This document shows, one piece after another, positions 1-57,740 of a DNA stretch of 57,740 bases. A program made the translations under genes and the position numbers. The stretch is taken from assembly GCA_018817385.1 (NCBI GenBank), contig JAHIUA010000073.1, positions 1 through 57,740 of the forward strand, written 5' to 3'. Below the pieces are notes generated by a model. The model worked only from the letters and a program-made list of their open reading frames with translations. It did not search any database and was not told the DNA's origin. This DNA comes from Pseudomonadota bacterium. Lineage in GTDB: Bacteria > Desulfobacterota > Desulfobulbia > Desulfobulbales > Desulfocapsaceae. Positions within the stretch are counted from its first letter, which is position 1; every line of letters starts with the position of its first letter.

Positions 1-141
1 ATCTGCTGCAAATTTGACAAATCGGCCCATATTTCCATGGCTTTTCGTTAAATAGACCTGCTATTCGCCTCAAATCCATGAAAATCTGGTCTCGATTTCT
101 CTAATTTTCGCTACGATTCTCTAAATCCGACAGACTCCTAG
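1..141 (-). repeat. MITE-like dispersed repeat, copy 1 (cut by window start)
   Basis: This stretch is the reverse complement of the sequence at 57601-57740, with only a few mismatches, and it also matches 7514-7660. Its outer end at 124-141 reads AATCCGACAGACTCCTAG, which is the terminal inverted repeat with a flanking CTAG. The other end lies outside the window. No transposase reading frame fits in it. It is best read as a non-autonomous element mobilised in trans. Confidence 0.8.
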
Positions 142-211
142 TAGTCTCTCTCCAGCAAAAAAGGGGGCTGCTTGACTTGGTGGATGCAATTCCTCAGTGA
201 ATGCCTCAATA

Positions 212-256
212 AAACAGGTGGATCTCTCTTGAAGAGAGCACCTGTTTTTTTTTGTA
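212..256 (+). terminator. intrinsic terminator with no gene upstream in the window
   Basis: The arms ACAGGTG and CACCTGT enclose a second complementary pair (CTCTCT and GAGAG around TGAA), giving a long stem followed by a run of about ten T on the plus strand. No coding region lies between the repeat at 1-141 and this hairpin. It therefore probably belonged to a rightward gene beyond the window that is now separated from it by the repeat. Confidence 0.7.
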
Positions 257-363
257 AAGAGATTTTCCAACTCAGGATATTTCAATCTGAAAAGGCTGTA
301 TTGCCGCCATCTGCTTTGAGCTAATCGTTGCTCGCTTTTGGGAGCAAAAAATGGAGAGTATCA

Positions 364-1503
364 ATGAGCAAGTTGTTTGAAGAAAGTTCAATTAACTGCA
401 TGTCTCTAAAGAATAGATTTGTGCGGGCGGCTACCTGGGAAGGACTGGCAAGCAGAGAAGGTGAAGCTACCCCAAAACTAATCGCATTGATGGCAGCGCT
501 TGCCAGGGGTGGGGTCGGTCTGATCATAAGCAGTCATTCATATGTTTCCCAGGATGGCCAAGGCACCCCTTGGCAACTTGGAGTTTATGATGATAAGCTC
601 ATTCCTAAGCTCCAGGAGATGGTTGCAGCAGTTCATGAAAGGAACGGCAAAATCGTTATGCAACTTGCGCATGCCGGGATGTATGCCGAAGTGCCGTTAA
701 CAGGCCAGCCGGCACTGGCCGTGTCGGATCCTGATGGTTTTCCCAAAGGGAATATAAAGACAATAACAGCCGAGGGGATTCAACGCCTTGTTGGCTTTTA
801 CTCCCAGGCCGCCAAAAGGGCACAGGACAGCGGCTTTGATGGAATTGAAATTCATTCAGGCCATGGTTATTTTCTGAGCCAATTTCTTTCCCCTGCTTAT
901 AATAGACGACAGGATGAATATGGGGGATCGATTAACAACAGGGCCAGGATTCATCTCCTGATATATCAAGCCATAAGGGAGGTAGTCGGCAAAGAGTATC
1001 CCATATTGATAAAGATGAATTGTGCTGACTTTATTGAAAACGGACTGACCATCGACGATTCACTTAAGGCCGCAAGGCTTTTTGCCGATGCAGGTTTCGA
1101 CGCAATTGAGGTGAGTGGTGGGATCATCAGGACGGGTAAGCTTTCGCCAAGCAGACCAGGAATTAGAGAAGAGTCCAAGGAAGCATATTTCAAAGAATAT
1201 GCCCAGAGATTTAAACGTGAAATAAAAGCACCATTAATTCTTGTAGGTGGCTTGCGATCTTTCGCAGTTGCAGAGAAGGTACTTGGTGATGGGATAGCCG
1301 ATTACATTTCAATGAGCAGGCCATTAATCAGGGAACCAGGTTTGATTAACCGTTGGCAAAAAGGAGATCTGCGTAGAGCGGAATGTAAATCCGATAATTT
1401 ATGTTTCAATCCAGGTTTTGAGGGAAAGGGAATATACTGTGTTGCCAAGGAGATTGAAAAAAATAAGACAGGCAGCCAACAGATGAGCGCTCACTTCAGT
1501 TAA
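364..1503 (+). CDS. NADH:flavin oxidoreductase, Old Yellow Enzyme family
   Basis: This 379-residue protein has the FMN-binding TIM-barrel layout of the Old Yellow Enzyme family. Visible motifs are QLAHAG near residues 100-105, the family signature EIHSGHGYFLSQFLSP near 162-177, and NRRQDEYGG just after it. Three cysteines near the C-terminus (spacing C-x5-C-x11-C) resemble the tail of clostridial-type members; whether they hold a cluster is unclear. The reaction is FMN-dependent reduction of an activated C=C bond or similar electrophile, and the substrate cannot be told. The ATG at 364 is chosen over the one at 328 because GGAGAG lies about 7 bases upstream. The DUF486 gene follows after 28 bp and may be co-transcribed. 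Confidence 0.88.
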   Translation: MSKLFEESSINCMSLKNRFVRAATWEGLASREGEATPKLIALMAALARGGVGLIISSHSYVSQDGQGTPWQLGVYDDKLIPKLQEMVAAVHERNGKIVMQLAHAGMYAEVPLTGQPALAVSDPDGFPKGNIKTITAEGIQRLVGFYSQAAKRAQDSGFDGIEIHSGHGYFLSQFLSPAYNRRQDEYGGSINNRARIHLLIYQAIREVVGKEYPILIKMNCADFIENGLTIDDSLKAARLFADAGFDAIEVSGGIIRTGKLSPSRPGIREESKEAYFKEYAQRFKREIKAPLILVGGLRSFAVAEKVLGDGIADYISMSRPLIREPGLINRWQKGDLRRAECKSDNLCFNPGFEGKGIYCVAKEIEKNKTGSQQMSAHFS

Positions 1504-1531
1504 GGCCAGAAGGAAGGCGTAACTGAGTGCT

Positions 1532-1909
1532 GTGATATGTACTGAAAAGGATAACTCATTGCACCCGATAGTATTAACAATAAGTCTCTTACTTTGCAGT
1601 AATGTATTCATGACATTCGCATGGTATGCACACCTCAAGGAACTTAATAACAAGCTATGGATTATTGCAGCCCTCATGAGTTGGGGCATTGCTTTATTTG
1701 AGTATCTATTCCAAGTGCCGGCTAATCGGATAGGCTATACAGTTTTATCAGTCGGAGAATTAAAGATAATCCAGGAAGTTATCACCTTGACTGTTTTTGT
1801 CCCTTTTTCTTTGTTCTATCTCAAGGAACCGTTGAAACTCGATTATCTGTGGGCGGGTCTTTGCCTGGTTGGGGCGGTGTATTTTATGTTCAGGAGTAAA
1901 CTGGTATAA
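1532..1909 (+). CDS. DUF486 family small membrane protein (DMT-like)
   Basis: This 125-residue hydrophobic protein has about four predicted membrane segments. It carries the conserved DUF486 stretches WYAHLK, SWGIALFEY, FQVPANRIG and LKIIQEVIT. The family resembles half of a drug/metabolite transporter unit and has no firmly established substrate. The start is a GTG at 1532 preceded by AGGAAGG about 14 bases upstream. It follows the flavin oxidoreductase closely, so a two-gene operon is likely. Confidence 0.85.
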   Translation: MICTEKDNSLHPIVLTISLLLCSNVFMTFAWYAHLKELNNKLWIIAALMSWGIALFEYLFQVPANRIGYTVLSVGELKIIQEVITLTVFVPFSLFYLKEPLKLDYLWAGLCLVGAVYFMFRSKLV

Positions 1910-2152
1910 ACCAATGGGCCGTCATAAATAGAGAAGAAGATCATTCTGGAACATCCGCTGAAGAGTCAGTTTTCCGCTGCACGACAACGTTTGCGCTAAA
2001 TCCCAGGTTGAACTGAACCGCTGGCGGGGAAAAGATTTTCGAATCACCCATCTCCATCTGCCATCGCCGCCATTCTGGTCTGACCCTTATTGTGCTGCGA
2101 GGTGCAGGCTAACGTTACCTGATGGGTTGAGTCTCTCTGGGGGGGGCCAGGT
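1910..2152. other. 243 bp between convergent genes, no supported feature
   Basis: This lies between the DUF486 stop and the stop of the leftward TPR gene. I find no convincing reading frame, hairpin with T-run or repeat copy. A run of eight G occurs at about 2140-2147. Confidence 0.5.
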
Positions 2153-4429
2153 TCATGAATCTTTTTTTATCTCCAAATCGGCAAGTCGCTTACGAACTAA
2201 TTTAGCCTTTGGTGATTTGATCGTCTCGAAAATGGCCAGCGCCTGGCTATGATACTCAATGGCTTTCTCATACTGGCTCATTGAGCTGTAAGCATTTCCT
2301 AATCCATCTAAAGCATGTCCTTCCCCTTGACGGTTGCCGATTTCACGAGCAATGGATAAGGCCTGTGTATAATAATCACTGGCCTCCTGGTACTGGTAAA
2401 GGTAGAGGTGAGTAGTTCCCAGGTTGCCTAAAAAAGTGCCTTCCCCACTCCGGTTGCCGATTTCACGAGCAATGGATAATGCCTGTATATAATAGTCGAT
2501 GGCCTTCTCGTATTGACGAAGATAGAGGTGAGTAGTTCCCAGGTTGCCCAACAAGGTGCCTTCCCCGCTCCGGTTACCGATCTCACTGGCAATGGTCAGG
2601 GCCTGCATATAATAGTCGCTGGCCTTCTCGTACTGGCTGATTGAACTGTACGCATTCCCCAACCCACTTAAAGCATGTCCTTCCCCCTGACGGTTGCCGA
2701 TTTCACGCGCAATGGCCAGGGCCTGTATTTGATATTCGGTGGCCTTTTCGTACTGACCAATTGAACGATAGGTATTTCCCAGGTTTCCTAAAGCATCTCC
2801 TTCTCCCCAGCGGTTGCTGATTTCACGCGCAATGGCCAGGGCTTCTATCTGATATTCGGTGGCCTTTTCATACTGACTCATTAAATGGTACGTACTCCCC
2901 AGGTTTCGTAACGCTTCTTCTTCCCCTTGGCGGTTGCCGATTTGACGCGCAATGGTCAAGGCTTGTGTCTCAAAATAAATGGCCTTCTCATACTGACCCA
3001 TTGAACGGTAGGTGTGGCCCAGCTTTCCTAAAGAATCTCCTTCCCCCCAGCGGTCGGCGATTTCACGGGCAATGGCCAGTGCCTCTACCTGATACTCAAT
3101 GGCCTTCTCAAACTGGCTCATTGCCTGGTAAGTACTCCCCAGGTTTCGTAATGCATTTTCTTCTCCCCGGCGGTTGTCGATTTTACGGGCAATGGCCAGG
3201 GATTGGCTCTGAAACTCAAAGGCCTTGTCATAGAGGCCAATTGAATGGTAAGCACTTCCCAGGTTACCTGCACAAATTCCCTCCTCTCTCCGGTTGTCGA
3301 TCTCGCGAGTAATGGTTAGGGCCTGTGTCTGATAGTCAATGGCCTTGTCAAACCGGCTCATTGCCTGGTAAGTACTCCCCAGGTTTCGTAACGCATTTTC
3401 TTCCCCCTGGCGGTTTCCTGTTGCATGAGCAATGGCCAGGGCTGGTGTCTGATACTCGATGGCCTTCTGGTACTGATTGATTGAACAGTAAGCACTTCCC
3501 AGTCCGTCCAAAAGAATTCCTTCCCTGTCCCGGTTGCCGATCTCACGAGCAATGGCCAGGGCCTGGGTATAATAGTCGATGACATTCTCATACTGATGAA
3601 GGCATAAGGAGGTCGTTCCCAGGTTGCTTAATAAAGACCCTTCTCTACTCCGGTTGCCTAGGCTACGAGCAATGGACAGTGCTTGGGTCTGACAGTGGAG
3701 GGCCTTCTCATACTGGCTGATTGAACCATAACTCCTCCCCAGGTTCCCTAATAAATCTTCTTCTCTCTTCTGGTCGTCGATCTCACGAACAATGGTCAAG
3801 GCCTGGTCATGATAAAAAATGGCCTTCTCATGCTGACTCATTGAACCGTAAAGGCTTCCCAATCCACTTAAGGCATATCCTTCTCCTTGTCTGTTATGGC
3901 TCTTCCTGGAGAGACGGAAAGCTACTATGTAGTCCTGTCTGGCTGATTTGAAGTTACTGATGAGGCTATAACTATTGCCTCTGGCAATATGAAAAGATGG
4001 TGTCTGAAGTAGTTCAAGGGCTTGGTCAAAGAGTGGGATGGCCTTTGTCAGTTGCTGGTTGTCATACGCTTCGATACCCTTCTGATATGCTTCTAATGCT
4101 TGCTGTTGTTTGTTTGTAACTGTGGCGTTCAGTTCTCTTTCTATCTCACCTTTTGTTTCTGCTGCTGATGGGTTTATAGGTTTTTCAGCCACATACAGTT
4201 GTATTATCTCTTCAACTTCTGTTTGAAGAGCACGTTGTTGTTTGAGGGAGTTCATGAGCGGAAAAATGCTATTTAAACTAACGACAACAACAATGAGAAG
4301 AGATGTCTTTTGCAAGGCCAACTGGCCTGCCTGATGATTGCTTGTTTTGTCTGTTTGATAAGTATAATGGATGACTAAGATGCTGACGACACCGATTACG
4401 AGACTTATAACGAGAGAGGTTATGTCCAC
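2153..4429 (-). CDS. membrane-anchored protein with about 14 forty-residue TPR units
   Basis: This 758-residue protein begins with two hydrophobic stretches (about residues 5-22 and 43-60), then a linker of about 50 residues. A first TPR-like unit follows (QALEAYQKGIEAYDNQQ). About 14 consecutive 40-residue units then carry the pattern GEG-ALxxLGxxYxSxxQYEKAIxYxxQALxIAREIGNR. This is the kinesin-light-chain/LGN type of TPR, usually a protein-binding scaffold. The DNA repeats with a period of exactly 120 bp. The start is a GTG at 4429 with GGAG seven bases upstream. No partner is evident nearby. Function is unknown beyond a likely scaffold role at the inner membrane. Confidence 0.85.
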   Translation of the reverse strand: MDITSLVISLVIGVVSILVIHYTYQTDKTSNHQAGQLALQKTSLLIVVVVSLNSIFPLMNSLKQQRALQTEVEEIIQLYVAEKPINPSAAETKGEIERELNATVTNKQQQALEAYQKGIEAYDNQQLTKAIPLFDQALELLQTPSFHIARGNSYSLISNFKSARQDYIVAFRLSRKSHNRQGEGYALSGLGSLYGSMSQHEKAIFYHDQALTIVREIDDQKREEDLLGNLGRSYGSISQYEKALHCQTQALSIARSLGNRSREGSLLSNLGTTSLCLHQYENVIDYYTQALAIAREIGNRDREGILLDGLGSAYCSINQYQKAIEYQTPALAIAHATGNRQGEENALRNLGSTYQAMSRFDKAIDYQTQALTITREIDNRREEGICAGNLGSAYHSIGLYDKAFEFQSQSLAIARKIDNRRGEENALRNLGSTYQAMSQFEKAIEYQVEALAIAREIADRWGEGDSLGKLGHTYRSMGQYEKAIYFETQALTIARQIGNRQGEEEALRNLGSTYHLMSQYEKATEYQIEALAIAREISNRWGEGDALGNLGNTYRSIGQYEKATEYQIQALAIAREIGNRQGEGHALSGLGNAYSSISQYEKASDYYMQALTIASEIGNRSGEGTLLGNLGTTHLYLRQYEKAIDYYIQALSIAREIGNRSGEGTFLGNLGTTHLYLYQYQEASDYYTQALSIAREIGNRQGEGHALDGLGNAYSSMSQYEKAIEYHSQALAIFETIKSPKAKLVRKRLADLEIKKDS

Positions 4430-4635
4430 AAGAATGCTCCAAGCAAAAATGGAAAATAATTCTTTTCTTGAGCTGAGGGTGTACTAAATTGAGGTACTCA
4501 TTAATCGCCCGAAATGTATCCCAAAGTAAGGTAAAAGACAAGAGGGGAGGGAGGAAAATCAAACTTAGTGTTATTGATTCGTAACTCGCCTGTCAAAGAA
4601 ATAGTTCCTTTGCTTCGTCCAGCGTAACATCGGAG

Positions 4636-4932
4636 ATGGATGTCTTTCCGATACCAGGTTCAGCTGGTGAAGGTGTTGATCTCGATAACATAGCTATTAT
4701 CATTGACAACGATCAGCTTGTCTATGATATTTCTCCTGGCGAACTCTTGGAAATTAATGCTGAAGATACTGGAGGAAATACTATTACCTCGGTAACGTGG
4801 TTTGTTGATAATCAACCCATTCCGGCAGCAGATGATAACGTATTCTTCACTTATCAATTTGCAGGGGCCGCCTCGGGGGATACCCATGTGGTGAATATCT
4901 ATGTTGTTGCGGATAGGTATACCGCTGAGTAG
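4636..4932 (+). CDS. hypothetical protein, possible Ig/PKD-like domain fragment
   Basis: This 98-residue frame encodes an acidic, beta-rich sequence. Segments such as ISPGELLEINAED, ITSVTWFVDNQPI and FFTYQFAGAASGDTHVVNIYV resemble an Ig or PKD-type extracellular fold. There is no signal peptide, and the ribosome site (CGGAG directly abutting the ATG) is badly spaced. It may therefore be the remnant of a larger surface protein. The frame is open upstream only to 4585, so little is missing in this frame. The call is an inference from composition. Confidence 0.4.
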   Translation: MDVFPIPGSAGEGVDLDNIAIIIDNDQLVYDISPGELLEINAEDTGGNTITSVTWFVDNQPIPAADDNVFFTYQFAGAASGDTHVVNIYVVADRYTAE

Positions 4933-5022
4933 GAAATAGAGGGTAACATTCGCGAGGTTCTCTGCTTGACAGGGGACGATAGCTTATGTTCTGGTTAGTT
5001 ATCTCCTTTTCTCCTCTTCAGA

Positions 5023-5766
5023 ATGGTTTTTTTCAGGGGGGAAAACAAGGAGAGTGAACTGGAGCAGATAGCATCCGTCTTCAAACCTGCTCCACCGAGA
5101 TGGGGAATCCGAGTGACAATTGAATCTCAGTACCTCTATGAATTGCTTGGTTCTTGCAGAGACCCTTCATTTGATGAGTTTTACAGCATCTATGAGGAAT
5201 CATTGCCGCTCCGTGAGCGAAAGTCGAAGACCCGGATCTCTGCTCTTCTCTCAAGGCCTGATTATAAGACCCTTCTCCTCAAAAAGAATGGTGTCGTCAT
5301 TGGCTTCAGTATGCTCTTTATCGCTCCCAGCGAGTTGTTTTGTCTTCTGGAATATATGGCGATACACTCAGCTCATCGCAACTTGGGATTAGGGAGAGAG
5401 TTGTTTCTCCGTACTTTTCAAGATCTCGTTTCTGACGGTGGAACTCTTTACGGCCTCCTGGAAGTTGATTCTGACCGGGAGCAATCTGATGATCAAGAAC
5501 TGAGGAGGAGAAGAGAGCGCTTTTACAGGAGACTTGGTTGTTTGCGTATTGATGGGCTTTCGTATCTGCTGCCATTGCCTGGGGATGGTCCACCCCCAGA
5601 GATGAACCTCATGGTTTATCTTCCCCATTCCCAGCCAGCGATACCGAGCCGTCAGATAGAACAGTGGCTGAAGGTACTCTACCATAAGGTCTACGAGTGT
5701 TCCCCTGACGATCCCAGGATCGGCCAAATGATGCAGTGCATTGCTGACCCGGTAAAGCTCTTATGA
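5023..5766 (+). CDS. GNAT family N-acetyltransferase
   Basis: This 247-residue protein has a GNAT core at about residues 50-180. The beta-4/acetyl-CoA region reads CLLEYMAIHSAHRNLGLGRELF, in which R-N-L-G-L-G-R is the Q/R-x-x-G-x-G/A pyrophosphate-binding motif. The C-terminal 60 residues are an extension of unknown role. No ribosome site precedes the ATG at 5023. A GTG at 5113, with GGGGAAT just upstream, is an alternative start that keeps most of the domain. The acceptor substrate cannot be inferred. Confidence 0.75.
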   Translation: MVFFRGENKESELEQIASVFKPAPPRWGIRVTIESQYLYELLGSCRDPSFDEFYSIYEESLPLRERKSKTRISALLSRPDYKTLLLKKNGVVIGFSMLFIAPSELFCLLEYMAIHSAHRNLGLGRELFLRTFQDLVSDGGTLYGLLEVDSDREQSDDQELRRRRERFYRRLGCLRIDGLSYLLPLPGDGPPPEMNLMVYLPHSQPAIPSRQIEQWLKVLYHKVYECSPDDPRIGQMMQCIADPVKLL

Positions 5767-5938
5767 TGAGCAGACCCCTCAAGGCAAGCAATAATTGAGG
5801 AGAACAGGGGGAGAGTGAAGGCCCGTTTCGGTGGTTCGGCAGCCACTGTTGAGTATTGCAACGTGACCATGCGTATATGAAAAAGAGAGCGAATGAAATG
5901 CTGCTTTCACCTTGTTGCATCCAGTGCTGTCTGTGAAC

Positions 5939-6836
5939 ATGGGGTTCTCGGGTGGCTCAAAAACAATAAGCATGGGGGAGCTTTCACTTTGCTACAGCAA
6001 TGAGGGGAATGAGAGAATGATGCAAGATACTTCAGGATTAATTCACCTTAAAGGGGATCTTTTTATGGTGGCCGAGGACAACAGTGACTGCATACGTTTT
6101 TTTTTCTTTGAACACCGATGATCAAGACAACCTGCGTTTCCAGGCAATTGGACAAGATTTGGACCTTGGCGGGAGGACAGCAGGGAATTCGGATTTTGAG
6201 TCCTTAGCTCGGATTGGGGATTCATTTTTTGTTATCGGAAGCTATAACGCACCGGAACGCAAGAAACTCCTGCGTTTTCAAGTCAATGGCACTACCTTGA
6301 CAGTCCCTCCACTGAGCATCTCCTTTGATCCAGCAGTCCACTTTCCAAGAGAAGAGATTGATATCGAAGCCCTGAGCGCTTTTCGCCAGCATATATTGCT
6401 GGTGGGATTCCGAAAGCTGCTCTTGCAGGGGAATGCTCCAGCCATATTCTTGCACACAGAGACCTTGGAAAGAGATATCCGTTATTTTGACTTGCGGCAA
6501 AGGGCATTTCGGGATTGCGTACCCATCAATGACGACAATTTCCTCATTCTCGCCGGTCCAGTGAGCGGAAAAAAACCTCAGCGTCGGATTTACTCATGGA
6601 ATGGCGATCTTGATGATGTTCGACCGCAAAAGTGTCGGATTGATCTCGGCGACCTTCGAGGGGAGGGGATCTGTGTCCGCCCAGGCCCTGGTGATGATTC
6701 TCTTGAAATCCTCATAGGGACTGATGAGAGTCGTGGCAGCGGCGGAAATTTTGAGCTGGCTACCCTCAAGGTGAAAAATATACTTGAATTATTAGAGAAG
6801 AGAAATAAGCTAAAGAATGTTAGGGTGTCTGTTTAG
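5939..6836 (+). pseudogene. DUF3616-type gene interrupted by a frameshift in a T9 run
   Basis: Two adjacent frames make one protein. The first, up to 6121, ends with DTSGLIHLKGDLFMVAEDNSD and CIRF, the usual N-terminal strand region of DUF3616 proteins. The second, from about 6084 to 6836, continues SLNTDDQDNLRF and carries the rest of the domain, including DLRGEGICV. Removing one T from the T9 run at 6097-6105 joins the frames as CIRFFSLNTDDQ. The start is uncertain (ATG at 5939 or 5972, neither with a good ribosome site). The run could be a sequencing error, a real pseudogene, or a slippage site. The stop TAG is the outer base set of a repeat fragment at 6834-6872. Confidence 0.65.
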
Positions 6837-6872
6837 GAGTCTGGCGCATTTAGAGAATCGTAGCGAAAATTT
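6834..6872 (+). repeat. MITE-like repeat, truncated copy 2 (one end only)
   Basis: TAGGAGTCTG followed by CATTTAGAGAATCGTAGCG matches the first 37-39 bp of the dispersed repeat with two mismatches, then similarity stops abruptly. It begins at the stop codon of the DUF3616-type gene. Confidence 0.75.
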
Positions 6873-7047
6873 CCTGCCGGACAAAGCAATTGTGTTTTGG
6901 GAAAATGAAAGCAGGCTCTTGTCTCATGAAATTTCCAGGGAGGCATTCATTATCGCGCTCGAATAGCGTTTATTCAGGCGGCTACCCGTTGAGTGATCAT
7001 TGGGATTACTCAATGCAAAGATAACATGAACAGAGGAGGAATCAATT

Positions 7048-7503
7048 ATGGAACGTTTCAGAAAAATTGGGTTACTCGTTATTTGTATTTTCATCGGCTA
7101 TGGTCTGCTGCCCACACAAGGGTATAGCCATTGCCAGATTCCATGTGGAATATATGATGACTCCGCCCGTGTTGAAGCAATGCTTGAAGATGCTGCTACT
7201 GTTGAAAAAGCAGCGAAATTGATTGCTGAATTAGCTGGCAAGTCTGACGCCCAATCGCAAAATCAATTGGTTCGCTGGGTGATGAATAAAGAACAATATG
7301 CCCAGAAGATTATTGCTACAATCAATGACTATTTTTTAACCCAACGGATTAATCCTGGCCAAAAAGACTATGCAGAGCGTTTGGCCAAACATCACGCAGT
7401 GATAATTGCGGGAATGAAAGCTAAGCAAAATGCTGATGTGAGCTACGCAATATCTTTAAAGGAAAGTATTGAGGCCTTGCATGCATATTACCCTGATCAT
7501 TAA
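7048..7503 (+). CDS. sodN: exported nickel superoxide dismutase
   Basis: This 151-residue protein has a hydrophobic leader (about residues 7-21) ending TQGYS, followed at residue 28 by HCQIPCGIYDD. That matches the nickel hook HCxxPCGxY of Ni-SOD, where the free amino group of His1, the His1 side chain, Cys2 and Cys6 bind nickel. Cleavage after Ser27 would expose exactly this His and leave about 124 residues, close to the usual mature length of about 117. The enzyme dismutates superoxide. Actinobacterial Ni-SOD is cytoplasmic and its propeptide is cut by SodX; here no sodX is seen and a signal peptidase would do the maturation. AGGAGG precedes the ATG. A full MITE copy starts 10 bp after the stop. 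Confidence 0.9.
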   Translation: MERFRKIGLLVICIFIGYGLLPTQGYSHCQIPCGIYDDSARVEAMLEDAATVEKAAKLIAELAGKSDAQSQNQLVRWVMNKEQYAQKIIATINDYFLTQRINPGQKDYAERLAKHHAVIIAGMKAKQNADVSYAISLKESIEALHAYYPDH

Positions 7504-7513
7504 TATTTTCCAT

Positions 7514-7672
7514 GAGTCTGTCGGATTTAGAGAATCGTAGCGAAAATTAGAGAAATCGAGACCAGATTTTCATGGATTTGAGTCGAATAGAAGGCCTATT
7601 TAACGAAAAGCCATGGAAATCTGGGCCGATTTGTCAAGTTTGCAGCAGATTTATGTCTAAGTCCGACAGGAT
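7514..7672 (+). repeat. MITE-like repeat, complete copy 3
   Basis: This copy shows both ends. The left end reads GAGTCTGTCGGATTTA and the right end, read on the other strand, GATCCTGTCGGACTTA, so the element has terminal inverted repeats of about 16 bp. The unit is about 159 bp and non-coding. The interior matches copies 1 and 5 with roughly 5% mismatches. No clear target duplication is seen here. Confidence 0.82.
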
Positions 7673-7675
7673 CCC

Positions 7676-8336
7676 AGGGGAAACCATTGCCTGAGTTCAT
7701 TTTACTCGGGCAATAACAGAGTGGGGTCAGGGGCGCATTATTGGTGGAAAGTTCTCTTGTCTCCTCAGGTTCTTTAGCCGCAGATTTTAAAGGGAGAGTG
7801 AACGTTTTCCTCTGTCTTTCTTCTCTATACCTGACGAGTATCAGGCACCTTTATCTGCACCAATCGCAATCCAGTTCTTCGATTATGATACCCTTCATAT
7901 TGAGGATGTCTGGTACCCATGAAAACGCTGTATGATGTGACTTGAGTCACGGAACATCCAGTACTCGTGTTCTCTTTTTCTTGCATATGTTTCCTTTCCC
8001 AGGGGACTCTTCATAAAACCTGCAACTGCTGCTCCCGGGCTATTTAAGAACCTGTCGAGAATGTGTTTGTACCTGTAACCAGAGAGATGCTGTGCTTGCC
8101 GCTGTTATTCATCGTGCCTCGCGCATGAGAAAAAAAACAGCTCAGTTCTGGACAGACACCAATAAATACATATAAAACAGAAGAGAATCAGAAGGGGGGA
8201 AGATAATGGGGAACCCAATACGGGGAGAACGATCAGTACTAGAAAATTCTCAACTTCAAGTGTACTGTTACATGAAAGAATGGTTGGGGAATCCGTACTC
8301 AGCCATCTAACCCACTTATTCAACAAGGAGGCTGTC
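7676..8336. other. 660 bp without a supported gene
   Basis: Short frames occur on both strands but none has a ribosome site plus recognisable sequence. A CRP/FNR-type palindrome lies at 7936-7951. Otherwise I see nothing I can name before the ribosome site of the phasin-like gene. Confidence 0.5.
7936..7951. promoter_or_regulatory. candidate CRP/FNR-family operator
   Basis: TGTGACTTGAGTCACG fits the TGTGA-N6-TCACA pattern with one mismatch, and its core GTGACT-TG-AGTCAC is a perfect palindrome. It lies about 385 bp before the phasin/UbiB pair, far for direct control, so the target is unsure. Confidence 0.3.
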
Positions 8337-8645
8337 ATGAAAGAACTTTTGAAAAATATTGTTTACACCGGCATTGGAGCTGCATTTCTTACCAAGGATA
8401 AAATTGAAGAATTGAAAGATGATTTAGTGAAACAGGGTAAGATCGGTGAGGAAGAAGGAAAGAAGTTTGTTGATGAACTCGTGACTAAAATCGGTACCGT
8501 CAAGGATTCATTAGACCTCAAAATCAATCAGATAGTCGAGGAAAAAATCAAGCAGCTCGATATTCCGACGAATTCGGATATTGCAGATTTACGTCGGCAG
8601 GTTGAAGAATTGCAGATAGCCCTGAATAAAAATCCGGAAGCATGA
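8337..8645 (+). CDS. phasin-like coiled-coil protein
   Basis: This 102-residue protein resembles the polyhydroxyalkanoate granule-associated or PHA-regulator phasin family. It has a short hydrophobic segment (NIVYTGIGAAFL) followed by a charged helix with IEELKDDLVKQGKIGEEEGKKF and a C-terminal heptad-like tail. The ATG at 8337 has AAGGAG seven bases upstream, so the longer frame from 8280 is rejected. The UbiB-type gene starts 25 bp later, making a two-gene operon. No PHA synthase is nearby, so a granule role is not shown by context. Confidence 0.75.
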   Translation: MKELLKNIVYTGIGAAFLTKDKIEELKDDLVKQGKIGEEEGKKFVDELVTKIGTVKDSLDLKINQIVEEKIKQLDIPTNSDIADLRRQVEELQIALNKNPEA

Positions 8646-8670
8646 GCACGCCACACAACGAAGTGAACTT

Positions 8671-10368
8671 ATGATCAGTATTAGAAAAATGGGGGCCATA
8701 GGTCGAACCTACAGGCATCTCAATCGATACCAGCGAATAATACGGATTCTGTTTAAATACGGGTTTGACGATCTTGTGATAGGCTTGCGTATTGATCAGT
8801 ACCTGGAAACAGGACTGAAGATGATCAATAGAAAACCGCGGGAAGAGATTGAAAAACACTCCCGGCCTGAAAGATTTCGTATGGCCCTGGAAGAGTTGGG
8901 GCCAACCTTTATCAAGTTGGGCCAGGTGCTCTCTACTCGTCCTGATCTTATTTCGCCCAAATATATCTTCGAGTTTGCCAAGTTGCAGGATAATGTGCCG
9001 CCTTTCTCTTTTGCTGAAGTGGAGGAAATCTTTTTTGCTGAGACGGGCAAAAAACCTAACGAACTGTTCCAGGAGTTTACTGAAAAGCCTATGGCGGCGG
9101 CATCCATAGGGCAGGTTCATCGGGGCCGTCTCCATGACGGCAAGGCAGTGGTGATCAAGGTTCAGCGGCCAAATATCGAGAATATTATTGCCGTTGACCT
9201 GGAGATTCTGGCCCATCTTGCTTCACTTATGGAGCAATATCTGGAAGAAGTGCAGGGACATCGGCCATCCGCTGTTGTTGAGGAGTTCGCCCGTAGTCTG
9301 TCGCTGGAGATCGACTACATGGTTGAAGTAGCCAATATCCAGCGTTTTGCCCGTCAATTCAAAGATAATAAAACTATTTACGTCCCCCTTGTCTATGCAG
9401 AATTAAGTACCGAACGTATCCTGACCATGGAATATATCGATGGGGTCAAAACCTCAAACGTTGATGTCTTGCGCAGTCGAGGATTTGACCTTCAGCTCAT
9501 TGCTGAACGGGGGGCGGACCTGGTCATGGAGCAGATTTTTGTGCATGGCTTTTTCCATGGAGATCCTCATCCCGGTAATATTTTCATTCTAGCGGACAAT
9601 GTGACCTGCTTTCTTGATTTTGGTATGATGGGGAGGCTCAGTCGTAAGGACCGGGAAGATTTCACTGATCTGATGCTCTCCATTGTAATGAAAAATGATC
9701 GCAAGATAACAGATGGTGTCCTCAGTATAACCACCCAATTCGGTAAGATTGATCATGATGCGCTCAGTCGTGATCTTGGTGATTTTTTAGATCGTTATAT
9801 GTATCTGCCTCTCAAAAATCTGCAGGCTGGAAAAATACTGCAGGAGCTTCTGGAGCTTGTGCAGCGGCATCATCTGAGTATCAAGCCGAATCTCTATTTG
9901 ATGATCAAGGCACTTTCCACAATTGAAGGGGTCGGTTTAGCGCTCCATCCGGATCTTGAGCTCTTTAACCTGGCAGAGCCATATATAAAAAAGGTGAAGA
10001 CAGAGCGTATGCAGCTGAGTCGTCTTGCTGAAGAAATGAGTGAGACCGGTGGCCACTATCTGCGATTTATTCAGGAGGTGCCAGACGAATTTCGAGCTAT
10101 TTTGAAGCAACTGCGTGATGGCAGGATGAAGCTTGAATTTGAACATCTTGGGGTGGGAAAGCTTGCAACGACCCTTGATCGAGTCTCTAACCGCATCTCT
10201 TTTGCCATTGTCCTGGCCGCCCAGATTATTGGTTCCTCTCTGATTATTCTGTCCGATATTCCGCCAAAATGGAATGGAATACCCATTATTGGTCTGGCAG
10301 GGTTTCTCCTCGCAGGCGTTATGGGCTTTTGGCTGTTGGTTTCAATTATTCGTCATGGCCGTATGTGA
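8671..10368 (+). CDS. ubiB: UbiB/AarF/ABC1-type atypical kinase
   Basis: This 565-residue member of the ABC1/UbiB family has the motifs FIKLGQ (residues 80-85, the KxGQ region), the alanine-rich loop AAASIGQVHRG, VVIKVQRP, HGDPHPGNIF (catalytic loop) and FLDFGMMG (DFG-like). Two hydrophobic C-terminal segments follow, as in E. coli UbiB. The family acts as an ATPase supporting quinone biosynthesis at the membrane. In a bacterium likely to use menaquinone the exact role is less certain. It follows the phasin-like gene closely. The ribosome site is weak. Confidence 0.88.
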   Translation: MISIRKMGAIGRTYRHLNRYQRIIRILFKYGFDDLVIGLRIDQYLETGLKMINRKPREEIEKHSRPERFRMALEELGPTFIKLGQVLSTRPDLISPKYIFEFAKLQDNVPPFSFAEVEEIFFAETGKKPNELFQEFTEKPMAAASIGQVHRGRLHDGKAVVIKVQRPNIENIIAVDLEILAHLASLMEQYLEEVQGHRPSAVVEEFARSLSLEIDYMVEVANIQRFARQFKDNKTIYVPLVYAELSTERILTMEYIDGVKTSNVDVLRSRGFDLQLIAERGADLVMEQIFVHGFFHGDPHPGNIFILADNVTCFLDFGMMGRLSRKDREDFTDLMLSIVMKNDRKITDGVLSITTQFGKIDHDALSRDLGDFLDRYMYLPLKNLQAGKILQELLELVQRHHLSIKPNLYLMIKALSTIEGVGLALHPDLELFNLAEPYIKKVKTERMQLSRLAEEMSETGGHYLRFIQEVPDEFRAILKQLRDGRMKLEFEHLGVGKLATTLDRVSNRISFAIVLAAQIIGSSLIILSDIPPKWNGIPIIGLAGFLLAGVMGFWLLVSIIRHGRM

Positions 10369-10480
10369 TGGTCTGGCAAAGCCTTCAGAAGTTGATTTTC
10401 CTGCCCTCTTTTTGTCAGCGAAAAAGAAAGATGCTGTGCCTGGTAAGGCGTGCTTGTCCGTAAGCGACTTTCTTCCCCTC

Positions 10481-10506
10481 ATTCTCTAACTCCGACAGGC
10501 TCCTAG
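10481..10506 (-). repeat. MITE-like repeat, 26 bp terminal remnant (copy 4)
   Basis: ATTCTCTAA-TCCGACAG-CTCCTAG matches the outer end of copy 1 at 24 of 26 positions, in the same orientation. The rest of the element is absent. It sits between the converging ends of the UbiB and VWA genes (10369-10666), which hold no other recognisable feature. Confidence 0.6.
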
Positions 10507-10666
10507 CCCTCGTATTACCCCTTAGAATATCCTGAGGATGGACTTGCAAGACTCAAGGTAAGCTGCAGTTGGAGGGAAAATCTGCCGGCCATCTGTGCTG
10601 CAATTCGCTGCTGTCCTTGATTGAGAGAAAATGATCGCATTTCTGGACAGACACGAGTCAGGATTC

Positions 10667-12967
10667 TCAGCTGGTCAGGGCCCGGTAAATTTCCGGCATA
10701 CGGAGAGGGAGTTTGCGTACATTGTCAACAAAGATGTAGTTGGCTGGGCCATACATGTGCTCCATATAGTCGTGGGCCTGGTGGTCAATGGTGATACAGA
10801 AGGGATGGATACCCGCCACCTTGGCCTCAAGCAGGGCATGGCGGGTATCTTCGATGGCATAATCACCCTTGTAATCATCATAGTCTTCGGGTTTGCCATC
10901 GGAGAGGGTGATTATGAGGCGGACCTTGGCATCAACCTCCCGGAGAAGAGCGGTGGCATGGCGGATGGGAGGTCCCATTCGGGTGTATTCACAGGGACCG
11001 ATAGAGCTTATCCGTTCTTTGACCCGCGCTCCATAGGGCTCTGTCAGGTGTTTGATGTGGAAGAGTTCGCAGCGGGAGCGACGCATGCCTGAAAAACCGT
11101 AGATGGCATAGCGGTCTCCAAGCACCTCGATGGCTTCTGACATGAGGACCAGGGATTCTTTGAGGGCGGTGTTGACCCAGCCTGAGGTGGAGTTGGACAT
11201 ATCCACCAGAAAGAGCACTGCAATGTCACGGATATCACGTTTGAGGCGGATAAAGAGGCGGTCTGATGAGGGCAGTCCGGCCTGAGTGTCAGAAAGAGAT
11301 TCGACCAGGGCATCGAAATCAATGTCATTGCCTTCTCGCTGCCGTTTGACGAAACGTTCCTGACTGCGCATCATCTCGAACTGGTGGCGCAGGCGGAGGG
11401 TCAGACCGTGGTATTTATCCAGGGTGTTCCGGATAAATGAAGAATGGACAGGAGGCAATTCTTTGAACTGTAATGAGCACCAGTTTTTACGATAACCCTG
11501 GCGACGATAATCCCATTCATCATAGATCACTGGGCCTGTGGCCTGCGGCTCATCTTCTCCCTGGCCGCCGATATTTCCCTGAAGCATTTCCTCTCCTGCC
11601 TTCCCGGCGGCACTTGTTATGAATCGTGTGGGGAGCTGGTTGAATTCGTCAAAAAACTTTCGGGCTAACCTGTCCAGTTCCAGGGGCAATTCCAGTTCTT
11701 CGTTGTTGATGGTGACGAGGAGAGGCGCTGTCTTTTCCTGATTGGCTGTCTGGGCAAATTCACTGTCCATGATCATGCTGATGTCTGATTCGGCCAGGCC
11801 ACTCTTGCCGCTGTCTCTTTCTTCATCCTTGAGGATGGTATCGAGTTTTTCCTGTGAAAGGCTTTGCAGGTAGGTGGCCATCTGGTCGATAATCTGCTCA
11901 CCCATCTTCTCTTTTTGCACCTTCCGCGCTGTTTCCACGGCCTTTAATTTGAGACGTCCCTGGAAGGGGAGGCTGTGGAGGAGGGATGGGGATTTCTGGT
12001 CCGTATCTTCAAAGGTGGCGTAGAGTCTGGGAATGAGTCTTGCGCTGTCCTCTGCCGTCGCCTTGCCGGAGAGATAGCGTTGACATTCACAGGCCGTGAG
12101 GTGGTTTCGCAGGGGGATATGGAGGGCCGCTTGGTCTCCTGTGAGTGCCTGTTGCAGAGAGGAGAAAAATGTCTCTGCCTTCCCTTTGCCGGCGCCTGGT
12201 GGGTGTAGGGGAAAGGGGAGCTTTGATACCGCCCGCATGAGGCCTGGTAATTCTGTGTTGAGAAATATTTTGACCCGTATAGATTCCAGAAGGTGATAAA
12301 TATCGCGGGCCAGTCGCGGCTGGGTAAAACTGTCGAGAAATTCCCGGAGCCAGAGGCTGTCCTCCTTCTCCGAAAAGAGGGGTAAGCCCTCTGGGGCCCT
12401 GCTCAAGAAGCTGCCGCAGGCTATATAGCCCCATTGGTAGGTGAAAATCAACTTGTAGAGGAGAAAGTTCTGCTCGTTGTCAGGATAGAGATTGAGTTCC
12501 TCGGGGACATAGAGGGTCGAGGTATCGGTATAGGTTTCTCTTGCCGGGCCGATCTGCAATTCTTCGTTGGCAATGCCACGAATATAAGGAAGAAGCCGTT
12601 TTTCAACAGCGGTGAGAGCAAGCCCGCCACTTCCTGCCAGTCTGGAGAGGTGGTTTTCGATCTCATTCTCCATAAAACGCTGGGCTGCACGCAATCCATC
12701 ATTCTCGTAGATATCAAGGATAACCCCGACCCAGTAGGGAAGCTGATCCAGGTTGAGCTGTTTCAATGCCTCTGGGGCCTGGCGGAGAAAATCGTAACAG
12801 AGGGAGTGGGAAACGGGCCAGATAACCGGAATATGGTCGAGAATGACCTCGCAGACCGTTTCGCTTTCCTCGGTATAAGGTTCCATGACCTCCTCCACAT
12901 CCCATTCATTGGGGATGTCAGGAGAGACGAGGTGATAAAAATGTTCTGACAGAGCGGCAAGTTTCAT
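10667..12967 (-). CDS. VWA-domain protein of the NorD/CbbO type
   Basis: This 766-residue protein has a long helical N-terminal part and a C-terminal von Willebrand A domain. The MIDAS motif DMSNSTS is near residue 586, with later TLSDGKPEDYDDY matching the family. NorD/CbbO proteins work with a MoxR-type AAA+ ATPase to remodel or activate a target metalloenzyme or Rubisco. The ATPase gene lies 14 bp upstream in the same operon. No nitric oxide reductase or Rubisco gene is in the window, so the client is unknown. Confidence 0.82.
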   Translation of the reverse strand: MKLAALSEHFYHLVSPDIPNEWDVEEVMEPYTEESETVCEVILDHIPVIWPVSHSLCYDFLRQAPEALKQLNLDQLPYWVGVILDIYENDGLRAAQRFMENEIENHLSRLAGSGGLALTAVEKRLLPYIRGIANEELQIGPARETYTDTSTLYVPEELNLYPDNEQNFLLYKLIFTYQWGYIACGSFLSRAPEGLPLFSEKEDSLWLREFLDSFTQPRLARDIYHLLESIRVKIFLNTELPGLMRAVSKLPFPLHPPGAGKGKAETFFSSLQQALTGDQAALHIPLRNHLTACECQRYLSGKATAEDSARLIPRLYATFEDTDQKSPSLLHSLPFQGRLKLKAVETARKVQKEKMGEQIIDQMATYLQSLSQEKLDTILKDEERDSGKSGLAESDISMIMDSEFAQTANQEKTAPLLVTINNEELELPLELDRLARKFFDEFNQLPTRFITSAAGKAGEEMLQGNIGGQGEDEPQATGPVIYDEWDYRRQGYRKNWCSLQFKELPPVHSSFIRNTLDKYHGLTLRLRHQFEMMRSQERFVKRQREGNDIDFDALVESLSDTQAGLPSSDRLFIRLKRDIRDIAVLFLVDMSNSTSGWVNTALKESLVLMSEAIEVLGDRYAIYGFSGMRRSRCELFHIKHLTEPYGARVKERISSIGPCEYTRMGPPIRHATALLREVDAKVRLIITLSDGKPEDYDDYKGDYAIEDTRHALLEAKVAGIHPFCITIDHQAHDYMEHMYGPANYIFVDNVRKLPLRMPEIYRALTS

Positions 12968-12981
12968 GCGGGTCTCCTCGC

Positions 12982-13794
12982 TCAGAATATAGAGCTGACC
13001 ATCTCTTGCAAGGCTGCCAGGAGTTCAGGGTCATCACTCAGTGGTTCAACAATGGCTACCCGGCAGGCTGTATGGATGTCAATCCCGTCCTGCGTTAATT
13101 TCCCGGCTTGGATGAGGAGACGGGTGGAAGCCCCCTCTGCAAGTCCTGATTCCTTCAGGCTCCGGGTCATTCTCGCCAGTTTGACCAGGGAATGGGCCAG
13201 CTCTTTTTCTACCTCGCCTTCTTTGCAGACAATTTCGGCTTCCTGATCGGGAAGAGGGTAGTCAAAAGAGATGGCGACAAAACGCTGGCGAGTGGAGGGC
13301 TTGAGGTCTTTTAATACGCTCTGATAGCCGGGGTTGTAGGAAACACTGATCATGAATTCGGGTGGGGCAGTCAGCAGTTCGCCCAGTTTTTCCACAGGGA
13401 GTTCCCGGCGGTCATCGGCCAGGGGGTGAATGACCACTGTCGTGTCTTTTCTGGCTTCTACAATTTCATCGAGGTAGCAGATCGCCCCGGCGCGGACTGC
13501 CAAGGTCAGAGGACCGTCAATCCAGACAGCCTCTCCTGAGCGTATCAGGTAGCGACCGACAAGATCGCTGGTGGAAAGATCATCATGGCAAGAGACAGTG
13601 ATAAGCGGTCTTTGCAGTTTCCAGGCCAGGTATTGCATGAATCGTGTCTTTCCGCAACCGGTTGGACCTTTTAAGAGAAGGGGCAGTCCTTTCTTGTGTG
13701 CGGATAAGGCGATTTCTATCTCTTTGCCGGAGGCAAGATAATAAGGCTCGGTGGTAATCAGATGTTCTTCCAGGCGTTGTTCAAATGTTTTCAT
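12982..13794 (-). CDS. AAA+ ATPase of the NorQ/CbbQ (MoxR) type
   Basis: This 270-residue ATPase has Walker A GPTGCGKT at residues 43-50, Walker B ICYLDEI, and a sensor-like SYNPGYQSVL, followed by the CbbQ-type C-terminal region with STRLLIQAGKL. It is a hexameric chaperone-like ATPase acting with the VWA protein encoded immediately downstream. Together they form the standard two-gene activator module. The ATG at 13794 has no strong ribosome site. Confidence 0.85.
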   Translation of the reverse strand: MKTFEQRLEEHLITTEPYYLASGKEIEIALSAHKKGLPLLLKGPTGCGKTRFMQYLAWKLQRPLITVSCHDDLSTSDLVGRYLIRSGEAVWIDGPLTLAVRAGAICYLDEIVEARKDTTVVIHPLADDRRELPVEKLGELLTAPPEFMISVSYNPGYQSVLKDLKPSTRQRFVAISFDYPLPDQEAEIVCKEGEVEKELAHSLVKLARMTRSLKESGLAEGASTRLLIQAGKLTQDGIDIHTACRVAIVEPLSDDPELLAALQEMVSSIF

Positions 13795-14259
13795 GGGCAG
13801 GTTCAGCTCCTCTGGCGATTGCTGGTTTTGTTGCGGTGATAATCACTTGTGCGAACAATACTTTGTTCACCCACCGGCAAGGAGTCAAGAATTATTATCG
13901 TATTGAAGGTCTGTTTTGAGGAGAAAAAGAGAAAGGAGCAGAGGAGAAAAAAGTCTGGAAAGGGGGATATCCTGAAGAAGCAAAAAAAAATAAAGGAGTG
14001 AAAACCTAAAGCCCTTTGTAGTAAACGATTTTTCCCAAAATTAAGGATTTAGCCGAATTGCTTTTTTGTGATTTTGTACCATATATTGTAGATTGTTCTT
14101 GTTTTGCACCATAAGTATGGTGTATAAGCATGTTGGCCGATGAGGGAAGGGCAAGGGCAGTTTGTATGCTTTTCTATCCCATTGAAAGCCCGTTTTTCTT
14201 GTCGTCCATGAGCTGATCTAACCTCCTATCTCTAATAAATTCCCATGAGGAAAAACCAT
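13795..14259. other. divergent intergenic region, 465 bp
   Basis: This separates the leftward NorQ-type gene from the rightward ribonucleotide reductase gene. It contains two short palindromes (14076-14122) and an A-rich stretch near 13981-13998. I see no B12 riboswitch features ahead of the B12-dependent enzyme: no B12-box-like sequence. Confidence 0.5.
14076..14122. promoter_or_regulatory. candidate pair of NrdR boxes
   Basis: Two related palindromes lie exactly 30 bp apart. The first is GTACCATATATTGTAG, whose core ACCATATATTGT is close to the NrdR consensus ACwATATATwGT. The second is CACCATAAGTATGGTG, a perfect inverted repeat with a two-base centre. Tandem boxes about three helical turns apart are typical of NrdR control of ribonucleotide reductase genes. 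They end about 137 bp before the reductase start. The second box departs from the consensus by its extra central bases. Confidence 0.45.
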
Positions 14260-16434
14260 ATGACTCCTGATTTGACCAAACAGGCATTGACCCAGACTGC
14301 CGAGACTGTACTCGCCAGACGCTACTACTTAAAAGATGACAATGGGCAGACGGTCGAGACCTGGGAATCTCTCTGCCGCAGGGTCAGTAATGCTGTGGCC
14401 GAGGTGGATCAGGACAGCGATCAGTTCGAGGCCTTACGGGAATCTTTCTTCCGGATAATATACCATCTGGATTTTTTGCCCAACTCTCCCTGTTTGATGA
14501 ATGCAGGAACCGATCTCGGACAGCTGTCTGCCTGTTTTGTCCTGCCGGTGGAAGACTCCATGGACGGAATCTTTACGGCCATCCGTAACGGTGCCCTGGT
14601 CCACAAGACAGGGGGCGGTACCGGCTATTCATTTTCTCGGCTTCGTTCTAAAAATGCATCTGTCCGTTCCACCCAGGGGGTGGCTTCGGGGCCGCTTTCT
14701 TTTGCGGCGGTCTTTGATGCCGCCACCGAGACTATTAAACAGGGAGGGAAGCGACGGGGTGCCAACATGGGGGTGTTGAGGATTGACCACCCGGATATCA
14801 TGGATTTTATCAGTGCCAAAGAAGACCAGAACAAATTTAATAATTTCAATTTCAGCGTCGCCATGACCGATAACTTCATGCAGGCAGTGGAGGAGGGATG
14901 TGAGTATGCGTTGATTGAGCCGTCCACCGGGGAGGTGGTCAATACCCTTGATGCCCGTTCGGTCTTTGAAAAGATTATTGATCTGGCCTGGCATAATGGC
15001 GAACCTGGGGTCCTTTTTATCGACACCGCCAACAAAGATAATATGACTCCTCAGCTTGGCGATTTTGAGGCGACCAATCCCTGTGGTGAGCAGTGGCTGC
15101 TGCCTTACGAGAGCTGTAACCTGGGTTCGTTGAATCTTGGTAACTTTGTCAAAAATGGAGCAGTGGACTATAAGCGACTGGAAGGGGTCGTCCGTGTGTC
15201 CACCGCCTTTCTCGATAATGTGATTGACTGTAACCGGTTTCCCATTCCTGAAATCATGGAGATGACCCTGAAGACCAGGAAGATCGGAATGGGAATTATG
15301 GGACTCCATGATATGCTCGTCCAGCTTGGTCTGCCTTACGGTAGTGAAGAGGGGCGAAACCTGGCTGCCGAGGTCATGCGTTTCGTGCGGGAAAAGGCTG
15401 AAGAACGGTCACGTGAACTGGCAGAGGAAAAGGGGGCTTTTCCGGCATACGATCCCACTGTAAACGACTATCCTGCCCGCAGGAATGCGGCCTTGACTTC
15501 TATTCAGCCCACGGGAACGGTCTCTATGATCGCCGACTGCGCTTCAGGGTGCGAGCCCTATTTCTCCATTGTCATGATCAAAAGTGTGATGGATGGAGAT
15601 CGTCTTATCTTGGTCAATAAGTATTTTGAACAGATAGCCCGGGCTGAGGGCTTTTTTTCCGAGACACTGATGGCCAAGGTGGCGGACAGCGGTACGGTCG
15701 TCGGTCATAAGGAGATTCCAGAGAAATGGCAGCAGGTGTTTCGTACGGCCCAGGATATTACGCCTGAGGACCACATCAGGATGCAGGGAATTCTGCAGCA
15801 GAGCGGGGTTGACTCTTCTATTTCCAAGACGATTAATCTTCCCAACAATGCCAGTCGTGAGGAGGTGAAGTTTTCGTATCTCCTTGGCTACAAGCTGGGA
15901 TGTAAGGGGCTCACCGTCTACCGGGACGGGTCCAGAGATTCACAGGTCCTGAACACCAGGGAAAGCCTGGACAAGGAAGAGAAGAGCATGCTGGTTTCCA
16001 CTGCCGGGGTGGTGAAAAGAAATCTTCCCGATACCCTCAGTGCCAAACGCTACCGGGTGAAAGATCAGGATCAGAAGTCGGTCTATATTATTGTCTGTTT
16101 TGATGAAAACGAGAAACCCATGGAGGTCTTTGCGAAATTCCCCTTTGACAACCGGGTGGATCTCAAGGATAAATCAACCATGTGGACAACGACCTGTCGT
16201 CTGGTTTCCCTTGCCCTGCGTTTTAATATACCGGCTTCCGAGATTATCAAGCAACTTGATCGCTCCAGTGGACATATGCTTGACCTTCCAGCTCAATTGA
16301 GTAAATTGTTCAAATCTTTTATGGCAGGAACTCAGTATGGCTTTTCTTCCATCTGTCCGGAGTGTTCCGGTGCCCTGGTTTTTGAAGAGGGGTGTGAGAC
16401 GTGTCATGACTGTGGATACAGTAAGTGCTCGTAA
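14260..16434 (+). CDS. nrdJ: adenosylcobalamin-dependent (class II) ribonucleotide reductase
   Basis: This 724-residue enzyme reduces ribonucleotides to deoxyribonucleotides with adenosylcobalamin, without oxygen. The substrate-site sequence NPCGEQ and the following ESCNLGSLNL are typical of class II enzymes, as are GGGTGYSFS and the PTGTVSMIAD stretch. The C-terminus carries a zinc-binding tail C-x2-C-x9-C-x2-C-x2-C. The ATG at 14260 is preferred over 14245 because GAGGA lies eight bases before it, while the earlier ATG has no ribosome site. The candidate NrdR boxes upstream suggest repression by NrdR. The gene appears to be monocistronic. Confidence 0.92.
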   Translation: MTPDLTKQALTQTAETVLARRYYLKDDNGQTVETWESLCRRVSNAVAEVDQDSDQFEALRESFFRIIYHLDFLPNSPCLMNAGTDLGQLSACFVLPVEDSMDGIFTAIRNGALVHKTGGGTGYSFSRLRSKNASVRSTQGVASGPLSFAAVFDAATETIKQGGKRRGANMGVLRIDHPDIMDFISAKEDQNKFNNFNFSVAMTDNFMQAVEEGCEYALIEPSTGEVVNTLDARSVFEKIIDLAWHNGEPGVLFIDTANKDNMTPQLGDFEATNPCGEQWLLPYESCNLGSLNLGNFVKNGAVDYKRLEGVVRVSTAFLDNVIDCNRFPIPEIMEMTLKTRKIGMGIMGLHDMLVQLGLPYGSEEGRNLAAEVMRFVREKAEERSRELAEEKGAFPAYDPTVNDYPARRNAALTSIQPTGTVSMIADCASGCEPYFSIVMIKSVMDGDRLILVNKYFEQIARAEGFFSETLMAKVADSGTVVGHKEIPEKWQQVFRTAQDITPEDHIRMQGILQQSGVDSSISKTINLPNNASREEVKFSYLLGYKLGCKGLTVYRDGSRDSQVLNTRESLDKEEKSMLVSTAGVVKRNLPDTLSAKRYRVKDQDQKSVYIIVCFDENEKPMEVFAKFPFDNRVDLKDKSTMWTTTCRLVSLALRFNIPASEIIKQLDRSSGHMLDLPAQLSKLFKSFMAGTQYGFSSICPECSGALVFEEGCETCHDCGYSKCS

Positions 16435-16634
16435 TTTACTTGAGGCCACCTTGCAACATTGTTTTTTCGCTCAGACTCTTCGGTATGAGAAATAATTTAT
16501 CCTCGGAATATCAAAGAGATGTCTGTGGTGAAATTTTTCTTATGCCTCGATTTTGAATGAAAATTCTAATTTTTCAAGGTCCCCTTGAATGAAAACGCTG
16601 TTGAGGCGTGATATGGAGAGGTTGAGATAACGTT

Positions 16635-17159
16635 ATGGCAAAAATAGGAAGAAATGAGCAGTGTCGTTGCGGAAGCGGCAGAAAATTTAAACATTGCTGC
16701 CTGTTAAAAGTACAGGCAGGAATGATCCAGACCAGCCCTGAAGCGGCCCTTAAGATTTCCCTGGTCAGTGAGATTGAGGCCATTCAGCAGGCCGCAAAGG
16801 AAAAAAGACAGAAAATTAAGGAGCTTGGTGTCTTTATTCTCCTGGCCACTGTTGAAGGCGATTCCTGGCTGTTAGAGATTACTGATTGTGATGCGGTACA
16901 GCTCTCCCGGCAAGGTGAACCGCTGCCGATTCCCATTGATGAGAATCCCGAGACCATTGAAATAAACTGGAGCCACACCTTTGATCTGAGTCATAAGCAG
17001 TTTGAGCTTACTGCCTATAATGATAAGTCAAAGTTTGTAATGGCAAACTATCCGAGTAAGGAGATCAGTGCCTCCATCAAACGGATCAAAAAAAGATTTT
17101 CCAGTGAGCTCCTGAATCGAGTCCATGTCAATCCGGAAACAGAGGGGCGGGTTGTCTGA
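16635..17159 (+). CDS. SEC-C motif protein
   Basis: This 174-residue protein begins with a SEC-C zinc motif, CRCGSGRKFKHCC (residues 10-22), as found at the end of SecA and in YchJ/YecA-type proteins. The remainder has a helical segment and a domain I do not recognise. It overlaps the start of the VanZ-like gene by about 35 bp. A role in protein handling is suggested only by the motif. Confidence 0.75.
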   Translation: MAKIGRNEQCRCGSGRKFKHCCLLKVQAGMIQTSPEAALKISLVSEIEAIQQAAKEKRQKIKELGVFILLATVEGDSWLLEITDCDAVQLSRQGEPLPIPIDENPETIEINWSHTFDLSHKQFELTAYNDKSKFVMANYPSKEISASIKRIKKRFSSELLNRVHVNPETEGRVV

Positions 17160-17634
17160 GCGTATTGTGTCCCTGAAGTTACGAATAGTCCCTATGGCTC
17201 TGGTCATGGGGACTATCTTTTTGCTCTCTCACCAAAGCGGCGACAGTCTTTCTCTCCCCACCTTTCCAGGTGCGGACAAGATTGCTCACATGCTTGCCTA
17301 CGGGGCTCTGGCCCTGACCATTCTTTGGTTTTTTGCCAAGGACGGACTCCTGAACCCAGGCCGTGTTGTTGTCTACACAACCCTGTTCTGTTTGTTCTAC
17401 GGGATAAGCGATGAATACCACCAGTCCTTTATCGCCCTCCGCTCTGTGAGTGGCCTGGATCTTGTCGCTGACACAGCAGGGGCTCTCTGTGTGGCCCTTG
17501 TCTGGCTCACCAGTTTGTCGCTACGCTCCAAAATAATCAATTTTCAGCAAAGTCTTGCCATTCGTTTGAATTCGCCATACAATAATTCAGTAGGTTCGCA
17601 ACGAAACGGCAGACATCCTAATGAGGAAGAGTGA
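17125..17634 (+). CDS. VanZ-like membrane protein
   Basis: This 169-residue protein has four membrane segments. It carries the VanZ-family pattern LSHQSGDSL, GADKIAHMLAYGALAL and the acidic GISDEYHQSF, followed by DLVADTAGA. In vancomycin clusters VanZ lowers teicoplanin sensitivity, and in most bacteria the family's role is unknown. The start is uncertain. The ATG at 17125 overlaps the SEC-C gene, while a TTG at 17153, a GTG at 17167 or an ATG at 17194 would also keep the first membrane segment. The last 30 residues are polar and not part of the family. Confidence 0.75.
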   Translation: MSIRKQRGGLSERIVSLKLRIVPMALVMGTIFLLSHQSGDSLSLPTFPGADKIAHMLAYGALALTILWFFAKDGLLNPGRVVVYTTLFCLFYGISDEYHQSFIALRSVSGLDLVADTAGALCVALVWLTSLSLRSKIINFQQSLAIRLNSPYNNSVGSQRNGRHPNEEE

Positions 17635-17915
17635 TGATAGGACAAATAGCAAGTCAGGGGGCATTGGCAGCAGGTACCCAGGTACGCCAGGCCTATGAAA
17701 ACAGTGTTGCAGACCAGCAGGAAGACCGTTCGGAGGTCAGTCAACAGAGCACCTCTTTTTCCAGTGATGTGACCACGCTTTCCCCTCAGGCACTGGCTCT
17801 GGCGAGAAATGTTCCACCTGTCGGCAGGGAATCGGAGGCCGATGGAGCAGCATCGGCAGAGAGTGGAAACAGGGATTCCTTTCTACAATCCGGGAAGATC
17901 AATATCATGGCTTGA
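17634..17915 (+). CDS. hypothetical protein, 93 residues
   Basis: The ATG overlaps the VanZ-like stop codon (TGATG) and GAGGAAGA precedes it, so translation is likely coupled. The product is rich in Ser, Gln and Ala with no cysteine, no signal peptide and no membrane segment. I do not recognise a family. Its place at the end of the SEC-C/VanZ cluster is the only context. Confidence 0.55.
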   Translation: MIGQIASQGALAAGTQVRQAYENSVADQQEDRSEVSQQSTSFSSDVTTLSPQALALARNVPPVGRESEADGAASAESGNRDSFLQSGKINIMA

Positions 17916-17944
17916 AAGAACTCCCGGCAAAAAGAGGTGTCGAC

Positions 17945-17979
17945 CAGGGAAGGGCCCTCAATCAGGGGACCTTTCCCTG
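17945..17979. terminator. hairpin between convergent genes
   Basis: CAGGGAAGG and CCTTTCCCTG form a stem of about nine pairs with one mismatch around a 16-base loop. It lies between the rightward hypothetical gene and the leftward YqeY gene. T-runs on either side are weak, so terminator function is likely but not certain. Confidence 0.4.
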
Positions 17980-17998
17980 TCAGCAGGAAAAAAATCTT

Positions 17999-18412
17999 TT
18001 AGACCAGTGCCTCTTTGACTATCTGTGAGGCAATTCCCATATCGATCTGATCTCCATATTCCTTTTTCAGGTTCCCCATAACCATGCCCATGAGTTTGGG
18101 GTTTTTTTCTGGAAGCCCTGCTATCAGGGCTTCAACAATAATCCTGGTTTCTTCCGCACTTTTGGTCTTTGGGATAAATCCTTCCAGAATCTGGATGGTC
18201 TTACCGATATCAATACCGGCCTCCTGTGACTGGTGGGCCATCTTCAGTTCCCTCTTTGCCGCAGCAAGGATGTCTTTTTCCTCGACCTCGCGGTTTCCAT
18301 CTGTCTTGGCCAGTTTCTGGGCAGTGTCCAGGAGCATGGCGAGGATTGTCGATTTCTCCATGTCTGTCTTCTTCGCCAGCATCATGGTCTTGCGGAGTTC
18401 TTTTACGTTCAT
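17999..18412 (-). CDS. GatB/YqeY domain protein
   Basis: This 137-residue protein is the stand-alone form of the GatB C-terminal tRNA-binding domain. It shows AAAKRELKMA, the basic cluster that follows it, and the C-terminal MGMVMGNLKKEYG with DMGIASQIVKEAL. Family members bind tRNA-like RNA and are widespread, but their function is not well defined. It lies 54 bp downstream of hemB in the same direction and is probably the last gene of the ntrYX-hemB operon. No stand-alone start problem is seen. Confidence 0.8.
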   Translation of the reverse strand: MNVKELRKTMMLAKKTDMEKSTILAMLLDTAQKLAKTDGNREVEEKDILAAAKRELKMAHQSQEAGIDIGKTIQILEGFIPKTKSAEETRIIVEALIAGLPEKNPKLMGMVMGNLKKEYGDQIDMGIASQIVKEALV

Positions 18413-18466
18413 ATCTTGAGTGCCATATTTTTCTGAAATTTTAATTTGTGAAGAGCCTGTTAAACC

Positions 18467-19441
18467 TTACTTCTGCAGCAACTTAGCCATATCTTTAGCA
18501 AAGTAGGTGATGATGATATCTGCTCCTGCCCGTTTAATGGAGAGCAGGGTCTCGGCCATGACTCGCTCACCGTCTATCCACCCTTTTTCTGCCGCTGCCT
18601 TGATCATGGCGTATTCACCACTGACGTGGTAGGCGGCAATGGGGAGATCAAATTCATCCTTGAGGCGACTGATGATGTCAAGGTAGGCAAGGGCAGGTTT
18701 GACCATGAGGATGTCTGCTCCTTCGTCCACGTCAAGGGTGGCCTCGCGCATCGCTTCGCGCGAGTTTGCCGGGTCCATCTGGTAACTTCGTCGGTCACCG
18801 AACTTGGGGGCGCAGTCTGCTGCATCGCGAAATGGCCCGTAAAAGGCCGAGGCGTATTTGACGGCGTAGGACATGATAGGGACCATGTCAAAGTTGTTTT
18901 CATCAAGGGCGGCCCTGATTTCCGCCACTCGACCGTCCATCATATCGGAGGGGGCAACCATGTCGGCACCGGCCTGGGCGTGGGAGAGGGCGGTCTTGGC
19001 TAGAATCTCCAGAGTGGCATCATTATCAACCGTGTCGCCGATCAGGCAACCGCAATGTCCGTGATCGGTGTACTCACAGAGACAGACATCGGTAATGACA
19101 GTGAGGTCAGGTGCCTTGTTTTTCAGCTCCTTGATTCCTCTCTGGATGATACCGTCTTTGGCATGGGCGCCAGTCCCCATCGCATCTTTTTTTTCCGGCA
19201 GACCAAAGAGGATAACGGAATTCACCCCAAGCTCCATACACTCCTTTGCCTCTTGCTCCAGCTGGTCTACACTTATGCGAAAGACACCGGGCATGGAGGA
19301 GATCTCCTCTCGTTTCATTTTGCCAGGCATAATAAAGAGGGGATAGACAAACTGGGACGGTGAGAGGTGAGTCTCGCGGATCAGGGCACGAAGGGATTCA
19401 TTCCTACGCAGACGACGGGGACGGTATTCAGGAAAGACCAT
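18467..19441 (-). CDS. hemB: delta-aminolevulinic acid dehydratase (porphobilinogen synthase)
   Basis: This 324-residue enzyme joins two aminolevulinate molecules to porphobilinogen in tetrapyrrole synthesis, which feeds heme, siroheme and the B12 that NrdJ needs. The zinc site is [14 protein letters not shown] (three cysteines). Schiff-base lysines lie in SYAVKYAS and [10 protein letters not shown]. The ATG has AAGGAG eight bases upstream. It is 182 bp downstream of the response regulator gene in the same direction. Confidence 0.93.
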
Positions 19442-19623
19442 GGTATTACTCCTTGCAGCGGTACTTGTTTTGAGTTGATAAAAGTTGTTTGTGAGAAGTG
19501 ACGAGTTCGACTAAGTCGTTTTTAAAAAATAAGATGCCCAGAGTAAGGCTCGGAAGGGCATGAGGATCGGTAAGGAAATAGATGAAAGCGGCCATGGTAT
19601 TTTGTAATGGCTCCTGGGAGCCC

Positions 19624-20994
19624 TCAGTGCACAATCTCCAGATTCTTCAGTTTCTTATGGAGATGGCTTCGTTCCATACCGATCTGTTCGGCAGTTTGCG
19701 AAATGTTGCCGTTATTCTCATCCAATTTTTGTTGCAGGTACTCCTGCTCGAAACATTTTTTCGCCTCTTTGAAACTGGCTTCCTGATAGGCTAGCGGGGG
19801 GGCGGAACGTTCGTGCGGTGGAGTGATGGCAGCTGTAGGAGTGAGAAAGAGAGAGACGTCTTCGCCACTGATGGTGTCTGTAGGACACATGATGGCCAGG
19901 CGTTCAACAAAATTTTTCAGTTCACGGACATTGCCCGGCCAGGAATGGTGACGCATGACATCCAGAGCCCCCTTGAGAAACTTTTTGTTTCCCAAGACCT
20001 TACTGCTCAGACGTGACATGAGATCCTCCACCAAAAGGGGGATGTCCTCCAGGCGTTTAATCAGGCTTGGCACATGAATAGGAACCACGTTCAGACGCCA
20101 GAAGAGATCGGCACGGAAATTTCCTTTTTCAATTTCCTCTTCCAGGTTCTTGTTGGTGGCGGCAAGGACTCGGACATTGACTGAGATGGTCTTATGGCCA
20201 CCCACCCGTTCAAATTTCTGTTCCTGGAGAATTCTGAGAATCTTGGCCTGGGTCTTCAGGCTCATGTCACCGATTTCATCGAGAAAGAGGATCCCGCCGT
20301 CCGCCTGGTCGAATTTTCCTCGCTTGGAACTGTGGGCCCCGGTAAAAGAGCCCTTCTCGTGCCCAAAAAGTTCTGATTCGATGAGCTCTTCAGGGATTGC
20401 GGCACAGTTGACCTCAACCATGGGTTTGCTACTGACCAGTGACTGCTGATGGATGGACTGTGCCACCAGCTCTTTACCGGTACCATGGTCCCCTCGGATC
20501 AGGACCCAGGCATCTGTGGGTGCCACTCGTTCGATCTGGGCCCGCAGTTCACAGATGACCGGTGATTGGCCAGTGAGCTGGGCCGGTTTTCTGGTCTTGG
20601 AGCGGAGAATCTTATTTTCTTCTTCCAACTGAGCAAAGCGGATGCCGTTACTGATGGCCAGGATGATCTTGTCATAGGAGAGTGGCTTTTCTATGAAGTC
20701 AAATGCCCCCTTGCGGGTGGCTTGGACCGCTGTCTCGATAGTACCGTGACCGGAGATCATGATTACAGGGAGGGCGTAGAGCTCTTTGATCTTTTCCAGA
20801 GCGGTCATGCCGTCCATATTGTCGCCCAGCCAGATGTCAAGAAGGATGAGGTCGACATGGTTTTCCTCAAGTATATCCAGGCCATCTTCGGCCGATGAGG
20901 CACAGAGCGCATGGAACCCTTCATCTTCAAGGATGCCGGAGAGGGTCTGTTGGATGGAGATTTCGTCATCTATGATGAGGATCTGTTTTCTCAT
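19624..20994 (-). CDS. ntrX: sigma-54-dependent response regulator, NtrX type
   Basis: This 456-residue regulator has a receiver domain (phospho-Asp in LILLDIWLG), an AAA+ sigma-54 domain (Walker A GDHGTGKE, GSFTGA loop, Walker B ILFLDEIGD) and a C-terminal Fis-type helix-turn-helix (NISQTAEQIGMERSHLHKKL). The loop reads GSFTGA rather than the common GAFTGA, a known tolerated variant. It starts 12 bp after the stop of the NtrY-type kinase, its expected partner. The pair usually senses nitrogen, redox or envelope state, and the signal cannot be told here. Confidence 0.9.
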   Translation of the reverse strand: MRKQILIIDDEISIQQTLSGILEDEGFHALCASSAEDGLDILEENHVDLILLDIWLGDNMDGMTALEKIKELYALPVIMISGHGTIETAVQATRKGAFDFIEKPLSYDKIILAISNGIRFAQLEEENKILRSKTRKPAQLTGQSPVICELRAQIERVAPTDAWVLIRGDHGTGKELVAQSIHQQSLVSSKPMVEVNCAAIPEELIESELFGHEKGSFTGAHSSKRGKFDQADGGILFLDEIGDMSLKTQAKILRILQEQKFERVGGHKTISVNVRVLAATNKNLEEEIEKGNFRADLFWRLNVVPIHVPSLIKRLEDIPLLVEDLMSRLSSKVLGNKKFLKGALDVMRHHSWPGNVRELKNFVERLAIMCPTDTISGEDVSLFLTPTAAITPPHERSAPPLAYQEASFKEAKKCFEQEYLQQKLDENNGNISQTAEQIGMERSHLHKKLKNLEIVH

Positions 20995-21006
20995 AAGAGA
21001 GATGTC

Positions 21007-23331
21007 TCAGTTGCCTGCCAGTCGCGAGCTCTTGGCCAGCAGGGGCAGTTCAATGGTGAATATGGAACCGTGAGGGCTGTTGTCGTGGATTCTGATATAG
21101 CCGTTGTGGTCGGAGACAATAGTGGAAACGATGGCCAGTCCGAGCCCGGTGCCAGTCTTTTTGGTGGAGAAGTAGGGCTCAAAAAGTCGCAGTTTATCCT
21201 CTTCGTTGATGCCAGGACCAGAGTCACAGACCTGTATGAAAATATTATCGTCGTCCTCATCCAGGGAAAGGATAATATCTATTGTACCGCCATCAGGTAA
21301 AACTGCAACCGCATTGTCAAGAAGGTTGATGAGGCAGCGTTTTATCTGTTCCACGTCAAAACTAAATATGGGGATATCACTTTCTGCTCTGATTGTGAAT
21401 ATAATTTGTCCGTGCGCCTGCTGATAGAGTACCAGCGTTTCGTGGAGCATTTTGAGGATGTCTGCCGGAGCCTGATTGATTTTAGGCATGCGGGCGAACT
21501 GGGAGAATTCACTGACCAAGCGTTTGAGTTCATCTACCTGTTTGATAATGGTACCGGTGCATTGGTCAAAGATAGAGTTATCTTCTTCCAAAATTTCAGG
21601 ATAGCGTCTGCGCAGGCGCTGGGCAGAGAGCTGAATGGGAGTCAGTGGGTTCTTGATTTCATGGGCAATGCGGCGGGCGACCTCACGCCAGGCCGCCATC
21701 CGTTGCATCTTTTCAATTTTGGTCAGATTGTCAAAGACCAGGACAAAGCCCAGGGGCGTTCCCTCTTCGTTTTCCAGGCGGGTAAAGGTGATGAGCAGTG
21801 AAAAGCTTTCCTTGAGGACGGAAATCTTGAGATGCTGGCGAACTGAGCTCTTGCCGGTGATGTTCAGTTCTTTGATAAAACCGTCAATGATCGTCACATG
21901 TTCTGCTGGCAGGATTTGTGTATATTTACGGCCCAGGAAAAAATCCTTGCTGATATTGAGTAGTTTTTCCGCAAAACGGTTGATGGTGGTAATCTTGCCG
22001 TCATCATCCAGAGAGATAACTCCGGCCTCCACGTTCTGGAGAATGATTTCAGTGTATCGTCTTCGATCTTCCGATTCCCTGGAGCTTTGCTGCAGGGCAT
22101 GCAGGGCATCGGCAAGTTTGGCGTTGCTGGAACTGAGATTGGAAGTCATGGTATTAAAGGAGTCAACCAGTAGTCCCATCTCATCGTTGGATTCTTTTTC
22201 CAGGACAAAACTGAGATCACCATCGGCAACTCGTCTGGTCGCTACGGCCATCTTGTCCAGAGGACCGGTAATGCTCTTGGCAATATAGAGTCCGAACCAG
22301 ATGGCGGAAAAGATAATAAGCAGGGTGACGATGAGGAGGACAATGAGGAGCCAGAATTTGAAGGGTTTTTTCAGGTATTTTAATTGCCGGTAATCGTCGA
22401 TACCCTTGGAGATGAAGTTCAGGCGGTCAAGTTGATCGTTTTTGATGAGCAGAGTTGTGATCAGGAAGACTTCTTCTCCTGGGTGGGCGCTGAGATCAAT
22501 TTTGTTGACCCGGCGGATTAAATCACCGGCGTTGGATTCCTGAATGACGATCTCCCGCTGCTGATTTTTTTGCACTGAGTCGAGAGTTGCCAAGGTGATC
22601 ATGGGGAGTTTTTGACTGCTGAGCAGGGACGAGGAAGCGGTGATAACCTTGTTCCGTTGGTCCATGATAAGGGTGAGACTGTCAGGGCCACGGATATTGT
22701 TGGTTGTGAGAATGGTGTTGAGGCTCTTCTCCAGATCTTCCGTTTCTGGATTTTCCTCGTGTATGAGGACAATGCTCTGTTCAAGGCTTGTTCCCAGGAT
22801 GTCAACCTCTTCTTTGGTTTCCTGGAGAATCGATTGGGCCAGATCCAATGATTTTTGCAGGGAGAGTTCGATGTTGGAATTGAACCAGTAGTCCATGCTG
22901 GTGGAAACAAACTGGAGGGAAATAAAGAAGAGGAGGATGGTGGGAATCAGAGAAAGAGAGATAAAGGAGATGACCAGTTTACTCTTCAGTTTGGAGCCGA
23001 GTATATTTTGCCTGCTTTCAAAAAAAAGCTCTGCCAGGTTGCGAAGAACCAGGAAGAGCATAAGGAGGACCAGCAGGACATTGAGATTGATCAGGGCGAA
23101 AATCAGGATGTCGCTGGAGACTGGCAGGGTAATATCGACATTGACCAGTGAACTTTCCAGCCAGACGAAAAGGGGGATGAGGCCGAGGCAGGTGAGAATG
23201 ACCTTCCTGACCAGGCGTTTTTTTTGTTGTCGCTGCTCATCACTGAGTTGTGGCTTACTCAGACTCTGGAGGGCAGGCAGTTGGACCTTTTTCGGTGCGG
23301 ATTTGTCCGCAAGTGGTGGCGAGGGAGCCAT
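21007..23331 (-). CDS. ntrY: sensor histidine kinase, NtrY type
   Basis: This 774-residue membrane kinase has three hydrophobic segments within the first 150 residues, an extracytoplasmic region, and a fourth membrane segment (VLLIVTLLIIFSAIWFGLY). HAMP, PAS, HisKA (phospho-His in AHEIKNPLTPIQL) and HATPase (DNAVAVLPDGG, DSGPGI, GTGLGLAIV) domains follow. This is the NtrY architecture. GAGGTG precedes the ATG. The upstream DUF4390 gene and downstream ntrX lie in the same direction. Confidence 0.9.
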   Translation of the reverse strand: MAPSPPLADKSAPKKVQLPALQSLSKPQLSDEQRQQKKRLVRKVILTCLGLIPLFVWLESSLVNVDITLPVSSDILIFALINLNVLLVLLMLFLVLRNLAELFFESRQNILGSKLKSKLVISFISLSLIPTILLFFISLQFVSTSMDYWFNSNIELSLQKSLDLAQSILQETKEEVDILGTSLEQSIVLIHEENPETEDLEKSLNTILTTNNIRGPDSLTLIMDQRNKVITASSSLLSSQKLPMITLATLDSVQKNQQREIVIQESNAGDLIRRVNKIDLSAHPGEEVFLITTLLIKNDQLDRLNFISKGIDDYRQLKYLKKPFKFWLLIVLLIVTLLIIFSAIWFGLYIAKSITGPLDKMAVATRRVADGDLSFVLEKESNDEMGLLVDSFNTMTSNLSSSNAKLADALHALQQSSRESEDRRRYTEIILQNVEAGVISLDDDGKITTINRFAEKLLNISKDFFLGRKYTQILPAEHVTIIDGFIKELNITGKSSVRQHLKISVLKESFSLLITFTRLENEEGTPLGFVLVFDNLTKIEKMQRMAAWREVARRIAHEIKNPLTPIQLSAQRLRRRYPEILEEDNSIFDQCTGTIIKQVDELKRLVSEFSQFARMPKINQAPADILKMLHETLVLYQQAHGQIIFTIRAESDIPIFSFDVEQIKRCLINLLDNAVAVLPDGGTIDIILSLDEDDDNIFIQVCDSGPGINEEDKLRLFEPYFSTKKTGTGLGLAIVSTIVSDHNGYIRIHDNSPHGSIFTIELPLLAKSSRLAGN

Positions 23332-23404
23332 TCAGCAGCACCTCATCTGGCTGTGAGCAGAGCACCCGGCGTACTGATGGAGAGTTGGACCGTCTGGTCG
23401 TGGA

Positions 23405-23429
23405 CACCTGGAGGGCTGTAGCCCAGGTG
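23405..23429 (-). other. intercistronic hairpin
   Basis: CACCTGG and CCAGGTG pair around a loop that itself contains GGGCT-GT-AGCCC, giving two competing strong stems between the DUF4390 and ntrY genes. There is no T-run, so an RNA-processing or stabilising role is more likely than termination. Confidence 0.3.
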
Positions 23430-23487
23430 CTGACGCTGCTCTTATGACGTTTGCTATATACACTTGAGTCGTTACGTCGTCAAAGGA

Positions 23488-24063
23488 CTAATAAGTGAAT
23501 TCAATGGTATGCCAGTCTGTTTCCATGTCCCACAGGGAGACGAAGGGAACCACGTAGTGAAGGTTCATGGGCAGAGTCTTTTTGTACAGTACTGCCTTCA
23601 TTCGCAATTCATAGGAGCTGTCAGGGAGAAGTTTGTTCAGTTCAATAACTCTGAGTCCATTGATTTCATTCATTACCTGTAGGGCCTCCTGAAAGGTGTG
23701 GTAGGTGGATGTCTTTTTTTTCTGTTCTTCCAGGTCCACCTGATAATGTTCTTTCAGGGTGTCATATTTGAGGGTATGGGTGAATTCCATGGAGATGAGC
23801 TCCTCGTCGGGCCAGTTTTCCCTGGTTCGGAAGAGTTCAATATAAAAATTAAATCGCATGGGAATACCGCTATGGAGGGCTTGTTCCATGTCGTTGTTCT
23901 TGTCATTTTTCACTATTCCGAAAAGCAGGAGATGTGTGTTGGAGGTGGTAATAGTAATGTCTTTGAATTGTACTTCTTGTTCTGGGGCGGCAAGCGCAGC
24001 GAATCCTGTGATGGATGTAAGCAGGAAAAGAAAAAGAAGTATGAATAAAAATGGGTGGCGCAT
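23488..24063 (-). CDS. DUF4390 family exported protein
   Basis: This 191-residue protein has a signal peptide (hydrophobic LFILLFLFLLTSITGFAALA, cleavage after AAPE region) and then a beta-rich domain typical of DUF4390, with FNFYIELFRTRENWPDEEL and YELRMKAVLYK. The family commonly sits just before ntrY-type kinases in deltaproteobacteria and may act in the periplasm with the sensor. That link is inferred from gene order. It leads the ntrYX-hemB-yqeY direction group. Confidence 0.8.
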   Translation of the reverse strand: MRHPFLFILLFLFLLTSITGFAALAAPEQEVQFKDITITTSNTHLLLFGIVKNDKNNDMEQALHSGIPMRFNFYIELFRTRENWPDEELISMEFTHTLKYDTLKEHYQVDLEEQKKKTSTYHTFQEALQVMNEINGLRVIELNKLLPDSSYELRMKAVLYKKTLPMNLHYVVPFVSLWDMETDWHTIEFTY

Positions 24064-24585
24064 AGTTACGAAAAGCCTTTTTTAAAACTATTCCTAGTAT
24101 GGTGATGAGATTAAAGGGGTATTTCCTGTTGTGGCAGTGGAAAGCACCTTTTTTGTATATAGCACTGGAGTTGGAAGGGTTGTTTTTTTAACTTTTTTCT
24201 ACAATGGAGAGATAATACTCTTAATGGGAAATTTTTGTAAGGATTTATCTCTCTTCTCTCTCTGAGTTGTCAATTCCTCTATCATGACACCGGTGATATA
24301 TAGGCTAAGCCGGCAGGCAGTACAGTACCCTTTGAGGGGTGAACGTACTTTAGAAACTCATTTTTAAAAACAGGAAAAGACTTTCTAAGGTACTGAGACA
24401 AGACCGGCATGAGTCATCAATAAAATCGCGCACTGGACAAAGTGATTATTTTCGCTTGACAGTGACAAATTGTCGCACTACTATGTGCATATGCTCATTA
24501 GTTGTATGGGTTGAGATACAGCCAGGGAGCTGAGGCGGCTCCTGGAAAAAGGAAAGAAAGTGAAAATCTGGACAAGGAGAGGCGT
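24064..24585. other. divergent intergenic region, 522 bp
   Basis: This lies between the DUF4390 and DUF302 genes. It holds a long imperfect inverted repeat, GTACTTTAGAAA at 24345-24356 against TTTCTAAGGTAC at 24382-24393 (11 of 12 matched), and the sigma-70-type promoter at 24456-24484. No gene is seen. Confidence 0.5.
24456..24484 (+). promoter_or_regulatory. sigma-70-type promoter with operator-like palindrome
   Basis: TTGACA, a 17-base spacer and TACTAT form a near-consensus promoter. The spacer contains GACAA-A-TTGTC, a perfect palindrome about one odd centre base, placed where a repressor would block polymerase. It lies about 100 bp before the DUF302 start and should drive the three-gene operon. 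Confidence 0.65.
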
Positions 24586-25002
24586 ATGAATCGTAGTGAA
24601 GATCTGTATAGTGTTGAAAGCGGAAAAGGTGTGGGTCAATTTGTCGCAGATTTTGCCGGAATTGTGAAAAAAAATGATTTTGTGGTCAACAATTTTGAGA
24701 CGATGAATATGCAAAAGACCTTTCGTGAGCATGGCGGTACGGTACCGGATGAATTTGATTTGCATATGATGCAGATCTGCAAGCCCACCAAGGCTGATAA
24801 GAGTCTGACCGTAAACCCCGAGCGTGCCATTCTTATGCCCAAATTTGTAATGGTTTTCTCTAAAGATGGAAAGACCCAAATCCGCTATTTACGCTACAGT
24901 GCTGCCGATATTGCCACCCTGGTTCCCGATGATCCTCAGTTTCCGGAATCTCTGGCTCAAACTTTTGCCAAGATTTGTTCTATGATTGATGAGGCCAGTT
25001 GA
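24586..25002 (+). CDS. DUF302 family protein
   Basis: This 138-residue protein is a DUF302 member, with FETMNMQKTFREHGG, LHMMQICKP and AILMPKFVMVFSKDG as family-like stretches. DUF302 proteins are small, often redox- or metal-linked in annotation, and have no proven activity. The ATG at 24586 is chosen because GGAGAG precedes it; the frame is open to 24502. Its stop overlaps the start of the ACR3-like gene (TGATG). It is the first gene of a three-gene operon with the carrier and a universal stress protein. Confidence 0.8.
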   Translation: MNRSEDLYSVESGKGVGQFVADFAGIVKKNDFVVNNFETMNMQKTFREHGGTVPDEFDLHMMQICKPTKADKSLTVNPERAILMPKFVMVFSKDGKTQIRYLRYSAADIATLVPDDPQFPESLAQTFAKICSMIDEAS

Positions 25003-26003
25003 TGATTTGGAAGCTATTGATTTCAATAAATAAGAAACTTGTTTATGCCATTCCGGTCATGATCGTTGCTGGTTTTCTCTTTGGCAAGTCCGTTGATGGT
25101 CAGCTCGTCAAGCAGTTGAAAAATCTCATTGTACCCTTGACCTTTCTTATGGTTTATCCCATGATGGTTACATTGAATATCAAACATCTGAAGGATGGTA
25201 TCAGGAATGTTAAACTGCAGGTTTTGACGCAGTTTATAAATTTCCTCATTATTCCATTTCTTGCCTACGGCCTTGGCGTATGGTTTTTCCCTGATAATCA
25301 TTACATGGCGCTTGGGCTCCTGCTTGCTTCATTGCTGCCAACCAGTGGTATGACGATTTCCTGGACCGGTTTTGCCAAAGGGAATATGGGCGCCGCAATC
25401 AACATGACCGTCATTGGTTTGACCCTCGGTTCTCTGGCTACCCCTCTTTATGTTAAAGCGCTCATGGGGGCCAAGGTGGATATGGATATCGTCCTGGTGA
25501 TCAAACAGATCGTCTATATTGTCTTCATCCCCATGGTGCTGGGCTATGTGACCAGGTCATATTTCATCAAGAAATATGGCCCCCAAGAGTTTAAAATGAA
25601 CTGGGCCCCGCGATTTCCATCGCTATCTACCATTGGTGTCCTGGGGATCGTCTTTGTTGCCATAGCCCTGAAGGCTGAAAAGTTGTCTCAGGATCCGATG
25701 ATCCTCTGGATGATATTCAAACCGTTACTTATTCTCTATTTTTTGAATTATGCTCTGGGGACCATTATCGGCAAATTCCTCTTTCAACGGGGAGATGCCA
25801 TTGCTTTGGTTTACGGAACGGTGATGCGGAATCTTTCTATTGCCCTGGCAATTGCCATAAATGCCTTTGGTGAGCAGGGTGCTGATGCTGCCCTGGTCAT
25901 TGCCGTGTCGTATATCATACAGGTGCAGTCGGCTGCCTGGTATGTGAAGTTAACCCCGCAGATGTTTGGCCCCCTTGAAAATGAGGCGGTGCTGCCTCAG
26001 TAG
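25002..26003 (+). CDS. ACR3/BASS-type carrier lacking the ACR3 cysteine
   Basis: This 333-residue integral membrane protein has about ten hydrophobic segments of the bile acid:sodium symporter/ACR3 fold. In true ACR3 arsenite exporters the fourth membrane segment contains an essential cysteine in a PCTAMV-like motif. Here the aligned stretch reads LLPTSGMTISW, with no cysteine. Arsenite export is therefore doubtful although database names may say arsenic resistance. No arsC or arsR gene lies nearby. It is translationally coupled to the DUF302 gene. Confidence 0.8.
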   Translation: MIWKLLISINKKLVYAIPVMIVAGFLFGKSVDGQLVKQLKNLIVPLTFLMVYPMMVTLNIKHLKDGIRNVKLQVLTQFINFLIIPFLAYGLGVWFFPDNHYMALGLLLASLLPTSGMTISWTGFAKGNMGAAINMTVIGLTLGSLATPLYVKALMGAKVDMDIVLVIKQIVYIVFIPMVLGYVTRSYFIKKYGPQEFKMNWAPRFPSLSTIGVLGIVFVAIALKAEKLSQDPMILWMIFKPLLILYFLNYALGTIIGKFLFQRGDAIALVYGTVMRNLSIALAIAINAFGEQGADAALVIAVSYIIQVQSAAWYVKLTPQMFGPLENEAVLPQ

Positions 26004-26098
26004 GGACAAGAAAGATGTCACCCTTTCCGCAAGCTGTTCCCCTGTGGAAATGGTCTATGGGAAAGGAACAACGAGTTGATAGAGCCCTTGGAGGCGAT

Positions 26099-26599
26099 AT
26101 GAAAGGATCTTTATTTTCAAAAATTCTCTATGCAACAGATCTCTCCGAGACCGCGAAAGAGGCGGCTCGTTATGCCCTCAGTCTGGCCAATGAATATGAG
26201 GCCGAATTGACTGTTGTTAATGTGATCCCTGATCTGGTGGAAGAGATGTCTGCCGGTATGGGGTATGATCTGGCTGCTCATTTTGGCCAGGATAAGCTCG
26301 ACAGTTTTTACGAGGAGGGACTTGAAGAGAGTAAAAAAGCGGTAATTAAACGTATTCACCAGGTCTGCCAGGAAGCCGGGAAGGAACTGGAGAGTTGTAC
26401 TGTGCAGCAGAAGGTGGAAGTCAGGGTTGGCCATCCTGTTGAAGAGATAGTGAAAATGGCCACAGAGGGTGGATATGACCTGGTGGTTCTTGGAACCCAC
26501 GGTCACAGCCTGCTGGATAATCTCCTCCTAGGCAGTGTGGCCAGGGGGGTTGTTAAAAAATGTCCAATGCCGGTCTTGACTGTCCGGCTTAAGGAATAA
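26099..26599 (+). CDS. universal stress protein (UspA family)
   Basis: This 166-residue Usp domain starts with FSKILYATDLSETAKEAARYA and ends with the ATP-binding motif GTHGHSLLDNLLLGS, which fits G-2x-G-9x-G/S, so it probably binds ATP. The ATG at 26099 has GGAGG just upstream; the longer frame to 26015 has no ribosome site. It is the last gene of the DUF302/ACR3-like operon, and an intrinsic terminator follows 27 bp later. A stress-linked role for the operon is inference. Confidence 0.88.
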   Translation: MKGSLFSKILYATDLSETAKEAARYALSLANEYEAELTVVNVIPDLVEEMSAGMGYDLAAHFGQDKLDSFYEEGLEESKKAVIKRIHQVCQEAGKELESCTVQQKVEVRVGHPVEEIVKMATEGGYDLVVLGTHGHSLLDNLLLGSVARGVVKKCPMPVLTVRLKE

Positions 26600-26625
26600 T
26601 AGTAGTATATGAACAATAACGAGTA

Positions 26626-26650
26626 GCAAGACCGGGTTTTGCGTTTTTTT
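26626..26650 (+). terminator. intrinsic terminator of the DUF302/ACR3-like/Usp operon
   Basis: GCAAGAC and GTTTTGC form a seven-pair stem (one G-T) around CGG, followed by G and seven T. Confidence 0.75.
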
Positions 26651-26703
26651 GACCTCACAACACAATAGCTGGAAATTCCGGCAATTAGAAGGAGACTGCT
26701 ACA

Positions 26704-27093
26704 ATGCGTATCTGTATACCAACAAATAATCCCGGAGGCCTGAATGCCTCTCGCTCTGAACATTTTGGACATTGTGATGTCTTTACTGTGGTGGAGCTGG
26801 ATTCGGATAAAAAAATCAGTTCCGTGGAGACCTTGTTCCCTCCCGAGCATGGTGCTGGTGGCTGTATGGTGCCGGTGCAGGTTTTAAATGATGCCAACGT
26901 CGATGCCATTGTTGTCGGGGGTATGGGGGCCCGGCCCATGCAGGGGTTTGCTGAAGTTGGCATTGATGTCTACTGGGCAGATCGTAATTCCATTCTCGAT
27001 GCAGTTACTGCAGTGGAGAAATTTAGCGAGGGCATGCTGCCTAAAATGAACGTCGATCAGGCATGTGGTGGTGGAGGCAATTGTCACCAGTAG
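26704..27093 (+). CDS. NifX/NifB-type dinitrogenase iron-molybdenum cofactor domain protein
   Basis: This 129-residue protein has the NifX/NafY fold motifs: MRICIPTNN at the start, SEHFGHCDVFTVVEL, and the GGMGARPMQGF loop. A C-terminal tail CGGGGNCHQ could bind metal. Stand-alone members occur widely in anaerobes that do not fix nitrogen, often near iron-sulfur ATPases of the Mrp type and DUF134 genes, as here. No nif gene is in the window. AAGGAG precedes the ATG by about ten bases. Confidence 0.85.
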   Translation: MRICIPTNNPGGLNASRSEHFGHCDVFTVVELDSDKKISSVETLFPPEHGAGGCMVPVQVLNDANVDAIVVGGMGARPMQGFAEVGIDVYWADRNSILDAVTAVEKFSEGMLPKMNVDQACGGGGNCHQ

Positions 27094-27140
27094 GGAATTG
27101 CTTTTTGCCGATAATGCGGGTATAAAGGAACCGTTTTCTG

Positions 27141-27184
27141 ATAACGGCAGAATATATCTTATACAGGTATGGACCTGCCGTTAT
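27141..27184. other. perfect inverted repeat between NifX-like and DUF134 genes
   Basis: ATAACGGCAG at 27141-27150 pairs perfectly with CTGCCGTTAT at 27175-27184 across a 24-base loop. No T-run follows. It could be an operator pair or an RNA hairpin. Confidence 0.4.
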
Positions 27185-27230
27185 TCTCTTAGCCTTGATT
27201 CAGAATTTTTCCCTTTAACCATTGGAAACT

Positions 27231-27518
27231 ATGTCACCAAGACCAAAAAAACTCAGGAATTGTGAAGGTAATTTTTGTGGCCGGGCCTTTAAGCCCACAG
27301 GGACACCACTGTCAAAACTGGAACAGATTGAACTCTTCCGTGATGAAATGGAGGCCCTACGACTCTGTGACATGGATGGCCTGACTCAGGAAGAGGCCGG
27401 CGTCAAAATGGGAGTTTCCCGAGGGACTGTCCAGCGTATTATTACCATTGCCAGGAGAAAGACAGCCGAGGCCTTGACCGAGGGACGGGCTCTTGTGTTT
27501 GTCGAAGATGGTGATTAG
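27231..27518 (+). CDS. DUF134 family putative DNA-binding protein
   Basis: This 95-residue protein starts MSPRPKK, as family members usually start MPRPKK. It has a helix-turn-helix like that of sigma factors (DGLTQEEAGVKMGVSRGTVQRII). DUF134 proteins are presumed regulators, commonly beside NifX-like and Mrp-like genes. The ATG at 27231 is preferred to a TTG at 27222. Its target may be the adjacent NifX-like gene, which is inference. Confidence 0.82.
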   Translation: MSPRPKKLRNCEGNFCGRAFKPTGTPLSKLEQIELFRDEMEALRLCDMDGLTQEEAGVKMGVSRGTVQRIITIARRKTAEALTEGRALVFVEDGD

Positions 27519-27700
27519 GCCGGGCAGTGGACAGATAACCATGGCTCGAGACTGGGCACTTGGCAAGTATATTTATCGTTAACTGAACCGTGTAAAGAGC
27601 TCTTGATTCTCAATACCTGGCACCTTCTCTCCTGGCCAGCAATTGAATCATGTCCCGTTCTGTGAAATCCTCTAGCAAAAATTAGCTAAAGTAAAGCCGC

Positions 27701-29290
27701 TTAGATATTTTCTCTGGTCTTATGAAATTCAATGTCTGGCCACTTCTCCATGAAAAAATTGAGCATCCACTCGTTTTGGGCCAGATAGGTAAGGAAGCCT
27801 TCTGCATCGATGGCAAGGGCAGCCTGGTTCTTCTGTTCAAATTCGGCCAGCCTCTTTTTGTCATTGCAGTGCACCCATCGTGCTGCCTGGAAGTCGATGG
27901 GTTCATAGATAGCTTCAACTCCGTACTCATTTTTTAACCTGGCAACTGTAACCTCAAACTGGAGGATACCCACAGCACCCATAATATAAGAGGAACCAAT
28001 CACGGGGCGAAAGACCTGGATGGCCCCTTCTTCAGCCAGCTGCTGCATGCCCTTCTGTAATTGTTTCATCTTCATTGGGTTCTTGATGAGAACCCGGCGG
28101 AAGTGTTCAGGGGCAAAGTTCGGGATTCCGGTGAATTTCAGTTCTTCTTTTTGGGTAAAGGTATCTCCGATCTTGATGGTCCCATGATTATGGAGGCCAA
28201 TGATGTCTCCTGGCCAGGCCTCTTCCACATTGGCCCGGTCTTGGGCCATGAAGATGGTGGCATTGGCAAGAGTAATCTCTTTTCCGATGCGGTGGTGTTT
28301 CACCTTCATCCCACGGGTAAATTTTCCTGAGCAGATACGGAAAAAGGCTATCCGGTCACGGTGGGCCGGATTCATGTTGGCTTGGATTTTAAAGACAAAT
28401 CCGGAAAAATTTTCCTCTGTGGGCAAAACATCACGACTTTGGGCCTTGCGTATCCCTGGAGGGGGGGCCATTTCCACAAAGCCGTTCAGGAGTTCTCGAA
28501 CCCCGAAGTTGTTGATGGCGGAGCCGAAAAAGACAGGTGTCTGACCTGCACTGAGATAGTGCTCGTATTCAAAAGTGTTTGCTGCTCCTTCCAGAAGCTC
28601 GATATCGTCACGTAAGAGTTGGGCGTCATGACTGGTAAGAATTTCATCCAGGCGTGGATCCGCTAACGATTCAATGGTAATGCCTTCCTGGTCTCGTGTC
28701 CCCTGGCTTGGCGTAAAGAGGTGGATCTGTTTTTTGTAGAGATTGTAAACCCCTTTGAAGGTCTTTCCCATGCCTATGGGCCAGGACATGGGTGTGCACT
28801 CAATCTGCAGCTTGTCTTCGATCTCGGCCAGGATGTCGAGGGGATCCATACCTTCGCGGTCAAGCTTGTTGATGAAGGTGATCAGTGGCGTGTTGCGCAT
28901 GCGGCAGACTTCCATCAGTTTTTCGGTCTGCGACTCTACACCTTTGGCAGAGTCTATGACCATGATGGCCGAATCCACTGCAGTCAGGACTCGGTAGGTA
29001 TCTTCGGAAAAGTCCTGATGGCCAGGGGTATCCAGGAGGTTGACCTCATAGTCCCGATAGGTGAATTTCATCACTGAAGTCGTGACTGAAATGCCGCGTT
29101 CCTGCTCAATGGCCATCCAGTCACTGGTCGCTTTCCGTTCAACCTTGCGTGATTTGACGGCGCCGGCCAAATTGATGGCTCCTCCATAGAGGAGCAGCTT
29201 TTCGGTGAGGGTGGTCTTTCCTGCGTCGGGATGACTGATGATTCCGAAGGTTCGCCGTTTGGCGACTTCTTGGTTCAACTGTTTACTCAT
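27701..29290 (-). CDS. prfC: peptide chain release factor 3
   Basis: This 529-residue GTPase recycles release factors 1 and 2 from the ribosome. Visible motifs are [13 protein letters not shown] (G1), [10 protein letters not shown] (G2), [11 protein letters not shown] (G3) and NKLDREG (G4). The C-terminal part has the RF3-specific AVGILQFEV and [12 protein letters not shown]. The length is standard. Upstream at 29324-29345 lies AGTATAGA-N6-TCTATACT, an inverted repeat that overlaps a possible -10 box. Confidence 0.94.
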
Positions 29291-29494
29291 ATGAAAAATC
29301 TACTTTAATTTCTAAGGGTATGTAGTATAGAGAATATTCTATACTGATTTGTCAGGGGGCAGACCCAGTGGGGTTCCCCTGTTCTGCAAGCGGTTACCTG
29401 CAGTGCTGGAGAGTTATTATCCGATATTCCCAGACTAAGAACAGGACATCATAGGCGCTTTTGCTGAGAAAGAAAACCAAAAAAAGAGTATGAA

Positions 29495-30565
29495 ATGGAA
29501 ACACGTCGCAGAATTCTTGTTACTGGCGGCTGCGGATTTATCGGGGCAAATTTTGTGCGCCTCCTTTGCCAAGATCATCCGCAGTGGCGGGTCATCAATG
29601 TGGACAAGCTTACCTATGCCGGAAATCTTCAAAATCTGACAGGGATAAAGGAAGGACCCCATTACCGCTTCATCAGGGCTGATATCTGTGATTCTCAGAA
29701 GATGGAAGAACTTTTTGTCGAAGAGCAGATTGATTCGGTAGTCCATTTTGCTGCCGAGTCCCATGTCGATCGTTCCATTACCGGACCTGCTGCCTTTATC
29801 CAGACCAATATTGTCGGTACCTTCAGCCTTCTTGAAGCTGCCAGGAAAAGCTGGCTGGGCGGGTCATGGCAGGGCCAGGATCCCTGCTTTCTCCATGTCA
29901 GTACCGATGAGGTCTACGGTTCTCTGGGGGAGACAGGTCTGTTTACCGAAAAAACCCCCTTTGCTCCTCGTTCTCCCTATTCGGCATCCAAGGCCGCTTC
30001 AGACCACCTGGTCAATGCCTATTTTCACACCTATGATCTGCCCACTCTCATCACCAACTGTTCGAATAATTACGGGCCCTACCAATTCCCGGAAAAACTG
30101 ATTCCCCTTGTTTTTCATAACAGCATGACCGGGAAACCGCTGCCCATTTATGGGGATGGGAAATATGTCCGGGACTGGCTCTATGTCAAGGACCATTGCC
30201 AGGCCATAGTCGAGGTCCTGGTCAAGGGAAAGGTCGGGCAGTCGTATAATATCGGCGGCAACAACGAGAAAGAGAATCTGGAGGTGGTCACCCTGATCTG
30301 TGACACCCTGGATCGAAAAATCGGATTGGCCGCATCAGGTGCCCCCAGGCGTTCTCTGATTACCTTTGTCAAGGATAGGCTGGGGCATGACCGGCGTTAT
30401 GCCATTGATGCATCCTGCATCAAGGAAGAGCTGGGCTGGCAACCCAAGGTCACCTTTGAGCAGGGAATCGAAAAGACCGTTGACTGGTATCTGGCTCATC
30501 AGGGATGGGTGGAGTCGGTAATTGACGGTTCGTATCGTGAATATTATGAAAAGATGTACGGATAG
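29495..30565 (+). CDS. rfbB: dTDP-glucose 4,6-dehydratase
   Basis: This 356-residue short-chain dehydrogenase-type enzyme converts dTDP-glucose to dTDP-4-keto-6-deoxyglucose with bound NAD. GGCGFIGANF (Rossmann), STDEVYGSLG and YSASKAASDH (Tyr and Lys of the active site) are present. rfbC follows 37 bp later. The dTDP-rhamnose genes rfbA and rfbD are not in the window, so the pathway is completed elsewhere or makes another sugar. Confidence 0.93.
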   Translation: METRRRILVTGGCGFIGANFVRLLCQDHPQWRVINVDKLTYAGNLQNLTGIKEGPHYRFIRADICDSQKMEELFVEEQIDSVVHFAAESHVDRSITGPAAFIQTNIVGTFSLLEAARKSWLGGSWQGQDPCFLHVSTDEVYGSLGETGLFTEKTPFAPRSPYSASKAASDHLVNAYFHTYDLPTLITNCSNNYGPYQFPEKLIPLVFHNSMTGKPLPIYGDGKYVRDWLYVKDHCQAIVEVLVKGKVGQSYNIGGNNEKENLEVVTLICDTLDRKIGLAASGAPRRSLITFVKDRLGHDRRYAIDASCIKEELGWQPKVTFEQGIEKTVDWYLAHQGWVESVIDGSYREYYEKMYG

Positions 30566-30601
30566 TCCTATCCGTTTTATGGCCTTACATACAGTGCAAG
30601 C

Positions 30602-31147
30602 ATGAAAATTAGCGCAACTGCAATTCCGGATGTCCTCCTCATAGAACCCACCGTATTCGGAGACGAACGGGGATTTTTCTTTGAGAGTTATAACGAGAGG
30701 GTGTGGCAGGAGGTGACCGGTCTGGCGACCAGGTTTGTTCAGGATAACCACTCCCGTTCTCTTGCCGGGGTCTTGCGCGGCATTCATTACCAGATCAAGC
30801 AGCCCCAGGGGAAGATGGTACGGGTGGTGAGCGGTGAGGTCTTTGATGTGGCCGTGGATCTGCGCCGGAGTTCACCAACCTGTGGACAGTGGGTGGGCGA
30901 GAGGCTCAGTGCTCAGAATAAAAAATGTCTCTGGGTGCCGGAAGGGTTCGGGCATGGCTTTCTCGTCCTCTCCGAAGTGGCCGAGTTTCTCTATCGAACC
31001 ACTGATTTCTGGGCCCCGGAACATGAACGCTGTATTATCTGGAACGATCCCGACATCGGCATCCAGTGGCCCCTGGTCGGGCAGCCGATCCTCTCGGAAA
31101 AAGATAGCCGGGGAGTGTTGCTGTGCGAGGCTGAGCTCTATGAGTAG
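30602..31147 (+). CDS. rfbC: dTDP-4-dehydrorhamnose 3,5-epimerase
   Basis: This 181-residue cupin-fold epimerase works right after RfbB. The catalytic His lies in GIHYQIKQPQGKMVRVV, and the Tyr/Asp region in GFGHGFLVLSE with FLYRTTDFW. Length and order match the family. The ribosome site is weak, and coupling to rfbB is likely. O-antigen or other surface glycan synthesis is the usual role. Confidence 0.93.
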   Translation: MKISATAIPDVLLIEPTVFGDERGFFFESYNERVWQEVTGLATRFVQDNHSRSLAGVLRGIHYQIKQPQGKMVRVVSGEVFDVAVDLRRSSPTCGQWVGERLSAQNKKCLWVPEGFGHGFLVLSEVAEFLYRTTDFWAPEHERCIIWNDPDIGIQWPLVGQPILSEKDSRGVLLCEAELYE

Positions 31148-31388
31148 TTCTTTCCCCCTCTGTCCTCTCTTCCTGGAGGCAATATTTTTTTAGCAGTGTT
31201 AGCCGCCCTCTGTCACCTTCTATCTGACCAGCTTCCTTGCTGGTTGTGAGCATCCATCCTCCCTTTGTCAAAAAAAGTCTGCACCTGCTCTGGTTCTTAA
31301 TTTTTCGAGATGCTATACTCAAAGGAACCTATCAGAGAAAATGAGTCAAACGTTTCATCTCTGAAGCCATGGTGAGACAGGAGAAGAT

Positions 31389-32675
31389 ATGGACTCTATT
31401 TTTGCAGATGCCCAAAAGAGACTGGTAGAAGTCTTTCGTCATATTGATTTGACCGATGATGTCCGGGAAAAATTAAAACACCCTAAGTTGTCGCTCTGTG
31501 TCAGTATTCCGGTACGAATGGATAATGGCCACCTCAGGGTATTTACAGGCTATCGGGTTCAGTTTGATGACACTCGAGGGCCAACAAAAGGCGGCATCCG
31601 CTATCATCCTGATGTTTCCCTGGATGAAGTAACATCGCTCAGCTTCTGGATGACCATAAAATGTGCGGTTATGAATCTTCCCTTTGGGGGTGCCAAAGGT
31701 GGTGTCAGTGTCAATCCGAAGGATTTGTCCCGCCTGGAACTGGAAAGGCTTTCGCGGAGTTATATAAGAGCCATTGCAGATATCATTGGTCCGCAACGAG
31801 ATATTCCCGCTCCGGACGTCTACACCAATGCCACGGTTATGGGCTGGATGGCGGATGAATATTACCAGATTAAACGACAACAGTTGCCAGGGGTTATCAC
31901 CGGAAAACCTATACACCTCAATGGCTCTCTGGGGCGTGATAGTGCCACCGGCAGAGGCGCTTTACATGTTTTGCAGCAGTGGGTTGAGCGCCATGATCTT
32001 CATGCAGAAAAAATGACTCTTGCCGTCCAGGGTTTTGGCAACGCCGGCTATCATTTTTCCCGTTTAGCCCATGAAGCGGGTTTTAAGGTGGTGGCAATTT
32101 CCGATTCCCGGGGAGCAATCTTTTCAGAAGAGGGTTTGGACCCGCAAAAAGTCATGGACCACAAGGAGCAGAAAAAAGATCTGCGAACCATGCTCTACTG
32201 CGACGGCTCCGTATGCGACTTACAGCGCTATAAAAAACTCAGTGGTCGTGAATTGCTGGAACTGGATGTGGACGTTCTGGTCCTGGCAGCCCTGGAAAAT
32301 CAGGTTGATAAAGACAATGCCGGCAACATCAAGGCCAGGCAGCTTCTTGAAATAGCGAATGGGCCGGTGACATCGGAAGCTGACGTCCTCCTGGCGAAAA
32401 GAGGCATCACGGTATTACCCGATGTGTTAGTCAATGCCGGTGGGGTGACAGTCAGTTATTTTGAATGGGTGCAAAACAGGGCCGGGTTCTATTGGGACGA
32501 AAACAAGGTGAATTCACGTCTTAAGGAGACCATGGTCAGAGAGGCAAGGACCATTTTTGATCTGGCGGAGGAGAAACACATATCACTCCGTACTGCGGCC
32601 TACCTGCAAGGAGTCAAACGTATTGCCGGGGCAATTACCCAGCAAGGGACACATGAATATTTTCAGAATACCTGA
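31389..32675 (+). CDS. Glu/Leu/Phe/Val dehydrogenase family, probable glutamate dehydrogenase
   Basis: This 428-residue protein has the substrate-binding PFGGAKGGV stretch and the catalytic Asp region DIPAPDVYTNATVMGW. The nucleotide-binding domain has GFGNAGYHFSRLAHEAG, with GxGNxG typical of this family. It interconverts glutamate and 2-oxoglutarate with ammonia, and NAD or NADP preference cannot be settled by eye. AGGAGAAG precedes the ATG. TATACT at about 31313 may be the -10 box of its own promoter. Confidence 0.88.
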   Translation: MDSIFADAQKRLVEVFRHIDLTDDVREKLKHPKLSLCVSIPVRMDNGHLRVFTGYRVQFDDTRGPTKGGIRYHPDVSLDEVTSLSFWMTIKCAVMNLPFGGAKGGVSVNPKDLSRLELERLSRSYIRAIADIIGPQRDIPAPDVYTNATVMGWMADEYYQIKRQQLPGVITGKPIHLNGSLGRDSATGRGALHVLQQWVERHDLHAEKMTLAVQGFGNAGYHFSRLAHEAGFKVVAISDSRGAIFSEEGLDPQKVMDHKEQKKDLRTMLYCDGSVCDLQRYKKLSGRELLELDVDVLVLAALENQVDKDNAGNIKARQLLEIANGPVTSEADVLLAKRGITVLPDVLVNAGGVTVSYFEWVQNRAGFYWDENKVNSRLKETMVREARTIFDLAEEKHISLRTAAYLQGVKRIAGAITQQGTHEYFQNT

Positions 32676-32729
32676 TGTCCCTCGCAGAGGATAGAGAGTA
32701 ACTCTAATCAAACCAGGCCTTCTTGCCCC

Positions 32730-32927
32730 CTATCTTCTGTTTAGATTGCACTCTTTGGTCTGGGTCATTACCTGAGACAGGTGCTGAAAAAAGAGCTGAG
32801 TCGCCTCATCATCAGGGAGGCGACTCAGCCGTTCCTCATACAGGGTGAAGAGTTTGGTCAGCACATGGGGGACATCCTCTTCTTCGAGGTCGCCCATGGC
32901 TTCCCAGAGCTCATTGGTATTGATCAT
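32730..32927 (-). CDS. small hypothetical acidic protein
   Basis: This 65-residue protein, with ELWEAMGDLEEEDVPHVLTKLF, is helical and acidic. It has no cysteine or membrane segment. It sits 84 bp downstream of the RNB exoribonuclease gene in the same direction. I do not recognise the family, though its composition is that of a real small protein. Confidence 0.5.
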   Translation of the reverse strand: MINTNELWEAMGDLEEEDVPHVLTKLFTLYEERLSRLPDDEATQLFFQHLSQVMTQTKECNLNRR

Positions 32928-33011
32928 TTTCTCTGATTTCCTCTCAGGGGGGATGTCTTCCGGTTCCTCATGAAAAGGGAAGCGCTTTTTGATCTTGGCC
33001 CAGCTGATTGC

Positions 33012-35012
33012 TCACCAGTCAAAATGGATTGTATTATCCAGCGGATTCACCCGCTCTACTTTGATTGTTTCCCGGTTTCCAGGTTTAGGGCGTTCCCCTG
33101 GAGGGGTGGGGAGATCTATGCCCATGAGGATATCGGTAAGGAGAAGGAATACCCGCTTGGGACCGGATTCTATGACCAGCGCATTGAGCGGAAGTCCCTT
33201 TCTGGCCTCGAGATATTTGAGTAGCCAGTAGTGTTGGCGCTGCTGGCGGATATTGTTTGCCCGGGTCACGGTTCTGCTGATGACTGCAGTGAAATCTTTA
33301 CACATCTCCTCGGTAAAACGGATTTCTTCTCTGCGAACCAGGGAATGGATTTGATGCTGCATGACGAGGTCCAGCAGGCGACGGATGGGCGATGTTACCG
33401 TGGTGTATTGTTCTACTCCGAGGCCGCTGTGGGCCTTGGCTTCAATAAGTAATTCCCCCCTGGAAAGTAGTTTTCTCTGTTTGCTGTTGAGGAATAAATC
33501 ATTATCCAGACCGTGGACGACCCTCTTTTTGGGCGGCTTCTGGGCACGAAAGAGTCCGGGAGCCATCCTGTCTGCCACAAATCGAGCTGCCTCGGTATTG
33601 GTCAGGATCATCATTTCCGACACCAGAGTGCGGGCCGGTGTATCGGTATCAGAGAGGTTGACCTGTACCCTGCCTCCGTTATGGATATGGATGTTGACAT
33701 CAGGAAAGGGGAGGAGCAGGGCCCCGGCATTCAGACGTTTGTTGCGTAGTTTGATGCGCAGGTCATTGAGGATGGTCAGTTCTGGATCTTTGTCGATGAT
33801 GGAATCGGCCTCATCATAGGTGAGTCGTCTGGCTACCTTGATGATAGAGGGGGATATACGAACGCGCAGAACCTCAGCCTCTTTCGAGAGTAGAATCATA
33901 AAGCTGAGTGCTGCCCGGAGTTCGCCCTGGATGAGACTGCATATTCCCTGGGAGAGATGGCGCGGCAGCATGGGGATCTGGCCTTCCGGGAAATAGATGG
34001 ATGTGCCGCGCTGGAGAGCTTCTCGAAAAAGAGGATCTTCCGGCTGGACATAATGGGCCACGTCCGAAATATGTATTCCTACCAGGTAGTTTCCGTCTTC
34101 TTCTTCAACGGACAGGGCATCGTCAAAGTCCAAAGTGGAAGCCCCGTCAATGGTCATGGGGCGCAGGTGGGTAAGGTCTTTTCGTACCGGATCGTGGAAG
34201 AGTTTGCCAACTCCTTGCTGGAGGAGCATTTCCGCCTGTTGGATAGCGAGCAGAGGGAATACCACCGGCTGTTCATTGCGGAGCAGGGGGATGTTTTCAT
34301 TGAGATCCCAGACTCCGGCCTTGACCAGGAGGTGGAATGGGTCATGGGGCCTGTTGAAGCCTGCCGTCTTCAAGATTTGCCTGGCAATATCGGCCTGGGG
34401 AGAATCTGTGCCAAAGAGATAAAAATGGCGGATGATAGTCAGACATTCTTCCTGCTGGGCATTGTCAAGAATACCTTTTTTTTCTCCCTTGTCGATTTCT
34501 TGGAGAAATTCCGCACCAGTCATGATCAGGGTCTGGGTTTGCGCCTCTTTTTCCCGTTGCCGGCGAATTTGTTCAATCTGTTCTGGTGAGTGGGCCAACA
34601 CCTTGTTTTCTTTGTATTTAAAAAAGAGGCGGTCGACGAAAACAGAACGAAGAAAGGCAGAAACAATGTCGTCATCGGCATCTTTGCCAAAAACCAGTTC
34701 GGCAAGAAAGGTTGGAAAAAAGCTGTTAACAGGTTCGTCTGCAGTGAGTTCCCATATCTCCTGGAGGTCAATCTTCTCCATGAGTTTGCTTCGGATTTCA
34801 GCTGTTTCCTGGAGTTGTCGGACGAGTACTTCGCGTGGAGCATCCAGCTGATGCGTTTGTTCGGAACAGTGTACTACTCGGGATAGCGGCAGGTTCATTT
34901 CTCTGCCGTTCTGGTTTATCAGATGAAGCCGTTTACCCTGTGCGCCGATGACATAGGCACAGATAAATTTTCCTCCATCCAGATATTCTATGAGTTTCCC
35001 TGGTACTGTCAT
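33012..35012 (-). CDS. RNase II/R family exoribonuclease (RNB domain)
   Basis: This 666-residue protein has an RNB catalytic domain with DGASTLDFDDALSVE, where the aspartates bind magnesium, plus PRHLSQGICSL and the TSPIRRLLDLVMQ motif. It degrades RNA 3' to 5'. The N-terminal part is unlike the two cold-shock domains of E. coli RNase R, so it belongs to a divergent subgroup. The ATG at 35012 is chosen because AGGA lies six bases before it; the frame runs on to 35183 with unlikely sequence. era is divergent. Confidence 0.85.
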   Translation of the reverse strand: MTVPGKLIEYLDGGKFICAYVIGAQGKRLHLINQNGREMNLPLSRVVHCSEQTHQLDAPREVLVRQLQETAEIRSKLMEKIDLQEIWELTADEPVNSFFPTFLAELVFGKDADDDIVSAFLRSVFVDRLFFKYKENKVLAHSPEQIEQIRRQREKEAQTQTLIMTGAEFLQEIDKGEKKGILDNAQQEECLTIIRHFYLFGTDSPQADIARQILKTAGFNRPHDPFHLLVKAGVWDLNENIPLLRNEQPVVFPLLAIQQAEMLLQQGVGKLFHDPVRKDLTHLRPMTIDGASTLDFDDALSVEEEDGNYLVGIHISDVAHYVQPEDPLFREALQRGTSIYFPEGQIPMLPRHLSQGICSLIQGELRAALSFMILLSKEAEVLRVRISPSIIKVARRLTYDEADSIIDKDPELTILNDLRIKLRNKRLNAGALLLPFPDVNIHIHNGGRVQVNLSDTDTPARTLVSEMMILTNTEAARFVADRMAPGLFRAQKPPKKRVVHGLDNDLFLNSKQRKLLSRGELLIEAKAHSGLGVEQYTTVTSPIRRLLDLVMQHQIHSLVRREEIRFTEEMCKDFTAVISRTVTRANNIRQQRQHYWLLKYLEARKGLPLNALVIESGPKRVFLLLTDILMGIDLPTPPGERPKPGNRETIKVERVNPLDNTIHFDW

Positions 35013-35287
35013 TGACAATCCTGTGCAGCCGGGTGATTGGCTGCATACCTGCTCCTTTGCTGAAAATGGTGCCGTTCTCTGGATAAGTTTGTTATAGTCG
35101 CAGAGAAGGCAGAAGCCAAATACTATAGTGTGCTTTTTTGTTTTGAGCACATGTATTTTTCGAAACACTCGTAAAAAATTCAATTCGCAACAATGAAGTG
35201 GGAAAAGTTTTTTTCACCTGAAAGGGTATAAAGACGACCTTAGCAGTTTTTATAAAAACAACATTTTTTGAGAAGAGGAGTAACCTA

Positions 35288-36211
35288 TTGAATGAGATGG
35301 ATTTCCTAAAAGAAAGTGTGCGCTCTGGAATGGTCGCCATTGTTGGTCCTCCAAACGCCGGTAAGTCGACTCTGATGAACCATCTCCTTGGCCAGAAGAT
35401 ATCCATTGTCAGTCATAAGCCTCAGACAACCAGGAATCGTATCCTCGGTATTGTTAACGGAGAGGACTATCAAATCGTTCTCCTTGACACCCCTGGACTT
35501 CACAAGGCTCGGCAGCCCTTGAACCGGGAGATGGTACGGATCGCCATGGAAAGTTTGAGTGAGGTTGATGTCGTTCTCTATCTGATCGATGTCTCTCTGC
35601 CGCTTCCGGAAAAAGAGAAAGAGGGAGCGGACAGGGAGATGGTAGAGCGGATGGATGGGATTCAGGCACCTGTTATCTTGCTCTTGAACAAGGTGGATCT
35701 TGTGGAAAAAGAGAAGCTGCTGCCCATGATAAAACGCTATTCTGAGCTGTATCCCTTCCACGGGGTCCTCCCGGTTTCTGCATTAACGGGAGATGGGGCC
35801 GATCACCTTGTTCAAGAAGTATTGAATCTTCTTCCCCTGGGGCCTCGTTACTTTCCTGAAGATATGCCCACTGATGTCAGTGAACGATTTCTTGTCACTG
35901 AAATTGTCAGAGAAAAGGTCTTCCTCCTGACCGGTCAGGAGATTCCCTATTCCTGTGCCGTAGTTGTTGAATCCTTTCAGGAAGATACTGTAAAACAGAT
36001 GTCGACGATCCATGCCACCATTATCCTGGAAAGAGCCTCGCAAAAGGGTATTGTGATAGGCAAGGGAGGGAGTAAACTGAAGAGTATCGGTATTGCTGCC
36101 CGCAAAGATATAGAAAAAATGCTGGGCCAGAAGGTCCTTTTGAAGCTCTGGGTTAAGGTCAAAAAAAATTGGTCAAAGGATGAACGTTTTTTGAAAGAGC
36201 TTGGATTCTAA
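35288..36211 (+). CDS. era: GTPase Era, ribosome assembly factor
   Basis: This 307-residue protein has G1 GPPNAGKST, G2 KPQTTRNR, G3 DTPG, G4 NKVD and a C-terminal KH domain (IVIGKGGSKLKSIG) that binds the 3' end of 16S rRNA. The start appears to be a TTG at 35288: GAGGAG lies eight bases before it, whereas the ATG at 35297 is 17 bases from that site. The length is normal. Confidence 0.94.
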   Translation: MNEMDFLKESVRSGMVAIVGPPNAGKSTLMNHLLGQKISIVSHKPQTTRNRILGIVNGEDYQIVLLDTPGLHKARQPLNREMVRIAMESLSEVDVVLYLIDVSLPLPEKEKEGADREMVERMDGIQAPVILLLNKVDLVEKEKLLPMIKRYSELYPFHGVLPVSALTGDGADHLVQEVLNLLPLGPRYFPEDMPTDVSERFLVTEIVREKVFLLTGQEIPYSCAVVVESFQEDTVKQMSTIHATIILERASQKGIVIGKGGSKLKSIGIAARKDIEKMLGQKVLLKLWVKVKKNWSKDERFLKELGF

Positions 36212-36367
36212 AGGGCTCTTTACAAGAAGGCGCGGCAGGCCTGGATTTCAAAAAACAGGGTGGATACGTCTATTTCGGCATGGGCACGAGTTCCTTGTTG
36301 AAAACAAATGCCTGGTTCTCAAGATCTTTTGTTCGTTGAGAAATAATAAAAAATGCGGAGGAGAGAG

Positions 36368-37267
36368 ATGACTGAAATCATAGAGAAAGGGACAGCGAAA
36401 AGAATGCAAAGAAGGTGCTGGTCTATTTTTCTGTCACTTGTTATCTCTCTCAGTCTGGTCACACCTGTACTGGCGGTGGATTGTCAGGCCATAAAAAAGG
36501 GAATTCAGGCCGAAAAAAATCTTGCCAAGAGACGAGTGTTGGTGGCGGACGCTATTCTCCAGTGTCCCGACGACCCCGTCCTCAATTATAAGTATGGACT
36601 CAGTCTGGAGCGCTTCAGAAAATATGATAAGGCCCTGGAATACTATCAGAAGGCCGTTCTCCTTGATCCGAAAATGGGAAAGGCATATGCCGGAATGGGA
36701 GACATCTATATCTATCTTGGCTTAGTCGACGAATCCATTAAGGCCTATCAACAAGCTGTAGAACTTATTCCGGCGGATGACCGTTTTGCCGGCAAGCTGG
36801 CCCGGTTGCAAATAAAAAAGAAGGCCCTGGAAGGGGAAGTGCTGACCAGTGGCGAGTTCATCAGGGTCATGGATAACAGGGGGAAGATCTCTGCCAATAC
36901 TCCCTTGCTTCTGAGTGGACCGGCATTGCAGTACCGGATTGCCTTTGTGGTTAACAGTGATGTCTTGTTGGCCAAAGGGATCAGCCAGATCGCTGCCGTT
37001 GGCAAGGCCATGCAGAATGATGCCATAAAACATGTCCGTTTCGAGATTTCGACCCATGTGGATACATCCGATTCTTCTCTCGATGCCATGGAAGAATCGA
37101 AGAAGCGGGCAGAGATGATTAAAGAACAGTTGGTGACAAATTTTCAGATCGACCCAAAACGACTTGAAATTCGTTGGCATGGAGACTCCCAAGCCATAGA
37201 AACTGATAAGTTTGGAGAAGACTGGCCACTCAATCAGCGGGTGGAGTTCAGGAGGATCAATGAATAG
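36368..37267 (+). CDS. exported TPR plus OmpA-like domain protein
   Basis: This 299-residue protein has a signal peptide (hydrophobic core FLSLVISLSLVTPVLA, cleavage near AVDC). Three TPR-like units follow at about residues 45-150 (NYKYGLSLERFRKYDKALEYYQKAV, AYAGMGDIYIYLGLVDESIKAYQ), then a C-terminal OmpA-like peptidoglycan-binding domain (about 185-299) with VRFEISTHVDTSDS and LNQRVEFRRI. The ATG at 36368 has GGAGGAG just upstream; an ATG at 36353 is also open. A role in envelope scaffolding is likely. It is not in an obvious operon. Confidence 0.78.
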   Translation: MTEIIEKGTAKRMQRRCWSIFLSLVISLSLVTPVLAVDCQAIKKGIQAEKNLAKRRVLVADAILQCPDDPVLNYKYGLSLERFRKYDKALEYYQKAVLLDPKMGKAYAGMGDIYIYLGLVDESIKAYQQAVELIPADDRFAGKLARLQIKKKALEGEVLTSGEFIRVMDNRGKISANTPLLLSGPALQYRIAFVVNSDVLLAKGISQIAAVGKAMQNDAIKHVRFEISTHVDTSDSSLDAMEESKKRAEMIKEQLVTNFQIDPKRLEIRWHGDSQAIETDKFGEDWPLNQRVEFRRINE

Positions 37268-37279
37268 ACGCCAATAAAT

Positions 37280-37302
37280 GCTTCAGCCGGTGAAGCTTTC
37301 CT
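37280..37302 (+). terminator. weak intrinsic terminator
   Basis: GCTTCA and TGAAGC pair around GCCGG and are followed by TTTCCTT, just after the TPR-OmpA gene. Confidence 0.4.
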
Positions 37303-37402
37303 TGAGAAGAAAGAGCATAAGCAAGGGGAGAGATGGTCTCCTGTCCGTTATTGGCTTTCGAGTGCTTGCCTTGAAACACTGTTGGCGTGGTGTGGTTGCC
37401 AA

Positions 37403-38194
37403 TCAAACATCGATATATCCCTCAAGGTATTGAACAGCCTGACCAGATATGATGACCTGGCTATCCAATACCATACAGCGCAGAATTCCGCCCCGTTGCG
37501 AGGCTTGATAAGCAGTCAGCCTCTTTTTGCCTAACTTCTGAGCCCATAGGGGGGCCAACCCCGCATGAATTGAACCGGTAACAGGATCTTCGTCACTGCC
37601 ATTTGCAGGCCAGAAGTATCTTGAAATGAAGTCATATTTTTTTGCTTGAGCCGTGACGACCACGTCAAGGGGAGCAAGTTTCATGAGTTCATCACGCACT
37701 ACGCGGACAGCAAGGACGTCTTTTTCGTGGGGATAAATGACAAAATAGGCCTGCTGACTCAGTAAGACTTCTGTGGGGGGGATGGATAATCCCTTTGTCA
37801 GCTCCCTGGGGATATGAGTGATCGGTTCTGGCTTCCGCATGGGAAATGTCATCTCAATATATCCTTCCGCTGCCCGCCGAACTTTGAGATGACCAACTGC
37901 TTTGGCAGAGAACAGCAGCTCATCGATGGATCTGTCTTGGTTGAAGAGGACAAAGGCAGCAGCGAGCGTGGCATGGCCACAGAAATCAATTTCTGTAAGG
38001 GGGGAGAACCAGCGAATCTCATAGCTGTTGCTGCCACATCTTCTGGCAAATGCTGTTTCAGAAAGGTTGTTTTCCGTGGCGATTGATTGCATCAGCTGGT
38101 CAGGGAGCCATTCCTCAGTTATGATAACAGCGGCATAGTTTCCGGTGAAGAGCGTCTCGGTGAAGGCATCGATGTGATGAATTTTTAATCTCAT
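37403..38194 (-). CDS. PhzF family isomerase-like protein
   Basis: This 263-residue protein has the two-lobed diaminopimelate epimerase fold of the PhzF family. It shows HHIDAFTETLFTGNYAAV, ENNLSETAF (the acidic catalytic position) and TEIDFCGHATLAAAFVL, with GSDEDPVTGSIHAGLAPLW in the second lobe. Outside phenazine clusters the substrate is unknown, and no phenazine genes are nearby. It stands alone between a rightward and a leftward gene. Confidence 0.88.
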   Translation of the reverse strand: MRLKIHHIDAFTETLFTGNYAAVIITEEWLPDQLMQSIATENNLSETAFARRCGSNSYEIRWFSPLTEIDFCGHATLAAAFVLFNQDRSIDELLFSAKAVGHLKVRRAAEGYIEMTFPMRKPEPITHIPRELTKGLSIPPTEVLLSQQAYFVIYPHEKDVLAVRVVRDELMKLAPLDVVVTAQAKKYDFISRYFWPANGSDEDPVTGSIHAGLAPLWAQKLGKKRLTAYQASQRGGILRCMVLDSQVIISGQAVQYLEGYIDV

Positions 38195-38366
38195 TTGTCT
38201 TGCTTTGCTCTATAAAAAGGCTTTCTTGGATGTGAGGGGAGACACTGCAGGCAGAAAAACGGAACAGTTTGCCAGTCGTTCTCTGGTGGTAGCCTGGAAA
38301 ATTTTTTTCTCTCCTGGATTGACCCTCTGGGCGGTTCTGACTGGAACAGAGAGGCGTTACAATCTT

Positions 38367-39182
38367 TTATCCCAAAGAAACATCGAGAATCATCATGACT
38401 GAAAACCCGAGCATTGTTGTCATGGTTACCAGATCAATGTTCTTATAGTCTCGTTGCGATTCTGGAATGAGTTCCTCCACCACAACAAAAATCATCGCTC
38501 CAGCTGCAAAACAGAGGGCATAGGGGAGAATGTTTTGCATCTTCATGACAAAGAGTGCTCCCAGGACACCGGCAATTGGTTCTACTATCCCCGAGGCCTG
38601 TCCCATGAGAAAACTTTTTCCTTTCGACATCCCTTCTCTTCTCAGAGGCATTGACACCGCGGAACCTTCAGGAAAATTTTGAATTCCAATTCCGATTGCC
38701 AGGGCAACGGCTCCGCCAATGGTGGCCGAGGGAAGGTCCGCCGCCACAGCTCCAAAAGCAACACCGACAGCCAGACCTTCTGGTATGTTGTGAAGGGTTA
38801 TGGCAAGTACCAGCAGGGTACTGCGTTGCCATGAGGTCTTCACCCCTTCACTTTTGTCAACGCTGAGGCCAGGATGAAGGTGGGGCAGAAATTTGTCAAT
38901 CAATCTCATGAAAATTCCTCCCCCCATGAAACCGAGGGCTGCGGTCAACCAGGGAATCTGGCCCATGTGTTCGGCCATCTCTATTCCTGGGGCGAGAAGA
39001 GACCAGAAACTGGCAGCAATCATTACTCCGGCAGCGAAGCCAAGCATTGAATCCATGAGTTTCATGTTTATGCTTCTTGTGAAAAAAACAATTGCTGCCC
39101 CTGCGGCAGTGACACCCCAGGTAAAAAGGGTAGCAAAGAGTGCCTGGGTGATGGGATTGAACTGTTGGATGAATTCGATCAT
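38367..39182 (-). CDS. ZIP family metal transporter
   Basis: This 271-residue membrane protein has about eight segments. The binuclear metal-binding motifs are HNIPEGLAVGVAFG (fourth segment) and QNFPEGSAVSMPL (fifth). These match the ZupT/GufA branch, which imports zinc and other divalent metals. Nickel uptake for NiSOD cannot be inferred. A strong hairpin lies 71 bp upstream. Confidence 0.88.
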   Translation of the reverse strand: MIEFIQQFNPITQALFATLFTWGVTAAGAAIVFFTRSINMKLMDSMLGFAAGVMIAASFWSLLAPGIEMAEHMGQIPWLTAALGFMGGGIFMRLIDKFLPHLHPGLSVDKSEGVKTSWQRSTLLVLAITLHNIPEGLAVGVAFGAVAADLPSATIGGAVALAIGIGIQNFPEGSAVSMPLRREGMSKGKSFLMGQASGIVEPIAGVLGALFVMKMQNILPYALCFAAGAMIFVVVEELIPESQRDYKNIDLVTMTTMLGFSVMMILDVSLG

Positions 39183-39252
39183 TTTGGGGCCATTTGCTGT
39201 AGGAAGAGATTGAACCGCTTACACGAGAAGAGGAGCAGTTGGATGATAGGCA

Positions 39253-39279
39253 GGGTGAGGGCATTTTTTGCCCTCACCC
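39253..39279. terminator. strong hairpin between ctpA and the ZIP gene
   Basis: GGGTGAGGGCA and TGCCCTCACCC form a perfect 11-pair stem around a T-rich loop. In the transcription direction of ctpA (leftward) no T-run follows, so it may end ctpA transcription with help or act on the ZIP transcript. Confidence 0.4.
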
Positions 39280-39371
39280 ATTGGCGGACCATTTTTTTCT
39301 TAAGCATTAGCGGAGAGGTATACTCGCTGCCAACAATTTAACCAACCAGTCGGGTACGGAAGGGGATGCAG

Positions 39372-39403
39372 GGGGAGCAAAGCCTTGGAGATGGCCGCTC
39401 CCC
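39372..39403 (-). terminator. hairpin just past the ctpA stop
   Basis: GGGGAGC and GCTCCCC pair across an 18-base loop, starting 12 bp after the ctpA stop codon on the coding strand. No U-tract follows, so Rho or 3'-end protection could be involved. Confidence 0.35.
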
Positions 39404-39414
39404 TAATTCTGTTT

Positions 39415-40776
39415 CTACTGACCACCTTTCGGAAGAACTGGACTGCTTTTATATTCGGTGTAGAGGTTGAGGCTTTTGAGGATATTGAGACCTGTCCGTA
39501 ACTGGTTGTCCTCTTTTAAGCGCTGCTTGATAGCCTCTTGCTCTTTACTGGTATCTGTTTCTGGTGGAGCAGAAACCCCTCCTTCTTCCCTTTCCGTCGC
39601 ATCGTTACGCTGGAGGATATGATTTTTGAGATCGGCCTCTCTGACAAAATCGGGCAGCACTCGTTTCTCTTCATTCTCTTCTGTGTAAGGCAGGCGCGGT
39701 ACCTCCACATCTGGGACAATGCCTGTGGCCTGGATGGATCTGCCGTTAGGGGTGTAATATCGGGCTGTCGTCAGGCGCAGGCCAGCCCCATCAGGCATGG
39801 GGAGAATTGTCTGCACTGATCCCTTACCGAATGTCTGGGTACCGACAATGACTCCCCGTTTGTGATCCTGAATGGCGCCGGCAACAATCTCAGAGGCACT
39901 GGCTGAGCCCTCATTGACCAGCACAACCAGGGGATAGAGATTCTTTCCATTGTTGGCGTGGGCTTGAAAAGTCATGTTCTGTTCAGGGAGACGACCCTTG
40001 GTATAGACCACCAGGCCTTCTTCAAGAAAGGTGTCAGTCACAGAGATTGCCTGGTCGAGCAGTCCACCAGGATTGTTGCGCAGATCAAGAATTAATCCTT
40101 TGATCTGTTCTTCTTTTTCCAGTTCTGCAAGCTTGTTTTTCAAGTCTTTCGTGGTTTGACCCTGAAAGTTCGTGATGTTGATGTAGACAAAACCGGGCTC
40201 TAGAAAAAAACCGCCGACACTCTGCAGAGGAATGGTGTCACGAACAATGGTGATTTCTTTTAGATCCTGCCATCCGTCCCGGTAAATGGAGATAGTTACT
40301 TCGCTTCCCTTGGGGCCTCTCAGCTTTTTGATGGCCTCCATGGAAGGCATGTTTTTGGTCACTTCACCATTGATTTTGACAATGAGGTCCTTGGCCTGTA
40401 AGCCGGCCTTGTCGGCAGGTGTTCCGGCGATAGGAGAGATGACAGTGAGTATGCCATCGCGAACCGTTATCTCAATGCCAATTCCGGAAAAGCTGCCCCG
40501 TGTCTCCTCTTGTAACTCATCGAAGTCTTTGGCGGTCAGGTAGGATGAGTGGGGGTCAAGGGCAAGGAGCATGCCGCTGATCGCTCCTTCAAGGGTCTCG
40601 TCGGTGTTGATCTCTTCCACATAATTCTCTTGCAGGATACTGAGGATATTGGCAAAGATTTCCAGTTGGCGGTAGGTCGCCTCCCTTTGTTCTTGTGAAA
40701 TAGCCCCTTGACAGATACCTGGCAAGATCAAGAGCAGGGAGAGGAAAAACAAAGTGGGCAAAGAATAAATTTTCAC
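39415..40776 (-). CDS. ctpA: carboxy-terminal processing protease, S41 family
   Basis: This 453-residue protease has a signal peptide, a PDZ domain (about 95-175, FSGIGIEITVRDGILTV, GTPADKAGLQAKDLIVKING) and the S41 serine-lysine dyad (nucleophile in NEGSASASEIVAGAI, general base in TFGKGSVQ). It cleaves periplasmic proteins and in other bacteria controls peptidoglycan hydrolases. It is last in the ftsE-ftsX-envC direction group. Its 5' side holds the heptamer array at 40896-41056, about 120 nt before the start codon. Confidence 0.92.
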   Translation of the reverse strand: MKIYSLPTLFFLSLLLILPGICQGAISQEQREATYRQLEIFANILSILQENYVEEINTDETLEGAISGMLLALDPHSSYLTAKDFDELQEETRGSFSGIGIEITVRDGILTVISPIAGTPADKAGLQAKDLIVKINGEVTKNMPSMEAIKKLRGPKGSEVTISIYRDGWQDLKEITIVRDTIPLQSVGGFFLEPGFVYINITNFQGQTTKDLKNKLAELEKEEQIKGLILDLRNNPGGLLDQAISVTDTFLEEGLVVYTKGRLPEQNMTFQAHANNGKNLYPLVVLVNEGSASASEIVAGAIQDHKRGVIVGTQTFGKGSVQTILPMPDGAGLRLTTARYYTPNGRSIQATGIVPDVEVPRLPYTEENEEKRVLPDFVREADLKNHILQRNDATEREEGGVSAPPETDTSKEQEAIKQRLKEDNQLRTGLNILKSLNLYTEYKSSPVLPKGGQ

Positions 40777-40895
40777 GTCTTATCCGTTAGGTAATAATCA
40801 TTCGATATGGAAAGTCTGTTAAACTGTCCACGTAATTGTTCAGTGAGTGAGGCAAAAAAAAAAGCAGTCAACCAGAAAGCTGCTATCTTTTCCGC

Positions 40896-41056
40896 AACCC
40901 GCAACCCGCAACCCGCAACCCGCATACCACAAACCACAAACCGCATACCACAAACCGCATACCGCACACCGTATACCGCACACCGTATACCGCACACCGT
41001 ATACCGCAACCCGCATACCGCAAACCGCAGACCGCAACCCGCATACCGCAAACCTC
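40896..41056 (-). repeat. tandem heptamer array, 23 units, between envC and ctpA
   Basis: 23 consecutive seven-base units with consensus ANACCGC occupy 161 bp. Four perfect AACCCGC units stand at one end, and three alternations of ATACCGC and ACACCGT stand in the middle. On the minus strand, which is the coding strand here, the first four units give four GGG tracts separated by TTGC, a canonical G-quadruplex pattern. Reading frames across the array are artefacts of the repeat. Confidence 0.9.
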
Positions 41057-41064
41057 TCCTGTCA

Positions 41065-42315
41065 TCATGGCAGAGTCAGGCCGACTTTGTCAAGCCAGAG
41101 GAGAGGGTCTTCCGGGGTTGAACCGTTCCGGATCTCGAAATAAACGCCTTCGTCCATCAGGGTTGCAGTATCTCCGGTGAGGGCAATGACTTCCCCCTGA
41201 GCCACCTTTTCTCCCATCTGCTTCAAGATTTTTTCCACCCTGGCGATGACAGAGAAGTAGTTATGACCATGATCCATAATAATCGTGTTGCCATATCCAC
41301 GCAGGTAAGAGGCGTAAACGATGGTCCCCTCGTAAATGGCCTGTACCTTGTTGATACCTGGTGCAGAGAAAGTAATCCCAGTCGATTTTCCTGAGATGCC
41401 GAGACGGTTCTCCCGTTTCTGACCGAACAGGGAAATGATCTCACCTTGTACCGGCGCCGGATGTTTTCCTTTGTTGGCCAGGAACCCCTGGTCCAAAAGC
41501 GAATCCTCTTTTTTCAGGGATTCGAGGGATCCGGAAAGCTGATCGGCGGCCTTTTCCATCTCTCTGATGGCCTGCTCATGCAGTTGTTTCTGGGTCTTGA
41601 TCTGACCGAGCAGGGATTCTTTTTCATTTTTGCTTGCCGTGATATCCTGTTGCTTGAGCTTAGCCATGTTGATGAAATCATCGAGGACACCTTTTTCCAG
41701 ATTGAGTGTTTTTTGAGATTGTTGGAGTTCGTCGATGCTCTTGCGATAAATATCAATGAGGTCTTTGTCATAGGAAATGAGGGTGGTAAATGAGTCGTGA
41801 AAGGTGAGGAGTTGCGGCAGGCTGTTGGTGGAAAAGGCCACATTGGCAAATCCGACCTTTCCCATCTTATAATAGGACTGAATACGTTTCTGGAGATGGC
41901 CTTGGATGATTTGTTTGTCGGCTACAACTTCTTGTAGCTCACTTTCCTTGACTGCTATGAGATGCAGCTGGCTCTCCAGTTGCTTTTCCAGGTCTTGAAG
42001 TCTGGCCTGCTGTTCCAGTAATCTGGTATCGATCTCTTCCAGTTCGTGAAGAAGGTTGCGTTCTGTCTGGGCAGAAGATTGTACCTGACTCTGCTGCTGT
42101 TTTATCCCTTCCTGCAGTTTTCTGATGTTGATCCGATATCCCTCCATTCCCTCTTCAAGCGTTTGCTTTTTTGCCTCCCGCTCTGCCGATGTCTGGACCC
42201 CCCCGATCGACACAGTGGGGACAAGCAGAGCAGAGAGGAGGACAAGGACGCAGGCCACCCTGGAGAGTCGTGTCAGGCTATGAATCCTGCTATCTGAAGA
42301 GTGAGAGGGCATCAC
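41065..42315 (-). CDS. envC: EnvC-type murein hydrolase activator with degenerate LytM domain
   Basis: This 416-residue exported protein has a signal peptide (VACVLVLLSALLVPTVS) and a long coiled coil (about 40-260). A C-terminal LytM/M23 domain follows. The zinc ligands are not conserved: the usual HxGxD position reads STGITF and the usual HxH position reads VYFEIR. It is thus probably a non-catalytic amidase activator, as EnvC is in E. coli, where FtsEX controls it. It directly follows ftsX. The start is GTG 42315 or the next codon ATG 42312. Confidence 0.88.
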   Translation of the reverse strand: MMPSHSSDSRIHSLTRLSRVACVLVLLSALLVPTVSIGGVQTSAEREAKKQTLEEGMEGYRINIRKLQEGIKQQQSQVQSSAQTERNLLHELEEIDTRLLEQQARLQDLEKQLESQLHLIAVKESELQEVVADKQIIQGHLQKRIQSYYKMGKVGFANVAFSTNSLPQLLTFHDSFTTLISYDKDLIDIYRKSIDELQQSQKTLNLEKGVLDDFINMAKLKQQDITASKNEKESLLGQIKTQKQLHEQAIREMEKAADQLSGSLESLKKEDSLLDQGFLANKGKHPAPVQGEIISLFGQKRENRLGISGKSTGITFSAPGINKVQAIYEGTIVYASYLRGYGNTIIMDHGHNYFSVIARVEKILKQMGEKVAQGEVIALTGDTATLMDEGVYFEIRNGSTPEDPLLWLDKVGLTLP

Positions 42316-42327
42316 GTCAAGAGTGGA

Positions 42328-43215
42328 TCAAATTTTTAAAAATTTCTGTATGGAGGTGAAACTGCCGATGGTACAGAGGCCGATGGAGCCGAAAATGATA
42401 CAGACAATGACCATGGGTGGGAAAAAGCTGAAGTTGAAGATGTTGAGGAGACCGGGGCCGGCAAAGTGGCGGCTGATCCATTGAAAAAGGATATAGAGGG
42501 CACAGAGGCCAATGATGGATCCCATAAATCCCTGGATGGTTCCTTCCAGAAGGAAGGGGGTTCTGATGTAATTATTTGTGGCCCCAACCAGTTTCAGCAG
42601 TTCCAGTTCTTCGTGTCGCCCCATGATGGTGAGACGAATGGTGTAGGCGACCATAAAGGTAGCGGTGAGGATGAGGAGGGTTCCGCTGAGGAGGACGACA
42701 ATGGTGACCAGTCTGGTGACATAATAAAATCGTTCCACCCATTCCTGGCCGTACTGGACTTTTTCACTGCCGGGCAAGGTCGCCAGATATTCGGAAAAGA
42801 GTTTGATCTGATTATAGCCGCGGAGGCTTTTCAGGGGGACGACTTCGATGGATGCGGGCAGGAAGTCCTTGGGCATATCTGTCAAGATGTCGGAGTCTTT
42901 TCCCAGTTGTTTGGCAAAGCGTTCATAGGCCTCGGCTTTGGAGATAAACAGAATCGCCTCGGTTTTGTCAAAGTTGTTGATCTTACGTCGCAGTTGCTCC
43001 TGCATCTCAGGCCCCGGGTCGTCTTCCAGGTAGACAATGAGACGAAGGTCGTCGCTCAGCCGGTCGCTGGCCCCGATCATATTGGTATAGATGAGGTAGA
43101 AAAAGGCAAAGATGAGAACCGAGAGGCTGACCGTAAGAAAGGTCATGAGCTGAGAGGTCCAGGTCTGGCGCAGGTTTCGGCCTGCCTGTCTGAAGACGGC
43201 GAACCAGAAATTCAT
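42328..43215 (-). CDS. ftsX: cell division protein FtsX
   Basis: This 295-residue membrane protein has one N-terminal and three C-terminal membrane segments. A periplasmic domain of about 130 residues carries LRLIVYLEDDPGPEMQEQL. It has the standard FtsX layout and pairs with FtsE to transmit ATP hydrolysis to periplasmic EnvC. Its first base coincides with the last base of ftsE. Confidence 0.92.
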   Translation of the reverse strand: MNFWFAVFRQAGRNLRQTWTSQLMTFLTVSLSVLIFAFFYLIYTNMIGASDRLSDDLRLIVYLEDDPGPEMQEQLRRKINNFDKTEAILFISKAEAYERFAKQLGKDSDILTDMPKDFLPASIEVVPLKSLRGYNQIKLFSEYLATLPGSEKVQYGQEWVERFYYVTRLVTIVVLLSGTLLILTATFMVAYTIRLTIMGRHEELELLKLVGATNNYIRTPFLLEGTIQGFMGSIIGLCALYILFQWISRHFAGPGLLNIFNFSFFPPMVIVCIIFGSIGLCTIGSFTSIQKFLKI

Positions 43216-43946
43216 CAGCGACTATTCCTTGAAAGGGAGTGAATCTTACCGTTGCGCAGTTCCATGACTCGATGATTCCCATCTTTATAGATGGATGCGT
43301 CATGGGTGGCAATAACGATGGTGGCACCGGCCTTGTTAGAACGGTTAAGCAGTTCCATGACCCGTTCCGTGGTGGTGGCGTCCAGGTTGCCGGTGGGTTC
43401 ATCCACCAGGATCAGGCGCGGTGAGTTGGCTACTGAGCGGGCCAGGGCGACCCGTTGCTGTTCGCCTCGGGAAAGATCTCCGGTGAGGGTGTCATGTTTG
43501 TCTGCCAGCTGCAGCTGGTCGAGAAGGTCCCGTACCCGCAGTCTGATGGCGCTGGCTTTTTTGTAGGAAACTTCCATGGCGATGGCAATGTTTTCAGCAA
43601 CAGTACGGTCACTTAAGAGTTTAAAGTCCTGGTAGGCAACTCCGATCTTCTGGCGCAGATGCGCAAGCTTATTTCCCTTGAGGTTGTTGATGTTGTGTCC
43701 GGCTACCTCAATGAGTCCCTTGCTGGGGGTATCCATGTTGCAGATCAGTTTGAGGAGAGTCGTTTTCCCGGCTCCGCTTCTGCCGATAAGAAAAAACAGC
43801 TCACCGGTATCCACAGCAAAGGAGATGTCAGACAGGGCTGTGATATCCGGGACATAGGTTCGGCTGACCTTGATCATTTCGATCATGGTGTTGCCAGGAA
43901 GCTTTTTTGTTTCTACGGGGTCTTGGGTGGGCACGGGTCTGGACAA
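43215..43946 (-). CDS. ftsE: cell division ATP-binding protein FtsE
   Basis: This ABC ATPase has Walker [10 protein letters not shown], signature LSRGEQQR, Walker [13 protein letters not shown] and the switch H in IATHDASIY. It is the cytosolic partner of FtsX. The frame starts with a TTG at 43946 preceded by AGGA eight bases away, next to the stop of the CooC-like gene. An ATG at 43886 gives the more usual length (MIEMIKV start) but has no ribosome site, so the choice stays open. Confidence 0.92.
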
Positions 43947-43949
43947 GGA

Positions 43950-44717
43950 TTAATCCTGATCAGCAAAAATGTTGTCAAAAATAGAAGTGATGGTGGTTAT
44001 CACTTCTGCTGAATCATCAAGCTTAAGGTATGATTCACCGGAAAGTTCCTGGTTGATGAGGGCCTCGCTTGAGGGAATGATACCACCCAGTTTCATCTCA
44101 CTGTCACGTACCGCCTCATCTATCTTTTCCTGGAGGGCTGCAGGTACTGGCTGGGGAGCACGATTGACCAGAAGATACTGTTTTTTGATCTCGAGCCCCA
44201 GGGGAGCAGTAATTTCAGAGATTCGTTTGGCGGTGAGGATGCCTCGAGCCGAGGGGTCAGAAGTCACCAGGAGATAGTCGATGGAGCGCAGGTTCATGCG
44301 GCTGAGGTGCTCCATGCCTGCCTCGTTGTCGACGATGATGTATTTATAATTTGGTGCCAGTTTGTCCATGGTCATGGCCAGATACTGGTTGGCAGCGCAG
44401 TAACAGCCGGGACCATCGGGTTGGCCCATAACCAGAAGGTCAAAGCCGTTTTCTTCTATCAGGGCTTGGTGGATTTTCATTTCCATGAACTGGTCGCGGG
44501 TGATATTGGCAGGGAGATCACCCTTCAGTTCTTGACGGATCCGGCCGAGGGTCAGGCCAACATCGAGACCGAGGAGTTCGTTCAGATTGGCGTTGGAATC
44601 GGCGTCAACCAAAAGAAAGGGGGTCTTTTTCTTCTTCAGCAGGTATCTGCTGAGCAGGGCGGAGGTGGTTGTTTTTCCTGTCCCACCCTTACCGGCCATG
44701 GCGATTACTTTAGTCAT
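43950..44717 (-). CDS. CooC-type nickel-insertion ATPase
   Basis: This 255-residue MinD/CooC-family ATPase has the deviant Walker A GKGGTGKTT and the CxC pair in GPGCYCAANQYL, which binds metal at the dimer interface in CooC1. Such ATPases insert nickel into carbon monoxide dehydrogenase or acetyl-CoA synthase. No cooS or acs gene is in the window. It stands immediately before ftsE in the same direction, an unusual neighbour that may be accidental. Confidence 0.82.
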   Translation of the reverse strand: MTKVIAMAGKGGTGKTTTSALLSRYLLKKKKTPFLLVDADSNANLNELLGLDVGLTLGRIRQELKGDLPANITRDQFMEMKIHQALIEENGFDLLVMGQPDGPGCYCAANQYLAMTMDKLAPNYKYIIVDNEAGMEHLSRMNLRSIDYLLVTSDPSARGILTAKRISEITAPLGLEIKKQYLLVNRAPQPVPAALQEKIDEAVRDSEMKLGGIIPSSEALINQELSGESYLKLDDSAEVITTITSIFDNIFADQD

Positions 44718-45123
44718 GCTTGATCTCTATAGAAAAAGTGGTAAAAAGAATAAATAAAAAGTAACTCTTCTGGTAATGGCCAATAATTGGCAATCAACCG
44801 TTCTGTAACTGTTTCATAGTACGTTATATTCGTTCAGTCAGGACGTTGAAGCATATGCGTGCGATTCGAGAAGACCTCAATGGACGAAGATGAAGTACTG
44901 CTGAATAGTTACAATAAAAATAGAAATATCTCCATACTCTAATTAAGGCAAGCAGTTATGTCAAATTTAAAGGGGATTTAGCCGTTTTTGCCACTTTCTC
45001 CTTGCAACTTCAATCGCAGTTGTTATTTTTGTGTGTTTTGGAATAGAAATCAGTATGAATTTGACAATCATTCTCCCTGAAGATGCCCCATAGGCCGGCT
45101 GCAGGAGATATAAGGAGATCGTT
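44718..45123. other. 406 bp divergent intergenic region before ileS
   Basis: I see no T-box features (no long stem series or terminator) ahead of ileS, and no gene. TTGACA at 45060-45065 has no good -10 at 17 bp. AAGGAGAT at 45114-45120 is the ileS ribosome site. Confidence 0.5.
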
Positions 45124-47955
45124 ATGGATTACAGGGACACCCTGAATCTACCGCAGACCAAGTTCAAGATGAAGGCCAACCTGGGCCAGAAAGAGCCCAT
45201 GTATCTCAAACGCTGGGAGAAGGAGGACCTCTATGCCAAGGTTCAGGAACACGACCAGGACAAACCCCTCTACGTGCTCCACGATGGCCCTCCCTATGCC
45301 AACGGCCATATTCATCTGGGCACTGCTTTTAATAAGATTCTAAAAGATATCATTCTCAAGTCCAAGCGGATGGCCGGTTTTCATGCTCCTTATATTCCGG
45401 GCTGGGATTGTCACGGCCTGCCCATTGAGCATAATGTGGACAAGGAACTGGGAGAGAAAAAGAACTCTATCCCCAAGCTGGGCAAACGTGGGGCCTGCCG
45501 CAAGTATGCCGAGAAGTGGATCAAGACCCAGAAGGAGGAATTCAAGCGTCTGGGAGTACTTGGCGACTGGGAGAGGCCCTATCTGACCATGAATTATGAT
45601 TACGAGGCCAGTATTGCGAGCGAGTTTAACAAGTTCCTCCTTTCCGGGGCCGTCGTTCGCAATAAGAAACCGGTTTACTGGTGTTCGACCTGTACCACTG
45701 CCCTCGCCGAGGCAGAGGTGGAATATTATGATCATCGTTCGCCTTCTATCTTTGTCAAATTTCCGGTGGCGGAAGATCTTGCCGACATCGATCCTGCCCT
45801 TGCCGGTGCCAAGGTCTCGGTGGTGATCTGGACAACTACTCCCTGGACTCTGCCTGCCAATCTGGCTGTGGCCTTTCATCCCGATTTTGTTTATGCGGCT
45901 GTGAAGGCGGGGGATGAGACCCTGATCATGGCCCAGGAATTGGTGGAGTCGGTGATGGAGACCATGGGAATCAGCGACTACTCCATTGGCGGAACGTTTT
46001 CTGCCAGGGGCTTGGAAAAACGCAAATGTCGTCATCCCTTCCTGGATCGCGATTCTCTGATGGTCCTGGCCAGCTATGTGACCCTGGAGGCTGGAACCGG
46101 CTGTGTGCACACGGCACCGGGGCATGGCGCCGATGATTATTTGACCGGTCTCCGCTATGATCTAGAGATCCTCTCTCCCGTGGACCATGAAGGGCGTTAC
46201 ACCAAAGAGGCCGGCCCCTATGCCGGGCTCCAGATCCCGGAGGTGAATAAGACCATTAATGCAGACATGGCTGCAAGCGGAGCCCTGCTCCATGAAGAGG
46301 CCATTCAGCATAGTTACCCCCACTGCTGGCGCTGTAAGAAGCCGGTCATGTATCGGGCCACGCCCCAGTGGTTTATCTCCATGGAGGTGAACGACCTGCG
46401 GCAAAAGGCCCTGACTGAGATAGAAAATGTGAAGTGGACACCGGCCTGGGGGATGCAGCGCATTCACTCCATGGTGGAGAATCGGCCTGACTGGTGCCTG
46501 TCCCGACAGCGGACCTGGGGTGTTCCCATCACTGTGGTCAGCTGTAAAGGATGCGGCGAGGTCTTAAAAGACGAGGCTCTGGTTGGCCGCATAGATGAAT
46601 TGTTTCGGGCGGAGGGGGCTGATGCCTGGTTCCGGCACGAACTTTCCGACTTCCTTGAAGAGGGTTGCCGTTGTCCTTCCTGTGGGGGCAGCGAGTTTAA
46701 AAAAGAGGAAGATATTCTCGACGTCTGGTTTGATTCCGGGACCTCTCATGCTGCTGTCTGCGAGGCCCGGGAAGAGTTGCGGGCACCGGCTGATCTCTAT
46801 CTTGAGGGCAGTGATCAACACCGGGGCTGGTTTCAGAGTTCACTCCTCACTTCAGTGGGGACCCGTGGCCGGGCTCCTTTCAAGGGAGTCCTGACCCATG
46901 GCTACGTGGTGGACGGTAAGGGCAAGAAGATGTCCAAGTCCATTGGCAATGTGGTGGCTCCTGAAGAGGTAATCAAAAAATTCGGGGCAGAGATCCTCCG
47001 CCTCTGGGTCTCCAGCGAAGACTATCGCGACGATGTCAAGGTCTCTGATGCGATTCTTAACCAGGTGGCCGATGCTTATCGCAAGATCCGCAATACCATC
47101 CGCTACATGCTGGGCAACCTGACAGATTTTGATCCGGCGCTGCACAGTGTGTCCTTTGACCAGATGGAAGAGATTGACCGTTGGGCCCTGGCTCGATTTG
47201 AGGAGCTGCGGGGAAAGGTAACCGTTGCCTATGAGCGTTTTGAATTCCATGCCATTCATCAGGCATTGAATTATTTTGGCGGCACCACCATGAGTGCCTT
47301 TTACCTCGACATCTTGAAAGACAGACTCTACTGCTCGGGCAATAATTCCCCTCTGCGGCGTTCTGCCCAGACTGCCCTGTATGAGATTCTGGGAGGACTT
47401 CTGAAACTGATGGCTCCGGTCCTCAGTTTTACAGCGACTGAGGCCTGGGAACATTTTCAGGGTCTCTCTGATGACAGTCCCCTTGAGGACTCCATATTTT
47501 TCGCCGAGTTTCCAGCACCGGCACCTGAGCGACGTAATCCGGAACTGGAGGGACGCTGGGGGAAACTGATCCAGGTCCGTTCTGAGATCACGAAGGCCCT
47601 GGAACTGGCACGTCGGGCGAAGATCATCGGTCATCCCCTGGAGGCCGAGGTCCTGCTCGAGATCGATGGGAACTGGGCATCTTTTATTGAAAAGGAATGG
47701 CAACAGGTAAAAGAGGTGTGTATTATTTCTGAGCTGACTCGCTGTGAGGAGAGAAGCGGTTTTGCTGATCTCGATTGGCAGGTCAGCACAGATCTTCCCG
47801 GTCTGGCCGTGGCCGTGCGGCCTGCTGCCGGAGACAAATGCGAACGCTGCTGGACCCGATCCACCTTTGTGGGCAGCAGTGAAGCCCATCCGCAACTCTG
47901 TGAGCGCTGCCTGGGTGTCATTGTCGAGATGGATCTTGGGGAGCAGGACCAATAG
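45124..47955 (+). CDS. ileS: isoleucyl-tRNA synthetase
   Basis: This 943-residue class I synthetase charges tRNA-Ile. The HIGH-type motif is PYANGHIHLGTA, KMSKS is KKMSKSIGN, and the editing region has WTTTPWTLPANLAV. The C-terminal zinc finger is CERCWTRS plus CERCLG. This is the bacterial type I form. TAAGGAG precedes the ATG. lspA starts at the stop codon, the common ileS-lspA arrangement. Confidence 0.96.
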   Translation: MDYRDTLNLPQTKFKMKANLGQKEPMYLKRWEKEDLYAKVQEHDQDKPLYVLHDGPPYANGHIHLGTAFNKILKDIILKSKRMAGFHAPYIPGWDCHGLPIEHNVDKELGEKKNSIPKLGKRGACRKYAEKWIKTQKEEFKRLGVLGDWERPYLTMNYDYEASIASEFNKFLLSGAVVRNKKPVYWCSTCTTALAEAEVEYYDHRSPSIFVKFPVAEDLADIDPALAGAKVSVVIWTTTPWTLPANLAVAFHPDFVYAAVKAGDETLIMAQELVESVMETMGISDYSIGGTFSARGLEKRKCRHPFLDRDSLMVLASYVTLEAGTGCVHTAPGHGADDYLTGLRYDLEILSPVDHEGRYTKEAGPYAGLQIPEVNKTINADMAASGALLHEEAIQHSYPHCWRCKKPVMYRATPQWFISMEVNDLRQKALTEIENVKWTPAWGMQRIHSMVENRPDWCLSRQRTWGVPITVVSCKGCGEVLKDEALVGRIDELFRAEGADAWFRHELSDFLEEGCRCPSCGGSEFKKEEDILDVWFDSGTSHAAVCEAREELRAPADLYLEGSDQHRGWFQSSLLTSVGTRGRAPFKGVLTHGYVVDGKGKKMSKSIGNVVAPEEVIKKFGAEILRLWVSSEDYRDDVKVSDAILNQVADAYRKIRNTIRYMLGNLTDFDPALHSVSFDQMEEIDRWALARFEELRGKVTVAYERFEFHAIHQALNYFGGTTMSAFYLDILKDRLYCSGNNSPLRRSAQTALYEILGGLLKLMAPVLSFTATEAWEHFQGLSDDSPLEDSIFFAEFPAPAPERRNPELEGRWGKLIQVRSEITKALELARRAKIIGHPLEAEVLLEIDGNWASFIEKEWQQVKEVCIISELTRCEERSGFADLDWQVSTDLPGLAVAVRPAAGDKCERCWTRSTFVGSSEAHPQLCERCLGVIVEMDLGEQDQ

Positions 47956-48443
47956 TGCGTTCGCTCTGCCTCCTGGTCCTGATTGTCGTTCTGGACCAGC
48001 TGACCAAGATATGGGTTATAAACAGTTTTCAGCTCTATGAGACCCGGGAGATTCTTCCCGGCCTGTTCAACCTTACCTATCTGACCAATAAAGGGGCGGC
48101 CTTTGGTTTCCTGGCAGGGGTAACTGCTCCCTGGCGGCACTATTTTTTCCTGGGCCTGGTAAGTGTGGCTCTGGTGCTGCTCGCGGTCTTCTCGTATCGG
48201 TTGCGTGATGATCATCCTCTCTATGGTCCGGCCTTGGCCCTCATTGCCGGAGGAGCCATTGGCAATGTTATCGATCGCCTCCGATTGGGTTCCGTCGTTG
48301 ATTTTCTTGATTTTTATGTGGCAGGCCATCATTGGCCTGCCTTTAATGTGGCCGACTCTGCCATTACGGTGGGGGTGGCTGTGTTTTTAGTGGCAAATGT
48401 TCTGGAAGAAAGACAGAAGAAGCGTGCGGCAGCTGGTAACTAA
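47955..48443 (+). CDS. lspA: lipoprotein signal peptidase II
   Basis: This 162-residue protein has four membrane segments and the catalytic aspartates in GNVIDRLRLGSVVDFLDF and FNVADSAI. It cleaves the signal peptide of prolipoproteins at the inner membrane. The start is a GTG overlapping the last base of ileS. fabD follows after 36 bp. Confidence 0.94.
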   Translation: MRSLCLLVLIVVLDQLTKIWVINSFQLYETREILPGLFNLTYLTNKGAAFGFLAGVTAPWRHYFFLGLVSVALVLLAVFSYRLRDDHPLYGPALALIAGGAIGNVIDRLRLGSVVDFLDFYVAGHHWPAFNVADSAITVGVAVFLVANVLEERQKKRAAAGN

Positions 48444-48479
48444 GCCGCCGTGAACTGATTTCTGCATACAAGGTGTACT

Positions 48480-49424
48480 ATGAAAATAGCAGTACTTTTT
48501 CCCGGCCAAGGGTCCCAGTTTCTGGGGATGGGGCGGGAATTTATCGACTCCGACAGTGATTGTGCGGCCATCATGGAAATGGCTGCCTCGGTCTGTGATT
48601 TCCCTCTGGCCGGACTTTGTCAGGACGGTCCCATGGAAGAATTGACCCGAGCCATTCATCTCCAGCCAGCCATCACTGTGACCAATTTGATCTGTTATCA
48701 GGGCCTGAAAAAGGTCTGGGGAAAGCACCTGGCCGCCTCCTGTTTTGCCGGCCACAGTCTGGGTGAATATTCGGCCCTTTGTGCGGCAGGTGTGCTCAGT
48801 GTGGAAGATACCATCCGTCTGGTCATCAAACGTGGGGCCTTGATGGAACGGGAAGGTCAGAAACATCCTGGTGGTATGCGGGCCGTCATCGGCAAGACCA
48901 TGGAGGAGATTGAAGCGATTATTGGCGACTGTACCGAGGCCGGCACAGTGACCGCTGCCAACCACAATACAGAGCTGCAGATCGTTATCTCCGGAAGTAT
49001 CGCAGGGCTTGATGCCGTGGAACATGTTGCCTCCGAGGCAGGTGCCAGGGTTATTCCCCTGGCCGTGAGCGTGGCCAACCACAGTCCTCTGGTGGCCGAT
49101 GCCGTACCTGATTTTTCTGCCTTTATGGACGGGGTGGAGTTCAAGTCTCCCGTCACCCCGGTCTATTTCAATGTTTCGGCCTCTCCCGAACAGGAGACGG
49201 CCCGCATAAAAGAGATGATGGCCAGGCAGATTGCCTCACGGGTACGCTGGTTTGAGATTATTCGAGCAATGATCAACGAGGGCGTGGATACCTTTATCGA
49301 GGTCGGTCCCAAGACCGTGCTCAAGGGCATGATGCGGAAGATCGCCCCCAAAGGTTATTATTACAAGGCTCTGCAGTTCGATACCCCGGAAGGACTGAAC
49401 AAGTGTATGGCTAAACTGAGCTGA
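48480..49424 (+). CDS. fabD: malonyl-CoA:ACP transacylase
   Basis: This 314-residue enzyme transfers malonyl from CoA to ACP, with PGQGSQFLGMG at the start and the nucleophile in GHSLGEYSALCAAG. The malonyl-ACP it makes is the substrate that BioC methylates. AAGGTG precedes the ATG. An intrinsic terminator separates it from bioB. Confidence 0.94.
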   Translation: MKIAVLFPGQGSQFLGMGREFIDSDSDCAAIMEMAASVCDFPLAGLCQDGPMEELTRAIHLQPAITVTNLICYQGLKKVWGKHLAASCFAGHSLGEYSALCAAGVLSVEDTIRLVIKRGALMEREGQKHPGGMRAVIGKTMEEIEAIIGDCTEAGTVTAANHNTELQIVISGSIAGLDAVEHVASEAGARVIPLAVSVANHSPLVADAVPDFSAFMDGVEFKSPVTPVYFNVSASPEQETARIKEMMARQIASRVRWFEIIRAMINEGVDTFIEVGPKTVLKGMMRKIAPKGYYYKALQFDTPEGLNKCMAKLS

Positions 49425-49437
49425 TTGCTGGCCATTC

Positions 49438-49483
49438 AACCACAGAGAGGCGGAGTGTATGACGGCCTCTCTGTGGTTTTTTT
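49438..49483 (+). terminator. strong intrinsic terminator or attenuator before bioB
   Basis: AACCACAGAGAGGC and GCCTCTCTGTGGTT form a 14-pair stem around 13 bases and run into seven T. It ends 17 bp before the bioB ATG, leaving no room for a separate promoter downstream of it. Confidence 0.85.
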
Positions 49484-49500
49484 ATTAGGGGATACAAGAA

Positions 49501-50481
49501 ATGATTGAGCGTTGTCTGCAGCGTATGAAAGGGGGAGGGCAGCTCGATTTTGAGCAGGCCCTGGCCCTTGCCGAACAGGCCGAACTCCACGAGTTGTGCC
49601 GGGCTGCAGATAGGCTCTGCCGTGACCTGCACGGCCGCAGTTTTGACCTCTGTTCCATCATCAATGCCCGTTCCGGAAGATGTTCAGAAGACTGTCGCTA
49701 CTGTGCCCAGTCCTCTCGCTACGAGGCGGAGGTCTCCTGTTACGAACAGATAGGGGAAGAGACAGCCCTGGCCCAGGCCAGGGAGAATGACAGCTACGGT
49801 GTCAGGCGTCTGTCTCTGGTTGCTGCCGGACGTTCTCAGAACCGGGAACAGTTGGAGTTCATGGGAGAGTTGTATCGGGGCATGGCCCGTGACACAGAGC
49901 TCCTCTTTTGCGCCTCCATGGGTTTTCTTACTGCCGAGAAGGCCCGCCTCCTCGTTGCATTCGGGGTCCGCCGTTACCACTGTAACCTGGAGACCTGCCG
50001 GGAATTTTTCCCCTCCATCTGCAGCAGTCACAGCTGGCAGGAAAAGGTGGAGACCTTAAAAATTGCCCTGGCGGCAGGCATGGATCTCTGCTCCGGTGGT
50101 ATCATCGGCATGGGCGAGACCCTGGCCCAGCGGCTGCAGCTGGCCTTTGAACTGCGTGAACTGGGCGTCCTCTCTATTCCGCTGAACATCCTCAGTCCCA
50201 TCCCCGGCACTCCCCTGGCCGATATGGAACCCATTTCCCTGGAGGAGGTCCTGCGCACTGTAGCCCTCTTTCGGTTCATCAACCCAAGGGCTGTTATCCG
50301 CATTGCCGGCGGTCGTGGTCGCTTTGGCGATGAGCAATACAGGCTCTTTACTGCCGGGGCAAACGGAGCCATAGTCGGGGATTATCTAACCACGGCGGGC
50401 AGTGGTGTAGAGCGCGATCTGTTGGAACTGGCGAAGTTAGGATTTGCATTGCCCCCGAAGAAGAGGGGAGAAAAAGCATGA
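49501..50481 (+). CDS. bioB: biotin synthase
   Basis: This 326-residue radical SAM enzyme inserts sulfur into dethiobiotin. The SAM cluster motif is CSEDCRYC (C-x3-C-x2-C) in RSGRCSEDCRYCAQSSRY. RFGDEQYRL and the conserved RIAGGRG come later. Its stop overlaps the bioA start (ATGA). The terminator immediately upstream suggests attenuation or readthrough from fabD. Confidence 0.95.
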   Translation: MIERCLQRMKGGGQLDFEQALALAEQAELHELCRAADRLCRDLHGRSFDLCSIINARSGRCSEDCRYCAQSSRYEAEVSCYEQIGEETALAQARENDSYGVRRLSLVAAGRSQNREQLEFMGELYRGMARDTELLFCASMGFLTAEKARLLVAFGVRRYHCNLETCREFFPSICSSHSWQEKVETLKIALAAGMDLCSGGIIGMGETLAQRLQLAFELRELGVLSIPLNILSPIPGTPLADMEPISLEEVLRTVALFRFINPRAVIRIAGGRGRFGDEQYRLFTAGANGAIVGDYLTTAGSGVERDLLELAKLGFALPPKKRGEKA

Positions 50482-51767
50482 CCCCTGATGAGCTTCTGGC
50501 CTATGACCGTGCGCATATCTGGCACCCCTACACCTCCATTACCCATCCCCTTTCGGTCTATGCGGTTGAATCTGCGGCCGGTGTTCGCCTTCGTCTCAGT
50601 GATGGTCGGGAACTGATTGATGGCATGGCCTCCTGGTGGTCGGTTATCCACGGCTATAACCATCCGCTCCTCACCGCCACCCTGCAGGAGCAGGCGGCAC
50701 GACTCTCCCATGTGATGTTCGGCGGACTGACCCACGAACCGGCAGTGGAACTGGCCCGTTTGCTGGTGGATATTACCCCGCAGGGGCTCGATCTGGTCTT
50801 CTTTGCCGATTCCGGCTCGGTTGCGGTGGAGGTGGCCATGAAGATGGCCATTCAGTATTTTCATGGGGCGGGACGGCCGGAGAAAAAACGTTTTCTGACC
50901 ATCCGCTCCGGCTACCATGGCGATACCCTGCACTGCATGTCGGTCTGTGACCCGATAACCGGGATGCATCAGCTCTTTGCCGGGGTCCTGCCCCAGTACT
51001 ATTTTGCCGACAGCCCCAGTTGCCGTTTCCAAGATGTGTGGCAGGAACAGGACATCCGCTCCTTTGCCCAGCTCATGGAAATGCATCATTCTGAACTCTG
51101 TGCGGTGATCCTTGAACCCATTGTCCAGGGGGCGGGCGGTATGCGTTTTTACCATCCCGAGTATCTGCGCCAGGTGCGTGCCCTCTGCGATCAGCATGGG
51201 GTGCTGCTCATTGCCGATGAAATTGCCACCGGTTTCGGTCGCAGCGGCGAACTCTTTGCCTGTAACCACGCCGATGTGGTCCCGGATCTTCTCTGTCTGG
51301 GCAAGGCCTTGACCGGCGGTTATCTTAGCCTGGCCGCAGTCCTGGCCCGCAGAGAGATAGGAGAGGGGATCTCGGCAGGGGCGCCCGGGGTCTTCATGCA
51401 CGGTCCCACCTTCATGGCCAATCCCCTGGCCTGTGCTGTGGCCCGTGCCTCAGTGCAACTGCTTTTGGACTCGGACTGGCAGGGGCAGGTTCATGCCCTG
51501 GAGCAGGGATTGGAAGAGGGGCTCGCTCCCTGCCGTCAACTGGCCTCGGTGCAGGATGTGCGGGTACTAGGCGCTATCGGGGTGGTGGAGACGAAAGAAG
51601 CGGTGGCCATGGAACGGATTCAGGCCCGGTTTGTGGAAAAAGGGGTGTGGGTTCGTCCCTTTGGCCGTCTGGTCTACGTTATGCCGCCCTACTGCATGGT
51701 GGCCGAGGATCTCAAGACCCTGACCACTGCCATCTGTGAGGTGTTAGCCGAGGAGCAGTTGCAATGA
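50478..51767 (+). CDS. bioA: adenosylmethionine-8-amino-7-oxononanoate aminotransferase
   Basis: This 429-residue PLP enzyme makes 7,8-diaminopelargonate. The PLP lysine is in CLGKALTGGYL, and the family's W-x-P-Y-T at the start (IWHPYT) and DEIATGFGR are present. It overlaps bioB and bioF by ATGA junctions. Confidence 0.95.
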   Translation: MTPDELLAYDRAHIWHPYTSITHPLSVYAVESAAGVRLRLSDGRELIDGMASWWSVIHGYNHPLLTATLQEQAARLSHVMFGGLTHEPAVELARLLVDITPQGLDLVFFADSGSVAVEVAMKMAIQYFHGAGRPEKKRFLTIRSGYHGDTLHCMSVCDPITGMHQLFAGVLPQYYFADSPSCRFQDVWQEQDIRSFAQLMEMHHSELCAVILEPIVQGAGGMRFYHPEYLRQVRALCDQHGVLLIADEIATGFGRSGELFACNHADVVPDLLCLGKALTGGYLSLAAVLARREIGEGISAGAPGVFMHGPTFMANPLACAVARASVQLLLDSDWQGQVHALEQGLEEGLAPCRQLASVQDVRVLGAIGVVETKEAVAMERIQARFVEKGVWVRPFGRLVYVMPPYCMVAEDLKTLTTAICEVLAEEQLQ

Positions 51768-52954
51768 TCTCTCGCTATGGAAAAGAACTTGCCGACCTTG
51801 AGAGACGGGGGCGGTTGAGGAGTCTTCATCCACTGCGCCGAAGCCAGGGCTGCCATGTGGAGTACGGTGGTCGTCGACTCCTCAATTTGAGTTCAAACGA
51901 CTATCTCGGCCTGGCCGGTGATGCGGAGCTCCGGCTTCGTTTTTACCAGGGGCTGGGAGTGCAGGAAGAGACCGGGAATTTTGCCCTGGGTGCTGCCTCA
52001 TCCCGACTGCTCAGCGGTGAATCGTTCCTGGCCCAGGGGCTTGAAGAGGATCTGAGCCGGGCCTATGGCCATGAGGCGGCCCTGCTTTTCAACTCCGGCT
52101 ACCATGCCAATGTCGGTATCCTGCCAGCCCTGTTCACCAAGAATGATCTGATCCTCTCCGACAAACTGAATCACGCCTCCATTCACGACGGGCTTCGTCT
52201 CTGTCCGGCTCGCCATAAACGTTTTCGGCACCGGGACTACGAGCAGCTCCGTTCTCTGCTCGTCAGTTCACGGAAGGACTACGAGCAGGTGGTGATCGTC
52301 AGCGAGTCCGTCTTTAGTATGGATGGGGATGTGGCCGACCTGAAGCGTTTGCTGGAACTCAAAAAAGAGTTCGGGGCCATGCTCTACCTGGACGAGGCCC
52401 ATGCCGTGGGGCTCTATGGCAGCCTGGGGCTGGGCAAGGCTGAAGAGGCAGGTGTCCTCGCTGATGTCGATCTCCTGGTGGGGACCTTTGGCAAGGGACT
52501 GGCCTCCGTTGGTGCCTTTGTCTGCTGTCGGGAGGAGATCCGTAACTATCTGATCAATCACAGTCGCTCCTTCATCTTCACCACCGCCCTGCCGCCTGTG
52601 GTCCTGCACTGGAATCGCTTTGTCTTCCACACCATGCAGGCAATGGCGGGGGCACGCCGGCATCTCCGCCAGCTCTCGGAACAGCTCCGCCTGGCCCTCA
52701 GAGAAGAGGGCATCAGGACCGGGGGCGACAGCAATATAGTCCCGGTTATGATCGGTGATGACAGTCTGGCTCTGCGTCAGGCTCAGGTCATGCAGGAGCA
52801 GGGCTATCTGATTTTTCCTGTGCGGCCGCCGGCCGTCCCCGAGGGCACGGCCCGCTTCCGTCTCTCGCTCTCTGCTGATATGGAGTGGCGGGATCTGCAG
52901 AGGCTGCCGCAGCTTCTCGCCGATCTGGGGAACAAGGAGAAGGGCCAAGGTTGA
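51764..52954 (+). CDS. bioF: 8-amino-7-oxononanoate synthase
   Basis: This 396-residue PLP enzyme condenses pimeloyl-ACP (or CoA) with alanine. The PLP lysine is in GTFGKGLASVGAF. LSSNDYLGLA and DEAHAVGLYG are typical. It starts in an ATGA overlap with bioA and its stop overlaps the TTG start of bioG. Confidence 0.95.
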   Translation: MISRYGKELADLERRGRLRSLHPLRRSQGCHVEYGGRRLLNLSSNDYLGLAGDAELRLRFYQGLGVQEETGNFALGAASSRLLSGESFLAQGLEEDLSRAYGHEAALLFNSGYHANVGILPALFTKNDLILSDKLNHASIHDGLRLCPARHKRFRHRDYEQLRSLLVSSRKDYEQVVIVSESVFSMDGDVADLKRLLELKKEFGAMLYLDEAHAVGLYGSLGLGKAEEAGVLADVDLLVGTFGKGLASVGAFVCCREEIRNYLINHSRSFIFTTALPPVVLHWNRFVFHTMQAMAGARRHLRQLSEQLRLALREEGIRTGGDSNIVPVMIGDDSLALRQAQVMQEQGYLIFPVRPPAVPEGTARFRLSLSADMEWRDLQRLPQLLADLGNKEKGQG

Positions 52955-53625
52955 AAAGTCAGTGGCTGCACCACAGGGGGAGAGCACAGCTGATCCTCTT
53001 TTGTAACGGCTGGGGCATGGATGAGACCCCCTTGAGTCCCTTGCTCAGTCATGAGTGGGACGTGCTCATGTTCTGCAACTATGTGGACCTTGTCCCGGAT
53101 ATTGATCTGGATTCACTGTTCAGTGCCTATCGGAAGATCGTTCTTATCTCCTGGTCCATGGGGGTGTGGGCCGGACAACGGCTCTTTGCTGCCCACCAGG
53201 AGAAATTTACGGCAAGCCTGGCGATCAACGGCACCCTCTGTCCCATCCATGACCAGCTCGGGATACCCGAAGGGGTGGTGCGGGCAACGCTTGCTCAGTT
53301 TGACGAAAAGGGGCGTCTCAAATTTTACCAGCGTATGTGCCGGGAACGTGACCTCTATCGCAGGTTCCTGGCCCGGCAACCCCGGCGCAGCCTCGCTGAC
53401 CAGAGGAGGGAACTGGCGCATCTCCTGGAGGCGGTCCACTGTGACCGGGAAGAACAGCCCCTCTATGATTGTGCCCTGGTCGCCGGACATGACTTTATCA
53501 TGCCCACCGCCAATCAACTCAAGTACTGGCCGGAAAAAAAGGTCAGGCGGGTCGATGGATATCATTTTCTGTTTTATCATTATAAGAGTTGGGACGAACT
53601 GGCGGGGGAAGCGGTAAGGCGGTAA
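52951..53625 (+). CDS. bioG: pimeloyl-ACP methyl ester esterase, BioG type (DUF452)
   Basis: This 224-residue alpha/beta hydrolase frees pimeloyl-ACP from its methyl ester, the step BioH does in E. coli. FCNGWGMD and the nucleophile in SWSMGVWAG match BioG. Its TTG start at 52951 is inferred from overlap with the bioF stop (TTGA) and AAGGAGAAGGG upstream. The frame to 52885 lies inside bioF. The stop TAA lies in an octamer repeat, so the last residues AVRR are repeat-encoded. Confidence 0.9.
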   Translation: MKSQWLHHRGRAQLILFCNGWGMDETPLSPLLSHEWDVLMFCNYVDLVPDIDLDSLFSAYRKIVLISWSMGVWAGQRLFAAHQEKFTASLAINGTLCPIHDQLGIPEGVVRATLAQFDEKGRLKFYQRMCRERDLYRRFLARQPRRSLADQRRELAHLLEAVHCDREEQPLYDCALVAGHDFIMPTANQLKYWPEKKVRRVDGYHFLFYHYKSWDELAGEAVRR

Positions 53626-53698
53626 GGCGGAAAGGCGGAAAGGCGGTGTGCGGTTTGAGGTTTGAGGTTTGCGGTTTGGGGTGTGCGGTTTGCGGGGT
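53611..53698 (+). repeat. octamer/heptamer tandem array between bioG and bioC
   Basis: Four octamers (GCGGTAAG twice, GCGGAAAG twice) are followed by eight heptamers of the GCGGTTT type. GCGGTTT is the reverse complement of AAACCGC, a unit of the 40.9-kb array, so both arrays belong to one repeat family. The bioG stop codon (53623-53625) is in the second octamer. Confidence 0.88.
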
Positions 53699-53727
53699 TT
53701 TCTTTTTAACATTTATAACAATGAGAT

Positions 53728-54498
53728 ATGGTTTTGCGTCTTGATAAGGATAAGATAGCTCGTTGTTTTCTTAGGAGTCTTTCGACCTATGATGATGCTG
53801 CCCGGGTGCAGAAAGAGCTGGCTGTGCGGCTTTTGGCTTGTCTTGATGTCCTTCCTGATGCCGCCTATGGCCGGGTTCTGGAAATCGGTTGCTGTACCGG
53901 TGTCTTAACGGAAATGCTTTGTGACCATAAACCGGTGCAGACTCTGTTTGTCAATGATCTGGTGTCTGAGTTTGAAAAGGTGGTCCTGAACAGGATTCCC
54001 AGGAGAGATTTATTGTCTGTTTCTCCTTTATTTGGGGATATTGAGACCCTGGCTTTGCCTTCGCATATCAGTCTCGTCCTTTCCGGTGCCACCTTTCAGT
54101 GGCTGGCTGACCTGCCGGCCTTTTTCGTCCGTCTGGGTCGGGAGCTGGCCTCTGGGAGTTATCTTGCTTTTTCTCTTTTTGGTCCCGGTACCCTGGCGGA
54201 GTTTTCTCAGTTGACCTCTGTTGGTCTTGGGTATCGCTCTGATGAAGAGCTGTGCGCACTGATGGACAAGGATTTTGTCCTGGAAAAACGGGAAAGTTTT
54301 CAGGAACAGTTGTTTTTTCCTTCGCTGCGTGAGATTCTCTACCATATCCGTGCCACCGGGGTAGGCGGGGTCAGCGAGTATCGCTGGAGCAGAGAGGCGC
54401 TTGCCAGTTTTGAAAGACGATACCGGGAGGAGTATGGAGGTCCCAAGGGGCTTCCTGTCAGTTACTCCTGTTCCTGCTTTGTGGCCAGGAGACGCTGA
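53728..54498 (+). CDS. bioC: malonyl-ACP O-methyltransferase
   Basis: This 256-residue SAM methyltransferase, with VLEIGCCTGVLTEML as the SAM-binding motif and ATFQWLADLPAFF as a BioC hallmark, methylates malonyl-ACP to start pimelate synthesis. YDDAARVQKELA in the N-terminus is also typical. The ribosome site is weak and the gene follows the repeat array. Its stop overlaps the bioD start (TGATG). Confidence 0.93.
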   Translation: MVLRLDKDKIARCFLRSLSTYDDAARVQKELAVRLLACLDVLPDAAYGRVLEIGCCTGVLTEMLCDHKPVQTLFVNDLVSEFEKVVLNRIPRRDLLSVSPLFGDIETLALPSHISLVLSGATFQWLADLPAFFVRLGRELASGSYLAFSLFGPGTLAEFSQLTSVGLGYRSDEELCALMDKDFVLEKRESFQEQLFFPSLREILYHIRATGVGGVSEYRWSREALASFERRYREEYGGPKGLPVSYSCSCFVARRR

Positions 54499-55196
54499 TG
54501 GGAGCGGTGACCTGTATCAGCGGCATTGACACCGATATCGGCAAGAGTGTGGCCACCGGTCTCATGGCCCGAAGTCTCTCTGCCCTGGGCTATTCCGTGA
54601 TTACCCAAAAACTGGTGCAGACCGGATGCCATGGCCTGGCCGAAGATATCCTCCGACATCGGCAGTTGATGGGCATTGATCTTCTCCCCGAGGACCTGAG
54701 CGGTTTGACCTGTCCCTATGTCTTCAGCAAACCCTGTTCCCCGCATCTGGCAGCCGAATTGGAGGGCACAGCCATTGATCCGGATCATATCCGCCGGGCA
54801 ACGGAGAGACTGGCTGCAGGATTTGATCATGTGTTGCTTGAAGGGGCAGGTGGTCTCCTGGTTCCCCTCACTCCTCATTTCACTTTTCTCGATTACCTCC
54901 AGGCCCGGGGATACCCACTGATCCTGGTCTCCAGCCCCAGGCTGGGGTCTATCAATCACACCCTTTCTGCTCTGGAACTGGCCCGGGGGAGGGGGATTGC
55001 CGTCAAGGGGATAGTCTATAACTGCCATGGTGCAGGTGATGCGGAGATCAGTCGTGACTCGCGTCAACTCTTTGCCGATTTTCTCGAGTTCTATGGCTTC
55101 CCCGCCTGCATTGTTGATCTTGCCTCGGCAGATTTGTACCTTGAGGGGGGCATCCCCTTCGATTGCCTGCAACTCTTTAGAGAAGAAGACAGCTGA
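54498..55196 (+). CDS. bioD: dethiobiotin synthetase
   Basis: This 232-residue enzyme makes dethiobiotin from diaminopelargonate. The P-loop is GIDTDIGKS (usually GTDTxVGKT, a slight variant), and LLEGAGGLLVPL is present. It is the last gene of the biotin operon. A REP pair follows 75 bp later. Confidence 0.94.
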   Translation: MGAVTCISGIDTDIGKSVATGLMARSLSALGYSVITQKLVQTGCHGLAEDILRHRQLMGIDLLPEDLSGLTCPYVFSKPCSPHLAAELEGTAIDPDHIRRATERLAAGFDHVLLEGAGGLLVPLTPHFTFLDYLQARGYPLILVSSPRLGSINHTLSALELARGRGIAVKGIVYNCHGAGDAEISRDSRQLFADFLEFYGFPACIVDLASADLYLEGGIPFDCLQLFREEDS

Positions 55197-55274
55197 GAAA
55201 TGGTATGACTTGTTCTCTAAAGAAAAGAAGAGATCGAGAGTGTGTGTGAGGAAAAGAAGCTATCCGGTCCGTGT

Positions 55275-55361
55275 GGGAGCGGCTTCAGCCGCGAATGGCA
55301 GCCGATGATGGTTTGACGGACAGGGGGCATCGCCTGGTCTATTCGCGGCTGAAGCCGCTCC
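55275..55361. repeat. REP-type inverted pair
   Basis: GGAGCGGCTTCAGCCGCGAA at 55276-55295 and its exact reverse complement at 55342-55361 face each other across about 45 bases. Each arm is itself palindromic (GCGGCT-GAAGCCGC-like). This is the familiar REP sequence linked to RAYT transposases. It lies between bioD and the convergent exported-protein gene. Confidence 0.85.
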
Positions 55362-57072
55362 AACAGTGTGCTGAGGGGTTGACGTGGATGTTTCTTCCTG
55401 GAAATTCCTCATCCTCGAAGACATTCAGCATGATGTCAACGTCCGTTTCTACCCAGGTCCCAGCGGTTAATGATTCGACCAGTACTTTGACGTAGCCGTC
55501 ATAGGTGGCCGGAGAGTCATTGCCGGCCTGCACCGTTACCCGACCACGATTTCGGTAGGTATTGCGCCTGTCGTAGTCCTCCATGTTCAGACCAAAGTTG
55601 AAATAGACCGGATTTTTTCGGTAATCTATTGCCCCGTCGGCAGGGGTTTCGTCATCATTGTAGGCGCTGTAGCCGATAACTTTATTGATTCCCATGATTG
55701 AGTTGAGATAGACAATCTTGTCAACAGTCATAGTGCCGGTCTTGTCTGCGGCAGATGCGAGAAAACTGGCGGTGAAAGGAAAGTCCTCACCGGCGCAGAC
55801 ATCGAGCTCGGAAAGGGTTTTGATCCCGTTCCATTCCTCACAGGTATCGCAGGGGACATCACCAACTATCAGGGTGCCTAATTCGTCCACATGGGTATAG
55901 TAGGTGCCGATATTCCGGGCATCGACCAGGTATCCCAGTCCAAAATCTATCATCTTGTCAATGTCGATAGTTGGTCGCAGAGCGGTCGAGGGTCCGTCTT
56001 CAAGCTCAAGCGCCTTCCAGGTTGGAACACCACCGTTGATTGAAGCATCGACCGGCGCCCGGTCATCTGCAGGAGTGATCAGGTGGCCGTCTTTTATCAA
56101 TTTGATATAGAGGGCCAGGTTCTCCTTGGGTGAGTCAATGGCTTTCTCGACTGTTTCCAGGAGGAGAGGATCGCCGTATTCATCGGTCAGAAACTCGTCA
56201 TATATCTTGGTCCGGAGGACCAAACGTCCCGATGCATCAAGCCAGACCGCCTCGGCATTGTTGATGGAATTGATGGCCTCGTCAAATGAATTGTCGAGAA
56301 CCGCCTCCGGCGCCCTACCCAGGTTCAGGCGGCCGAACTCAACCTCCTGTACCAGGTCTGTCCAGTAAATATCCTTGTAATAGGTGATCCCGGTGATCTC
56401 GTCGGCGGGCCATGTTTCACCGGCAGCGATGAAGATGCCCGCATCAATCTCACATTCGGTACGTTGCCATGTTGGGTCGTAGCTCATGATGATGGGGATT
56501 CGGTTGTCGGTGAGCCCTGACTTGTCTTCGATGTCGCCCCAGCGTTGGGAGTCGGCCAGCGGTTGCACGCATTGGCTGGGGTAGGGGGCTGGGTAATAGA
56601 TCCCGCCGGTCTGAGTATTGGTTACATAGTCGCCGGTCTCCTCATCAACAATGGTGTAGTCTGCATATTCTTCGGTCAGTACAGGCTCACCGCCGACGGC
56701 GGGAGCCGTAGTCCAGTCCTGTCGTAAAACCTCGTGTGAAACACCATATTCATCCGTCCAGTCAACCGTGACCATGATGGGGTTTCCATCCCCGTCCACG
56801 GCCGGCACTTTTTTGGTTTCAGTGCCCGCGTAGCGATAAATGATATAGAGATCGCCGAAGAGATCACCAGAATCTGACATCTTGTCTTTGATTGGTCCTG
56901 CATCGGCTTCGACAGCAGCGTCTGAATCAGCCGTAGTGACGGGATCAGTCGTAGTGACGGGATCAGTCACTGTAAATCCGCCCCCTCCTCCCATGATTTG
57001 ATTTTTTGCCATAAGGGGTGAAGAGACTCCCAGAACAGCAAGTATTGTCAAACAACTCAGTAGCCGTTTCAT
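55339..57072 (-). CDS. exported protein of unknown function, stop codon inside a REP
   Basis: This 577-residue protein has a signal peptide (LLSCLTILAVLGVSSPLMA). A low-complexity linker follows, encoded in part by an 18-bp tandem repeat near 56925-56970, giving DPVTTTDPVTTAD. A long acidic region comes next with CDTCEEW and a few other cysteines. I do not recognise the family. The last eleven residues and the stop are encoded by the REP arm at 55342-55361, so the natural C-terminus may differ. AGGAGGAG precedes the ATG. Confidence 0.7.
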   Translation of the reverse strand: MKRLLSCLTILAVLGVSSPLMAKNQIMGGGGGFTVTDPVTTTDPVTTADSDAAVEADAGPIKDKMSDSGDLFGDLYIIYRYAGTETKKVPAVDGDGNPIMVTVDWTDEYGVSHEVLRQDWTTAPAVGGEPVLTEEYADYTIVDEETGDYVTNTQTGGIYYPAPYPSQCVQPLADSQRWGDIEDKSGLTDNRIPIIMSYDPTWQRTECEIDAGIFIAAGETWPADEITGITYYKDIYWTDLVQEVEFGRLNLGRAPEAVLDNSFDEAINSINNAEAVWLDASGRLVLRTKIYDEFLTDEYGDPLLLETVEKAIDSPKENLALYIKLIKDGHLITPADDRAPVDASINGGVPTWKALELEDGPSTALRPTIDIDKMIDFGLGYLVDARNIGTYYTHVDELGTLIVGDVPCDTCEEWNGIKTLSELDVCAGEDFPFTASFLASAADKTGTMTVDKIVYLNSIMGINKVIGYSAYNDDETPADGAIDYRKNPVYFNFGLNMEDYDRRNTYRNRGRVTVQAGNDSPATYDGYVKVLVESLTAGTWVETDVDIMLNVFEDEEFPGRNIHVNPSAHCWSGFSRE

Positions 57073-57600
57073 AACTCCTCCTTCTGTTAATTTTATTTTG
57101 TGAGGTGTATCGGGATGCTCCTGTCGACCTCCTTTGTTGGCGCAGGGTGGTAATCGATACGGGAAATTTCATCTTTTTTATATAGTTATTAAATGATATC
57201 AATATGCTATAGCTAGCAACAATAGAGTTACAGGCAGGGAATCCTGCTTTTTCCTCAGTTAATCGGCAGGAGCCATTGTGCTGTGGTTTTCCCGGCTGCT
57301 GTATTCCTCTTACATGGGGAGGGAATAGCCTTGATCGGGGCAAGTCCTGTCGCCATATAGAGACTCTATTGAAGACTTATTGGGAGGGATGTCAAGGGTT
57401 ATTTCGTAAGTGAAATACAGCATTGTCGCCTGTAGTACATAAGTGTAATTAAAAAGCAGTTTTGTTGTAACCTGGGCGAGCTGTTACTGTTCAGGTTCTG
57501 GAAAGAAAGCTGTTGGCAGGAACATGGTATTGATAAACAATTTTATAACTGAATTTTATTTAGAAAAAAGGAGAGACCCTAAAGGGGGATACTACCGTTT
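57073..57600. other. 528 bp without a supported gene
   Basis: This holds the upstream region of the exported-protein gene. Only short AT-rich stretches and a small palindrome TATTTC-N6-GAAATA near 57400 are seen. Nothing can be named. Confidence 0.5.
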
Positions 57601-57740
57601 CTAGGAGTCTGTCGGATTTAGAGAATCGTAGCGAAAATTAGAGAAATCGAGACCAGATTTTCATGGATTTGAGGCGAATAGCAGGCCTATTTAACGAAAA
57701 TCTATGGAAATATGGGCCGATTTGTCAAATTTGCAGCAGA
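57601..57740 (+). repeat. MITE-like dispersed repeat, copy 5 (cut by window end)
   Basis: Starting CTAGGAGTCTGTCGGATTTA, this copy matches copy 1 in inverted orientation with only a few mismatches. The right end of the element lies just beyond the window. Confidence 0.82.

Follow-up and report, generated by a model that had tools for sequence, protein, structure and literature searches.

A nickel superoxide dismutase precursor with a predicted Sec signal peptide directly before its nickel hook, from a widespread branch of the family with no sodX-type gene beside it

The window analysed here, a 57,740-nucleotide stretch of a Desulfocapsaceae draft genome (5.38 Mb, 105 contigs, completeness given as 100), carries on its forward strand an intact open reading frame of 151 codons with an ATG start, as translated from positions 7048..7503. 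Its product matches the Pfam model Sod_Ni (PF09055) over residues 27–150 with 129.2 bits, against a curated cut-off of 25, and is the sole Sod_Ni match of the whole genome. The features of the locus are as follows:

6834..6871, forward strand: end fragment of a MITE-like repeat, 38 bases, upstream of sodN (incidental)
7034..7039, forward strand: ribosome-binding site AGGAGG, 8 bases before the ATG, read directly
7048..7503, forward strand: sodN of the Sec type, encoding a nickel superoxide dismutase (Ni-SOD) precursor of 151 residues (PF09055, 129.2 bits)
7048..7128, forward strand: putative export signal of 27 residues, which signal peptidase I is predicted to remove by cutting after Ser27 (hydropathy, −3/−1 rule, leave-out matrix)
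7129..7155, forward strand: nickel hook HCQIPCGIY, residues 28–36, in which His28 would become His1 (translation, aligned relatives)
7129..7500, forward strand: predicted mature four-helix-bundle domain, 124 residues, 13.9 kDa
7514..7674, forward strand: nearly complete MITE-like repeat (full length 166 bp) on the downstream side of sodN (incidental)

The leader, MERFRKIGLLVICIFIGYGLLPTQGYS, is followed immediately by HCQIPCGIYDD. It has Lys/Arg near its start, a 12-residue hydropathy peak of 2.75, and Gly and Ser at positions −3 and −1, that is, by rule, the basic start, hydrophobic core and small −3/−1 residues of a signal peptidase I substrate. A preliminary description of this DNA had placed an export signal directly before HCQIPCGIY, and this is borne out by the translation, by the Sod_Ni score and by the same layout in the relatives described below.

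We compared the window protein with a set of 164 distinct mature Ni-SOD sequences, which fall into two types: those with an HCD..PC..YDP hook (HCD type, n=14) and those with an HC[EQ]..PC hook (Sec type, n=150). Named genomes supplied 80 loci, the best 80 of 565 confirmed, recruited by the patterns HC[EQ][IV]PCGI or NQ[LI][VI]RW[VI]xN. Of the 150 distinct sequences of the Sec type, 79 come from these loci and 71 from Pfam-model searches; loci L029 and L030 are identical in reading. The frameshifted locus L095 (53 residues) is counted among the 150 for its leader and is excluded from the 149 used for the Cys and His-tail counts. Draws from whole phyla with the Pfam model form the least biased part of the sample.

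The window protein is predicted to fold as a four-helix bundle of the NiSOD kind; residues 1–3 have pLDDT values below 50, so that the geometry of the hook cannot be read from the predicted structure. An alignment of 51 mature sequences, among them that of the window protein, shows hook residues His1, Cys2, Pro5, Cys6 and Gly7 to be invariant and Tyr9 nearly so. Residue 84 (mature residue 57) is Tyr in the window protein, His in most relatives and, in Streptomyces, the Arg of KEQRAE, which we take to be Arg47; a motif count, with 17 sequences unmatched, finds Tyr at this position in 3 of the 150 Sec-type sequences. Against the NCBIfam sodN equivalog TIGR02753, the window protein scores 40.2 bits, under the cut-off of 90, a first sign that it lies outside the textbook branch. 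One could argue from this score that the exported branch has ceased to be a Ni-SOD and serves instead in copper, zinc or nickel storage, sensing or delivery, which would be compatible with the same export and cut. The replacement of the Streptomyces Arg points the same way, as does the presence of at least two His in the last 10 residues of 81 of 149 Sec-type proteins and of none of the 14 HCD-type proteins. However, the hook residues and the predicted fold appear to be retained, and the Arg is replaced in both aligned HCD-type rows as well. We regard this alternative as unlikely, although it fares best among those weighed here.

The evidence for an exported Ni-SOD lies first in the junction between leader and hook, which is fixed across the Sec type. 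The −3/−1 rule holds exactly before His1 in 147 of the 150 distinct rows, the three exceptions having Thr or Pro at −1, whereas cuts moved 1–6 residues upstream conform in only 17 to 50 rows; shifts of +2 and +6 pass as well because Cys was scored as small, and cleavage at either would ruin the hook. From −8 to −4, the commonest residue at a position never occurs in more than 35 of the 150 rows. The leaders of the two types differ in hydropathy, with a median of 2.53 in the Sec type (n=150) against 0.96 in the HCD type (n=14), and their ranges barely meet (Sec minimum 1.50, HCD maximum 1.53). A hydrophobic leader lies directly before His1 in all 80 named loci (best 80 of 565 confirmed). Among 96 related genomes, our own included, 17 have sodN; in 15 of these a hydrophobic leader directly precedes the hook, and the remaining two have a weakly hydrophobic propeptide. 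This recurrence in the named loci and the related genomes argues that the junction is not a product of chance.

A leave-out matrix places its top site before His in 135 of the 150 Sec-type rows and misses it in 15; its training set consisted of leaders aligned at His, which makes it a consistency check rather than an independent prediction. For the window protein, it gives 8.8 bits before His and 2.4 bits at the next site, about 6 bits behind. The preliminary description had proposed that cleavage after Ser27 would both export the enzyme and create its N-terminus, and Ser27 indeed emerges as the best predicted site from the rule test and the matrix. This site, with Gly at −3 and Ser at −1, falls short of AxA in strength; the rule would also allow cleavage after Gly25 (Gly at −1, Thr at −3), which would leave Tyr-Ser before His. 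Signal peptidase might thus cut slightly upstream, for example after Gly25, with an aminopeptidase trimming the product to His1, and 47 of the 150 rows do conform at this two-residue shift. Conformity is, however, much more frequent directly before His (147 of 150), and in the window protein that site also has by far the better score, which makes trimming improbable. The strong hydrophobicity of the leader could also suit an uncleaved membrane anchor carrying a hook without the usual nickel binding, but an anchor would have no need for the residues found before His in 147 of 150 rows, where −1 is Ala, Ser or Gly and −3 is small or aliphatic, and we give this view slighter credence still.

The propeptides of the HCD type end AxA-like too (14/14), so the junction by itself cannot tell the general signal peptidase LepB from SodX. 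The two peptidases seem to read the same −3/−1 rule, and we infer that the hydrophobic core of the leader sets the compartment. The types are separated further by the presence of sodX. A locus profile seeded from four of the HCD-type loci, applied to the fetched flanks (at least about 1.5 kb, shorter where a contig ends), finds a sodX-type open reading frame in the same fetched locus for 14 of 14 HCD-type and 0 of 150 Sec-type sequences. These 14 sodX-type products have 19-residue hydropathy maxima of 0.5–1.6, compared with 2.46 for the genome's own signal peptidase I; the lack of a strong membrane segment fits a soluble enzyme. The window protein departs from the form processed by SodX both in its leader peak (2.75 against the HCD maximum of 1.53) and in its hook (HCQ and YDD).

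At the level of whole genomes, the NCBIfam SodX model finds some match at E ≤ 0.001 in 39 of 67 sodN-bearing genomes and in 4 of 14 control genomes, since signal peptidases and related peptidases score as well. Full-length SodX-type matches in open reading frames of at most 161 residues are confined to 9 of the 67 genomes, each beside an HCD-type sodN and separated from its match by 82 to 132 bases, and only one of these nine short frames passes the curated SodX cut-off. In this profile search, such a short full-length match thus occurs in 9 of 9 HCD-bearing and 0 of 58 Sec-only genomes (Fisher p = 2e-11 for sodX against type, with genomes that are not independent and types that differ by one split). 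The SodX-model matches of Sec-only genomes sit in frames of 156 to 455 residues; by eye, the three best are a membrane signal peptidase and two LexA-kind repressors, and the 156-residue frame, in genome G108, holds a partial match. Tabulated by leader type and sodX, as the preliminary description had suggested, the homologues show leader type tracking sodX presence across the family.

That description had also reported no sodX, and this holds genome-wide: a profile search of the draft genome, which covered sodX-type peptidases encoded elsewhere, finds none over the family cut-off. Three weak rows of 17–19 bits fall in two open reading frames of 236 and 281 residues. The former was rejected as SodX, being an ordinary signal peptidase I (PF10502, 187.5 bits, contig C66), and the genome accordingly encodes this enzyme. 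The least probable alternative, in which a SodX-like protease was overlooked and the product is cytoplasmic, could appeal to an assembly of 105 contigs and to SodX models that are short and score weakly (one of nine frames over the curated cut-off), but it faces a completeness given as 100 and a search that succeeded in every HCD-bearing genome and in no Sec-only one, the partial match in G108 aside.

Based on the leader, its junction with the hook and the sodX contrast, we propose with considerable confidence that the window sodN encodes the precursor of a Ni-SOD and that its leader is a Sec signal peptide of the ordinary kind. The precursor would cross the membrane unfolded, and signal peptidase I (LepB) would cleave it after Ser27, freeing His1, whose amine and imidazole, together with Cys2 and Cys6, would make up the nickel hook. 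Nickel would be bound outside the cytoplasm, and the enzyme, presumably a hexamer, would clear superoxide from the periplasm or the cell surface. The preliminary description had envisaged a different maturation route and location for this protein. The sequence comparisons support the route, but it is not special to this genome and instead marks a clade found in many phyla.

Several observations bear on the compartment. Mature proteins without Cys beyond the hook make up 93 of 149 in the Sec type and 1 of 14 in the HCD type, which fits export to a place where stray thiols get oxidised. On the other side, the hook could be damaged in the periplasm by copper, zinc or the formation of disulfides, and the proposal raises the question of how its thiolates would acquire nickel in the envelope amid such competition. 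Our genome, whose host the preliminary description took for a likely anaerobe, encodes one Fe/Mn-SOD and one superoxide reductase of the desulfoferrodoxin kind, in which no signal peptide is visible; a profile search of the genome gives no match to CuZn-SOD (SodC). The fold and metals of CuZn-SOD are unrelated to those of Ni-SOD, and periplasmic SodC resembles the window protein as an exported SOD of the envelope, as we infer for the latter. Replacement of SodC by the Sec-type SodN was considered and rejected, as SodC occurs in 3 of 65 genomes with a Sec-type SodN and in 1 of 13 sodN-less relatives, which is no contrast.

Both sodN types occur together in 7 of the 67 genomes (those of loci L036, L055, L058, L070, L071, L087 and L089). 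In one of these, G117, they lie on one contig, which speaks against a mixed assembly there. Among cultured bacteria, Alteromonas sp. 5E99-2 carries both types and Desulfogranum mediterraneum the Sec type. The seven two-type genomes, most of them draft or single-cell genomes, give no match to Fe/Mn-SOD or CuZn-SOD. More generally, 36 of 58 Sec-only genomes have an Fe/Mn-SOD (one of the 36 a fragment with a stop), compared with 0 of 9 HCD-bearing genomes, a contrast weakened by the small or incomplete state of several of the latter (G017 88%, G034 70%; four of the seven two-type genomes below 2 Mb). In the sampled genomes, then, absence of Fe/Mn-SOD goes with the SodX type only, and from these sequence data the Sec type seems to coexist with a presumably cytoplasmic SOD while the SodX type replaces it. 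We are inclined, by a narrow balance, towards a wider reading in which Ni-SOD split once, into a cytoplasmic form matured by a soluble S26-type SodX and an envelope form matured by the general signal peptidase, whose export would coincide with creation of the active site and whose nickel would be inserted outside. The two-form bacteria (7/67, from several phyla, with no Fe/Mn- or CuZn-SOD detected) would then depend on nickel for protection against superoxide in both compartments.

A tree of the mature domain without the hook (149 rows, leaving out L095 and 14 near-duplicates of other rows, 15 of the 164 distinct sequences in all) places the two types on the two sides of one branch with an SH-aLRT of 100, requiring one type change compared with 13.5 in shuffles; 69 of its 146 inner branches are open and many forks are unresolved. 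As the types part at a single split, the contrasts between them are not independent events. Judged by record title, the named loci (best 80 of 565 confirmed) span Desulfobacterota, Pseudomonadota, Verrucomicrobiota, Planctomycetota, Campylobacterota, Fusobacteriota, Acidobacteriota, Neomarinimicrobiota and others. In the phylum draws, sodN was found in 21 of 395 genomes of our own phylum (20 Sec, 1 HCD), in 6 of 398 genomes of the phylum of G128 (2 Sec and 5 HCD genes, G128 itself adding one of each) and in 46 of 288 genomes of the phylum of G140 (44 Sec, 0 HCD among the 44 of 46 inspected, two truncated ones being left out). On this sequence evidence, the window gene is an ordinary member of a large, widespread and little-discussed branch of Ni-SOD.

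Within the tree, the window protein groups with proteins of Oceanospirillales, Acidobacteriota, Desulfosarcina and Desulfogranum, apart from the HCE-type proteins of its own family. In its own genus, sodN occurs in 2 of 20 genomes, and the second, G017 (locus L006), has an HCD-type sodN with an adjoining sodX-type gene; this genus probably acquired the two types in separate events. The G+C content of sodN is 41%, compared with 50% for the window and 46–55% for four other measured genes, and horizontal gain is the likely source of sodN in this genome. As to vehicles, viral spread of sodN was not confirmed in any case, and plasmid spread was met in one record. Desulfogranum mediterraneum is the closest named order-mate, and its protein (L038) is identical to that of G088.

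Compared with the SodN/SodX system of Streptomyces, the window protein shares the Sod_Ni domain, the HCxxPCxxY hook and the four-helix bundle (its own being predicted), but has a Sec-like leader, no sodX-type gene found and a predicted extracytoplasmic location; the Sec type also differs from Streptomyces SodN in having Gln or Glu rather than Asp as hook residue 3 and Asp rather than Pro at position 11. A Ni-SOD bearing a signal peptide is already in print. In the 2025 study of 'signal strapping' (PMC12537917, used here in part), a search query that retrieved many Ni-SODs consisted of the Roseiconus lacunae Ni-SOD signal peptide and a His directly behind it, the order also seen in the window protein. 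In the parts of that paper examined, the four characterised families are others and no Ni-SOD is assayed, and neither 'sodX' nor 'maturation' occurs in the main text. According to the same parts, in LPMO, CopC and others one cut exports the protein and makes a metal-binding N-terminal His (PMC12537917), as proposed here for the Ni-SOD; these differ from the window protein in their folds and in their copper or other metal sites. Additionally, the Ilyobacter polytropus protein WP_013389192.1, annotated as superoxide dismutase [Ni], is about 40% identical to the window protein, is encoded on a 0.96-Mb plasmid and has a leader ending in LFA followed by HCEVPCG.

The literature ties active Ni-SOD to SodX. 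In the portions consulted, one paper restates the SodX route of maturation (PMC3919588), and a 2021 survey suggests that Ni-SOD may not be usable for cyanobacteria that have sodN but lack sodX (PMC8346466). We found no description of Ni-SOD maturation by signal peptidase in the open-licence literature, with subscription reviews and early sodN surveys beyond its scope. In the Sec-type clade, a missing sodX would be expected and no defect, and surveys that pool all sodN genes would mix two proteins with different partners.

The flanking mobile-repeat copies pointed out in the preliminary description are real; they have no visible role in maturation and belong to a genome-wide family. The MITE-like repeat is about 166 bp long with near-perfect 15-bp terminal inverted repeats (TAGGAGTCTGTCGGA ... 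TCCGACAGGCTCCTA), and sodN is flanked by 35-bp direct repeats. Copies also lie at window positions 1–140 and 57600–57740, and the core gives 71 matches genome-wide, of which no fewer than 11 lie in the first 140 bases of a contig. Between 6800 and 7800 no terminator-like site was found, and the single promoter-like match (7131–7158) lies inside sodN and scores below the chance mean; a tie between the repeats and sodN function was rejected on these grounds. Clustering of neighbouring open reading frames of 90 codons or more at 79 of the 80 named loci (best of 565) gave no family with more than three members within 500 bp of sodN, and a conserved neighbour as nickel or export chaperone was accordingly rejected. 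On the reverse strand of the window, 2153..4429 encodes a 758-residue protein made mostly of tetratricopeptide repeats, with a hydrophobic N-terminal segment ahead of them. Finally, some Sec-type proteins have long His-rich C-terminal tails (e.g. L060, L099 and L224), and such His-rich C-termini possibly serve in metal capture.
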